Virus record (IMG/VR): IMGVR_UViG_3300037247_000698
Location: 1-37,890 of that record
DNA length: 37,890 nt
Origin: a virus
Direction: 5' to 3' (one strand)
Shown here: positions 1 through 37,890 of the stretch, one piece after another
Position numbering within the stretch: position 1 is the stretch's first letter
How the letters are laid out: every line of letters starts with the position of its first letter
Notes under the pieces: model-generated
Told to the model about the DNA's origin: nothing
What the model saw: only the letters and a program-made list of their open reading frames with translations
Databases searched by the model: none
Program-made: the position numbers and the translations under genes

Positions 1-140
1 CGAAGACGCGGGCCGGATATCCGTACTGAGTCACTACGGTCCTCCTTCTCTTGCGCGGGCGGCGAGCCAAGCCCAACCGTCCCGCTCATGCCAAAAGAAA
101 ACGTCGATCTGGTAGCGGCCGAGGAGCCCGGTATCCTCGC
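1..140. repeat. Terminal direct repeat, left copy
   Basis: The first 140 bases are repeated at the right end of the window with a single difference: C at 127 here, G in the other copy. This is what a circular or circularly permuted genome gives when an assembler runs past its own start. The mismatch is synonymous (Gly GGG/GGC) in the minus-strand frame of the broken gene at 34-233. Population variation or a sequencing error are both possible. It could in principle be a true physical direct terminal repeat, but genes run straight through it. Confidence 0.93.
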
Positions 141-233
141 AGACATAGACCCGGTTCGTCGGATCGCGCGGGGCCCGGACGAGCTCCCCGGGCGCGTAGG
201 ATGAGCCGCAAGCTCCCGCGCCTCATCGCTCAT
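34..233 (-). pseudogene. Small hypothetical protein with an apparent frameshift
   Basis: An ATG at 233 overlaps the stop of the upstream gene (ATGA) and opens a frame starting MSDEARELAAHP. After about 15 codons a different frame becomes the convincing one. It reads through RVYVCEDTGLLG, then YQIDVFFWHERDGWAWLAA, and ends in TAG at 34-36, which overlaps the GTG of the next gene by one base. The two frames join if one G is added to a GGGG run near 187-190. A homopolymer miscall is the simplest explanation; a true lesion or programmed slippage is possible. The single mismatch between the terminal repeat copies is synonymous in the second frame, which supports its being coding. Function unknown. 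Confidence 0.5.
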
Positions 234-403
234 GGCTGGCTACACTCCTTCTTATGCTCCGCATCGTATCTCGCCAGTACATCGCTCATGTCAAATGAGG
301 ACGGAATTCCGCGAACCGCAACGGCGAAAACCTCCTTGCATTGAGGACACTGGATGAGGTGCATTGGGTGTCCGTCTTCTTGGAATTCCATGATGCCCTT
401 CAT
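230..403 (-). CDS. 57-aa putative zinc-binding protein
   Basis: Start ATG at 403 overlaps the stop of the upstream gene by ATGA, and its own stop overlaps the next ATG in the same way. The protein has a CPQC pair at residues 19-22 followed by HKKEC at 50-54. This is a C2HC spacing that could bind one zinc ion. No family is recognised. It sits in a chain of tiny translationally coupled genes downstream of the promoter at 3.24 kb. It could bind nucleic acid or mediate protein contacts; nothing in the sequence decides this. Confidence 0.6.
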   Translation of the reverse strand: MKGIMEFQEDGHPMHLIQCPQCKEVFAVAVRGIPSSFDMSDVLARYDAEHKKECSQP

Positions 404-804
404 CGCTTCTCCTCCTCTTCGGGCCTGCCTAGCGGGGCGGCGAGGGCAGCGTGGGCTCGCCGCTGGATTTGCCTTAGCAGTTGGTGGTTGGTGTCGAAGT
501 CACCGCCACCTGCACGTTGCCTTGCCGAGAGGCGAATTTCCTTCAGCGCCTCCCCGCGCAGCTTGTCCCGCACCTTGTAGCAGTTGCGCTCGGCGAGGAA
601 ATCTTCGGCTTCCTTGATAACCGTGTTCCAGCCTTCCTCACACCGTTTCCAGTGCCGCTCGGCCTCCTTCACGCGCTCCTGTAGGCGGGCGACCTCGGCC
701 TCAAGGCGACGAATATCTCCATGCTCGCCCTTGGTGTGGTTGTGTACGCCCCGCTCATGTAGCCGCTCATCGCGGGAACTGCTGTTGTGGTCGATGATGC
801 TCAT
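400..804 (-). CDS. Hypothetical coiled-coil protein, 134 aa
   Basis: ATG at 804 has a strong ribosome binding site (AAGGAGGGAGCGA then ATG). Residues 25-75 are rich in Glu, Arg, Leu and Ala with heptad-like spacing (EAEVARLQERVKEAE), typical of a coiled coil. The C-terminus carries LAAPLGRP encoded by a 25-bp repeat that also occurs in the gene at 1000-1527, then an EEEEKR tail. The first 38 nt overlap the end of the upstream gene. No enzymatic motif is seen and the function is unknown. Confidence 0.65.
   Translation of the reverse strand: MSIIDHNSSSRDERLHERGVHNHTKGEHGDIRRLEAEVARLQERVKEAERHWKRCEEGWNTVIKEAEDFLAERNCYKVRDKLRGEALKEIRLSARQRAGGGDFDTNHQLLRQIQRRAHAALAAPLGRPEEEEKR
420..444. repeat. 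25-bp dispersed repeat, copy 1
   Basis: Identical 25-bp sequence (starts CGGGCCTGCCTAGC on the plus strand) at 420-444 and 1347-1371. In both places it is read in the same minus-strand frame and encodes LAAPLGRP. It is not obviously palindromic. It may mark a recombination point between small accessory genes. Confidence 0.85.
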
Positions 805-1000
805 TCGCTCCCTCCTTTATGGCAGTGCCCACAGGCCAATAGTCCCTTACCTCACGCTTACGCTGTGTCCTAAGTGCCCTGTCAGTGTGTCGTAAGCAGT
901 AGAACCCTAGCGAGACGCAGCGGTGACTAAACAATTCCTTCACGGATTGCCCGCCACACGAGTTGCAACCTGGCACCGCTACGCTTCTAAGATATGCCAT
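767..1000 (-). CDS. 77-aa putative zinc-binding protein
   Basis: The ATG at 1000 overlaps the TGA of the upstream gene by one base (TGATG). The product starts MAYLRSVAVPGCNSCGG and has Cys at about 12, 15, 28 and 36 plus a CLRH motif, a plausible zinc ribbon. The C-terminal 12 residues overlap the start of the next gene. No known family is recognised. Base composition is less GC-rich than in the recombination genes further right, which would fit separate acquisition of this block (0.4-1.5 kb). Confidence 0.55.
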   Translation of the reverse strand: MAYLRSVAVPGCNSCGGQSVKELFSHRCVSLGFYCLRHTDRALRTQRKREVRDYWPVGTAIKEGANEHHRPQQQFPR

Positions 1001-1527
1001 CACCTCGCCTCCAGTGGCATCCAGCCTGCTTCCAGCATGGCGTCCATCGCCTCCCGACACTCCTTCCAGCACTCGCTAGGGAAGCCGGGAGTCAGACAGT
1101 GGGTACGGTGGACTACATCGCGGGCGTTCTCTAAGGCGAGGAGCATCCCCTGGTGCTGTTTCCAGACCTCGTTGAACCGCTCTTGTAGCCGGTCTAAGGC
1201 TGCGGCGTATCCTTCGCCGCTCCTTAGCCTCTCTATAGTGTGGCCGCAGTCGCAGTCCGGTTGGCCGCATTGCGCATTCATTTCGCTCATCATTCCCTCT
1301 CCTTGGTCAGGATGGCCAGCGACCCGTATCGTGGCGACCGACACGGCGGGCCTGCCTAGCGGGGCGGCGAGATCCTTGACCGCGCCCTCACTCCCGCCGT
1401 TGAGATAGTGGACGCGGCGCCCGGCGTTGTCGGCGCTCTCATGGTCGCTTTCAGATCGAAAGGTGCCATCCGGCATAAAGAAGCCAACCGTCCAAAGGTT
1501 CGCCCCCGTCATCATGTAGACATACAT
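1000..1527 (-). CDS. Hypothetical protein, apparently two small genes read as one
   Basis: ATG at 1527 overlaps the upstream stop (TAATG). Residues 1-45 (start MYVYMMTGANLWTVGF, later RVHYLNGG) look like a complete small phage protein with a Trp/Tyr-rich fold. The 25-bp repeat then encodes LAAPLGRP. At 1293/1290 there is an internal ATG-ATG with its own ribosome binding site (AAGGAGAGGGA). From there the second half carries a Cys-rich motif (CGQPDCDCGH) and a helical segment. The likeliest reading is an in-frame fusion of two neighbours at the repeat, with the second still able to start independently. Functions unknown. Confidence 0.6.
   Translation of the reverse strand: MYVYMMTGANLWTVGFFMPDGTFRSESDHESADNAGRRVHYLNGGSEGAVKDLAAPLGRPAVSVATIRVAGHPDQGEGMMSEMNAQCGQPDCDCGHTIERLRSGEGYAAALDRLQERFNEVWKQHQGMLLALENARDVVHRTHCLTPGFPSECWKECREAMDAMLEAGWMPLEAR
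1347..1371. repeat. 25-bp dispersed repeat, copy 2
   Basis: Second copy of the sequence at 420-444, located exactly where the two halves of the 1000-1527 reading frame meet. This is compatible with the repeat having served as a recombination junction. Confidence 0.85.
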
Positions 1528-1829
1528 TACGCTCCGGCCTCCTTCTCCGGGATCGGCACTCCCGGGAGCCATGCCTTGAGGACGAGCGTCTCGCCGAGCT
1601 CGACTTCATGCCGGTGATAATAGACGTAAGGATAGCCGCACTCCGCACACTCGCCTTGCCCGTTCACGATGCCCCATCGAAACGACCCGAGGAGCCCGCC
1701 GAGGCGCCGGCCGCAATCGACGCAATCGACGGTTGAAGATGCGTCGAGAGCCGCGATCATATCGGCGAAGTCCCCGGAGGCATGACGCACGGCGAGGGCG
1801 CGTTGTGAAAGCTCGATGCTGACGGTCAT
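1527..1829 (-). CDS. Zinc-ribbon protein, 100 aa
   Basis: The start at 1829 overlaps the upstream gene by ATGA and has AAGGAGAG upstream. Residues 36-39 are CVDC and residues 61-64 are CAEC, giving the two-knuckle C2-C2 pattern of a zinc ribbon. The rest is mixed, with an aromatic YPYVYYHR strand after the second knuckle. A ribbon of this kind usually binds nucleic acid or a protein partner; which one applies here cannot be told. It belongs to the early small-gene chain. Confidence 0.65.
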   Translation of the reverse strand: MTVSIELSQRALAVRHASGDFADMIAALDASSTVDCVDCGRRLGGLLGSFRWGIVNGQGECAECGYPYVYYHRHEVELGETLVLKAWLPGVPIPEKEAGA

Positions 1830-2050
1830 GATGGCTCTCCTTCCACGACCGACGTCGTCTCGACGACGGTGCCGACGATCATCTCCCGAACCTCGATCCG
1901 GTAGGACCGGGAGACGAGGACCTTCCCCCGGTTTTGGTTGAAGACGCGCATGAGCGCGGCGGCGGCGCTCCGGGCGTCGATCTCGGTCGACGTCAAGCGC
2001 GCCTCCTCCTTATAGAAAAACCAAACGTCGACCCGCCATCGCCTAGTCAT
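1826..2050 (-). CDS. Hypothetical protein, 74 aa
   Basis: ATG at 2050 sits behind GGAGGGATCCG, which is also the tail of the upstream gene (8-nt overlap). The protein starts MTRRWRVDVWFFYKEEARL and alternates beta-like stretches with one helix (IDARSAAAALMRVF). It has no Cys pair or catalytic motif. No family recognised; coding status rests on the ribosome binding site, the coupled overlaps at both ends and the lack of competing frames. Confidence 0.6.
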   Translation of the reverse strand: MTRRWRVDVWFFYKEEARLTSTEIDARSAAAALMRVFNQNRGKVLVSRSYRIEVREMIVGTVVETTSVVEGEPS

Positions 2051-2705
2051 CGGATCCCTCCTCCCGGTCGAGGCCGTTAAGGTAGGCGTTGACTATGCGA
2101 TAAGCCTCCTGAATATGATCGCCTTCCGTCACGCCTGCGAGCCTCGACTTGATCTCCCGGAGCACGTCGAGCGCCGTCTCCGGCCGCGTCGGCGGCCCGA
2201 CTTCGATCTCGCCCTTATCGCCCCGGACTATTACGACCGGCCAGCACGACGGCGTATCCTCGATGACGGGCCCGCCGCCGCTCAGATCGCCCTTGAGAAA
2301 CGCGCGGAGGTCGCCGCTCCCCACTTCATCTCCAAGGTGCTCGTCCGGGAGGCCGGTCGCGGCCGCAAGGTCGCCCCGCCAATGGTGTATCGTCTCTCCG
2401 GATCGAGCCGCGAAGACGAGGCGCCGGTAGCCCCGAAGGGCCTGATGGCGATCGGTGACTCGGCCGCGCTCCTTCCAATACGGCTCCGTCTCCGGCTCGA
2501 CCGCGTCGACGAAATCGAGAAGGTCGGCGTTCTCGTTGTTGACTTCAAGCCATTCGCCCTTGAGCTCCTCGCGACCGCTCCGCCGCCAGCCATTGCGGGA
2601 GACCGCCCATAAGCGGCCGCCAGCCTTGTCCCGGCGGTCGAGGTCGACAGTCGCCCGCTCCCCGTCCGCATTGAAGACGAGCGTCCCGCCCTTGAAGTGA
2701 GTCAT
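2043..2705 (-). CDS. Hypothetical protein, 220 aa
   Basis: The frame stays open upstream, but the ATG at 2705 is preferred because it overlaps the upstream stop as ATGA and is preceded by purines. The protein begins MTHFKGGTLVFNADGERATV, a beta-rich start that resembles small OB- or SH3-like barrels. The C-terminal third is helical (LDVLREIKSRLAGV). No catalytic motif is recognised. It may be two domains joined, the second being a typical small phage helical protein with an acidic end. Function unknown. Confidence 0.6.
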   Translation of the reverse strand: MTHFKGGTLVFNADGERATVDLDRRDKAGGRLWAVSRNGWRRSGREELKGEWLEVNNENADLLDFVDAVEPETEPYWKERGRVTDRHQALRGYRRLVFAARSGETIHHWRGDLAAATGLPDEHLGDEVGSGDLRAFLKGDLSGGGPVIEDTPSCWPVVIVRGDKGEIEVGPPTRPETALDVLREIKSRLAGVTEGDHIQEAYRIVNAYLNGLDREEGSDD

Positions 2706-2956
2706 GACGTCGCCTCTTCCTTGGCGGCGTCGAAGAGCCGCTTTCCGACCGCGCGCCGGGCGGCTCCGGCTCCGCCGAGCATCCCGGCGATCTCCGCCGC
2801 CCCGGCCGCGTCGTCCTCGATCATATCGTGACACTCCGGCGAGCAAACAGGTCGGCCCCGGGCCGTCAAATGCTCGGCGTCGAGGTCGACCGGCTTCCCG
2901 CAATAGGCGCAAGGCGCGTCCTTGATCTCGCCCGGCGGGTCGTCCTTGCCGGTCAT
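2702..2956 (-). CDS. Zinc-ribbon protein, 84 aa
   Basis: The start at 2956 overlaps the upstream stop by ATGA. CAYC at 16-19 and CSPEC at 38-42 form a treble-clef-like or zinc-ribbon pattern of the kind seen in small phage and HNH-adjacent proteins (GKPVDLDAEHLTARGRPVC). No HNH catalytic histidine pair is present, so an endonuclease is not supported. The C-terminal half is an Ala-rich helix. Confidence 0.65.
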   Translation of the reverse strand: MTGKDDPPGEIKDAPCAYCGKPVDLDAEHLTARGRPVCSPECHDMIEDDAAGAAEIAGMLGGAGAARRAVGKRLFDAAKEEATS

Positions 2957-3204
2957 ATCGCCTTGCCTTCGATCTCAACGATCCGCCAGCCGAAGGAAGC
3001 CCAACGGGCCGGAGTGAGTTGATGGCGGCCCTTGCCCTCATGCCGAACCATGAGCTTGGCGTGCCTCACGCCCCGGATCTCCTCGCTCATGATCGCTGCC
3101 GTCCCGCCGAATTCCGTCTCGGGAAAGCAACAATCGTAACGGAGCATATCGATCGGAAACGGACCGGCGCCCTCGACGGTGAATCGCGTTTGGTGCATGG
3201 TCAT
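2953..3204 (-). CDS. Hypothetical protein, 83 aa, first gene after promoter
   Basis: The ATG at 3204 is chosen because it lies directly behind AGGAGGACCGTA, the ribosome-binding cassette reused at many genes here, and about 33 nt downstream of a near-consensus promoter. The protein starts MTMHQTRFTVEGAGPFPIDM and contains RYDCCFPE. The short acidic/basic protein has no recognised domain. Being first in a strongly promoted operon suggests an early, highly expressed product, possibly a host-interaction protein (inference). Confidence 0.65.
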   Translation of the reverse strand: MTMHQTRFTVEGAGPFPIDMLRYDCCFPETEFGGTAAIMSEEIRGVRHAKLMVRHEGKGRHQLTPARWASFGWRIVEIEGKAI

Positions 3205-3236
3205 TACGGTCCTCCTCGCTACTAGCTGCTGAATCA

Positions 3237-3265
3237 ATTATCCCCACGTCTCCCCAACGTGTCAA
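3237..3265 (-). promoter_or_regulatory. Strong sigma70-type promoter P1
   Basis: On the minus strand the -35 is TTGACA (3260-3265), the spacer is 17 nt and the -10 is GATAAT (3237-3242). It points at the gene starting at 3204, with a leader of about 25 nt. The spacer contains the operator-like sequence shared with the promoter near 9.08 kb. Confidence 0.8.
3239..3255 (-). promoter_or_regulatory. Operator-like 17-bp motif, copy 1
   Basis: GGGGAGACGTGGGGATA (minus strand) lies between the -35 and -10 of P1 and is identical to 9078-9094 in the second strong promoter. Identity in a promoter spacer, where sequence is normally free, suggests a repressor site controlling both early transcripts. The ribbon-helix-helix protein at 8769-8963 is the obvious candidate (inference). 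Confidence 0.6.
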
Positions 3266-3417
3266 TACCGTCATGACCGAATCTAGGGGATATCCGAGAC
3301 TTTAGGCGACCCTCAGATAGGCGCCTTGACGCCCTCGAGGCCGTTCGCTTACGCTTAAACCATCGTCAGGGGTTACGGTCCTCCGACGAGAGGCTCGGCG
3401 ATTCTAGGCGCCGGGCC
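3266..3417. other. Intergenic region with orphan ribosome-binding cassette
   Basis: This stretch between the resolvase gene and promoter P1 has no convincing gene. On the minus strand, GGAGGACCGTA at 3374-3384 copies the start cassette seen at many genes, but is followed by ACC instead of ATG. An open stretch of 23 codons (TPDDGLSVSE...) ends at 3302. It looks like the remnant of a lost small gene. GGGGATATCC at 3286-3295 partly resembles the operator half-sites. Confidence 0.4.
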
Positions 3418-3936
3418 TCATTTCTTCGGAGGCTGGAAGTCCCGATCCCCCGCGACGGCGAGCGAATAGCCGGCCAGCGCGACGACCGCCGCGTCGGCCG
3501 CGTCCGCGTCCTTGACATAGATGCCAGTCCGGAGCTCGACGCCCCGGCGGACTATGTCCTTGATTGAGCCGTCGCCTGGCCGGACGGGCCGCCCGATGAT
3601 GAGGTCGCGGGCCTTGTTGACGGGTATCTCCACTAACGCTGTCAGCGGCGCCGCCGCGATCTCCACCGCCGCGCGCGCCTTGGCGAGCGCCTCGATCGTC
3701 TCGATGGACGTGTTGCCCTTGCCCCGGGCCCATCGCCCCGGCTTCTCGATGACCGTGAGGTCCGGGCGGAGCTCCTCGATCACGCGCCGAACCATTAAGC
3801 ATATCGCCCGGAGCCGGAGCGGCGTCGGCGTCCTCTCCTTGCCGGACGAGAAGGAGTCGTAATAGACGAGCTCGTCGTCACGGACAAGAGCGAGGCCGGT
3901 TCGCCGGAGGGCCGCGTCGACGCCGAGGACCTTCAT
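3418..3936 (-). CDS. RuvC-like Holliday junction resolvase / RNase H-fold nuclease
   Basis: The 172-aa product has the order of acidic motifs of RuvC-type resolvases: VLGVDAALRRTG (Asp at 7) on the first strand, LTVIEKP (Glu at 64) on the fourth, and DADAADAAVVAL (Asp at about 143-147) in the C-terminal helix. Length matches phage and bacterial RuvC (about 160-175 aa). It should cut branched DNA made during recombination-driven replication or packaging. It overlaps the upstream nuclease gene by ATGA, so the two are translationally coupled. Substrate specificity is inferred from family. Confidence 0.82.
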   Translation of the reverse strand: MKVLGVDAALRRTGLALVRDDELVYYDSFSSGKERTPTPLRLRAICLMVRRVIEELRPDLTVIEKPGRWARGKGNTSIETIEALAKARAAVEIAAAPLTALVEIPVNKARDLIIGRPVRPGDGSIKDIVRRGVELRTGIYVKDADAADAAVVALAGYSLAVAGDRDFQPPKK

Positions 3937-4481
3937 TCGGGAATGAGGGCCTTTTGCGTCGGGGCCGGGTTGATGGCTTCGACGAGCTCCTCGATCGGCC
4001 GGAGGGCCGCCGCGTGAACCGAATAGGCTTGGAGCCCTTGGTCCATCCTTCGGAGATCATAGAAGCTCTGATGCGTGAGCCATCCGGCGACAATCCAACG
4101 CCCGGGCTTGCGGAAGACGCCGCGCACGAGGACATACAGGTCCCGGGCCTTGTGCGCGTCATGGAAGGGAACCAAAAGCGGCGATGAGGGAGAGGACCGC
4201 GTCTTGACCTCGAGACGGCCGAGGCGGCACTCGAAATCGAAGCCTCGATCGCGGCCTCGTGGCTTGTCGCGATAGTGCCGCCATAGCCGCTCAAGACTCA
4301 TCCCGAGGACGAGGAGCCCGACCGCGATCTCCCCGGTGAGTCCGACGAGCTTGTTCGCCCGGGGATCGCCTCGCTCGCCCATCGGCCGCTCGCGAAGGCC
4401 GGCCCGCTTGGCGTTCTCCATCTCCCGATCGGTCGCCCACTCGATGAGCTCGACCTCCTCGGGCGTTGGCTTGAAGATCAC
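3933..4481 (-). CDS. PD-(D/E)XK-fold nuclease-like protein, 182 aa
   Basis: GTG start at 4481. The core shows GEIAVGL (Glu near 51) then RGFDFECRLGRLEVKTR (Asp near 82 and the EVK signature near 93-95). This is the arrangement of PD-(D/E)XK nucleases, with Asp on one strand and E-x-K on the next. Later DAHKARDLYVLVRG and WIVAGWL strands continue the fold. It is directly coupled to the RuvC-like gene, so a role as recombination exonuclease or junction nuclease is likely. A restriction-like enzyme is the alternative. No ribosome binding site stronger than AGGG is visible. Confidence 0.7.
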   Translation of the reverse strand: MIFKPTPEEVELIEWATDREMENAKRAGLRERPMGERGDPRANKLVGLTGEIAVGLLVLGMSLERLWRHYRDKPRGRDRGFDFECRLGRLEVKTRSSPSSPLLVPFHDAHKARDLYVLVRGVFRKPGRWIVAGWLTHQSFYDLRRMDQGLQAYSVHAAALRPIEELVEAINPAPTQKALIPE

Positions 4482-4488
4482 GGCCCTA

Positions 4489-4689
4489 TTATCCGGCGGG
4501 CATCCTCTCTTGAATAGACTCGATCGTCACCTTGACGTAAGGCGTCCTCATCATCTCGAGGAGGAATGAGCCCGAGACCACGTCGATCGTCGCGGCGAGC
4601 TTGATCTCATGCTCCGGCGCCGTCCCGACCTCCTTCCCGGGCTTCGTCGAGAAGCTCTTGATCGTCGCGTTAAATGTCTTCTTTTCCAT
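4489..4689 (-). CDS. Hypothetical protein, 66 aa
   Basis: The ATG at 4689 is preferred over upstream options because AGGAGGACCGG stands directly in front of it. The product starts MEKKTFNATIKSFSTKPGKE and looks all-beta, resembling small single-domain proteins placed beside recombinases. No family is recognised. It sits just upstream of the PD-(D/E)XK nuclease, so it could be an accessory factor for recombination (inference from position only). Confidence 0.6.
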   Translation of the reverse strand: MEKKTFNATIKSFSTKPGKEVGTAPEHEIKLAATIDVVSGSFLLEMMRTPYVKVTIESIQERMPAG

Positions 4690-4731
4690 CCGGTCCTCCT
4701 TGTCGCTAACCCCCGCTTGGATCGCCGTCAC

Positions 4732-5025
4732 TCATCCGGCGACAACCGCCTCCCACTCGACGACGAACGTCGTCGCCGGCCGGCCCGCCTTGAGCGTCCG
4801 AAACCACTCAATGCGACGGTCGTCGATCGCACCCTCGAGATCAAGCGCGAGCGAGTCGATCCACTCATCGGGGATCGGACAAATGCAAAGCGGATTCCGC
4901 TCGATCGCACAGATCGCGCACTCCGCCTTGAGCAAGTCCGCGACCTCCCGGTCGGATTCCGCGACCTCCCATAGCATCCTCGCCGCGAGTATCCTCGTCG
5001 CGGCTGCCGCCTTACTCTCCGGCAT
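4732..5025 (-). CDS. Cys-rich hypothetical protein, 97 aa
   Basis: The ATG at 5025 follows AGGAGGACCGTA and overlaps the stop of the previous gene (TAATG). The N-terminal half is helical. Residues 34-49 read CAICAIERNPLCICPIP, a dense Cys cluster able to bind a metal. The C-terminal half is beta-like (TTFVVEWEAVVAG). Unknown function. Confidence 0.62.
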   Translation of the reverse strand: MPESKAAAATRILAARMLWEVAESDREVADLLKAECAICAIERNPLCICPIPDEWIDSLALDLEGAIDDRRIEWFRTLKAGRPATTFVVEWEAVVAG

Positions 5026-5492
5026 TACGGTCCTCCTTTCGGCGGGGCTTTCCCCGCATAGGGGCCGCCGTCCGGGCAACAAGAGCACGACCCCGGCCCG
5101 GCGATCCCGTCGTGCTGCAGACGATATTTCCCGCGATGATATCGGTCGAAGTAGTATCCCGGCGCCTCACCCTCGCTGGCCGGTCTCGCCTGCGATCCCC
5201 GGCCAGGCCGGAAATCCGTTTGCAAGAGCCGGACCATGTATCCGAGCGGCTCGGTTCTCGGCTCCTCCGCCGCCTTCTCATAGACGCCCCATATCGTCTC
5301 CGGCGAGTGGCCGTCCCTGATCCAGCCGTCAACCCGGCGGACCGCGACGTCCATCGTCAGGCCCCATGAGAGGCTCATCGCGTCAGCGATCCTCTCGGCC
5401 TCGTCCTCCTCGCGCGGGCGCGCGTCGGGAGGCTTTCCGTCGCCGGGAGGCGGGGAGGGGTCGTCTTGTTTAGCTAATGCCTTCTTAGTCAT
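5025..5492 (-). CDS. Hypothetical protein, 155 aa, possible replication accessory
   Basis: ATG at 5492 has GGGGAGG upstream. The first 35 residues are charged and Pro-rich. Residues 35-95 form a helical domain (AERIADAMSLSWGL, VDGWIRDGHSPETIWGVYEKA) of a size seen in DnaD- or helicase-loader-like phage proteins, though no signature is clear. The tail has CSCC and a Gly/Pro-rich end. It is the first gene behind the promoter at 5.7 kb and precedes the nuclease and resolvase genes, suggesting a DNA-metabolism role (inference). Confidence 0.6.
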   Translation of the reverse strand: MTKKALAKQDDPSPPPGDGKPPDARPREEDEAERIADAMSLSWGLTMDVAVRRVDGWIRDGHSPETIWGVYEKAAEEPRTEPLGYMVRLLQTDFRPGRGSQARPASEGEAPGYYFDRYHRGKYRLQHDGIAGPGSCSCCPDGGPYAGKAPPKGGP

Positions 5493-5672
5493 ACTGTTTA
5501 CCTCCCCTCCACCTCCCTTGGACGCGGGACCTCCCTCAAGGCCGAAGCCGCGCGAGGCAAGCGGAGAGCAATATGGAGGGTTAGGGGCAAGGGGAAGAGG
5601 CCCTTGTGATAAAGGGTATTGACAAATGATCGGTTGCGTTGGTAAGCTCTTGTCGACAGGACTTCACCGGGG
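5493..5672 (-). other. Leader region of the 5.7-kb promoter
   Basis: About 175 nt between the -10 element and the ATG at 5492 carry no convincing gene. A minus-strand frame opens at an ATG inside the -10 box and runs to just before 5492, but that ATG would lie upstream of the transcription start. A small stem (CCCTT/AAGGG) lies at 5601-5616. The region could hold an untranslated regulatory leader. Confidence 0.35.
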
Positions 5673-5702
5673 AGCATAGCTCGCCCGCCCGCCGATTGTC
5701 AA
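5673..5702 (-). promoter_or_regulatory. Sigma70-type promoter P2
   Basis: On the minus strand the -35 is TTGACA (5697-5702), the spacer is 18 nt and the -10 is TATGCT (5673-5678). It follows immediately after a GC-rich terminator-like hairpin and faces the 5025-5492 gene and the recombination nucleases. It lacks the operator motif of the other two strong promoters, so it is probably controlled differently. Confidence 0.72.
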
Positions 5703-5705
5703 GGG

Positions 5706-5724
5706 CCCCGGCGCGATGCCGGGG
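5706..5724 (-). terminator. GC-rich hairpin, likely terminator
   Basis: CCCCGGC and GCCGGGG form a perfect 7-bp stem with a 5-nt loop just past the stop of the 5735-5950 gene. No long U-tract follows (minus strand CCCTTGACA), so termination strength is uncertain. Its position between a gene end and promoter P2 argues for an operon boundary. Confidence 0.55.
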
Positions 5725-5734
5725 TCTCGGCATC

Positions 5735-5950
5735 TCAAGAATCATGATGATCGCCCCAAGGCTCAGTCCCATTCAGCATTCCTGCCGTAATGGTATTCAC
5801 TTGATAGCAATCAGGACACTCTATCCGAGCCTCTCGCTTGCCAGTATCGAGATCACTGACGACTAAGCCGTTCCTGTCGATTCTCCGCTCCCAAATGTTG
5901 CCGTTGGAACTGACATATAATTCCAGGCGGCGCTTGTCTCGCGCGCTCAT
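5735..5950 (-). CDS. Hypothetical protein, 71 aa, single Cys pair
   Basis: ATG at 5950 overlaps the upstream stop as ATGA, which decides the start over an earlier ATG. The N-terminus is basic (MSARDKRRLELYVSSNGNIW). A beta-rich middle leads to CPDC at 46-49, then NTITAGMLNG. Only one Cys pair is present, so any metal site would need His or a dimer. It is the last gene before the terminator hairpin. Confidence 0.6.
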   Translation of the reverse strand: MSARDKRRLELYVSSNGNIWERRIDRNGLVVSDLDTGKREARIECPDCYQVNTITAGMLNGTEPWGDHHDS

Positions 5951-6210
5951 CGCTTCGCCTCGCGGCCAAGATGATACGTCCAGCCCATCGTTATACAACC
6001 GGAGCATTGTTCATTGACCGCGAGGATCTCGGCCGCCGTCCGGTCCTTGAGGGTCCCCCGGTCGACCGCCCCGACCTTGCCGCAAGCCGCTTCCCATTCC
6101 GTCGTCTCTCCTCGTCGGACCATGACTCGGGCGAGCCGCTTGATGAAGTGAAACTCGCCGTCGATATAGGCCGTCGTGTAGGGTTGGGCGGGTCCGCCCC
6201 GGCGAGCCAT
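5947..6210 (-). CDS. Hypothetical protein, 87 aa
   Basis: The ATG at 6210 shares its A with the TGA of the upstream gene (TGATG). The product reads MARRGGPAQPYTTAYIDGEF and then a basic stretch. A Cys near residue 43 plus CSGC near 69-72, followed by MGWTYHLGRE, may form a metal site. The acidic-basic pattern resembles small phage proteins of unknown role that carry degenerate zinc ribbons. No function assigned. Confidence 0.58.
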   Translation of the reverse strand: MARRGGPAQPYTTAYIDGEFHFIKRLARVMVRRGETTEWEAACGKVGAVDRGTLKDRTAAEILAVNEQCSGCITMGWTYHLGREAKR

Positions 6211-6554
6211 CAGTCGGGGAGCTTTCGAGGCTGCCATGCCTCCATCGCGGCGACGTGCTCCTTGACGTGTTCCCGGTCGAGCGGCAGGCCGTGTAAGGGA
6301 TAGAGCTCGAAGTAAAAGCGGACAGCCGCCGCCGCGAGCTCATCCTGGCCGCGCAGCAGGAACAGCGGCTCATCCGGCGGGAAGCCGAGCCGGTCGAGGT
6401 CGGTGAGAGAGTGCTTAGCTTCCGCAATGTATGACGGTCGGCCAACGCCGCTCCGGTCGCCCTCTAACATCTCAATGAGAGCTTTCGCGGCCTCCCGCAG
6501 CGGCGCGACCGCCCGCTCCGGGTAGAGCCGGCCATACTTGCTATCGTTGCTCAT
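6210..6554 (-). CDS. Hypothetical helical protein, 114 aa
   Basis: The ATG at 6554 is the start used here. It lies within the last codons of the preceding Zn-ribbon gene (14-nt overlap). The protein starts MSNDSKYGRLYPERAVAPLR and is mostly helical (LREAAKALIEMLEGD, REHVKEHVAAMEAW). No recognisable motif; unknown function. Confidence 0.58.
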   Translation of the reverse strand: MSNDSKYGRLYPERAVAPLREAAKALIEMLEGDRSGVGRPSYIAEAKHSLTDLDRLGFPPDEPLFLLRGQDELAAAAVRFYFELYPLHGLPLDREHVKEHVAAMEAWQPRKLPD

Positions 6555-6717
6555 GGTGCCTCCGTTCCTCGCGTTGAAGCTCCTTGACGGCGGCGGCGCC
6601 GCACTTTCGGCAGTAGGGACCGATCTCCTCGTTGCGCGTGTTATGGAGCATATCCGTCGCTTTTCGTCCGCAACGCATACACTTCGGCTCAAAGATCGCG
6701 CGCAGATGGGCCGCCAT
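6541..6717 (-). CDS. 58-aa zinc-ribbon protein
   Basis: ATG at 6717 overlaps the upstream stop (TAATG) and is preceded by GGGGAGGG. The product starts MAAHLRAIFEPKCMRCGRKA and has CMRC at 13-16 and CRKC at 36-39, a textbook two-knuckle ribbon, then a charged helix (VKELQREERRHHEQR). It probably binds nucleic acid or a protein; the target is unknown. Confidence 0.65.
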   Translation of the reverse strand: MAAHLRAIFEPKCMRCGRKATDMLHNTRNEEIGPYCRKCGAAAVKELQREERRHHEQR

Positions 6718-6893
6718 TATACCCTCCCCTTTCCCGTCTTGAGATAAGCCTCACGGCACGGCGAGCGGCCCGAGTGATATACCTTGCCGGCGCGTTGGTC
6801 GCGGTCCTCGGAGTCCTCGATGGGCTTGCCGCAAGCCGAGCAAAGAGGTCGGTTGGCGCGATAGATGCCCTTGGTCGTCGGCGGGTCCGTCAT
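6717..6893 (-). CDS. 58-aa zinc-binding protein
   Basis: ATG at 6893 overlaps the upstream stop as ATGA. The product starts MTDPPTTKGIYRANRPLCSA. CSAC at 18-21, His near 40 and Cys near 46 (VYHSGRSPCREAYL) fit a C3H treble-clef-like site common in small phage proteins. Unknown function. Confidence 0.62.
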   Translation of the reverse strand: MTDPPTTKGIYRANRPLCSACGKPIEDSEDRDQRAGKVYHSGRSPCREAYLKTGKGRV

Positions 6894-7399
6894 GAGGACG
6901 GCCTCTTGACCTTCTCGACGTCCGGCGGCATGGGCGTTGCCGGAGTGATTTGGACGTAGGCCGTCGGCATCCCCTCTTCGATGAGCTTCTCCTTGACGCC
7001 GTCGGGGAGCTCGAGATCCTCGACCTCCTTGACGCGCAAGCCCGGCGCGCAAAGCAAGAGAGCCTCGACATGAGCGCGCGTCAATTCGTAATCCTTGATG
7101 ACGTCGGGCAAGCGGTCGACCCGGACCTTCCGGTTGGGGCGCGATCTCCAACCGGGCGCCCCGTATTGAGTCCTCATCGACTTGACGCCCGCCTTGTTGA
7201 GGAGCTCGCCGAGGGCCGCCTTATACATTCCGGTGACCGCCTCCCATGCCTTACCGGCTCGCTGCGCCTCGTTTGTCTTATGCGTGAGCCATTCGATCGG
7301 ATCACCGACGCCCTCGGGCATCTCGAGAATCTCGCCGCTCTCCGGGTCGATGATGATATCGCCGATCTTGGCGACCTCGTCAGTCTGTTCCGTAGTCAT
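6890..7399 (-). CDS. Hypothetical protein, 169 aa, next to recombinase
   Basis: ATG at 7399 follows GGAAGGAGAGGACGGGA and overlaps the upstream gene (ATGA). The N-terminus has DIIIDPESGEILEMPEGVG. A helical middle (EAQRAGKAWEAVTGMYKAAL) is followed by a basic patch (RSRPNRKVRVDRLPD), and later VEALLLCAPG and a Pro-rich tail. This resembles phage proteins coded beside RecT-type annealases, but I recognise no named family. A nuclease-associated or DNA-end-binding role is a guess from position. Confidence 0.6.
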   Translation of the reverse strand: MTTEQTDEVAKIGDIIIDPESGEILEMPEGVGDPIEWLTHKTNEAQRAGKAWEAVTGMYKAALGELLNKAGVKSMRTQYGAPGWRSRPNRKVRVDRLPDVIKDYELTRAHVEALLLCAPGLRVKEVEDLELPDGVKEKLIEEGMPTAYVQITPATPMPPDVEKVKRPSS

Positions 7400-7638
7400 T
7401 CCCGTCCTCTCCTTCCGATTAGGGGTCGCCGCCAACGCCCTGCCGTCGGCGGACGGCGCACAATACGATCTAGCGAGACCTCCTCGACCGTCACCCGGAG
7501 CACCGTCCCGCACTTCGGACACTTGAGGGAGCGATGCGTCCGCTCCCACTCGGCCTTTCGGCAACCGTCCGAGCAATAGATTTGATTCGCCCGAGGGTTG
7601 TCGATCGGCCTCCGGCAATCGATGGCCGCGCAGATCAT
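7396..7638 (-). CDS. 80-aa zinc-binding protein
   Basis: The start at 7638 lies just 4 nt past the stop of the RecT-like gene. CAAIDC (3-8), YCSDGC (21-26) and CPKC (40-43) give three Cys pairs. The first two resemble the treble clef of small phage Zn proteins (MICAAIDCRRPIDNP). A basic C-terminal tail suggests nucleic acid contact. Coupled by ATGA to the next gene. Confidence 0.63.
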   Translation of the reverse strand: MICAAIDCRRPIDNPRANQIYCSDGCRKAEWERTHRSLKCPKCGTVLRVTVEEVSLDRIVRRPPTAGRWRRPLIGRRGRE

Positions 7639-7641
7639 CGC

Positions 7642-8772
7642 TTAGGGCGCCTCCGGCGGCGGGCCCTCGACCTTCGACTCGGCGGCGGAGCGAGCCTCCT
7701 CCTCGTCCGGCTCGACGCCATGCGCCTCGGGCCCGTCCGCCTCTTGTTCCGCCCGAGCAATATCCTCCGGAGCCGGACCCTCCGGCGCTTGGCCCTCGCT
7801 CGAGTCCCCGGCGACGACTCCGTCCGCGCCGGGTCCCGGCGGCCCGGGCTCCGGCGGCGCCAAGCTAGAGACGAGCGTCTCCTTCATCTTCTCCCATGAC
7901 TCTGATTCGCTCGCTCCGCCCGCGATCATCTTGTCGATCCCTTCCCGGAGGGCGTGACATTCGGGGGGCCCGTCGGCGTCTGTATGGCGCTCGGGCGGTT
8001 GGCCGTTGCAAGAGAGCTTGAGGATCGCATGGAGGGCGCCGCGCGTGACGATCTTCGCCTCGCTCGCCTTGGCGTATAGCTCGGAGCGGGCGCGCTTGGT
8101 CGCCTCGTCCATGAGTTGCTTCGGCGTCTCGACGGGGCCGGAGGCCGCCTCGGGCAAGACGGGATCGCCCTCAACCCGAACGGCCGTCCCTTCGAGTACC
8201 TCTCCGGTCTCCTCGTCAACAAACCGGCTCAAGCCTTGAGCCGTGAGGACGTCCCGGAAGGCGGTCCGGAGCGCGCGCCGGCGAGCCCGCGTCTCGGCCA
8301 TCTCGTAAGGCTCCTTCTCGACGGGCGTATGGCCGCGGCTCTCTTGCTTCATGCTCAAGCCCTTCGATTCGGCGGCCGTCACTCGGCCGCGCCGGATGAC
8401 CGGAAGGAGCTCGCCGTTCGGATACTTCCGATGAACCTCGGCGATCGCGAGGAAGTCGCCCGCCGGGCAATTGATCTCTTGCCGCTCGGCGTCGGAGGCT
8501 TGCCTCGCCGTGAGCCGGATGAGTTGGCTTGGAGCATGGCGGCCGATGAGCCGGAGCCATCCTTGCTCGGTGACGAACGGGCGCCCCTGATAGGGGACGA
8601 TGTCGCCCATGAACGGATCAAGGTCATAGGTGAGGGAGACCGCGACGAATTCGCGGGCCGCCTCCGATTGTTGAAGGTCCCGGGGAAACTTGGCTCGGAG
8701 CTCGCCGAGCGCCTTGTTGGGGTCGGCGAGGAGCGCCTTGGTCGAGGGCGAGAGTGCGGTTGATTCGGTCAT
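7642..8772 (-). CDS. RecT-like single-strand annealing protein, 376 aa
   Basis: ATG at 8772 with GGAGGG upstream and ATGA overlap with the regulator gene. Residues 45-90 (LTYDLDPFMGDIVPYQGRP and WLRLIGRHAP) match the beta-core pattern of phage RecT/Red-beta-type annealases, where a YDLDPF-type segment precedes the core. PYEMAETRARRRALRTAF near 172-190 is the typical conserved helix. The last 120 residues are low-complexity, acidic and Pro/Ala-rich, longer than in the usual 270-aa RecT and probably disordered. It should anneal complementary ssDNA during recombination-dependent replication, with the nuclease and resolvase at 3.4-4.5 kb completing the pathway. Confidence 0.75.
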   Translation of the reverse strand: MTESTALSPSTKALLADPNKALGELRAKFPRDLQQSEAAREFVAVSLTYDLDPFMGDIVPYQGRPFVTEQGWLRLIGRHAPSQLIRLTARQASDAERQEINCPAGDFLAIAEVHRKYPNGELLPVIRRGRVTAAESKGLSMKQESRGHTPVEKEPYEMAETRARRRALRTAFRDVLTAQGLSRFVDEETGEVLEGTAVRVEGDPVLPEAASGPVETPKQLMDEATKRARSELYAKASEAKIVTRGALHAILKLSCNGQPPERHTDADGPPECHALREGIDKMIAGGASESESWEKMKETLVSSLAPPEPGPPGPGADGVVAGDSSEGQAPEGPAPEDIARAEQEADGPEAHGVEPDEEEARSAAESKVEGPPPEAP

Positions 8773-8963
8773 GTTAAAAAGCCCTCCTTACGAGCTTCGA
8801 GATAAGAACGGAGGATATGCTCGACTTGCCTCCCGAGGGAGCGATGCTCCTCGTCAGCGAGTCCCTTGATCGCTTTCGCGAGCTCGGGATCGATCCGGAC
8901 GTGTAGGTCCTTATGGGGGCGCCGGACCGGAGGGCGCCGGCTCACGCGCCGAGGAGATGCCAT
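8769..8963 (-). CDS. Ribbon-helix-helix DNA-binding protein, 64 aa
   Basis: The ATG at 8963 fits the family length better than the upstream alternative. After a basic arm (MASPRRVSRRPPVRRPHK), DLHVRIDPELAKAIKGLADE is the beta-strand plus first helix of an Arc/CopG ribbon-helix-helix fold, followed by a second helix (LGRQVEHILRSYLEARK). Such proteins bind DNA as dimers on short inverted or tandem repeats. It lies second in the transcript from promoter P3, whose -10 overlaps an inverted repeat. Autorepression, plus control of P1 through the shared 17-bp motif, is the natural inference. Confidence 0.78.
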   Translation of the reverse strand: MASPRRVSRRPPVRRPHKDLHVRIDPELAKAIKGLADEEHRSLGRQVEHILRSYLEARKEGFLT

Positions 8964-9037
8964 AGCACGATCGAGATGATGATCCCGGCCGGGATCACAA
9001 GATAAGGCGCGTCGCGCCAAGATGGAGAATTGTGCAT
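8942..9037 (-). CDS. 31-aa single-pass membrane peptide
   Basis: The ATG at 9037 sits behind the AGGAGGACCGTA cassette and is the first gene after promoter P3. The peptide starts MHNSPSWRDAPYLVIPAGII and continues ISIVLWHLLGA, one transmembrane helix (residues 12-29). It overlaps the regulator gene by 22 nt. Possible roles are a leader peptide for coupling or a small early membrane toxin or superinfection factor; the sequence does not decide. Confidence 0.6.
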   Translation of the reverse strand: MHNSPSWRDAPYLVIPAGIIISIVLWHLLGA

Positions 9038-9066
9038 TACGGTCCTCCTTTGCTATGCCGTCCGTT

Positions 9067-9094
9067 GGGGATAATCATATCCCCACGTCTCCCC
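9067..9094 (-). promoter_or_regulatory. Operator region of promoter P3
   Basis: Two elements overlap. One is a perfect inverted repeat with 7-bp arms (GGGGATA / TATCCCC, 4-nt centre) at 9067-9084 covering the -10. The other is the 17-bp GGGGAGACGTGGGGATA (9078-9094, minus strand) shared exactly with promoter P1. Both are well placed for repression of transcription. Confidence 0.65.
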
Positions 9095-9103
9095 GCTTGT
9101 CAA
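9074..9103 (-). promoter_or_regulatory. Strong sigma70-type promoter P3
   Basis: On the minus strand the -35 is TTGACA (9098-9103), the spacer is 18 nt and the -10 is TATGAT (9074-9079). It drives the 31-aa membrane peptide, the ribbon-helix-helix regulator and the RecT-like annealase. Confidence 0.8.
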
Positions 9104-9113
9104 GCCCCAAGCG

Positions 9114-9302
9114 TCAAAATGTGCGGGTCCGGAGAGCGCGCCGGTAGATCGTCGAACGGGAGTCCGGCGGCCCATCCGCCGCCCATCGTTGCCGGACCTC
9201 TTCCGCCTCCTCCGCCGTCCGGGCGAAGTAGACCCGGGCGTCTCCATACCAGACGTGATACGGCCGCGACGTCCCGGGATGCTCGGTGATCTTGGTTTGC
9301 AA
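9114..9302 (-). CDS. Hypothetical protein, 62 aa
   Basis: TTG start at 9302 with GAGG a few bases upstream. The product starts (M)QTKITEHPGTSRPYHVWYG and continues with a beta-helix pattern (ARVYFARTAEEAEEVRQRW). This resembles small domains where an aromatic strand is followed by an amphipathic helix. It is the last gene of the late/lysis transcript, immediately before the P3 region. Unknown function; the start is uncertain. Confidence 0.5.
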   Translation of the reverse strand: MQTKITEHPGTSRPYHVWYGDARVYFARTAEEAEEVRQRWAADGPPDSRSTIYRRALRTRTF

Positions 9303-9321
9303 GCCTGCCTCGAGCGGGCGC

Positions 9322-9624
9322 CTACCCGTTAGGACCGCCTCCTCCGTTCCTTATCGCCTTCTGTCCCTCCCAAAGCCCGGTCGCGGCGAGTCCGGCGAGG
9401 AAGCCGGTCAAGATCGTCGCCGCCCAATTAGGCTCGGCGACCTCCTCGACGATGGCGGCCTCCTCAGTCGCCAACCGGAGCGCGACGTTGAGGACGATGC
9501 CGACGAGCACGGCCAGCGCGGCGATGTAGCGGTCCGGGAGCGAGATCGATTGACGGATCAGCAGGACTATCGCCATGACGACGGCCGCCCCGGCGACGCC
9601 GCCGAGCCCGATGAGCTCCTCCAT
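9322..9624 (-). CDS. Putative holin, 100 aa
   Basis: ATG at 9624 with AGGAGG 7 nt upstream. Three hydrophobic segments are visible: residues 6-24 (LGGVAGAAVVMAIVLLI), 34-50 (AALAVLVGIVLNVAL) and 67-84 (AATILTGFLAGLAATGLW). The short charged C-terminus ends Gly/Asn-rich. Size, topology and position directly after the amidase gene fit a class I holin that permeabilises the inner membrane for lysin release. Assignment is by context and topology. Confidence 0.65.
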   Translation of the reverse strand: MEELIGLGGVAGAAVVMAIVLLIRQSISLPDRYIAALAVLVGIVLNVALRLATEEAAIVEEVAEPNWAATILTGFLAGLAATGLWEGQKAIRNGGGGPNG

Positions 9625-9637
9625 GATGAGCCTCCTT

Positions 9638-10144
9638 CTATCCTGAGCCTTCCTTGAGGGCCTTCTTGACGGCCTCGACCGTCTTAGCGAAGGTCAACCC
9701 GCCGACGCTCCCTCCGCCGTCGGGGATGCCCGTGATAGCGGCGAGGATGGCGTTATGGACCTTCGGAATTTCGATGCCGGAGGAGACGATAGCCTCCCGG
9801 CACCACTGGCGAATCTTCCCGCCGTTGGCGACGATGGCCGCCGCCGCCTTCGGCTGGATAGCGGCGATGACCTTGTTTAGCGTGACCGGCGGCTTCCATG
9901 TGCCGCCGTTCCGCTTGATGGCCGTGTTCATCTGTCCCGTGCCGAGCGCCAACACGATCCCGCGCGCCAAACTAGCGTCCACGTTGCGATAGTCCGGGAT
10001 GGCGTTGTATTGGCTATCGGTTAGCTGCGTGTATTTCGCGCCCGCCTTGGCCCAAGCGCCCCATTCCGTCCGCGATATATGGCGCCTCCCCTGCGCGGTC
10101 GCGATGGAGATATTCCCCTTCGGGTTGCGGAAAAATGATGGCAT
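9638..10144 (-). CDS. Possible internally started C-terminal lysin subunit, 168 aa
   Basis: ATG at 10144 inside the amidase frame (starts MPSFFRNPKGNISIATAQG) is preceded by GGAGAGGAGGACGAT, as good a ribosome binding site as any in the genome. It falls exactly between the catalytic and C-terminal parts. Internal starts yielding free cell-wall-binding subunits are known for some phage endolysins (for example Lys170 and CTP1L). Inference; the same segment is also made as part of the full-length lysin. Confidence 0.5.
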   Translation of the reverse strand: MPSFFRNPKGNISIATAQGRRHISRTEWGAWAKAGAKYTQLTDSQYNAIPDYRNVDASLARGIVLALGTGQMNTAIKRNGGTWKPPVTLNKVIAAIQPKAAAAIVANGGKIRQWCREAIVSSGIEIPKVHNAILAAITGIPDGGGSVGGLTFAKTVEAVKKALKEGSG

Positions 10145-10741
10145 ATCGTCCTCCTCTCCCTTTGCGAATGTCAGGCTAGGGATGATCTTGTAGAAATTAG
10201 CTCCGTTGCAAGACGTCGCCGTAAAGTCGCGATGGCCGAAGGCGATCGCCCCGGCGTTAGGGCCGGAGGTCGGATGAGAGCTCCCGAGGTTCTCCATGCC
10301 CATATCGATCTTGAGCCAACCGGCGAGGCGCGAGAGGAGAGGGGCGTATCCTCCGAGGTTGGCCGGGAGCTCGAAGTTACCCTCTCCGGCGACGCCGATC
10401 CCGCGCGTGTTGTGGGCGTAGGTATGGGCGCCGGTTCGGTCGAGGCCCCGGCCCTCGCAGACGACGAGGGTCCCGTCGGCCATAAAGAAGATGACGAGCG
10501 AATAAGGGACGTCGAGCCCGAGGTCCGGGCGGATCGTTTGGAGTTGGCGCATCTTCGCGAAGACTTCGGAGAGCGTCTCCCAAAAGTTAGGCGTCGCGTC
10601 GTTGTCGATGATGACGGTATGGTGAAAGATGAGCTCGGTCCGGTCGAGTCGGTTGACCGAGTAGCCGAGGCGAGGGATATCGGTGCGGGCGCCCCACTCC
10701 TTGCGGGAGTAGTATCGGAGCCCGGTCATGATCTCAATCAT
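9638..10741 (-). CDS. Endolysin, N-acetylmuramoyl-L-alanine amidase (PGRP/Amidase_2), 367 aa
   Basis: The amidase domain spans about 8-190. It has SRKEWGAR at the start, zinc ligand His in LIFHHTV (40-41), AHNTRGIGVAGEGNF, and the second His and Cys in GHRDFTATSCNG (170, 178). It cleaves the amide bond between muramic acid and the stem peptide. Residues 200-367 form a separate C-terminal part, probably for wall binding. It begins at a Met (10144) directly behind AGGAGGACGAT, so a second, shorter product is likely. Start at 10741 has TGAGGACGC upstream. The lysis neighbours are a holin candidate and an XhlA-like protein. Confidence 0.88.
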   Translation of the reverse strand: MIEIMTGLRYYSRKEWGARTDIPRLGYSVNRLDRTELIFHHTVIIDNDATPNFWETLSEVFAKMRQLQTIRPDLGLDVPYSLVIFFMADGTLVVCEGRGLDRTGAHTYAHNTRGIGVAGEGNFELPANLGGYAPLLSRLAGWLKIDMGMENLGSSHPTSGPNAGAIAFGHRDFTATSCNGANFYKIIPSLTFAKGEEDDMPSFFRNPKGNISIATAQGRRHISRTEWGAWAKAGAKYTQLTDSQYNAIPDYRNVDASLARGIVLALGTGQMNTAIKRNGGTWKPPVTLNKVIAAIQPKAAAAIVANGGKIRQWCREAIVSSGIEIPKVHNAILAAITGIPDGGGSVGGLTFAKTVEAVKKALKEGSG

Positions 10742-10747
10742 GCGTCC

Positions 10748-11038
10748 TCAATTCTCAAGATATCCGGGGACGGGATGAGCGGGCGGCTCGCCGAAGTGCC
10801 CCTTGAGCGTGATCGTCTCGTCAGAGAGGCCGAGCGCGGCGACGATCGTCTCCTCATCGATATCGAGGTTGACTCCGGCGATAATATCGGAGAGATCAAT
10901 CGGCTCTAATGCTAGCATCGACCCGGGCGGCCGGCGGCTCGGTCGAGCGTTAGTATCGGCCAACGCCCAATAGACGGCGACCGCCATCGCGACCCCGAAG
11001 GCGAGTTGGAGAGCGAGGAGGCGGCAGAGCGGCGTCAC
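10748..11038 (-). CDS. Membrane-anchored lysis-associated protein, 96 aa
   Basis: GTG start at 11038 overlaps the stop of the upstream gene (GTGA). An N-terminal hydrophobic segment (residues 5-27, LLALQLAFGVAMAVAVYWAL) is followed by a soluble acidic domain with LSDIIAGVNLDIDEETIV. Topology fits a type II membrane protein exported to the periplasm or cell surface. Lying between the XhlA-like gene and the amidase, it could be a spanin-like or holin-accessory protein, but no spanin signature (lipobox or long coiled coil) is seen. Confidence 0.55.
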   Translation of the reverse strand: MTPLCRLLALQLAFGVAMAVAVYWALADTNARPSRRPPGSMLALEPIDLSDIIAGVNLDIDEETIVAALGLSDETITLKGHFGEPPAHPVPGYLEN

Positions 11039-11280
11039 TTGAATAACTCGAAGATCGACTCTCGGATGCCGAGCACGAATAGCGGCGCCATTAGACCGAT
11101 AAGGATCACGCCGCCCGTTATGCGCTGTTTCCAGGTCTCTAGAATGTTGAGCCGGTTGCCATGACCCGCTTGTATCTCCTCAACCGTCTCGACTCGTTTG
11201 TCAGTGTTGGAGGTTCGCTCCTCGAGCTTCCCTAATACGGCCGCGATAGTCGTCATTGGGTCGCGATCGGGATCTTGCAT
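11035..11280 (-). CDS. XhlA-like coiled-coil membrane protein, 81 aa
   Basis: ATG at 11280 behind GGGGGAGACA. Residues 8-52 form an amphipathic coiled coil (VLGKLEERTSNTDKRVETV), then one transmembrane helix at 55-74 (GGVILIGLMAPLFVLGI). This is the architecture of XhlA/hemolysin-type phage proteins that act with holins in lysis, and also of some tail-anchored accessory proteins. Context (lysis cassette) favours the former. Confidence 0.68.
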   Translation of the reverse strand: MQDPDRDPMTTIAAVLGKLEERTSNTDKRVETVEEIQAGHGNRLNILETWKQRITGGVILIGLMAPLFVLGIRESIFELFK

Positions 11281-11292
11281 TGTCTCCCCCCT

Positions 11293-11688
11293 TTACAACG
11301 ATACCGATTGGCTCACTTCGACCGTCCCGAGCACGACGACCGTCTCATCGCCCGCGTCCATCCGCTTGCATTGATACGCCTTCTTGCCCGCCGTCAAGCC
11401 GTCGGTGTCGGTGTCGGTGATCGTGATCTCGATGACCGAGGAGGCGCCCGTTACCTCCGGAGGATAATTGGTCGGGTCGCCGTTGACGATCGCGATCCCG
11501 GAGCCAACCGTCTTCTGGAAGAGCGCGGCAGCATCGGCGGCCTTGTTCTTGAGCGTGAACGTTATAAGCGTCCAGCCTGAGAGGTCCTCCGGCGTCGAGT
11601 CGTCGCGCTTGAAGACTTGGACACGGAGCGTCACGTCCTCGCCGATAAAGAAGCCGTCTTTGCCGAGGAGGTCAACCCACTTCGCCAT
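11293..11688 (-). CDS. BppU-like Ig-fold tail/baseplate protein, 131 aa
   Basis: ATG at 11688 overlaps the upstream stop (TAATG). An all-beta protein with GEDVTLRVQVFKRDDSTPED, LSGWTLITFTLKN and a conserved ITITDTDTDGLTAGKKAYQC. This is the pattern of the N-terminal domain of baseplate upper proteins and related structural proteins, in which segments of the type LSGWTxxFTLK recur. It probably attaches or decorates the tail tip. It sits between the receptor-binding protein and the lysis genes. Confidence 0.6.
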   Translation of the reverse strand: MAKWVDLLGKDGFFIGEDVTLRVQVFKRDDSTPEDLSGWTLITFTLKNKAADAAALFQKTVGSGIAIVNGDPTNYPPEVTGASSVIEITITDTDTDGLTAGKKAYQCKRMDAGDETVVVLGTVEVSQSVSL

Positions 11689-13115
11689 TACGCCCTCTCA
11701 TTCCGACCCTTGGCCGTTATTGTAGCATCGTTTATGCCGGTTAGCGTTATCGCGCCCCGGTTCCGCCCCCGAGCGAGGAGCGGCCCGGCCATCCCGGCGA
11801 TGGTACGGATCGGGACATTCTCGCCCCGGATCGGCTTCGCTCCCACGAGGCCCGAGGCCAAGATGACCCGCCCCGAAGACGGCGGCAGGGCATCGGGCGG
11901 CACCGACAAGCCGGAGCCGACGACGCAGGCGTACATCCCGTAAATCTTACCCGTTATCCCCGCCGTCCCGCGCACCCCGATCCGTAGGTTGTTGTAGTCC
12001 GCCCGCGTCCAGGCCGACGCGCCGGCGGGCGGCGGGTCAAGTTGCGCGTAGCCGCACATCGCCGCACCGGGCACGATGTCCCAAAAGTTCCAAACGATGT
12101 CATAGGCCGTGATGGCCCCGTCGCCGAACGCGGCCAGAATCTTCGACGCCTCTTGTTGACCTGCCACCTTGATTGTTACGAGCGCCACGCCGACGGCATC
12201 GACCGTGCCGCTACCGTAGGGCGGTAGCGTGAACATCTGATCGACCTCGCCGGTGCCGCTGATGAAGTCATTAGCTTGGTTGTCGAGGTCGTAGGGGTCA
12301 TCGACGGCGCGCCATTTGTTCGGGCCGACATTCGGCACCCAAAGGCCGCCCGGGACGTCATCGTATGGCGGGACGGCCCAAACCGCGTAGTCCGTGCCGA
12401 GAATGTCGCCCTCGTCGTCGCCCTCGGTGACGAACACGCAGTCGTGGTCGATGTTGAGGGCTGTCGTCTTGCCAGCCGTCACTAGGCCGCCGAGGCCGGA
12501 GGTGCCGAGGCAGCCCGCCGCGTCGATGCGGCTGTCGGATTGCCACGAGGGAGTTAGATATTCGGCTCCGTCACGTAGAAGCCGGACACGTTTAGAAACC
12601 GTGTCTACCTGAAGTTGCCATAGATGGTAAGCCGATTCCGGCACGGCGATAGCGGCGGCGGTGCCGCCCAATGATACCCAACCCGCGCCTGTTTGCACAC
12701 TCATGCGTGGCGAAGCTGCCGACCCTGCCGGGTTAAGTTGAATCCGAGCCCTTACCGCCCCGTTCGGCGACCCCTCACTATCATGGTGAGACGTGAACCA
12801 GAACTGCGTAACGCCAACCTGTGCCCCCACGATGCTGCCGAGCTTCGCCCACCAGTTATAGACGCGGTAGCGCTTCGTCGGCGCGGGAAAACCGTTCATG
12901 AAGCGATGGTCAAGCACCGGCTGCCAGGTGAAGCCCCAATCGGAATGTCTACCCTCTATTAGAAACGTCCCGCCGCTGTTATATAATTCGTGGTGAGGGC
13001 CGCCAATACTTTGGCTCGCAGTAGCGACGTCGCTATCCCACCCTTTGCCGCCGCTGCTTAGCGCAAACCAACTCACGGCGTCGAACGGTAGCCCCCCTAG
13101 CACCCTGACCGTCAT
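11688..13115 (-). CDS. Putative receptor-binding/tail-tip protein, 475 aa
   Basis: The ATG at 13115 is chosen for its ATGA overlap and GGAG upstream; a GTG two codons earlier is possible. The middle (about 75-230) reads as a lectin-like jelly roll: RYRVYNWWAKLGS, QFWFTSHHD, then YHLWQLQVDTVSKRVRLLRDG, the usual last strands of concanavalin/LamG folds. The C-terminus is Gly/Ile-rich with repeats such as ILASGLVGAKPIRGENVPIR. It should contact host surface sugars (inference). By eye its codon pattern differs from the head genes, which would suit exchange of host-range modules. Confidence 0.62.
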   Translation of the reverse strand: MTVRVLGGLPFDAVSWFALSSGGKGWDSDVATASQSIGGPHHELYNSGGTFLIEGRHSDWGFTWQPVLDHRFMNGFPAPTKRYRVYNWWAKLGSIVGAQVGVTQFWFTSHHDSEGSPNGAVRARIQLNPAGSAASPRMSVQTGAGWVSLGGTAAAIAVPESAYHLWQLQVDTVSKRVRLLRDGAEYLTPSWQSDSRIDAAGCLGTSGLGGLVTAGKTTALNIDHDCVFVTEGDDEGDILGTDYAVWAVPPYDDVPGGLWVPNVGPNKWRAVDDPYDLDNQANDFISGTGEVDQMFTLPPYGSGTVDAVGVALVTIKVAGQQEASKILAAFGDGAITAYDIVWNFWDIVPGAAMCGYAQLDPPPAGASAWTRADYNNLRIGVRGTAGITGKIYGMYACVVGSGLSVPPDALPPSSGRVILASGLVGAKPIRGENVPIRTIAGMAGPLLARGRNRGAITLTGINDATITAKGRNERA

Positions 13116-13876
13116 GCCCACTCCTCGCCGTCAACGCGAACATTATCGGCAGGCAGCACCTTGACCATCGGCGGGTCCAGCGAGTAGACGCGGACTCGAA
13201 CCGCGACCCCCTCCATCGCCTCAATCGCAGCCCGCAACGCCCGCGCCGCCGTGTAGGGATCGTGGCCCTGGAGAAAAAAGGCCAACACCCGCGATACCTT
13301 ACGGCCTAGCAGATCGAACTCTATCGGGTCGTCCGGCGTCGGCGCTCGTGGGGCATGGGGCCACTCCCCCATAGCGCGCACTTCGTCTGAGCGCTGTATC
13401 AGCCCGGGATAGCCCGCGAAGAACACGCGGTTGGCGGCCGCGACCTCATCGGGCGTCATGCCGCCGTCTATCAGGTGGCGGTAGGCGTCAACCCACGAGT
13501 GACCGTAGGATGCGCTGAGATAGGCGTCAGCCCGGTCGGCGGCGCTCCGGAGCGTCCTAGTAGGCAGCGCCGGCCTTGCCTGCCGTAGCACTTCCCGCAC
13601 GAGGTCAAGGTTGGAGGCCGAGACGTCGCGCGGGATCGTGGCGCCCTTCCAGTCGGTGTTACGCGAGCTGAGACCGTTCAGCCGATCGCCGTCGGGCAGG
13701 ATGACGTTCTGCGCTACGCAATCAACGAGCGTCATGTGCTGCAAGTCGAAGCGTGAGAGATCGTGGCCGGAAAGGTCGACCCGTCGAAGGAAGCCATGCC
13801 GTATGTCGCGGGACAGGTCGCTAGGCAACAGCCGGTAGAGCGCCGTCGCTGAGCCCTCCCGAACGAAGCGCGGCAT
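13112..13876 (-). CDS. Tail-region protein with pentapeptide-like repeats, 254 aa
   Basis: ATG at 13876 follows the upstream TAG directly. Residues 30-62 show pentapeptide-type periodicity with Leu every fifth position (RRVDLSGHDLSRFDLQHM then TLVDCVAQNVILPDG). This would form about 1.5 coils of a right-handed beta-helix. The remainder is helical with Trp/Tyr motifs (YGHSWVDAYRHLIDGG). Placed between two tail-tip genes, it may be a fibre adaptor or assembly protein. The pentapeptide fold in a phage tail operon is unusual and the role is unknown. Confidence 0.55.
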   Translation of the reverse strand: MPRFVREGSATALYRLLPSDLSRDIRHGFLRRVDLSGHDLSRFDLQHMTLVDCVAQNVILPDGDRLNGLSSRNTDWKGATIPRDVSASNLDLVREVLRQARPALPTRTLRSAADRADAYLSASYGHSWVDAYRHLIDGGMTPDEVAAANRVFFAGYPGLIQRSDEVRAMGEWPHAPRAPTPDDPIEFDLLGRKVSRVLAFFLQGHDPYTAARALRAAIEAMEGVAVRVRVYSLDPPMVKVLPADNVRVDGEEWA

Positions 13877-14299
13877 CTAACTCACGACCCCGATCCGCTC
13901 CGACACCCATTCGACCATCTGGTCCTCCGCTAACAATTGTGGCCGTCGAGCGCGGCTGCAAGTTTGATAGGTGTTGCGCACGGCCTGGTCGAGATCCCCG
14001 GCCTCGACGTTCTCAAGCTGTATGTCACGCGCGAGCTCAGCGTCGGTGCGCGCCCGATCATCGTCATCGACGACGTCGTCGAGCATCTCCTCGCGCAGCG
14101 TTACCGTCAGGGCGAGGAGGCGGGCGCGGTTCTCGGCGTCCAGCAGCCGGTAGCCAGCCCACAGAACCCGGACGCCCCGCCGGCGGAGCTGGTCGACGAT
14201 CTTGCGTGTGATAGGAAACTCATCGCCGCCGTGGTCGCCCACAACCATCATGCGATCGCGGTCGCAGGCTCCGGCCAACTCGAGCCAGCCCTTCGACAT
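13877..14299 (-). CDS. Hypothetical protein in tail-tip module, 140 aa
   Basis: Two starts are possible. ATG at 14329 gives 150 aa and overlaps the upstream gene by 23 nt. ATG at 14299 is used here because it avoids that overlap; neither has a clear ribosome binding site. The product starts MSKGWLELAGACDRDRMMVV, then GDHGGDEFPITRKIV and an alpha/beta pattern (LRRRGVRVLWAGYRLL). An acidic helix follows (VDDDDRARTDAELARD). No family recognised; its place suggests a structural or chaperone role for the fibre. Confidence 0.5.
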   Translation of the reverse strand: MSKGWLELAGACDRDRMMVVGDHGGDEFPITRKIVDQLRRRGVRVLWAGYRLLDAENRARLLALTVTLREEMLDDVVDDDDRARTDAELARDIQLENVEAGDLDQAVRNTYQTCSRARRPQLLAEDQMVEWVSERIGVVS

Positions 14300-14306
14300 T
14301 CGGGCG

Positions 14307-14540
14307 CTAGATCGTTCGCGTCTCGGCATTATCAAACCTGAATATCGTGTCGTGTCCGGCGCGGTAGACCAGGCTGTCGTCATCGGCATTGTAGACGAGC
14401 TCACCGGGGAGAAGCGTCGAGTCGGTGATGCTAGCCCACGACTGGTTGATGGTCCTCATATAGGTCCCTGGACGCCCGACGACCGGCGGCCTCGGATCGC
14501 GCTCGCGCATAATCGAGTCGAGGACGTCTTCGCGCGCCAT
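14307..14540 (-). CDS. Small tail-fibre-like protein, 77 aa
   Basis: ATG at 14540 with GAGGAGATTTAG upstream. The middle shows LLPGELVYNADDDSLVYRAG, a motif type (PGELxYxxDxxxLYxxxG) that recurs in the N-terminal parts of phage tail fibres and hyaluronidase-like spikes. It is probably a short trimeric fibre or head-fibre adaptor. Function inferred from motif and location. Confidence 0.55.
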   Translation of the reverse strand: MAREDVLDSIMRERDPRPPVVGRPGTYMRTINQSWASITDSTLLPGELVYNADDDSLVYRAGHDTIFRFDNAETRTI

Positions 14541-16937
14541 CTAAATCTCCTCTACTATGAGCACCGTCGCCAACGTCTTGCCTTTGCCGATCCGGTGCTG
14601 GACTCCCTCGATCCAGCACGTCTTGTCGACGTTCGGACTGTGGCTCTCGAACTTCGCGCGGAGCGTTATCGGATCGTCGAGCTCGAGATCGAGCTGCATC
14701 GCTTGGAGTAGGTCCTCGTCGCCGCCGGAAGGTTGCTGCTGACTCATCCCAATATTGGCGCGGACCACCTTAACCTTGTATCGACTGAGAAGGCGCGTCG
14801 CCTCGCTGTCCATCTTCGAGGATTGCGTCGCCTGTAAGGGCATCCGGATCGGCAGATTCCGGTGAAAGGTAAGGGCCGTATCGCGCTTGGTGATCTCGCT
14901 GACCTCCGTCGGATAGGCCAACGGGCGTCCGGTCCAAACGAGATAGCCAGGAGTAGCGCCTGCTGTGATCTCGACGGTTCCGCCGAGGCCGAAGTTACGG
15001 TTCCAGTCCTCGACGGTGACGCCGGTTTTGAGTCCCTGCCGAACCTCCGCCGCTATCTGGTTGTAGCGAGCTGGAAAGGTGTCGCCGATGCTGAGATTCT
15101 TCTCCGGTGAGAGCTGCCATATCGTCATCTTCGCTGCTGAAATGGCCTCAACGACGGGAGTGCCGCGACTCGTCACGGTGACGCTGTCGACGCGGTCGGC
15201 GGCGTCGAAGCTGATCCCGAGTCCTTGCCGGAGGGCGAACGGCAATAGTCCGTCACCGTCGCCTAGAACCAAGCGCGGCGCCGGAGCCGCCGGGCGGCTG
15301 TCGCCATCATGGAACACAACGCGATCGCCATTCGCAAGCGACTTCGCCTCGACGTATATCCGGCCCGGCTCCGAATCGAGAACGTCGAAGATGATTGATC
15401 CCGCCGGCTCCTCGAACGCTGCCACGATCTCGGGACTCTGACCCCCGGCGTCGATAGATCGCGGGATGAAGTCGACGCGTTTGACGAAGTGAAGGTCGTC
15501 GACCATGAAGTCGATGTTCGTCGTCGTCGTCGTCAACACGTCGAAGTAACGGTTCGTGCCGAGGCTCGCGAGCGTGAACGGCAGCGGGATTCGCTGCCAT
15601 GCGGTCGTGAGCGTCACCGTCTTGCTCGCAACCTCCACGGCATCTCGCATGATCCGAAACTTCACCTCGACCGTTGACGTAGCTGAGCGGGCGTAGACGG
15701 CGGCGTCGTAGTCGCCGGTCGCCGCGAGATCGGTCGTGGCGTCATATCGCACCCCCTCACCACTGGCTACGTTCGCGGTAATGGCAGAGAGACGCCAGTC
15801 CCCCTCGAATACGACGTCGGACCCAAAGCCCTCCTCGATGGCGGCGTCACCAGCTCCGAGAACCGACCAGCCCTCCGTAGGTAGTAGCGGGGCCGACGCG
15901 AGACGGGTCCACTCAAATCCCCAAGAGTCGGCATGAACGAGCTCGCCCTCTACGCGGTCGAGGATTCGCTCGATCGCAAGGCCGGATGGTAGCTTCTTAA
16001 GGATGCCCATGCTGATCTTCTCGTTGAAGATCATCGCCAGCCGGTCGCGGCACTCGATCCGCGCCGTATGGTCGAGCTCCTCCTTTAGATCGAAGTCGAA
16101 GATGAAGCCCTGGAACATCAGGAAGGTCGGATTGGCCGACCGTGAGCTGGTGCTATCATCCGCCGTTCCGCTCCAGGTGCATCCGGGCTGGCGCCCGTCG
16201 ACGTAGGGCTGTAGCGGCTCGCTCAGACCATCGGAATCGTAGAACATGACGGCGTCGATGAAGAAGTCGAAGACGCCGTCCGCGATCTCCGTCCAGACGG
16301 TCAGGCCGCACGTTGCTGCGGTCGCCGGCGCGATGATGCTGATCGATACGGCCTGCCACTCACCCGTTGCCAGGAAGGTGACGCGATCCCTCTGGAAGAT
16401 GCCGCCGTTGATCCACTGGAGCGCGATCTCCATCTTCTTGCCCAAGGGCGCCTTGACGCGGGCGCGACCCGTATAGCGCACACCGACCGTAACCGCTGCC
16501 CCGCTGCCGCCGACGTCCACGAACACGACGCCGGAGTTGACGACGTTGCTGGCTGACACCTTTCCGCTCGCGCTGCTGGTAAAGGATTCCGATGTGTCGC
16601 GAGCGAAGGACGCGCCGCCTTGCGATGCGTAGCGCAGGATGCCGAGCGTAAAGGCCGGGTTGATGACGAGGTTGGTGATCGCCGGAGTGGTCCACGTCCA
16701 GTAGAGCCGCACCGGAACGTCGTGGTCGAGGTTCGCGATCGTTCCCTTCAGCGGCGAGAAGCGCCCGTCGCGGTTCTGCATCGTCAGGGTCATGCTCCCT
16801 GGCCGATCATTTACGAGCGGACTTCTCCGGCCCCGCCTAACGCTCGCCTCAAGCAAGTAGCTGGTGATGTCCTCCGACCACGATCCGTCCCGATCGACGT
16901 CGAGCTCGAGCGTGGGCGCGAAGTTCTCGCCACCCAC
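14541..16937 (-). CDS. Large tail-tip / baseplate protein with carbohydrate-binding-like domains, 798 aa
   Basis: GTG at 16937 overlaps the tape-measure stop (TAGTG). The N-terminus (LELDVDRDGSWSEDITSYL, then PGSMTLTMQNRDGRFSP) is the start seen in siphovirus tail-tip proteins with Dit-like beta folds. Residues about 90-215 and 370-490 look like two carbohydrate-binding-module jelly rolls (AVTVGVRYTGRARV; SGEGVRYDATTDLAATGD). The C-terminal part has SPEKNLSIGDTFPARYNQIA and ends in a barrel with IGKGKTLATVLIVEEI. It likely builds the tip to which fibres attach and binds surface polysaccharide. Confidence 0.7.
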   Translation of the reverse strand: MGGENFAPTLELDVDRDGSWSEDITSYLLEASVRRGRRSPLVNDRPGSMTLTMQNRDGRFSPLKGTIANLDHDVPVRLYWTWTTPAITNLVINPAFTLGILRYASQGGASFARDTSESFTSSASGKVSASNVVNSGVVFVDVGGSGAAVTVGVRYTGRARVKAPLGKKMEIALQWINGGIFQRDRVTFLATGEWQAVSISIIAPATAATCGLTVWTEIADGVFDFFIDAVMFYDSDGLSEPLQPYVDGRQPGCTWSGTADDSTSSRSANPTFLMFQGFIFDFDLKEELDHTARIECRDRLAMIFNEKISMGILKKLPSGLAIERILDRVEGELVHADSWGFEWTRLASAPLLPTEGWSVLGAGDAAIEEGFGSDVVFEGDWRLSAITANVASGEGVRYDATTDLAATGDYDAAVYARSATSTVEVKFRIMRDAVEVASKTVTLTTAWQRIPLPFTLASLGTNRYFDVLTTTTTNIDFMVDDLHFVKRVDFIPRSIDAGGQSPEIVAAFEEPAGSIIFDVLDSEPGRIYVEAKSLANGDRVVFHDGDSRPAAPAPRLVLGDGDGLLPFALRQGLGISFDAADRVDSVTVTSRGTPVVEAISAAKMTIWQLSPEKNLSIGDTFPARYNQIAAEVRQGLKTGVTVEDWNRNFGLGGTVEITAGATPGYLVWTGRPLAYPTEVSEITKRDTALTFHRNLPIRMPLQATQSSKMDSEATRLLSRYKVKVVRANIGMSQQQPSGGDEDLLQAMQLDLELDDPITLRAKFESHSPNVDKTCWIEGVQHRIGKGKTLATVLIVEEI

Positions 16938-19204
16938 TAGGAGAGCACTCCCTGGAGCTGTCGACGAATCTCCGGCATCGCGTCTCGAACCTCATCCTGA
17001 ATCATGCCGCGGCTCGGCGGGAAACGAGAGTTGATCGTGAGGTTGAGCGTGAATGGCGCCGCCCTGAGCCCGACCGGGGCTCGGTCGAGCGGTTGGACGA
17101 TCTCGCCACGCCTGCCGCCGTGCAAGATCGCCGGCGTGATGACGCCAGGCGGGATGAAGGCGCCCTCCTGCAACCGGGGAATCGAGACTCGCGGGATATG
17201 GGGGATTCCGATCGTGCCGAGGCCGAAGGGAAGCGTAATGTCGGGGATCGCGTTGATGAGGCGGATCACGAAGTTGACGCCGCGCTCGACGAGGCTGATC
17301 AGCGCGTTGAGAGCGATCTTGACCAGGAAGAGTCGAGCGTCGATGCCGGCCTTGATACCTGACAGGATGGCGGCACCGGCGTCGAAGGCAGCAGTCTTAA
17401 ACAAGCCGGCGAGGTCTCCAAGGGCCGTCAGTCCTCCATCCAGCAGCGTCCTGATGAGAGCCCCGAACCCGCCGAGGACGAGCTCTATCTCGGTCATGAT
17501 CCCGTCTAGGATGTCCGAGACGAGACGCTTGATACCGTTCCACACCTCATCCCAATCGCCACGAATGACCGCGAGTCCGATCGCGATCACGTCCTTTATC
17601 ACCCTGATCGTCGTCTCGATCCGGTTCTTGATGATCTCGAAGACGGTCGTCACGATGACCTTGATCGTCTCGAAGGTCGCCTCGAAGATCGCCCCGAGGA
17701 CGGGTATCTCCTTGATCTTCTTGATGACCGAGCCGATGGCCGCCGGGACCGTGACCGTGAGCATCTTCTTGATCTCATCCCACTTGGCGAGGACGAGGAT
17801 GATGGCGGCGACAACAAGGAGCCAGGGATTGAGGAGGAGGAGGATCGCCGCCGCGACGGCAATCAAGAGCGGCTTGTGCTCAAGGAGGAATTCACCGACC
17901 TTTTCGAGGATCGGGAGGACGATTGGCCGGAGGACATTCTCGAAGATCAACACCCAAGCGTCGCGCCATGTATTGAAAGCGTCAAGAAGGATCGGGAGGA
18001 CCTCGCGCCCGATCTCAATCAAGATATCGGCGAATTCCCTGAGATGGGGGAGTATGGCCTCCGCCGCCTGCCTGACGGCCGGCAGGGCGTCCTTGGCGAA
18101 GTCCTTGACCGTCGGGATGATCGTCTTCTTGAAGACGGGCTCGAGCTTATCCTTGAGGAGCGGGACGAGCTTCGTCTCGATGAGTGTCGCGAGCTTGCCG
18201 AGGCCATCGAAGACGGCCGACGCCGCCGGCTGGACGCCAACGATGAGCGTGTTCTTGAACCGCGTGAACTTCTCGCCGAGGCTCTCGGTTGAGCGGGCCG
18301 TATCGAGGACAGCGCCCTCGCTGAGAGCGAGCTCCTTCGAGAAATCGGCAAGGTCGAGGGCGCCGGTCCGAATCGCGACCGAGAGCCGTTGGGCTCCCTC
18401 GGCGCCGAAGGCTTGAGTCGCTAGGTTGAGGGCCTCCGACGACGTCTCGGCTTCCTTGATCTTGGTGATCTGATCGTCGAGCGCGCCCGCGAGGTCGGTG
18501 ACGCCCTCGTCGGCGAGCTTCCGCATGAAGGCGTTGAGGCCGGGCATGACGCGGGAGACGTCGATGCCGGCCTTTTCGAGGGATGCGAAGAAGGCCGTCG
18601 AGGTATTGAGATCAAACCCGAGGTTCTTGAGGACGGGCCCGTATGTTTGGAGCGTCCCGAGGAGCTTGGTCATCGGGACGTTACTCTTCTGAGAGGCCGT
18701 AAAGACGGAGTCGAGGGCCTTCGCCCCATCCTCCGCTCTGATCTCGAAGACGTTGAGCGCCTTGCCTCCGGCGGCGATCAGGGCGGCCGAATCCTCGCCG
18801 AGAAGACGAGCGGCCTCAAGCCCCGTCTTGGCGAGCTTTTGGAGGGTCGGCCCGGTCGCCCCGGTAAGCGTGTTGAATTGAGTGATCGCGTCGGAGGCCG
18901 ACTCCATATCGGTCGGGATCGCCTTAAAAACCTTTTTGAAGTCGCCCTTGAGCGTATCGAGCGTCTTGCCGGTCTCGCCGGTCCCGACCTCGATCTTGTC
19001 GAAGGCTTTATCGAAGTCGGCGCCGAGCTTGAACAGTCCGGCCCCGAGCGCGACGGCCCCGCCGGCGCCCGCGAGAAGGCCAAACTTGAGCGCCTTCCCG
19101 GCAAGCCCGCCGAGGCCGCCGAGCTTCCCCTTGACCTTATCGATCTGGCCGGAGGCTTGGTCCTTAGCCTTGAGGAGGAGCGTAAGCTCCGCTTGAGTCG
19201 CCAT
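16937..19204 (-). CDS. Tape measure protein, 755 aa
   Basis: ATG at 19204 with GGGAGGGCG upstream, inside the 3' end of the frameshifted chaperone. The N-terminus (LTLLLKAKDQASGQIDKVKG), a Gly/Ala-rich hydrophobic stretch, and the LGLEAARLLGED-type helices are typical of TP901-like tape measures. A hydrophobic hairpin at about 440-475 (LIAVAAAILLLLNPWLLVVA) is followed by long amphipathic helices (VITTVFEIIKNRIE type). Its length sets tail length, at roughly 110 nm using the usual 1.5 angstrom per residue rule (estimate). It follows the frameshifted chaperone, the standard siphovirus order. Confidence 0.88.
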   Translation of the reverse strand: MATQAELTLLLKAKDQASGQIDKVKGKLGGLGGLAGKALKFGLLAGAGGAVALGAGLFKLGADFDKAFDKIEVGTGETGKTLDTLKGDFKKVFKAIPTDMESASDAITQFNTLTGATGPTLQKLAKTGLEAARLLGEDSAALIAAGGKALNVFEIRAEDGAKALDSVFTASQKSNVPMTKLLGTLQTYGPVLKNLGFDLNTSTAFFASLEKAGIDVSRVMPGLNAFMRKLADEGVTDLAGALDDQITKIKEAETSSEALNLATQAFGAEGAQRLSVAIRTGALDLADFSKELALSEGAVLDTARSTESLGEKFTRFKNTLIVGVQPAASAVFDGLGKLATLIETKLVPLLKDKLEPVFKKTIIPTVKDFAKDALPAVRQAAEAILPHLREFADILIEIGREVLPILLDAFNTWRDAWVLIFENVLRPIVLPILEKVGEFLLEHKPLLIAVAAAILLLLNPWLLVVAAIILVLAKWDEIKKMLTVTVPAAIGSVIKKIKEIPVLGAIFEATFETIKVIVTTVFEIIKNRIETTIRVIKDVIAIGLAVIRGDWDEVWNGIKRLVSDILDGIMTEIELVLGGFGALIRTLLDGGLTALGDLAGLFKTAAFDAGAAILSGIKAGIDARLFLVKIALNALISLVERGVNFVIRLINAIPDITLPFGLGTIGIPHIPRVSIPRLQEGAFIPPGVITPAILHGGRRGEIVQPLDRAPVGLRAAPFTLNLTINSRFPPSRGMIQDEVRDAMPEIRRQLQGVLS

Positions 19205-19906
19205 CGCCCTCCCTCATCCGCTTGATCGCGATCAAGGTTGTCATGACCGCGTTACGCTGCCATTCGGTTGCTTCCTCTTGGCCCTTGGGTCGATCCATGA
19301 CCTCCTTCGCCCGAGCATAGGCCCGGAGATCCATAATATCGAGCGTGAGCCCGGCCGGTTGGCGGAGCGCCTCGGCGGGAGTGCAATTGAACTCCTCGCA
19401 TACCCTCGAGATTATCCACTCCGGCGGGACTTTCGGGCCGCCCTCCTCACCCTCCTCGAGGGAGAGGTGGAGGGCGATGAACCATTTTTTCGGGTTGCCT
19501 CACTTGCCCGGCCGAAGGACCGCCCGATAAGATAGGCTTGCTCTTCCATCGAGAGGCTCGTGAGATCCTCCCTACTCGGAGGGCTTGAGTAGAGCTCCGG
19601 CGGCTTCGCGTCATTGGTCCACGTCCAAGCGATGATCGACTTCTCGAGATGGCTCGTCATCCGGGCGATGATCGCGACCGCCTCCTTGGTCTCCTCGGCG
19701 GACATACCGCTCCCGATCTCGAGCTTGTCGAGCTCAAGCATGGTCGTAAGATCGCCCATCGCCGACGTCGCCGCCATCGTGACGGTCTCGCCGGCGTGAG
19801 GATGATAGACCTCGCCCCCGACCTCGATCTCGAAGTCGGAGCAATCGAAGGTGAGGGCCGGGACCTTCGTCCTCGGGACTTTCGTCCTCGCAACCGCGCG
19901 CGTCAT
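19164..19906 (-). CDS. Tail assembly chaperone GT-type fusion via -1 frameshift, 247 aa
   Basis: The 164-aa frame from 19906 is joined at the slippery heptamer A AAA AAT (19484-19490) to the -1 frame. That frame continues WFIALHLSLEEGEEGG then PKVPPEWIISRVCEEFNC and runs 106 codons to TAA at 19164, 41 nt inside the tape measure gene. This is the lambda gpG/gpGT arrangement: the short product and the frameshifted product together chaperone the tape measure during tail assembly. The -1 extension fills the otherwise empty gap before the tape measure. Start has AAAGGAGGACACTT upstream. Confidence 0.85.
19412..19906 (-). CDS. Tail assembly chaperone G-type, unshifted product, 164 aa
   Basis: Zero-frame product starting MTRAVARTKVPRTKVPALTF with acidic helices in the middle (LDKLEIGSGMSAEETKEA) and a basic, Ser/Arg-rich end after the slippery site. 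That end is the composition expected of a non-selected tail downstream of a frameshift. The bulk of ribosomes should make this form. It shares its first 141 residues with the longer fusion. Confidence 0.8.
   Translation of the reverse strand: MTRAVARTKVPRTKVPALTFDCSDFEIEVGGEVYHPHAGETVTMAATSAMGDLTTMLELDKLEIGSGMSAEETKEAVAIIARMTSHLEKSIIAWTWTNDAKPPELYSSPPSREDLTSLSMEEQAYLIGRSFGRASEATRKNGSSPSTSPSRRVRRAARKSRRSG
19484..19490 (-). promoter_or_regulatory. Programmed -1 ribosomal frameshift site
   Basis: Minus-strand heptamer A AAA AAT in the zero frame (Arg-Lys-Asn codons CGA AAA AAT), a canonical X XXY YYZ slippery sequence. Reading shifts to TGG TTC ATC. The position is codon 141 of the chaperone gene. 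A downstream stimulator is not obvious by eye, although GC-rich sequence follows. Confidence 0.83.
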
Positions 19907-19994
19907 AAGTGTCCTCCTTTAAGCGGCTCGCTGCAGCTCGTCGTTGGCTAAGAGTATAGCCCCTGACGAGCTTGTGAGGGCCGCTAACGCAGGA
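19907..19994 (-). other. Gap with long stem-loop between tail tube and chaperone genes
   Basis: At 19935-19972 an 8-bp perfect outer stem (AGCTCGTC / GACGAGCT) encloses a 5-bp inner stem (GGCTA / TAGCC) with a 6-nt loop and a 3x3 internal loop. It lies after the tail tube gene and before the chaperone start. This is a good place for an attenuator or mRNA-stabilising element separating a highly expressed gene from a lowly expressed one. No U-tract is present. TATACT in the loop is probably chance. Confidence 0.55.
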
Positions 19995-20462
19995 TTACGC
20001 CTCGACGATGGCGCCCGTCGGCTGCAAGGCAACCTCGAACTTGGTGAGCTCGCCCATGGCCGGACTCCGGTCGTAACGGCGGATGATCGCCTCGAAGGTC
20101 GACGTCTTCGAGCCGCCGTAAGTGAATTTGATCTCCCGCGTGTCGCCGAGCGCGTTGAAGATCGCATCCGGCCCGGTCGTCACCGTATCGTCGAAGGCGC
20201 CGCCGAAAACGATCTCGGCCGCCCGGGAGACGCCGACGGCGGCCCAACGTTCGTCTGCATCCCCGGCCGACGTGATCTCCTCGAGGATCGCCTCGATAGA
20301 GAAGCCGTTGATGCTCGTGATGTAGGTCGACATATCGATCGGCGAGCCGCCGGAGTTGTCGACCTCGATCTTGAGGTCGGCGAAACCGTACTTTGCCATC
20401 CGGAGCGCGAGCCGATAGAAGACGGCCAGCGCACCGAAGAGCCCGAGAATGAAGCGAATCAT
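19995..20462 (-). CDS. Tail tube-like protein with hydrophobic N-terminal leader, 155 aa
   Basis: ATG at 20462 has AAGGAGGGCAAG upstream. The first 21 residues (RFILGLFGALAVFYRLAL) are hydrophobic and basic. A second Met (20399) then starts MAKYGFADLKIEVD, aligning with the start of the adjacent tail protein (MTKYGSADV). The body is beta-rich with SPIDMSTYITSINGFSIEA and GALGDTREIKFTYGG-like strands, the pattern of small siphovirus tube or minor tail proteins. The leader resembles that of the decoration protein at 24409-25230. Whether the leader is kept or cleaved is unknown. Confidence 0.68.
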   Translation of the reverse strand: MIRFILGLFGALAVFYRLALRMAKYGFADLKIEVDNSGGSPIDMSTYITSINGFSIEAILEEITSAGDADERWAAVGVSRAAEIVFGGAFDDTVTTGPDAIFNALGDTREIKFTYGGSKTSTFEAIIRRYDRSPAMGELTKFEVALQPTGAIVEA

Positions 20463-20481
20463 CTTGCCCTCCTTTGTTCGC

Positions 20482-21222
20482 TTAGGCCCTAACGAGCCCT
20501 ACCATGAACGTGATCGACTGGCTGGAACCGGAGCCGATGAAATCCCAATCGATTGCGGCGTATCGGCGGATCGTGCCGGTGAGCGGTATCCTCTCCGCCG
20601 TGTTGGTGACGGTGACGACGGCGAAGGCGCCATCGGAGTGGTCCGCAAACGAGATATCGTCGGCGGAGTCGCGGATCGTCACTTGGACACTCGTGTAACC
20701 GCCGAGCGCGAGCGCCGTGACTTCGAGATATCCGGCGCCGCCGTTCGCGCTTGAGGCGGCGTTGTCGACGCTGTCGCTCTCGGTATCGCCCGGGTCGCTC
20801 GTTTCGGCCGAGAGCTCATGGAGGATTACGCCCTCCTCGACCGCGCCATCCATCGTCATCGCGGCGGCCGCCTTATGGAGCTCGTCCTTAGACGGATTGC
20901 GATCGTAGGTCGCTTGGATCGCGCCGTCCATGCCGATAAAGGCGCGCCCGATGACGTTGCCCGCGAGTCCGATCGCCGCGACCGTCTCCGCCAGCCCGAC
21001 GAGCGCCTCGTTGCTCGCTCCGGCGGCATCGTCGAAGAAGCCGCTTTGCGTCAAGCGAGCCATGTTGACGCCGACCTTGGCGTGAGTTTCGTCGGCAACG
21101 CCAAGGCCCGTCGTCTCCTCGATCTTCGCCTCCCGCGTGAGGTTGACGGTTGTCATGAAGCCCTTGATATCCCTGCCCCCGAAGAGGAGGAAAGCGACGT
21201 CGGCGCTCCCGTATTTAGTCAT
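20482..21222 (-). CDS. Major tail protein, 246 aa
   Basis: ATG at 21222; the AGGAGG-type site lies in the end of the upstream gene. The product reads MTKYGSADVAFLLFGGRDIK, VNLTREAKIEETTGLG, GAIQATYDRNPSKDELHKA, and ends in an Ig-like or beta-sandwich domain (IPLTGTIRRYAAIDWDFIGS, QSITFMVGLVRA). The pattern of LTREAKIEETTGLG followed by acidic strands is seen in tail proteins of Mu-like-head siphoviruses. Its place before the chaperone and tape measure supports the tube assignment. Confidence 0.7.
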   Translation of the reverse strand: MTKYGSADVAFLLFGGRDIKGFMTTVNLTREAKIEETTGLGVADETHAKVGVNMARLTQSGFFDDAAGASNEALVGLAETVAAIGLAGNVIGRAFIGMDGAIQATYDRNPSKDELHKAAAAMTMDGAVEEGVILHELSAETSDPGDTESDSVDNAASSANGGAGYLEVTALALGGYTSVQVTIRDSADDISFADHSDGAFAVVTVTNTAERIPLTGTIRRYAAIDWDFIGSGSSQSITFMVGLVRA

Positions 21223-21454
21223 TGGAGGACCTCCTACCCTTGACCTCGACGAGCCGCCCGCCGTCGAGGAATTGGAGGACCGACTTGCGAGCGTGAGCCG
21301 GGAGCTCCTCGATATCGAAGGTCGACCCGGCCTTGATCTCGATGATCTCGCCCCGCTCTTCCGTCGGGACGTGCTCCCCCGCCCTGATCCGTTTCACGAC
21401 CTCCGGATCGGCCAGCGTCGTGATCCTCGCCTTGGCCCTGTATCGCTTGCTCAT
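21215..21454 (-). CDS. Small hypothetical tail-region protein, 79 aa
   Basis: The ATG at 21454 (MSKRYRAKARITTLADPEVV) overlaps the upstream stop as ATGA and is preferred over an earlier in-frame ATG. The basic N-terminus is followed by RGEIIEIKAGSTFDIEEL, a small beta-barrel-like segment, and FLDGGRLVEVKG. Similar short proteins lie between connector and tube genes in related phages. Function unknown. Confidence 0.6.
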   Translation of the reverse strand: MSKRYRAKARITTLADPEVVKRIRAGEHVPTEERGEIIEIKAGSTFDIEELPAHARKSVLQFLDGGRLVEVKGRRSSND

Positions 21455-21939
21455 GAGGTAATCCCTTCGAGGATGATCCTCGCGTCCTGGCGGTATTGGC
21501 TCGTTGCTCGACTGGTTAGGATGGGGCCCCAATCCTTGCGGATGGTCCCCACGTTCCCGAGGTTGAAGCCGACGGTATCGCTCGCGGCGAAATGGCCGTC
21601 CTTGAGGAGCTTCCAGATCACGTCATCGATGTATCGCCATATCGTGCGTTGGAGCCTCTCAATGTCCCGGGTCCCGATCGCGACGATGATCCCGACCGAG
21701 AGCGTAAAGCTCCATTGTTCATCATTTGCATCCCAACGGACGTCCTCGTTGAAATCCGTCAGGATGACGAGCGCCGGGAAGGAGGCGATGCTCGGCGGCG
21801 GCTCGCCGATGAACGTCGCCGCGAGGGACTCGAGCTTAACGTCATCCTTCTTGCCCTGATTCACGCTCGCGATCTCGGCATCCCAATTCGTCTCGAGATA
21901 GGTGACGATCTGATCGACTAGCGTCTCGGTCGTGCTCAA
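21451..21939 (-). CDS. Tail terminator/completion-like protein, 162 aa
   Basis: The TTG at 21939 is chosen because it overlaps the upstream TGA (TTGA) and has GGAGG eight bases upstream; an ATG at 21954 is the alternative. The product begins (M)STTETLVDQIVTYLETNWD, then PSIASFPALVILTDFNEDVR and WSFTLSVGIIVAIGTRDIER. This alpha/beta pattern, in this location after the virion morphogenesis protein, fits the tail terminator (gpU-like) or DUF1834-type families. Its likely role is capping the tail tube at the head-proximal end. Confidence 0.6.
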   Translation of the reverse strand: MSTTETLVDQIVTYLETNWDAEIASVNQGKKDDVKLESLAATFIGEPPPSIASFPALVILTDFNEDVRWDANDEQWSFTLSVGIIVAIGTRDIERLQRTIWRYIDDVIWKLLKDGHFAASDTVGFNLGNVGTIRKDWGPILTSRATSQYRQDARIILEGITS

Positions 21940-22439
21940 ACGATCGTCCTCCATGCGGGCATTCCGGTCCGCTCCCGGAGCGAGTTGACGAGATGCCGTT
22001 GGACCATCTTCGTCCAACGCCTTTTATCGCTCTCGATGAGGTCAATAGGCGGCCGCGCTGGCATCTTGGACGTCCCGAGAGCGTGAGCGAGCGGGTAAGG
22101 GAAGCCGCCCTCAGACGTCACCGAGGAGCCGAGCTCCATCGTGTCCTTGGTGATCCGCCGGATCGCCCCGGGAGCTCCCCGCCGCGTCAGGCTATGGAAG
22201 AGGGCGAGCGTCTCGCGAAGGATGCCGGGGCCCTTCTTGCGGGCCGCATAGACGGGGTTGAGCGGCGCCCATGCGTTGCCCTTGCCCTCGGCGAGGAATT
22301 GCCGCTCCTCGATCTCGAGGAAGTCGTCGGCGATCTCCTCATAGGCCGGCGAGAGGTCATCGACGGCGTCGCCGAAGCGCGAGAGGATACGGTCGATCTG
22401 CGCCTCTCCGGCGACGAGGTAGGTGAGCCGGAAGGGCAT
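21936..22439 (-). CDS. Virion morphogenesis / tail completion protein (Mu gpG-like, P2 gpS-like), 167 aa
   Basis: ATG at 22439. Conserved features of the family are visible: an N-terminal helical region (LSRFGDAVDDLSPAYEEIAD), then GNAWAPLNPVYAARKKGPG, ILRETLALFHSL, an FPYPLAHALGTSKMPARP segment and a C-terminal helix (MVQRHLVNSLRERTG). Such proteins finish tail or head-tail joining. Position between connector and tail terminator agrees. Confidence 0.75.
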   Translation of the reverse strand: MPFRLTYLVAGEAQIDRILSRFGDAVDDLSPAYEEIADDFLEIEERQFLAEGKGNAWAPLNPVYAARKKGPGILRETLALFHSLTRRGAPGAIRRITKDTMELGSSVTSEGGFPYPLAHALGTSKMPARPPIDLIESDKRRWTKMVQRHLVNSLRERTGMPAWRTIV

Positions 22440-22610
22440 TTAACAGGTCCTCCCGATTATCAAGACACCAATCGGCAAGTGTATGGATAGGTGCCCCATC
22501 TTCGGTGGCCATAAATGCGCGCTGATGCCGAGGGAGACATGAGGAAACGTCGCCATGAAACGGACTCCATATCGGCGAAGTGGACGCGTTGGACAGGATT
22601 GAGTGACCAT
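22440..22610 (-). CDS. Small hypothetical protein, 56 aa
   Basis: ATG at 22610 shares a base with the upstream stop (TAATG). The product starts MVTQSCPTRPLRRYGVRFMA and ends with LSIHLPIGVLIIGRTC, including a semi-hydrophobic stretch. GC content is lower here than around it. It could be a real coupled small gene or filler; no family recognised. Confidence 0.4.
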   Translation of the reverse strand: MVTQSCPTRPLRRYGVRFMATFPHVSLGISAHLWPPKMGHLSIHLPIGVLIIGRTC

Positions 22611-22723
22611 TACCGCCGCCTCCAATCGTGTTCCACGAGATGCAAGTAAAGCGCGGCGGCCTCGAGCACCATGCCGAGCGTGAGCGCCGCGAGGAGTATG
22701 GTGAGCGCGATATCGGGTATCAT
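22610..22723 (-). CDS. 37-aa single-pass membrane peptide
   Basis: ATG at 22723 begins right after the TAG of a tiny upstream frame. The peptide reads MIPDIALTILLAALTLGMVL then EAAALYLHLVEHD and a basic end (WRRR): one transmembrane helix with positive-inside C-terminus. Small membrane peptides in head-tail regions are common but rarely understood. No clear ribosome binding site is seen, so translational coupling would be needed. Confidence 0.45.
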   Translation of the reverse strand: MIPDIALTILLAALTLGMVLEAAALYLHLVEHDWRRR

Positions 22724-22816
22724 CTATCGTCGCCCCACGCTAGAAGCCGAATCAGGGCGTCCGCCGACGGCAGGAATAGCCCCGGAGGGTCCGAGCGAGG
22801 CATTGATCGCGTTCAC
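22724..22816 (-). CDS. Possible 30-aa peptide coupled to connector gene
   Basis: GTG at 22816 overlaps the TAG of the connector gene (TAGTG) and runs 30 codons, (M)NAINASLGPSGAIPAVGG onward, to a stop adjacent to the next ATG. Evidence is only the tight coupling at both ends. It may be a true micro-gene or chance. Confidence 0.28.
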   Translation of the reverse strand: MNAINASLGPSGAIPAVGGRPDSASSVGRR

Positions 22817-23280
22817 TAGAAAACCCGCCCCATCTTCGCCCGAGGTTCGGCGATGTCTCCAAGATCCTCCTCCACGTCCGGGTTGCGCGTGAGGTAGGTC
22901 GAGGGGCTGAGATCGCTCCCTCCCTTGGCTGCGCTGTCAGGGATGCCCTGGCCCTTGGCGAATAGCTTGAGGGCGTTCCGGTAACGGGCCTCCCAAAAGG
23001 CATACGCGGGCGTCTCGCCCACGCCGACGGCGTCGGGAAACATCGACTTGAGGATCGCCGCCGCCGCCCCATACTTGTTGAGCGCCTTGAGCCAATCGAC
23101 GAAATAGGACGGCGTCGTCACCGGGATCGAGAGCCCGGCCGCGTCAAGGACCGAGTTGAGCTCGGCGTCGATATCGATGACGACCGAGTCGGCCGCGAGC
23201 CGGTCAGGGCTTGTCGCCCGGCCGATATCGAAGGCCGATATGATCCCTTGCACGTCCGAGACTTCGGCGTATGTCACCAT
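22816..23280 (-). CDS. Head-tail connector/adaptor protein, 154 aa
   Basis: ATG at 23280 with AAGGAGAAGGGTAACGG upstream. The start MVTYAEVSDVQGIISAFDIG and the helical body (ADSVVIDIDAELNSVLDAAG; DWLKALNKYGAAAAILKSMF) are typical of the all-helical gp6/Mu gp36-like connectors that sit beneath the portal. It follows the capsid gene, the usual place. Confidence 0.68.
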   Translation of the reverse strand: MVTYAEVSDVQGIISAFDIGRATSPDRLAADSVVIDIDAELNSVLDAAGLSIPVTTPSYFVDWLKALNKYGAAAAILKSMFPDAVGVGETPAYAFWEARYRNALKLFAKGQGIPDSAAKGGSDLSPSTYLTRNPDVEEDLGDIAEPRAKMGRVF

Positions 23281-23379
23281 CCGTTACCCTTCTCCTTATC
23301 ACTCTCCGGGAGCCGACTCCGGGTTGAGGGCAGGCCCGAGAAGCAAGACCCTCATCCCGGAGCGGCTCCGCCCCTTGGC
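23281..23379 (-). other. Intergenic gap downstream of major capsid gene
   Basis: About 100 nt after the capsid stop hold two short GC-rich hairpins on the minus strand (CGGAG/CTCCG near 23354-23366 and a bulged CCGGAG/CTCCGG near 23305-23322). No U-tract is present. An 18-codon frame (MRVLLLGPALNPESAPGE) lies between them. These may modulate mRNA stability after the capsid gene. No confident gene. Confidence 0.35.
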
Positions 23380-24318
23380 TTAGACGTCGAGTATCTGGAG
23401 ACCGTGCCGAGGCTCGCCGTAACCGGCGTTGTAGCGCGCCCTCACGGAATAGAGGAACTTGTCCCGGATGATGCCGCTCTCGCTGTTCGGCGTGGTGATC
23501 CCCTCCAAGGCCGGGGCGATGCGCGTCTGATAGACAAACGGCTTGATCGCTCCGGCAACGTGGAACATGTACCAGTCATCGGCGGTCGCCAGATACGGGT
23601 TGACGATGACCATGTATCCGCCCGCGTTGAAGGAGGCTCCCGGACTCGGCGGGATGACCGCCCGGTCCTGACGCCCGGCCCGCTCGACGTTCAAGGACTG
23701 GAAGGCCGTCTCCTCGAGATCCGGCGGGACCATGAGGACGTTCGGCGTGAGAGCCATCGGACGGCCTTGATCGTCCTCGAACTGGATCATCGCCGCACGG
23801 CCGGCGCGGAGCCCCGCCTGGAATTCCGCGACTGTCCCGGCACCGTAGGCGCCGCCGATGATGTTGTCGATATTCGCCGACTTGCCGATCACCCGGGTAT
23901 TGGCGAAGAACGCCGTCCCGTCGTAGGCGACGCCGTTATCGGCGACGAGGTTGAAGATCAGTTGACCGGGATGCCGGGCGGCCTCGCCGCCAAGCTGCCG
24001 GACCCTCGGAAGAATCAGGCCGAGCCGGTCGTCCTCGATAGCCGACCGGGAGACCTCGATCGCGGCCTTATAGAGGTTGTTGGTGATCGAGAAGTTATAC
24101 TCCTCGAGCCCCTCAAGGCTCGGCTCGCCATGCGTGACGTCCTCCATCTGAGGAGGTGTCCCGAACCATTCATAGGTCTCGGTGAGCGTCTTCGAGGGGA
24201 TCTCCATCGCCACTTGGCGCCACGCCTGGAAAGCCTGAGCGGCTTGAAAGTCCTTCTCGTAGAGCGCGCGGAAGTTGGTCAGGACTCCCGCTAGAAAGTC
24301 GCTTGTTACAACGGCCAT
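23380..24318 (-). CDS. Major capsid protein, Mu gpT-like, 312 aa
   Basis: ATG at 24318 with AAGGAGAGGCAGAC upstream. The product starts MAVVTSDFLAGVLTNFRALY, then FQAWRQVAMEIPSKTLTETY. It has the family hallmarks: an N-terminal helix-loop, YNFSITNNLYKAAIEVSRSA, a DG-rich loop before FFAN (VAYDGTAFFAN), and LMVPPDLEETAFQSLN in the middle. Length is close to Mu gpT (about 305 aa). It forms the HK97-fold icosahedral shell. The upstream neighbours (protease/scaffold, decoration) match the Mu head order. Confidence 0.88.
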   Translation of the reverse strand: MAVVTSDFLAGVLTNFRALYEKDFQAAQAFQAWRQVAMEIPSKTLTETYEWFGTPPQMEDVTHGEPSLEGLEEYNFSITNNLYKAAIEVSRSAIEDDRLGLILPRVRQLGGEAARHPGQLIFNLVADNGVAYDGTAFFANTRVIGKSANIDNIIGGAYGAGTVAEFQAGLRAGRAAMIQFEDDQGRPMALTPNVLMVPPDLEETAFQSLNVERAGRQDRAVIPPSPGASFNAGGYMVIVNPYLATADDWYMFHVAGAIKPFVYQTRIAPALEGITTPNSESGIIRDKFLYSVRARYNAGYGEPRHGLQILDV

Positions 24319-24345
24319 GTCTGCCTCTCCTTGTTCTCACTCCAA

Positions 24346-24362
24346 CGGCCCGAGGGCGGCCG
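24346..24362. other. Small hairpin between decoration and capsid genes
   Basis: CGGCC and GGCCG form a 5-bp stem with a 7-nt loop in the 90-nt gap upstream of the capsid start. It is too weak for a firm call; it could influence relative expression of the decoration protein and major capsid protein. Confidence 0.3.
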
Positions 24363-24408
24363 GTGTCCGGTTACTGCATCTTCGCCGTGAGGAGAGGTAT
24401 TTAGTTGT

Positions 24409-25230
24409 CTACGATTCCTTTGCCCACGTCCCCTGCGGCGCGCCGACGACGACCCAACCTTGGCCGCCGTCGCCGAAGATCGTTACTGCGTCGCCCTCGA
24501 CCGCCGTCGCCTTCGTGTTGAGAAGGTCCTTGTCATCGACGGACGTGACGAACATGATCGCATCGGCGGCGGCCGGAGAAATCGAGAGCAAGACGGCACC
24601 ATCGGCCCCGGTGTTGACGAAGGTATAGAAGAGCCCCGCCGCCGTCGCCGGGAGCGTGAACACCTTGGCGTCCGTCGCGATGGCGAATACCGTTCCGCTC
24701 TCGCTCGCGAGGACGGTATAATCGTCCGTCTTCGTGACAAAGTCCCGAACCGGGGCCGCGACCGATGCCGCGAAGGGCGTCATGAGTATCCAACCCTCGG
24801 TCGTCGAGATGAAGGCGATCAGGATTCCGACCGCGACGAGGTTGCTCGAAGTGTTGTCGAACGTTTGGTCATCGATCGCATACATGAGATCGCCGACCAT
24901 CGCTTGAGTGATCGAGCTCGCCGCGAAGCGGAAGGTCCCGCCCGTCAGGACGCGGCAATTGAGATCGCCGTCGGAGCCGCCCGAGTTATCGACAAACTCG
25001 TCGGCCACGCCGACAACCGAGAGCCCGGCCGTATCGGCCGCCGGGATGAGATACCCGTCGGCGTCCATCATGACCATCGAGCCCTTATAGATGGTCGTCG
25101 AGGCCGCGACCGGGATCTCGCGCTGTCGGTCCTCCCTACGCGCCGTCTGCCGATCCGCCGAGAGGACGGTATCGAAGACGAGAGCGTAAGCCGCGATGAG
25201 CGCCCCGAAGAGCACCAAAATGAAACGCAT
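24409..25230 (-). CDS. Capsid decoration-like (DUF2190-type) protein with hydrophobic leader, 273 aa
   Basis: ATG at 25230 with AGGAGGCAGTA upstream. Residues 1-20 are a hydrophobic leader (RFILVLFGALIAAYALVF). Residues 40-110 match the decoration pattern (IPVAASTTIYKGSMVMMDAD, LSVVGVADEFVDNSGG). The C-terminal half is a second beta domain with VFTLPATAAGLFYTFVNTGA, found in phage capsid-decoration or hub proteins. It would bind the outside of the shell. The leader is unusual for a cytoplasmic structural protein and resembles that of the tail protein at 19995-20462. Confidence 0.7.
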   Translation of the reverse strand: MRFILVLFGALIAAYALVFDTVLSADRQTARREDRQREIPVAASTTIYKGSMVMMDADGYLIPAADTAGLSVVGVADEFVDNSGGSDGDLNCRVLTGGTFRFAASSITQAMVGDLMYAIDDQTFDNTSSNLVAVGILIAFISTTEGWILMTPFAASVAAPVRDFVTKTDDYTVLASESGTVFAIATDAKVFTLPATAAGLFYTFVNTGADGAVLLSISPAAADAIMFVTSVDDKDLLNTKATAVEGDAVTIFGDGGQGWVVVGAPQGTWAKES

Positions 25231-25278
25231 TACTGCCTCCTATTGGCTAGGCGTTACTCGCCCCTCTTGGACGCGCCT

Positions 25279-25845
25279 CTAGTCCTCGTTTTTGGTTTCG
25301 GGCTCAATCCCCGCCTCGACCTCGAGGGCCTTGATGATCTTGGCGGAGAGCTTGATGCCGCGAGTGGCCGCGTTCTCCTTGATGAGCGCGACCCGTTGCT
25401 CGGGGCTCCAAACGCCCAACTGCTCGGCGACCGCCCGTTGGGCCGCCGTCGGCTCCAGGTCCCCGATCTCGCTAGTCTCACCGCTGGCGCCCCGCTCGCC
25501 GGTCTCGATGAGGTCCGGTTGCGAGCCGATGAACTCGTCGAAGCCCTTCGGGTCGTCGAGCGCCATCTTGAGCGCGACCTTCCGTTGGGCCGGCAGGAGC
25601 TTCTTGAGTTCGATGGCCTTCGTAACGCGCCCCTCGGCGTCGCTCTTGGCCTGATTCGTCTCAAGCGTGAGGACCCGCTGGCGGGTCTCCTTGAGCTCCG
25701 TCCTTGTCTCTTTGAGCTCCTTGGAGTCTCCGGACCCGCTGCCGGACCCGGCGCCCTTCTCCTTGAGCTCCTTGAGAGCGGCGATGAGGTCGTCGCCCTC
25801 TTCGATGCCGAGGAGCGTCCTTAGCTCCTTCTCGTCGTAAGCCAT
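25279..25845 (-). CDS. Possible nested scaffold protein from internal start, 188 aa
   Basis: ATG at 25845 within the polyprotein frame (starts MAYDEKELRTLLGIEEGDD) follows AAGGAGGGCATCGAT. The product would be just the coiled-coil scaffold, like Nu3 nested in the lambda C gene or the scaffold nested in Mu I. A second nested ATG at 26244 (MGKTDLAQWTT) follows GAGGAGGAGCAAG. Inference. Confidence 0.5.
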   Translation of the reverse strand: MAYDEKELRTLLGIEEGDDLIAALKELKEKGAGSGSGSGDSKELKETRTELKETRQRVLTLETNQAKSDAEGRVTKAIELKKLLPAQRKVALKMALDDPKGFDEFIGSQPDLIETGERGASGETSEIGDLEPTAAQRAVAEQLGVWSPEQRVALIKENAATRGIKLSAKIIKALEVEAGIEPETKNED

Positions 25846-27099
25846 ATCGATGCCCTCCTTCGTGAGCTTCTCGATCGCCGCGTTGAGCTCACGCTTCTCC
25901 TCTTCGCCGACGCCCTCCGATCGCGCGTGAGCCGATAGATGCCGAAGGGCCGCCGCCTTGGCGGATGCCGGGAGCTTTGATTGCGGGAGCCGGGCAAGCT
26001 CGAGGCCGCCGGGGTCCTCGGTTCCCCATAGTGCCTTGAGATGCTCCTCGTCGAGCCCGAGAGCGTTCCGAAGATGAGGGAGGTCGACCCCGTCAGCGCC
26101 ATGATGAGGCAGGAAGCGGAGCGCGCGCGGTTGCGTCTTGCCGCCCTCGTCCTTGGTGCCGCCCGGGGCGATGTAAGCGAAGGCCGAATCGGGGAGATCG
26201 TTGGTGAAGGCCGTCGTCCATTGTGCGAGATCCGTCTTGCCCATCTTGCTCCTCCTCTTGTTGATGATCTCGTCGAGCTCCTCCCGGAGCTTGCGGAAGA
26301 GGGCCCGAACGGTCGGGCTCCCGGTCTGTCCTTTGACGAGGCTCGCGGCGATCTCCTCGACCTCCCGGAGCTTCGTCTTGACGTCCGAAAACTCGAGGCC
26401 GAGGTCGACGTCATCGAAGACGAATACACGGGAGCCGTCGCGCGGCGCCGTGAGCCTGAGCGATTGATAGAGCTTGGTGATATCCTCGAGGCCCTCGACG
26501 GCCGGGAGGTCCGCCCCAAGGAGGGCGAGGCCGGTGAACACCCAAGGATACGTCTTGCCGCCGATCTTCATATCGGGCGTGATCTCGGCGGACCGCTTCC
26601 GGAAGGCGCCGGCATCGATGAGCTCGCCGATCTTCTTCGGGACCTTGATGAGATCGCCGATAAGGCGTTGCCCCTCGCGCCGGAGGTTGCGAATCCAACC
26701 AGCCGCCGGGAAGCCGTCCTCTTGGACGAGCTTTTGATTATCATCATGGCCGAGCTTGACCGGCGGGTCGACTTCCTCGAGCGTCTCCCGGTGAGCCTCG
26801 ACCATCGCGTCCAGCATCTCGACCGTGAACCGGCAACCCTCGGGAGGGCATCCTTCGCCATGCCAAGTCCCCGTCTTGAGGAGCTCGACGCCTGTTTTTT
26901 CGACTGTCGCGAGCGCCATCCTTACGACTCCGTTCGCTTGTTGGAAAGCATCGCTCTCGCACTCGGATTGATCGCCGCCTCGGGCCGTACAGCGCCGGAG
27001 AACGTCGTTGAAGACGTCAACCCATCGCTTGCGGGTCGCCTCCGGTCGCCCTTGGACGTTGGAAGGGAGATTAGGATCATCCGGGCCCTCGAATGGCAC
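25279..27099 (-). CDS. ChaB-like / head maturation protease / scaffold polyprotein (Mu gpI-like), 606 aa
   Basis: GTG at 27099. Domains: 10-58 ChaB-like (LPSNVQGRPEATRKRWVDVF); about 62-215 Mu I-type protease region (DPPVKLGHDDNQK, GAFRKRSAEI, GLALLGADLPAVEGL); 287-415 a separate domain (TTAFTNDLPDSAFAYIAPGG, HLRNALGL) of the DUF6582 type; 420-606 scaffold with Glu/Lys coiled coil (LIAALKELKEKGAG, TRTELKETRQRVLTLE). Proteins of this kind guide capsid assembly and cleave head proteins. Strong ribosome binding sites precede in-frame Mets at 26244 and 25845, so shorter products are likely. Confidence 0.78.
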   Translation of the reverse strand: MPFEGPDDPNLPSNVQGRPEATRKRWVDVFNDVLRRCTARGGDQSECESDAFQQANGVVRMALATVEKTGVELLKTGTWHGEGCPPEGCRFTVEMLDAMVEAHRETLEEVDPPVKLGHDDNQKLVQEDGFPAAGWIRNLRREGQRLIGDLIKVPKKIGELIDAGAFRKRSAEITPDMKIGGKTYPWVFTGLALLGADLPAVEGLEDITKLYQSLRLTAPRDGSRVFVFDDVDLGLEFSDVKTKLREVEEIAASLVKGQTGSPTVRALFRKLREELDEIINKRRSKMGKTDLAQWTTAFTNDLPDSAFAYIAPGGTKDEGGKTQPRALRFLPHHGADGVDLPHLRNALGLDEEHLKALWGTEDPGGLELARLPQSKLPASAKAAALRHLSAHARSEGVGEEEKRELNAAIEKLTKEGIDMAYDEKELRTLLGIEEGDDLIAALKELKEKGAGSGSGSGDSKELKETRTELKETRQRVLTLETNQAKSDAEGRVTKAIELKKLLPAQRKVALKMALDDPKGFDEFIGSQPDLIETGERGASGETSEIGDLEPTAAQRAVAEQLGVWSPEQRVALIKENAATRGIKLSAKIIKALEVEAGIEPETKNED

Positions 27100-27102
27100 A
27101 AG

Positions 27103-27438
27103 CTACGCCTCCGCCTCGTCGCCCTCGTCCTCTTCCTCATCCTCGACCGTCTCGCCCTCGCTCTCGGGCCTCCCTCGCTGCGTGTCCCCCGTCACTGTGT
27201 TCTCGTAGTATCCGCCGCCCTTATGGACCCACTCGCCGCCGTCGCCCTCATCTTCCTCCTCGGGCTCCTCGGCGCTCAAGAGACCGCCCTCAACCGGGAA
27301 GACGGCCGCCGTGATCGTGCGGCAAGGGCCGCATAGCTCCTGCGTGATCGCGACAGCGGCTCGGCTCGGAGTCCCGGGCTTCGAGATCGTGACGTCGCCG
27401 GTCGGCGCCGTCTTCGACGTGCATCGCTGGCAAGCCAT
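27103..27438 (-). CDS. Zinc-ribbon protein with acidic tail, 111 aa
   Basis: ATG at 27438 with GAGGAGGCCCTC upstream. CQRC at 3-6 and CGPC at 36-39 form a zinc ribbon. Residues 57-111 are strongly acidic (SAEEPEEEDEGDGGEW; TVEDEEEDEGDEAEA). The acidic half could mimic DNA or bind basic virion proteins. It lies between the Zn-ribbon cluster and the protease/scaffold gene. Function unknown. Confidence 0.62.
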   Translation of the reverse strand: MACQRCTSKTAPTGDVTISKPGTPSRAAVAITQELCGPCRTITAAVFPVEGGLLSAEEPEEEDEGDGGEWVHKGGGYYENTVTGDTQRGRPESEGETVEDEEEDEGDEAEA

Positions 27439-27631
27439 GAGGGCCTCCTCGGAATCGCGAAATCGTCTCGCTGCCTCTCAGCATATCCGGAGATCAAGCC
27501 CGAGAGCCGCCGGAGGACGTGTCAGTTTTGTTTCACTTCTCGAATGACAGACAGCGAAGCGCCGGAAGGCCAAAGCCGACCGGCGCCGCGCGACGTGAGT
27601 CCCTTGGGGAGGGAAACTCGAGGCTAGTATA
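27439..27631 (-). other. 193-nt gap with stem-loop and possible promoter
   Basis: No gene is visible. At 27559-27586 a 7-bp stem (GCGCCGG / CCGGCGC) with an inner GGC/GCC pair and 4-nt loop forms a strong hairpin. At 27626-27634 the minus strand reads TGATATACT, an extended -10-like sequence (TG-N-TATACT) without a good -35; its TGA is also the stop of the upstream gene. Possibly a head-gene promoter and leader, or a processing site. Confidence 0.35.
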
Positions 27632-27814
27632 TCAGGCGCGCCCGCCCTTCGGTATCTTTAGGCTCACGACGCCGACCATCTTCGACGCGACCCCGTCGGC
27701 GCTGCAGTTGTCGCAACGGAAGCGCGCGCCCGGCTCGCTGGCGCGTCGCCCTGGCTGAGAGAGCCAATAGCACCCTAAGCAAGCAAACCAATGGAAGGAA
27801 CCGCGCCCGATCAT
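27632..27814 (-). CDS. 60-aa zinc-ribbon protein
   Basis: ATG at 27814 overlaps the upstream stop by ATGA. The product starts MIGRGSFHWFACLGCYWLS and has CLGC at 12-15 and CDNC at 34-37, a compact ribbon, then a basic end (VVSLKIPKGGRA). Probably nucleic acid- or protein-binding; role unknown. Confidence 0.62.
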   Translation of the reverse strand: MIGRGSFHWFACLGCYWLSQPGRRASEPGARFRCDNCSADGVASKMVGVVSLKIPKGGRA

Positions 27815-28035
27815 TCGACGTACTCTCCGCCAGTCCGGGCCGGGGATGAGCTCAAGAGGCTCCGATGGAGGTCGACGGACTCCGGCCGCGTGAGCTTCTT
27901 GGCGCGCGCCTTCTCCCAAGGGGAGACGTTGTCGAATTCGCGCTCGGCCCCGCAAAACTTACAACGTGCCGAGGACGCCAATCCGTTAGGTCTCTCGATG
28001 AGCCAATGGTGCCGGCACTCGGTCTCGCTCGTCAT
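27811..28035 (-). CDS. 74-aa zinc-binding protein
   Basis: The ATG at 28035 overlaps the upstream stop (ATGA). The N-terminus MTSETECRHHWLIERPNG plus CKFC at 25-28 forms a C-H-C2 site. This is the pattern of a widespread group of short phage Zn proteins (CxHHW...CxxCG). The C-terminal half is charged and Ser/Leu-rich. Unknown function. Confidence 0.62.
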   Translation of the reverse strand: MTSETECRHHWLIERPNGLASSARCKFCGAEREFDNVSPWEKARAKKLTRPESVDLHRSLLSSSPARTGGEYVE

Positions 28036-28295
28036 AGCCCGGCGTCCTTTTCGAGCATCTCCCGGACTTCCTCGCGCACTCGCCTCGCCTTGATGATCTC
28101 CTGCCAACCGATGCGGGGCCGAATCTGAGTATGCCTCTTGGGGAAACGCTTGACCTCATGTATAGCCGGATCGAGCTCCATGACGAGACGGTTCGGATCG
28201 AGGGACGTGAACCAACGCCAACAAATCTCGCATAGGGCGCAACCTCTCCAAATCGTATGAACGGGCCGACCACATTCGACGACGGAGCATATCAT
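28032..28295 (-). CDS. 87-aa Cys-rich protein
   Basis: ATG at 28295 behind AGGAGGACCGT. It has C3 and C8 in MICSVVECGRPVH, then CALCEIC at 19-25 with a Trp-rich follow-up, consistent with a treble clef or two-knuckle zinc site. The rest is a helical basic segment (WQEIIKARRVREEVREML). It lies in an insertion-like cluster between portal and protease genes. Confidence 0.62.
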   Translation of the reverse strand: MICSVVECGRPVHTIWRGCALCEICWRWFTSLDPNRLVMELDPAIHEVKRFPKRHTQIRPRIGWQEIIKARRVREEVREMLEKDAGL

Positions 28296-28308
28296 ACGGT
28301 CCTCCTTG

Positions 28309-28524
28309 CTAACTGGCGGTTGGGCTCTCCACCTTGACGTAGACGCTCCGCTCGCTCTTGAACAGGACGTGATAGATCAGGTAAGGGATGACGCCGGTCC
28401 CGAGGAGCCAAATGATCGAGATCCGCTTAGGCTTGACCATCGTCACGCCCTCCGTCGTCGCAACGGTCACTCGGTAGCCCTTAGCGCGATAACGATCGAC
28501 CTCGCTCGTAAACACTTCGCCCAT
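28309..28524 (-). CDS. Small membrane protein, 71 aa
   Basis: ATG at 28524 behind AGGAGGACCGTC. The basic N-terminal half is followed by one hydrophobic segment (residues 35-55, ISIIWLLGTGVIPYLIYHVL) and a short exposed tail. It may be a membrane protein acting on the host, for example superinfection exclusion; no family recognised. Confidence 0.58.
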   Translation of the reverse strand: MGEVFTSEVDRYRAKGYRVTVATTEGVTMVKPKRISIIWLLGTGVIPYLIYHVLFKSERSVYVKVESPTAS

Positions 28525-28546
28525 GACGGTCCTCCTTTCGTATCGT

Positions 28547-28813
28547 CTATCTTACAACGCCCGGGGCCTCCCGCCAACCCGGGACAAACTCATCGAGCTC
28601 CCCGAGGCCGAAGCCGCCCCGCTCGGCGAGCCGTTCTAACGACTGGCTCGTCCCGTACTTGCTCGAGTAGACCTCGTAAGCCTTCTCCGCCAATGACCAA
28701 GGGATCGAGGTCGGGGCGTCAGGATCGCGATCGCGCCGAAGTGTCCCTTGGAGAACCGGGCAACGGCGGTCGTCAGGCAACGTCCCGGGCCTCACTCTTG
28801 AGTATGAATACAT
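28547..28813 (-). CDS. Conserved phage-type small protein, about 88 aa
   Basis: The certain part is IPWSLAEKAYEVYSSKYGT, then SLERLAERGGFGLGELDEFV and PGWRE. This looks like a recurrent short helical phage protein next to portal genes. The start is unsure: ATG at 28813 (overlapping the portal 3' end by 41 nt), GTG at 28795 or TTG at 28780. None has a strong ribosome binding site, so coupling to portal translation is likely. Function unknown. Confidence 0.55.
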   Translation of the reverse strand: MYSYSRVRPGTLPDDRRCPVLQGTLRRDRDPDAPTSIPWSLAEKAYEVYSSKYGTSQSLERLAERGGFGLGELDEFVPGWREAPGVVR

Positions 28814-30860
28814 AGATACAACGGCATCGACCCCGGCCCTCGCAATTTCGATAGGGCGGCCTAAATTCCTCATAGTCAGGCGTGTCGAGCTCTATTTCGA
28901 GCCCGTCGGCAGCCTCGCAGGGGACACACGTTCCGCCGTCAAGAAGGGCAGAATAGATAGCTTGCTCGACAGTCGCCTCGAGCTCTTGGGCGACCGCCTG
29001 CCTTCCGAGATTAAGCGCCTCCGAGACGCTTTGCCCGGCCGCCTTCCTGATCTCCCGATCCGATAGACCGGAGAGTTGGGCCGAGAGGCGACCTTCGTTG
29101 AAGACGCCCTCTCGGAATTGCGTCAGCATCTCATAGACGAAACCGCTTTTGAGCTTATCGGCCATGATTCCGGCCAGCGAACGCCCCTTGACCCCGAAAA
29201 AGGAGACAACGTCACGTAGCCGCTCGGGGTCGAGCCCCTCTACCCGTAATCGCCTCGAAAGCCCTTGCTCCCCAAGCTCCCGCGCGATCTCAGCCCGACC
29301 TAAATCATAAAGATCGGAGAGAACCTTCTTGATTATGACGGCCGCCTCGCCCTGAAATCGGACTTGAGCGTCTTCAAGGATGCGGAAATCTCCGCTCTCA
29401 AAAGCCTTGCGAGCGAAGCCAACTAGATTTTCCACTTGGCGAACGGATACGACTCTTACCGCCGATGTGATATCGCTCTCGGCTGCGTCGAGCGACTTCT
29501 CGAGGAGCTCGAAGTTGACGCGCTTTTCGGGTTCGGTCCGGGGTCGGTTCCGGCGGCGGCGGCGCCGGCGGTCGGGATGACGAGCGAAGCGTCGGGCCGA
29601 GACCTCCTCCGGCTCCTCTCTCTCGGGGAGCTCAAGGTCCGCCCGGAGACTGTCCTCCATCCCATCATCCGGCGTCAGGGCGGCGGCCCCGACGAGCTCG
29701 GCGACGGCCTTCGCGACCTCGAGGATCGGGCGCGTATCGAGTCGGGAGTGGACGAGCCGCGGATACTCCTTGACGTCCGGGAAGTTGAAATCGACGAGTT
29801 GCGGGATCAGGTGTCGGTTGTGAGTGTCGGCGATGATCGCCGCCCTGAAACGGAGCGCCATGATGAAAAGGGAGCTCTTGTCCTTGTGCATCGCGAGCGA
29901 CCCCTCCTCGGTCATCGTGAGGAAGTCGGCCAGGACGGACTTGACGATCTCGAGGTCATGATACTTGATCGACGGGAGCGGGTCCGCGATGGCGCCCTTA
30001 ACGCCCTCGACGCGATACTTCCAACCGCCCTCAACTTCGGCGAAGTATTGTTTCTCGTGAGCATGGAGGCTCATGAGCGCGCTCTCGAGTTTCTTGAGCT
30101 TGGCCGCGTCCTCTTGCATGAGGGTCCCGACGTCGATCCCGAGGCCGCGCTTCTCCTTTTGGATCGCGTCGACCCGGAGGAGCATATCCTTATAGAACCA
30201 TGACCGATACGCGGCCCGGAGAAGGGAGATGCCCCGGTAGTTGGAGCCCTCGAGATCGTTGACGAAAACGAGGAGCTTCTCGACCGGGATCGTGTTGATC
30301 GTGGTCCCTTCCGTCTTGATGACTTGTTGCTCGATGCCCGCGAGGCCGCCCGTATCGTCGAGGAGCCACTTGAGGATGCTCGCGGGCTTGCGGAGGGCGA
30401 GCTTCCGGAGCCGGACCCGTTGGTCGACGACCTCCCAAACCTTCTCAAACGGCGCCGCCCCGTAATCGAAGGAGAGCATGAGTTGATTGAAATATACCGG
30501 CCAAGAGACCGTCATATTGAAGAGGTTGTCGGCGACGAATTCGGCGATCTCCTCGTCGCGCGTTTGATCGGAGGCGGGCTCGATCGTCCACTCCGCCGCG
30601 CCTAGCGGGAGCTTGACGACGTTGAGGGCGGCCTTGATCTGCGGGTCGGCGAGGCGCATCTTGTCGATGGTCTCGTAAAGGAGGTTGCCTTGGAGGTCGA
30701 GGTTGTAGTCGGTCTCGCCGAGGAAGCCGCCGCTTATCGCGTATCCAGTCGCTCCGATCTCCCCGGACGGCGGCCGCCGTTGGAGCTTGATGATCCCCTG
30801 CGGCGTCCAGACGCGCGGGGCCTCGCGCTCTTCGGTCTCGTACTCGATCGCTGCCGGCAT
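28773..30860 (-). CDS. Portal (Mu gp29/DUF935-like) fused to MuF head-morphogenesis domain, 695 aa
   Basis: ATG at 30860 with TTGGAGGCATCT upstream. Residues about 25-410 are the DUF935 portal: DYNLDLQGNLLYETIDKMR, LPLGAAEWTIEPAS, FDYGAAPFEKVWEV, then a wing/stem region and RHLIPQLVDFNFPDV. After an Arg-rich linker (HPDRRRRRRRNRP) the C-terminal 240 residues are MuF/gp30-like: SVSEALNLGRQAVAQELE and the Cys/Asp-rich end DGGTCVPCEAADGLE with GRCRC. In Mu these are two genes. The fused protein forms the dodecameric DNA gate and the minor head protein together. Confidence 0.83.
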   Translation of the reverse strand: MPAAIEYETEEREAPRVWTPQGIIKLQRRPPSGEIGATGYAISGGFLGETDYNLDLQGNLLYETIDKMRLADPQIKAALNVVKLPLGAAEWTIEPASDQTRDEEIAEFVADNLFNMTVSWPVYFNQLMLSFDYGAAPFEKVWEVVDQRVRLRKLALRKPASILKWLLDDTGGLAGIEQQVIKTEGTTINTIPVEKLLVFVNDLEGSNYRGISLLRAAYRSWFYKDMLLRVDAIQKEKRGLGIDVGTLMQEDAAKLKKLESALMSLHAHEKQYFAEVEGGWKYRVEGVKGAIADPLPSIKYHDLEIVKSVLADFLTMTEEGSLAMHKDKSSLFIMALRFRAAIIADTHNRHLIPQLVDFNFPDVKEYPRLVHSRLDTRPILEVAKAVAELVGAAALTPDDGMEDSLRADLELPEREEPEEVSARRFARHPDRRRRRRRNRPRTEPEKRVNFELLEKSLDAAESDITSAVRVVSVRQVENLVGFARKAFESGDFRILEDAQVRFQGEAAVIIKKVLSDLYDLGRAEIARELGEQGLSRRLRVEGLDPERLRDVVSFFGVKGRSLAGIMADKLKSGFVYEMLTQFREGVFNEGRLSAQLSGLSDREIRKAAGQSVSEALNLGRQAVAQELEATVEQAIYSALLDGGTCVPCEAADGLEIELDTPDYEEFRPPYRNCEGRGRCRCIYVFILKSEARDVA

Positions 30861-30952
30861 AGATGCCTCCAATGGCTAAGGTAGACGGCCAAGAGCCCGA
30901 CGCCTACGATCCCGATTATAACCTCCGGGCCGGGGCCGACGGACGTCTCCAT
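30734..30952 (-). CDS. Small membrane protein overlapping portal start, 72 aa
   Basis: ATG at 30952 is five bases past the methyltransferase stop. Residues 9-24 (EVIIGIVGVGLLAVYL) form a transmembrane helix. The C-terminal half overlaps the portal gene by 127 nt and is Arg/Ser-rich low complexity, so it may not be under selection. Coding probability is moderate; it fills an otherwise empty gap. Confidence 0.45.
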   Translation of the reverse strand: METSVGPGPEVIIGIVGVGLLAVYLSHWRHLCRQRSSTRPKSARPRASGRRRGSSSSNGGRRPGRSERLDTR

Positions 30953-30956
30953 CGTG

Positions 30957-32111
30957 TCACTTCGCGGGAGCCATCAGCCCCATCTGCGCCGTGCGCTCCC
31001 GCGCCATCTTGCAGTAGTCCGCGCTCATCTCGATGAGGATCGAGTGCCGGCCCAACCGCTCAGCCACCAGCCCAACGGTGCCGCTGCCGGCGAACGGGTC
31101 GAGGACCCGGCAGGGGACAGGCTCGCCGTCGTGGTCGCATGCGGGTCGCCAGCCACGATCTACGCGGCGATAGCCATGCCCGCCTTTCGCGGCGTTCTCG
31201 GCTCGCTGTCCACGAGCGCCATCGTCTTCGTGGTCATGCCATGATCGCCCGATGGTTCCACCTTCCGCCTCCACCACCCGCTCCCACGGCGCGCCACACT
31301 CCGGGCAGCACCCCCGCTCCGACGTGCCTGCCAGGATACACGGCTCCACCAGCTTCTCCGGGAACGTGGCGAAGTGGGCTTTAGGATAGGGCTGCGTCGC
31401 GATCTCCCACACGGAGCGGCGGTTGCGGCCAGCGGGATGGTTGCCTGCCCTGTCCCGTTGCTCGCTTCGCCCGGGCACAAATGACTTGGGGAGACATCCT
31501 CGCTGCCCATCGAAGTTTGGACGCTCGATACCAAGATTCGGCTCCCGTATCGCGTCGGCGTCGTAGTAGTACCGCGCCTTTTTCGTGAGCAAGAACATGT
31601 ACTCGTGGCTCCGCGTCGGCCTGTCCGTCACCGACTCCGGCATCGGGTTGGGCTTCGACCACACGATGTCCGAGCGCAGCCACCAGCCGTCCGCCTGTAG
31701 CGCGAAGGCCACGCGCCAGGGAATGCCCACGAGATCCTTAGGCTTGAGGCCGGGCGGCGTTGGGGCACGGCCACAGGGATGATTGCTGTGCTTGTGGCCA
31801 CCGCCTGTCCCTAGCCGTTCACCCAATTTGTCTAGTGCTTGATATGCTGGCTGACCACTGCTCGCATAGCTGTCACCTAAATTCAGCCAAAGCGTCCCGT
31901 CGTCCCGCAGCACCCGCCGCACCTCGCGCATCACCTGGACGATGTGCTCGACGTACAGCTCCGGCGTCGGCTCGAGGCCCAACTCATCGGGGCCGATGCT
32001 GTAGTCCCGAAGCCCCCAATAGGGCGGGGACGTGACGCAGGTATGAACGCTGCCGTCCGGCATCGCGGCCAGGGCCTCGCGGGCGTCGGCGCAGATGATC
32101 TCGACGGTCAT
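30957..32111 (-). CDS. DNA methyltransferase, beta-class (N4-cytosine or N6-adenine), 384 aa
   Basis: ATG at 32111 with AGGAGGACCGTAA upstream. The catalytic motif TSPPYWGL (27-34) precedes the AdoMet-binding motif DPFAGSGT (338-345), which is the beta-class order. SPPY favours N4-cytosine, though N6-adenine enzymes also carry it. A Cys pair (CCPECGAPW) in the long middle suggests a zinc-bearing target-recognition insert. No matching endonuclease is nearby, so it is likely an orphan enzyme protecting phage DNA from host restriction. Confidence 0.87.
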   Translation of the reverse strand: MTVEIICADAREALAAMPDGSVHTCVTSPPYWGLRDYSIGPDELGLEPTPELYVEHIVQVMREVRRVLRDDGTLWLNLGDSYASSGQPAYQALDKLGERLGTGGGHKHSNHPCGRAPTPPGLKPKDLVGIPWRVAFALQADGWWLRSDIVWSKPNPMPESVTDRPTRSHEYMFLLTKKARYYYDADAIREPNLGIERPNFDGQRGCLPKSFVPGRSEQRDRAGNHPAGRNRRSVWEIATQPYPKAHFATFPEKLVEPCILAGTSERGCCPECGAPWERVVEAEGGTIGRSWHDHEDDGARGQRAENAAKGGHGYRRVDRGWRPACDHDGEPVPCRVLDPFAGSGTVGLVAERLGRHSILIEMSADYCKMARERTAQMGLMAPAK

Positions 32112-32516
32112 TTACGGTCCTCCTTGCCGTCGATTATACCTCACAAAGCCGTCGAGGCGCGCCCTGACGCTAAGAAGAATGTCGACGTGATAGACCGCGA
32201 GGACCCGAACGACGTCATCCTCAAATATCGAGCCATCGCGAACCTTCCGGAAGTGCTCGAGCTCCTTGTCGACCCATGCCCGGGCGAGCGCGAGCTCCGG
32301 CGAGACGATCTTCGGTCGAGGAGATCGATACCGTAGGCCAAGCGTGTTCCTTGTATAGACGCCGACCGATATCCCGTTGCGGCCGATCTTCTCGGCGATC
32401 CGATGAGCACTCCATCCCAATGCCCACAATTCGCCGATCTCCTGACGCTCCTCGGGCGTGTAGCGGCCCCGCTTGGTCGAGCGCGCCAACGACTGTCTAT
32501 ACCTCGACATTAGCAT
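32112..32516 (-). CDS. Helix-turn-helix-like protein, 134 aa
   Basis: ATG at 32516 (or 32510), six bases past the C5-methyltransferase stop. KRGRYTPEERQEIGELWALG and WSAHRIAEKIGRNGISVGVY form a resolvase- or myb-type helix-turn-helix (helix, turn, recognition helix). The C-terminal half is helical. Lying between two methyltransferases it may regulate them or the late genes. A target is not visible. Confidence 0.6.
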   Translation of the reverse strand: MLMSRYRQSLARSTKRGRYTPEERQEIGELWALGWSAHRIAEKIGRNGISVGVYTRNTLGLRYRSPRPKIVSPELALARAWVDKELEHFRKVRDGSIFEDDVVRVLAVYHVDILLSVRARLDGFVRYNRRQGGP

Positions 32517-32521
32517 CGTTC

Positions 32522-33358
32522 TCACTTCGGGGCCGCGTCGGTCCTCATGATCCGCCGTCCGAGCCATTCGGCGACTTGCGGCACGACGGCGTTTCCGAGT
32601 CCTCTAAGTCTGTCCACCCGAGAGGGAACCCCATGAGCCACTCGACCCACGTCGGATTCAACTGTCCACCAGTCGCCGCTTGATCCGTCGGCTCCGGGAC
32701 GTGAACCGCCCTTCCGAGGAGTGAGTTGACGGGGACGTTCTTGCATGACTCCGCGCTTCCGTCCTTGTGATCCCGGCCCGTCGGAGTCGGCCAAAGCCCA
32801 TGTCGCGCCATCGCCTGCAAAGACGGCCGGACTGGCCCTATCCACCCCATCCCGCCACCCTGATTTGATCCGTATGAGATCGCGCTCGGCGTGGGCCACA
32901 ATGAAGACGCGGTCTCGAAGATGCGGGGCACCAAACGCCGCCGCCGATAGACGGTCCCATTCAGCATGATACCCGCCTTCGGCCAGTCCTCCGAGAACCT
33001 CATCGAATCCCCGAGTAAAGAGCCCTGGCACGTTTTCCACGAGGACGTATCGGGGTCGTAGAACGCCAATGAGTCGAGCCATCTCCGGCCAGAGCCATCG
33101 AGGGTCATCGGCTCCTCGTCGCTGTCCGGCGACCGAGACGGGTTGGCAGGGGAATCCTCCGCAGATGAGATCAACCTTTTCGAGCTCATCGCCTGTAACC
33201 TCCTTGATATCGCCATAGCGACGGACGTCCGGCCAATGCTTCGCGAGGACGCGGCGGCACCACTCATCGATCTCGATTTGCCAAACGATCTCCATACCGG
33301 CGCGCTCAAGGCCGAGGTCAAGGCCGCCGATCCCGGAGAAGAGACTTCCGACTTTCAT
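32522..33358 (-). CDS. DNA (cytosine-5) methyltransferase, 278 aa
   Basis: ATG at 33358 behind AGAGGACCGTA. Canonical motifs in order: I SLFSGIGGLDLGLE (5-18), IV GGFPCQPVS with nucleophile Cys 71, VI VLVENVPGL (about 105-113), VIII FGAPHLRDRVFIV, a short target region, and IX-X RLRGLGNAVVPQVAEWLG at the end. It is shorter than typical Dcm enzymes (about 330-450 aa) because of a small recognition domain. From residue 84 on, the DNA is also read in another frame (32545-33108). Probably protects the phage genome from restriction. Confidence 0.92.
   Translation of the reverse strand: MKVGSLFSGIGGLDLGLERAGMEIVWQIEIDEWCRRVLAKHWPDVRRYGDIKEVTGDELEKVDLICGGFPCQPVSVAGQRRGADDPRWLWPEMARLIGVLRPRYVLVENVPGLFTRGFDEVLGGLAEGGYHAEWDRLSAAAFGAPHLRDRVFIVAHAERDLIRIKSGWRDGVDRASPAVFAGDGATWALADSDGPGSQGRKRGVMQERPRQLTPRKGGSRPGADGSSGDWWTVESDVGRVAHGVPSRVDRLRGLGNAVVPQVAEWLGRRIMRTDAAPK
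32545..33108 (-). CDS. Overprinted second frame within the C5-methyltransferase, 187 aa
   Basis: An alternative minus-strand frame stays open across residues 84-271 of the methyltransferase. It encodes a peptide pattern I recognise from stand-alone phage proteins next to dcm genes: FYDPDTSSWKTCQGSLLGD, FSEDWPKAGIMLNGTVYR, LWPTPTGRDHKDG and LNPTWVEWLMGFPLGWTDL. The methyltransferase motifs VGRVAHGVPSRVDRL and RGLGNAVV are read from the same bases in the other frame, so both frames look selected. ATG at 33108 (MTLDGSGRRWL) is a possible start; no strong ribosome binding site is seen. Function unknown. Confidence 0.6.
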   Translation of the reverse strand: MTLDGSGRRWLDSLAFYDPDTSSWKTCQGSLLGDSMRFSEDWPKAGIMLNGTVYRRRRLVPRIFETASSLWPTPSAISYGSNQGGGMGWIGPVRPSLQAMARHGLWPTPTGRDHKDGSAESCKNVPVNSLLGRAVHVPEPTDQAATGGQLNPTWVEWLMGFPLGWTDLEDSETPSCRKSPNGSDGGS

Positions 33359-33383
33359 TACGGTCCTCTTGCGTCGATTATAC

Positions 33384-34853
33384 CTAGAAGCTCCTCTTCA
33401 TGATACCGCCGGAGTCGGGGTCGGCGCCCCGGACGTCCTCGAGTTGCTCACGACTCGGAATCGAGCCCTCCGGAAGGTCGAGATTGATCGCCTTCGCCAG
33501 ATCGGCATAGGCGCCGGCCGTCGCGATGACTTGGTCGTCGTGAGCGCCGCCCGGGTAGCTCTCCGCCTCGTCCAGCCAAGCGCCGATCCATGAGCCCTCA
33601 ACGAGGAAGAGATCGCCGCTCTCGGCCAAGGAGGAGACAGGATTGACCCGGAGCTCGGGCGCGCCGGTCGCCGGGATGCCCTTGAAGTCGTAACCAGCGA
33701 GGACCCGGCGGCGGTAGTGCGAGATGACAGTCTTCCCGGAGGCCCCGGGCTCTTGCTCCATCCTGATCCTGATATCCTGGCCGTCCGCCTCGGCGGTCGT
33801 CTTGATGATCCTCTCGACCTCCCCGGGCGTCTCCCGCCGCCGGACCATCCCCTTGATGAAGTAGCGATCGAGCTCGTCGCGGCCCATGAGGGCGCCGACC
33901 GTATAGTCCGGGTCCTTGCCCGGCTTCGGCTCGGTCGCGGCGAGATCCCAAAACCGCGTCCAAGTGCAACGGGGCGCCGCCTCGACGATCCTGTTCGCAA
34001 ACCACTCCCGGCGAAACTTCTTGCCCTCCGCTCTCACCGTCCAGTCTCCGGCGACGAGTTGGGCCCGCGTGATCGGGTCAAGATGCCGGAGCGACTGGAG
34101 ATAGCTCTCGCGGTCGACGTGAGGGTTGTCCTCGAGCTTCGCCGGCACGAACGGCCTCCCGGCCGAGGGCCCCTCCGTAAGCATCCGTTGTTTGACCCAC
34201 TCATGGCCGACTCCTCCGGGGTTGGACGCCCATCGCATCCGGAGCGGGACGCGGGAGAGCATGGCGATCCGTTGGCAGTTGGGGCAAGCGGAGTCCGGCT
34301 CGTCCTTGTGGTCCGGACACGTCGGCCGCCGGAGTCGCGAGAAGAGATAGGTGTATTGGCTCTCGGTAAACTGCGTGAGCTCGTCGAAGCCGATGTATTG
34401 AAACTCCGCCGATTGATAACCGTACTTGTCGCCCTCATATTGGAGATAGCCGAAGGTGAGCGTCGCCCCCAACGGGAAGCGCCAAGAGTGAGTCTCATGA
34501 TCCCACTTCGCATCGGTCGGCCGGAGCCATTGATCGGCTCGCGCCATGAGAGCGCCGGGGAGGGAGAGGTCGCGATAGGATCGGCGGAGGAGGAGGGCCG
34601 CATAGCCGGGGATCTCGATGTATTGGAGGGCGGCCATGAGGAGCGCCTCGCTCTTGCCCCCGCCAGCCGCGCCCCCATAACCGGCCTCTTCATCGTTGAG
34701 GAGGAGGAAATAGCTTTGCTTAGGTGTCGGGTTTTTCGGGTTGTATGGGCGGATCAGCCGGAGGCGGGAGGTAGGCGGCCGCCATACGTCCGGCGAAGTG
34801 ACCGGCGGCCGCGATCTCAAAGCCGACCCGGAAGACGTCTCGCCAGAAGTCAT
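33384..34853 (-). CDS. Terminase large subunit, 489 aa
   Basis: ATG at 34853 with GAGGGAGAGCTCGATA upstream is preferred over one at 34871. The ATPase part has Walker A GYGGAAGGGKSEALL, Walker B FQYIGFDELTQF and the coupling motif RWASNPGGVGHEWV. The nuclease part has FWDLAATE and AHDDQVIATAGAYADL with conserved Asp residues. A Cys/His insert (CPDHKDEPDSACPNCQ) lies between Walker B and the coupling motif and may bind zinc. It drives DNA packaging through the portal. The start overlaps the small subunit by 134 nt. Confidence 0.9.
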   Translation of the reverse strand: MTSGETSSGSALRSRPPVTSPDVWRPPTSRLRLIRPYNPKNPTPKQSYFLLLNDEEAGYGGAAGGGKSEALLMAALQYIEIPGYAALLLRRSYRDLSLPGALMARADQWLRPTDAKWDHETHSWRFPLGATLTFGYLQYEGDKYGYQSAEFQYIGFDELTQFTESQYTYLFSRLRRPTCPDHKDEPDSACPNCQRIAMLSRVPLRMRWASNPGGVGHEWVKQRMLTEGPSAGRPFVPAKLEDNPHVDRESYLQSLRHLDPITRAQLVAGDWTVRAEGKKFRREWFANRIVEAAPRCTWTRFWDLAATEPKPGKDPDYTVGALMGRDELDRYFIKGMVRRRETPGEVERIIKTTAEADGQDIRIRMEQEPGASGKTVISHYRRRVLAGYDFKGIPATGAPELRVNPVSSLAESGDLFLVEGSWIGAWLDEAESYPGGAHDDQVIATAGAYADLAKAINLDLPEGSIPSREQLEDVRGADPDSGGIMKRSF

Positions 34854-35469
34854 TATCGAGCTCTCCCTCATCCGCTAGGATAGGCCCGGAGCCGCCGCCC
34901 GGCAACAGGGCCCGCGAGGGCTCGGTCCAGCCGGGGACGTCGTCGGTCGTCTTCGCCATCGCTCGCAACCATGCTACCGGGTCCTTGAAGCGAACGATCG
35001 CCTCCGCCGTTGCGCGAGCGACCGCTCTCGCCGTGCGGACGGCGTGAAAGAATGCCTCATAGAACGGATCTCCGTTACGTCCCTTCTCCATCCAGTATTG
35101 ATATGTCCGGCGGCTGATCCCGGCGGCCTCGGCGGCGACTTCGGCGGTTGCGCCGTTGGTGATCTTCGCGCAGATGACCGCTTGGACGTTGAAGTCAAGG
35201 AGGACGGGCCGGCCGGCCTTATCGCGAAGCTCCTTCTTGTGGCGTGTATCGCGAGTCCTCGTTGTTCGGGAAGACGCGGGCGATCGCCGCGCGGACCCGG
35301 ACGATTTGATCTTCGATGGCGTCGAGCTCCTTCCCGAAGTCGGCCCCGAGCCGGGCGGTTGTCTCGTACCGCTCTCCGCCTTTGTCCTCGAGCTCGTCGT
35401 CTTCCTCGTCCTCGTCGAAGCCTTCGCACGTCCCCGGCGGGCATCCTTCGCAGAGCCCGCTTTCATCCT
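34720..35469 (-). CDS. Terminase small subunit-like protein, up to 249 aa
   Basis: The recognisable part begins near 35223: KAGRPVLLDFNVQAVICAKI, then EVAAEAAGISRRTYQYWMEK (helix-turn-helix) and FYEAFFHAVRTARAVARATA. This is the usual DNA-binding plus oligomerisation layout of small terminases. It ends in a Pro-rich tail. The only in-frame ATG that makes sense is at 35469, inside the previous gene; the residues it adds are basic and low complexity. A ribosome binding site (AAGGAG) sits at 35231 but no standard start follows it. The true start is unresolved. It should recognise the packaging site. Confidence 0.68.
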   Translation of the reverse strand, partial: RMKAGSAKDARRGRAKASTRTRKTTSSRTKAESGTRQPPGSGPTSGRSSTPSKIKSSGSARRSPASSRTTRTRDTRHKKELRDKAGRPVLLDFNVQAVICAKITNGATAEVAAEAAGISRRTYQYWMEKGRNGDPFYEAFFHAVRTARAVARATAEAIVRFKDPVAWLRAMAKTTDDVPGWTEPSRALLPGGGSGPILADEGELDNDFWRDVFRVGFEIAAAGHFAGRMAAAYLPPPADPPIQPEKPDT

Positions 35470-35509
35470 TGTGCTCTTCGGCCGCGCATCCGCAGACATA
35501 GCAAGCCAT
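35219..35509 (-). CDS. Cys-rich acidic protein, 96 aa
   Basis: ATG at 35509 follows AAGGAGGAGGCG. The N-terminal metal site has CYVCGC (3-8) and CEGCPPGTC (20-28). This is followed by an acidic run (EGFDEDEEDDELEDKGG) and a helix (GKELDAIEDQIVRVRAAIA). The acidic segment is a possible DNA mimic. It is encoded just before the terminase genes; function unknown. Confidence 0.65.
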   Translation of the reverse strand: MACYVCGCAAEEHKDESGLCEGCPPGTCEGFDEDEEDDELEDKGGERYETTARLGADFGKELDAIEDQIVRVRAAIARVFPNNEDSRYTPQEGASR

Positions 35510-35519
35510 CGCCTCCTCC

Positions 35520-35858
35520 TTATGATTCCCGAGCGAGGATCGCCGCCATCTCCCCGGCGGCGCGACCGTGCGGGCAACAATCGTGATCGGGCTCCGCCGG
35601 AGGAAGATTCGGACGGTGACAGTCGCAAGGGCAGATCACGAGCTCCGGGGCGGGCCGCTTCCATCTCACGATAAGGTAACTTGAGCCGTCCATTGAGTGC
35701 CGGAGCCAACCCTCAGCGTCCGATTCAATCTCGAGCACACCGGAGCCGGTCGCCCAATCGAGGATCTTCGTCTCCGGCTCGATGATCTTCGCCATGACGC
35801 GGATCATCTCCTCGAGGAGCATCTCCTTGGCCTCCCGGCTGTTCGTGAAATCACTCAT
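35520..35858 (-). CDS. Hypothetical protein with Cys/His cluster, 112 aa
   Basis: ATG at 35858 overlaps the upstream stop as ATGA. An N-terminal helix (EMLLEEMIRVMAKII) is followed by a beta domain (SSYLIVRWKRPAPELVI) and then CPCDCHRPNLPP with HDCCPHG, a likely zinc site of four or more Cys/His ligands. Unknown function. Confidence 0.62.
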   Translation of the reverse strand: MSDFTNSREAKEMLLEEMIRVMAKIIEPETKILDWATGSGVLEIESDAEGWLRHSMDGSSYLIVRWKRPAPELVICPCDCHRPNLPPAEPDHDCCPHGRAAGEMAAILARES

Positions 35859-36313
35859 CTCGCCCTCGCTCTCTTCCGGCGCTCCCGCGCTTGGCGGGCC
35901 TCCATCTCATGCCGGCCGGGAGTCGCCCTTACTCTCCCCATCTGTAACCGGCTCATGCGGCGAGCGTGAGCGGCCCATCTTGGATATGCTTGTCGATTGA
36001 AAAGGTTGACGACGCGCTTTCGGAGTATTTGCCATTCGTAGGTGCCGGGCTCGACAGGGTCATGCGGAGCGCCCCATCCGGCGGCTTGGAGATCGCCATA
36101 CACGAGGCTCTTGATTCGGCTATGCCGGACCTCACGGCGGAGGAGATCCTCACGAGCGGAGCGCGCCATCGTATAAGCGCCGGCCTTTGTGCGGGGCTTA
36201 TAACGGAGGAATCTAAGCCAAGCGTCTTGATAGACGTCATGCCGGAGGCTCGGATTGCTAACGGTCGCGGCGACGGTCGCGGCGACGGCCGAGAGAGACT
36301 CGAAGCGAAGCAT
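35855..36313 (-). CDS. Sigma-factor region 2-like protein, 152 aa
   Basis: ATG at 36313. Residues 20-72 (SNPSLRHDVYQDAWLRFLRY, AGAYTMARSAREDLLRREVR) resemble sigma70 region 2, where a D-x-x-Q-D-x-W/F helix is followed by an Arg-rich helix. The rest is helical and very basic (GRHEMEARQARERRKRARAR), with no obvious region 4. It may direct host RNA polymerase to late genes, as small phage sigma-like or ArpU-type regulators do. It lies just upstream of the terminase genes. The homology is judged by eye only. Confidence 0.5.
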   Translation of the reverse strand: MLRFESLSAVAATVAATVSNPSLRHDVYQDAWLRFLRYKPRTKAGAYTMARSAREDLLRREVRHSRIKSLVYGDLQAAGWGAPHDPVEPGTYEWQILRKRVVNLFNRQAYPRWAAHARRMSRLQMGRVRATPGRHEMEARQARERRKRARAR

Positions 36314-36339
36314 CCTATAAGTTGCATCTCGGGCCGACC

Positions 36340-36534
36340 CTATTCTATCACTATGAGGTTATGGACACGTTTCGCGAGGTCGAGGAGCTCGAGCTCCGCC
36401 TTGTTGAGCTCGGTGATCGGCGGCGCTTGGAGCCCCGTTATCACGCTAGCCGCTCCCATCTGGAAGGCGAAGGCGGCGCCGGTCGTGACGTGAGGCAACG
36501 TCGTCAACTTGTCGGCTTCGCCCGGCTCGATCAT
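36340..36534 (-). CDS. Small hypothetical protein, 64 aa
   Basis: ATG at 36534 overlaps the upstream stop as ATGA. The product starts MIEPGEADKLTTLPHVTTGA, then AFAFQMGAASVITGL and a C-terminal amphipathic helix (LNKAELELLDLAKRVHNLIV). No family recognised. Confidence 0.6.
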   Translation of the reverse strand: MIEPGEADKLTTLPHVTTGAAFAFQMGAASVITGLQAPPITELNKAELELLDLAKRVHNLIVIE

Positions 36535-36704
36535 CCCTTGGTCTCCGGCTTCGGGCATTTGCAACCTCGGGCGCCGCAACCATGTTGACGGCAAGGGCCG
36601 GGGAGATACTCGCAACATTGATCCTTCGCGTAAGCGCCGCAACGGCAATAATGGCTCTCGTGCTTGCCGACGACGCAAGGCGCGCTCTTAACGGGCCTTG
36701 GCAT
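36531..36704 (-). CDS. 57-aa multi-Cys protein
   Basis: ATG at 36704 with GGGAGCGAAGG upstream, overlapping the clamp gene by 17 nt. At least ten Cys are packed into residues 9-51 (CRCGAYAKDQCCEYLPGPC, then CGARGCKC), enough for two or more zinc ions. The spacing resembles tandem knuckles rather than a classic finger. Function unknown; it might bind nucleic acid. Confidence 0.62.
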   Translation of the reverse strand: MPRPVKSAPCVVGKHESHYCRCGAYAKDQCCEYLPGPCRQHGCGARGCKCPKPETKG

Positions 36705-37455
36705 CCTTCGCTCCCTTCTTCTTGCGGCTGCCCTTCGGCTTCTTCGCCATCGCCCGGCCGAGGTCCTCGAGGCGCTTCGCCGGCTTGGTGAACATCGGCA
36801 TAACGAGCGCCCAAAATCTGTCATCCTCGTCATGGAAGCCGCCTTCGACTGCCATGACGATCGGCGCGGCGCCTCCTCCGGGGAGGATGCCGATATGGAG
36901 CATCCCGTAAGCCTCCGGATGCGAGCCCTTCTTGGTCGCCTGCGCGACCTTCGCCAGAAGGTCCGGCGCGAGCGAGACGACCGCCCTGAAATCGCCCTCG
37001 GGCTTGAGGTTCTCATACTTCGGGAAGTTGCCCTCGATCGACGGGAAGGCGCCGACGAGCGGCGGGCCCGGGTCGATTATGGGGAGCTTCGAGCCGTGCT
37101 TTATGATCTTCGGCGTCCGCTCCGAGCCCGCCGGCGGCACAATCACGACGAGACGCTTCTCCTCCATGATGAGGCCGATCGGGCCCTCCTTGCGGCCGCA
37201 CGTCTTGAGGAACGCCCTTACGTGCGTCGGAGGGATAAGGAGCTCGGCCCCGAACGCCTGCGGCGGTCGGGCGTAGCCGATCCGTTGATGCGCGAGGATG
37301 AAGCCGTCGGCGGCGACGCCGGTAAGCCCCTCTTTCTCCGCCTTGAGCTTGATGACCGTCAGGACCGGCCGCGTCTCGTCCTTGGCGACGAACAGCGCCA
37401 GCCGGTCGAAGAGCGATCGGAGGTATTCGATCTTGACGGTAAACGGGGTCGCCAT
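36688..37455 (-). CDS. Sliding clamp-like (DNA polymerase III beta-type) protein, 255 aa
   Basis: ATG at 37455 overlaps the upstream stop (TAATG). The N-terminal segment VKIEYLRSLFDRLALFVA, RPVLTVIKLKAEKEGL and TGVAADGFILAHQRI matches the repeating unit of beta clamps, in which the first domain ends with L-x-A-x-DG. At 255 aa it is shorter than bacterial DnaN (about 370), so probably two domains, and the C-terminus is Lys-rich (KKPKGSRKKKGAKDAKAR). No polymerase is encoded here. It may recruit or sequester the host polymerase or other clamp-binding proteins. Confidence 0.58.
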   Translation of the reverse strand: MATPFTVKIEYLRSLFDRLALFVAKDETRPVLTVIKLKAEKEGLTGVAADGFILAHQRIGYARPPQAFGAELLIPPTHVRAFLKTCGRKEGPIGLIMEEKRLVVIVPPAGSERTPKIIKHGSKLPIIDPGPPLVGAFPSIEGNFPKYENLKPEGDFRAVVSLAPDLLAKVAQATKKGSHPEAYGMLHIGILPGGGAAPIVMAVEGGFHDEDDRFWALVMPMFTKPAKRLEDLGRAMAKKPKGSRKKKGAKDAKAR

Positions 37456-37784
37456 TAGACCGCGTCCCGGAAGAGGGCCCGCCTGCCGATCGGTGAGCTC
37501 CGGTCGCCCTCCTCGATAACGAGATCGCGCGGCGGGACCTTCTCGTCGTGGTTTGGGCCACCATATATCCCGTCCGCGATGATTTGCTTCTCGAGGTCCC
37601 GGAGGAAGCGGGAGATGACCGATCGAAGGCCCGCCTTGGCCTCCTCCGAGCGCATGGCATAAAACGGGTAGGCGTCACCGCCGAGGGCCCGATAGACCTC
37701 CTCGATGAGGTTGCCGCTCTCGTAAATATGCTCGGTGATCGCGTCAAGGTCGAAGACGCGGGCCGGATATCCGTACTGAGTCAC
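37455..37784 (-). CDS. Hypothetical helical protein, 109 aa, spans the window junction
   Basis: GTG at 37784 directly behind AGGAGGACCGTA. A longer frame begins upstream, but the cassette decides the start. The product starts (M)TQYGYPARVFDLDAITEHIY, then LIEEVYRALGGDAYPFYAMR and LRSVISRFLRDLEKQIIADG. It is helical with no catalytic motif. In the circle it follows the broken gene at 34-233, with which it shares one base. Unknown function. Confidence 0.65.
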   Translation of the reverse strand: MTQYGYPARVFDLDAITEHIYESGNLIEEVYRALGGDAYPFYAMRSEEAKAGLRSVISRFLRDLEKQIIADGIYGGPNHDEKVPPRDLVIEEGDRSSPIGRRALFRDAV

Positions 37785-37890
37785 TACGGTCCTCCTTCTC
37801 TTGCGCGGGCGGCGAGCCAAGCCCAACCGTCCCGCTCATGCCAAAAGAAAACGTCGATCTGGTAGCGGCCGAGGAGGCCGGTATCCTCGC
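37751..37890. repeat. Terminal direct repeat, right copy
   Basis: Copy of bases 1-140 with one substitution. Joining the copies gives a circle of about 37,750 bp in which the gene starting at 37784 directly follows the broken gene read from 233 to 34. Gene density and the one-base stop/start overlap continue across the junction, which supports circularity. Confidence 0.93.

What the first reader, a model, noticed from the sequence alone, without database searches (positions are those of the whole stretch)
32545..33358. Dual-coding DNA: a second conserved-looking protein overprinted on the C5-methyltransferase
From residue 84 of the C5-methyltransferase to near its end, another minus-strand frame stays open for 187 codons from an internal ATG. 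It spells motifs (WPKAGIMLNG, LWPTPTGRDH, NPTWVEWLMGFPLGW) that I recall as recurrent in phage proteins annotated near dcm genes. The same bases give VGRVAHGVPSRVDRL and the GNAVVPQ motif in the methyltransferase frame. Both frames carrying family-like motifs suggests true overprinting rather than a shadow. The second protein could be a partner, inhibitor or specificity factor of the enzyme.
Basis: partly seen in the sequence, partly recalled or inferred. Interest (0 to 1): 0.75.

Follow-up and report, generated by a model that had tools for sequence, protein, structure and literature searches.

The report
Nested second subunit inside phage methyltransferase gene
One stretch of phage DNA encodes two proteins in two reading frames, and the evidence says they are the two halves of one DNA-methylating enzyme: the catalytic half and, hidden inside its gene, the half that recognises the DNA site; the arrangement recurs in phages and in many bacterial genomes and is usually half-annotated.

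Summary
Window 32522-33358(-) encodes a C5-cytosine methyltransferase polypeptide (alpha). In 49 relatives fetched by the methyltransferase frame alone, the +1 frame has 3 stops where synonymous-codon shuffles give 125; the +2 control has 328 against 323. Between motifs VIII and IX, substitutions fall mostly on beta's third codon positions: there beta is the selected frame and alpha is a free linker. Alpha matches solved methyltransferases by sequence only to motif VIII, and AlphaFold finds disorder until a final motif-X helix. Beta's C-terminal profile matches the target-recognition-plus-motif-IX part of single-chain phage methyltransferases, in frame with their catalytic core. Best explanation: a two-polypeptide C5-methyltransferase of the M.EcoHK31I kind, beta supplying target recognition and motif IX. 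Beta is therefore not a de novo protein, inhibitor or shadow. Nested pairs occur in 159 of 160 related viral loci and 76 of 80 bacterial/archaeal loci fetched; public records usually annotate one frame. Protein expression and activity remain untested.

The parts
32522..33358 (-). alpha: C5-cytosine methyltransferase large polypeptide, 278 aa; motifs I-VIII (residues 1-157), non-conserved linker (about 161-245), motif X (GNAVVPQ, 255-261)
   Evidence: PF00145 1.2e-48 over residues 1-158 only; HhaI/HaeIII match only to residue 156; AlphaFold pLDDT about 82-98 over 1-157, 42-57 over 161-250, 88-98 at the C-terminal helix; HhaI Z 27, 193 of 327 residues aligned
32545..33189 (-). beta: nested +1-frame gene, 214 aa, proposed target-recognition and motif IX subunit
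   Evidence: ATG at 33189; stop avoidance; phrog_1008 4e-35; codon-position spectrum; homology to TRD-IX of single-chain MTases
33199..33206 (-). Shine-Dalgarno-like AAGGAGGT 8-9 nt before the beta ATG, inside alpha codons I-K-E-V
   Evidence: ATG+SD enrichment in the family, 14 of 56 against 2.6 +- 1.2
32640..32900 (-). beta segment between motifs VIII and IX: LWPTPS...LWPTPTGRDH..., proposed target-recognition domain; alpha frame here is an unselected linker
32607..32660 (-). beta LNPTWVEWLMGFPLGWTD, motif IX; alpha frame over the same bases: ...VGRVAHGVPSRVDRL
   Evidence: both frames constrained here
33372..33384 (-). GGTATAATCGACG (TATAAT) upstream of alpha; same 13-mer upstream of the next MTase gene at 32128-32140

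Best explanation
The locus encodes one C5-cytosine DNA methyltransferase as two polypeptides from overlapping frames of one message. Alpha (frame 0) supplies the catalytic large domain: SAM site, PCQ nucleophile loop, ENV, RxR, and the returning motif X helix. Beta (+1 frame, own Shine-Dalgarno and ATG) supplies the small domain: target recognition plus motif IX. The two chains assemble into a working enzyme that most likely methylates a specific site in the phage's DNA and so protects it from host restriction. Origin, inferred: the recognition and motif IX segment of a single-chain enzyme was displaced by +1 by two compensating frameshifts, one after motif VIII and one between IX and X. A start then arose upstream in the +1 frame, and alpha reads through the displaced segment as a linker. 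Shown here: both frames conserved, which frame is selected where, homology of beta to TRD-IX of single-chain enzymes, alpha lacking that domain. Inferred: translation of beta in vivo, assembly, methylation, target site, biological role.
For: Stop avoidance in +1 only: 3 against 125 in MTase-selected viral loci, 10 against 283 in bacterial/archaeal loci; three single-chain controls show 20 against 29. ATG in the +1 frame near the PCQ codons: 39 of 56 against 18.6 +- 3.4; with SD 14 against 2.6. Substitutions at alpha positions 1/2/3: 0.188/0.131/0.486 before beta, 0.401/0.218/0.212 between VIII and IX, 0.179/0.165/0.514 after the beta stop; pos3/pos1 ratio 2.54 (2.26-2.94) against 0.53 (0.44-0.66). 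Beta profile hits TRD-IX of single-chain MTases in the core's own frame and not the cores; beta's C-terminal model is in the same ORF as the core in L171 and L173. Actinophages Spino and miche keep the same TRD-IX-X part as a separate, partly overlapping gene. In L008 and L215 beta carries motif X in its own frame, and in L008 the alpha ORF ends before it. Alpha has no fold between VIII and X. Precedent: M.EcoHK31I and M.AquI (PMC3404938).
Against: No expression or activity data. The beta monomer model is poor (pLDDT 63, pTM 0.32) and matches no solved structure, so the small-domain fold is inferred from sequence only. No beta member matches any Pfam model. The published summary of M.EcoHK31I puts the predicted TRD in the large subunit, which differs from the assignment made here.
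Confidence: 0.88

Rival explanations
1. Shadow frame: the second frame looks conserved only because the MTase is conserved and codon usage is biased.
For: Over motifs IV-VIII alpha dominates and part of beta's N-terminal similarity is such a shadow: the full beta profile also hits the +1 frame of a single-chain MTase.
Against: Synonymous-codon shuffles expect 125 stops and 3 are seen, with no deficit in +2; the substitution spectrum reverses between VIII and IX; the C-terminal part has homologues that are in frame with MTase cores.
Confidence: 0.03
2. Programmed frameshifting: ribosomes shift from alpha into the +1 frame near motif VIII (and perhaps back) to make one core-TRD-IX-X protein.
For: Single-chain relatives have core, TRD, IX and X in one ORF; the overlap would allow a shift.
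Against: ATG and SD are enriched upstream in the +1 frame; the frame stays open far upstream of motif VIII; in L008 alpha ends before motif X, which beta carries; in Spino the two parts are separate, barely overlapping genes.
Confidence: 0.06
3. Beta is a separate de novo protein that regulates or inhibits the MTase, or counters host defence, rather than a part of the enzyme.
For: Nested reading frame in a phage; no Pfam family.
Against: Beta's C-terminal half matches the recognition and motif IX region of single-chain MTases and alpha lacks exactly that region.
Confidence: 0.04

Closest known systems
M.EcoHK31I (YGGCCR), two-polypeptide C5-MTase; split described in PMC3404938 citing Lee, Kam and Shaw 1995
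   Same: Large polypeptide with motifs I-VIII and X; small one with motif IX; as I recall, the small gene lies wholly inside the large one in another frame.
   Different: The published summary puts the predicted TRD in the large subunit, whereas here the selected recognition region is in beta's frame. EcoHK31I is a restriction-modification enzyme; this is a phage MTase with no restriction enzyme identified here. Sequence homology untested.
M.AquI (CYCGRG), two-polypeptide C5-MTase
   Same: Catalytic I-VIII part and motif IX part on separate polypeptides.
   Different: [quoted passage not shown] here X stays in alpha. Actinophage Spino and loci L008 and L215 resemble AquI more.
Single-chain actinophage C5-MTases (e.g. 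prophiGD91-2 gp27, Gordonia phage Leonard gp5)
   Same: Same LPTP-repeat recognition region and EWMMGxPxGW motif IX as beta.
   Different: All in one frame and one polypeptide.
PHROG 1008 and nested annotations such as Paenibacillus phage Shelly gp56 and Escherichia phage K1ind1 ORF28 (Mte8-like)
   Same: These are beta proteins; Shelly and K1ind1 annotate both frames.
   Different: Labelled DNA methyltransferase, internal gene or Mte8-like, with no statement that beta completes the enzyme.

Membership tests
C5-cytosine methyltransferase (PF00145) | Catalytic motifs I, IV (PCQ), VI (ENV), VIII (RxR) and X | tested here: met
   PF00145 1.2e-48; P70 C71 Q72, E108 N109, R148/R150 invariant and GNAVVPQ nearly so in 103 alphas; HhaI fold Z 27
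M.EcoHK31I-type two-polypeptide C5-MTase | Large polypeptide with motifs I-VIII and X but not IX | tested here: met
M.EcoHK31I-type two-polypeptide C5-MTase | Small polypeptide encoded in another frame inside the large gene | tested here: met
   openness and starts
M.EcoHK31I-type two-polypeptide C5-MTase | Small polypeptide carries motif IX | tested here: met
   EWLMGFPxGW aligned by profile to the segment just before motif X in single-chain MTases; not verified in a structure
M.EcoHK31I-type two-polypeptide C5-MTase | Both polypeptides required for methylation | not testable with these tools
   needs biochemistry
M.EcoHK31I-type two-polypeptide C5-MTase | Sequence homology of both chains to M.EcoHK31I | not tested
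   M.EcoHK31I sequence not found by name in what was searched; the 1995 paper is not held
M.AquI-type split C5-MTase | Small subunit with motifs IX and X | tested here: not met
   Window beta stops before any motif X in its frame; met instead in Spino, L008 and L215
De novo overprinted orphan gene | No homologues outside the overlap | tested here: not met
   TRD-IX homologues in single-chain and split MTases

The most novel reading that the evidence does not exclude
Nested two-frame C5-methyltransferases are a widespread, ancient enzyme architecture across phages and several bacterial phyla. A recognition domain was pushed into another frame and is selected there as an independent specificity subunit, while the catalytic chain reads through it as unselected linker. 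Many catalogued phage and bacterial C5-MTases are then half-annotated, and the published placing of the TRD in the large subunit of M.EcoHK31I may need revision.
Probability: 0.7. Interest if true: 0.8.

Novelty: new variant of a known kind. Interest (0 to 1): 0.74.

Why it matters
Long same-strand nested genes are rarely demonstrated in DNA phages and bacteria. Here one of about 200 codons is conserved between distant hosts, and the selected frame changes along the gene. It explains a large PHROG labelled only 'DNA methyltransferase'. It implies that specificity predictions and expression clones made from the annotated frame alone would lack the recognition domain, and it offers a clean test case for overlapping-gene evolution by displacement of an existing domain rather than de novo birth.

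Tried and rejected
The AlphaFold model of beta alone was poor and its Foldseek and VIA searches gave nothing. Pfam and PDB sequence searches with beta found nothing. Classifying loci with the full-length beta profile was rejected because its N-terminal half also hits the +1 frame of single-chain MTases as a shadow; a C-terminal-only model was used instead. A first motif VIII boundary by regular expression located too few genes and was replaced by alignment. K1ind1 DNA had no near match in E. coli genomes. Stand-alone beta recalled from memory (endings like LEPLATDKFQSWL) proved to be nested too, in Acinetobacter phage ABMM1. Literature searches found no paper describing the arrangement in phages, but only open-licence papers were searchable. 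The CmoX paper has no mention of a subunit or overlapping frame.

Full report
What is in the sequence. The minus strand at 33358->32522 encodes a 278-aa C5-cytosine methyltransferase (alpha). In the +1 frame a 258-codon open frame ends at 32545. A better start is the ATG at 33189, preceded by AAGGAGGT, giving 214 aa.

Is it more than chance? For this gene alone, no: 0 stops against 1.5 expected. Relatives decide. I fetched 80 viral loci with the methyltransferase protein only, so that the second frame was not used in selection. After dereplication, 49 genes with recognisable PCQ and GNA motifs had 3 stops in the +1 frame against 125.5 expected from permuting synonymous codons; the +2 frame had 328 against 322.6. 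Bacterial and archaeal loci, which were fetched through a second-frame motif and so are partly biased, gave 10 against 283 in +1 and 691 against 709 in +2; three single-chain controls gave 20 against 29. An open ATG in the +1 frame within about 90 nt upstream of the PCQ codons is seen in 39 of 56 genes against 18.6 +- 3.4, and with a Shine-Dalgarno match in 14 against 2.6 +- 1.2.

Which frame is selected where? Seventeen greedy non-overlapping gene pairs at 65-96% identity were compared (two of them, L085/L119 and L074/L118, are copies of one another, so 16 are independent). Before beta, substitutions at alpha codon positions 1/2/3 run at 0.188/0.131/0.486 per site, normal for alpha. Between motif VIII and motif IX they run at 0.401/0.218/0.212: the variable position is beta's third. 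Changes silent in alpha but altering beta are 0.67 of expectation, and those altering alpha but silent in beta 1.47. After the beta stop the pattern returns to alpha's. The pos3/pos1 ratio is 2.54 (2.26-2.94) in the N-terminus and 0.53 (0.44-0.66) between VIII and IX by bootstrap over pairs. Over motifs IV-VIII alpha dominates and beta is only weakly constrained; around motif IX both are. These are count-based tests, not a full overlap-aware likelihood model.

What each chain is. Alpha matches PF00145 only over residues 1-158 and HhaI/HaeIII only to residue 156. AlphaFold gives high confidence to residues 1-157, disorder over 161-245 and a confident C-terminal helix at motif X; the model matches HhaI with Z 27 over 193 of 327 residues. 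So alpha is a large domain without the small, DNA-recognising domain. Beta has no Pfam match, but its profile matches, in frame with the core, the LPTP-repeat plus EWMMGxPxGW region of single-chain phage methyltransferases (E 1.8e-11 for prophiGD91-2 gp27 and 3.8e-11 for Leonard gp5 at Z = 10,000), and the separate C-terminal genes of Spino, miche and HumptyDumpty, while none of the catalytic parts is hit. That region lies between motifs VIII and X and holds the target-recognition domain and motif IX.

Natural variants agree. In Spino and miche the N-terminal part ends just after motif VIII and a partly overlapping +1 gene carries TRD, IX and X. In L008 alpha ends early and beta carries IX and X; L215 also has X in beta. 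Motif X can thus sit on either chain. With a model of beta's C-terminal half, the nested +1 relation holds in 79 of 80 viral loci fetched by the second frame, 80 of 80 fetched by the MTase frame (the two sets share some contigs), and 76 of 80 genome loci, whose record titles span Actinomycetota, Alphaproteobacteria, Bacillota, Chloroflexota, Bacteroidota, Planctomycetota and one archaeon.

Mechanism proposed. One message, two initiation sites, two chains that assemble into one C5-methyltransferase. By analogy, phage DNA methylation would protect against host restriction; the window holds a second (amino) methyltransferase next door and no restriction enzyme was identified in the genes examined. 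Expression, assembly, activity and target site are inferred. The likely origin is displacement of an existing recognition domain into +1 by two compensating frameshifts, so between VIII and IX the newcomer is alpha's frame, not beta's.

Known or new. Two-polypeptide C5-methyltransferases are known: PMC3404938 states that M.EcoHK31I's larger subunit has motifs I-VIII and X plus the predicted TRD and that only motif IX is in the smaller one, and that M.AquI's smaller subunit has IX-X. That the EcoHK31I small gene is nested in another frame is from my memory. Beta proteins are already a PHROG (phrog_1008, 110 of 113 members), and a few records annotate both frames (Shelly gp55/gp56; K1ind1 ORF29/ORF28), while others annotate only beta (DosHalletts gp71) or only alpha (HB10c2). 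I found no paper that describes the nested arrangement in phages or its spread, within open-licence literature. I file it as a variant of the M.EcoHK31I kind: the recognition region is placed in beta here, and direct homology to M.EcoHK31I is untested.

Noticed in passing
window 32128-32140 and 33372-33384 (-): Identical 13-mer GGTATAATCGACG (contains TATAAT) within a longer near-repeat ending in AGGACCGTAA, just upstream of both methyltransferase genes: a duplicated promoter/ribosome-binding cassette.
   Followed up: partly
window 30957-32111 (-): Adjacent amino-methyltransferase (PF01555, 1.9e-45), separated from alpha by a small HTH-like gene (32112-32567).
   Followed up: no
L051:3103-4017: Beta frame runs on after GWTEVD into an HNH-like C-terminal domain, and alpha repeats its GRVAHGVP element: looks like a homing-endonuclease insertion at the nested gene's end.
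   Followed up: partly
L215:2140-3948: Desulfobacterales MAG: HNH-like insertion inside alpha, and beta with a long extension carrying motif X in its own frame.
   Followed up: partly
L208:2555-3245 and L252:866-1820: Beta TRD-IX and alpha motif X present but no normal catalytic core upstream; recombined, truncated or misassembled remnants.
   Followed up: no
L081:2167-3039 (DosHalletts), L168 (K1ind1), L166 (Spino): Public annotation is inconsistent: only beta, both frames, or two 'DNA methyltransferase' genes for the same kind of locus.
   Followed up: partly
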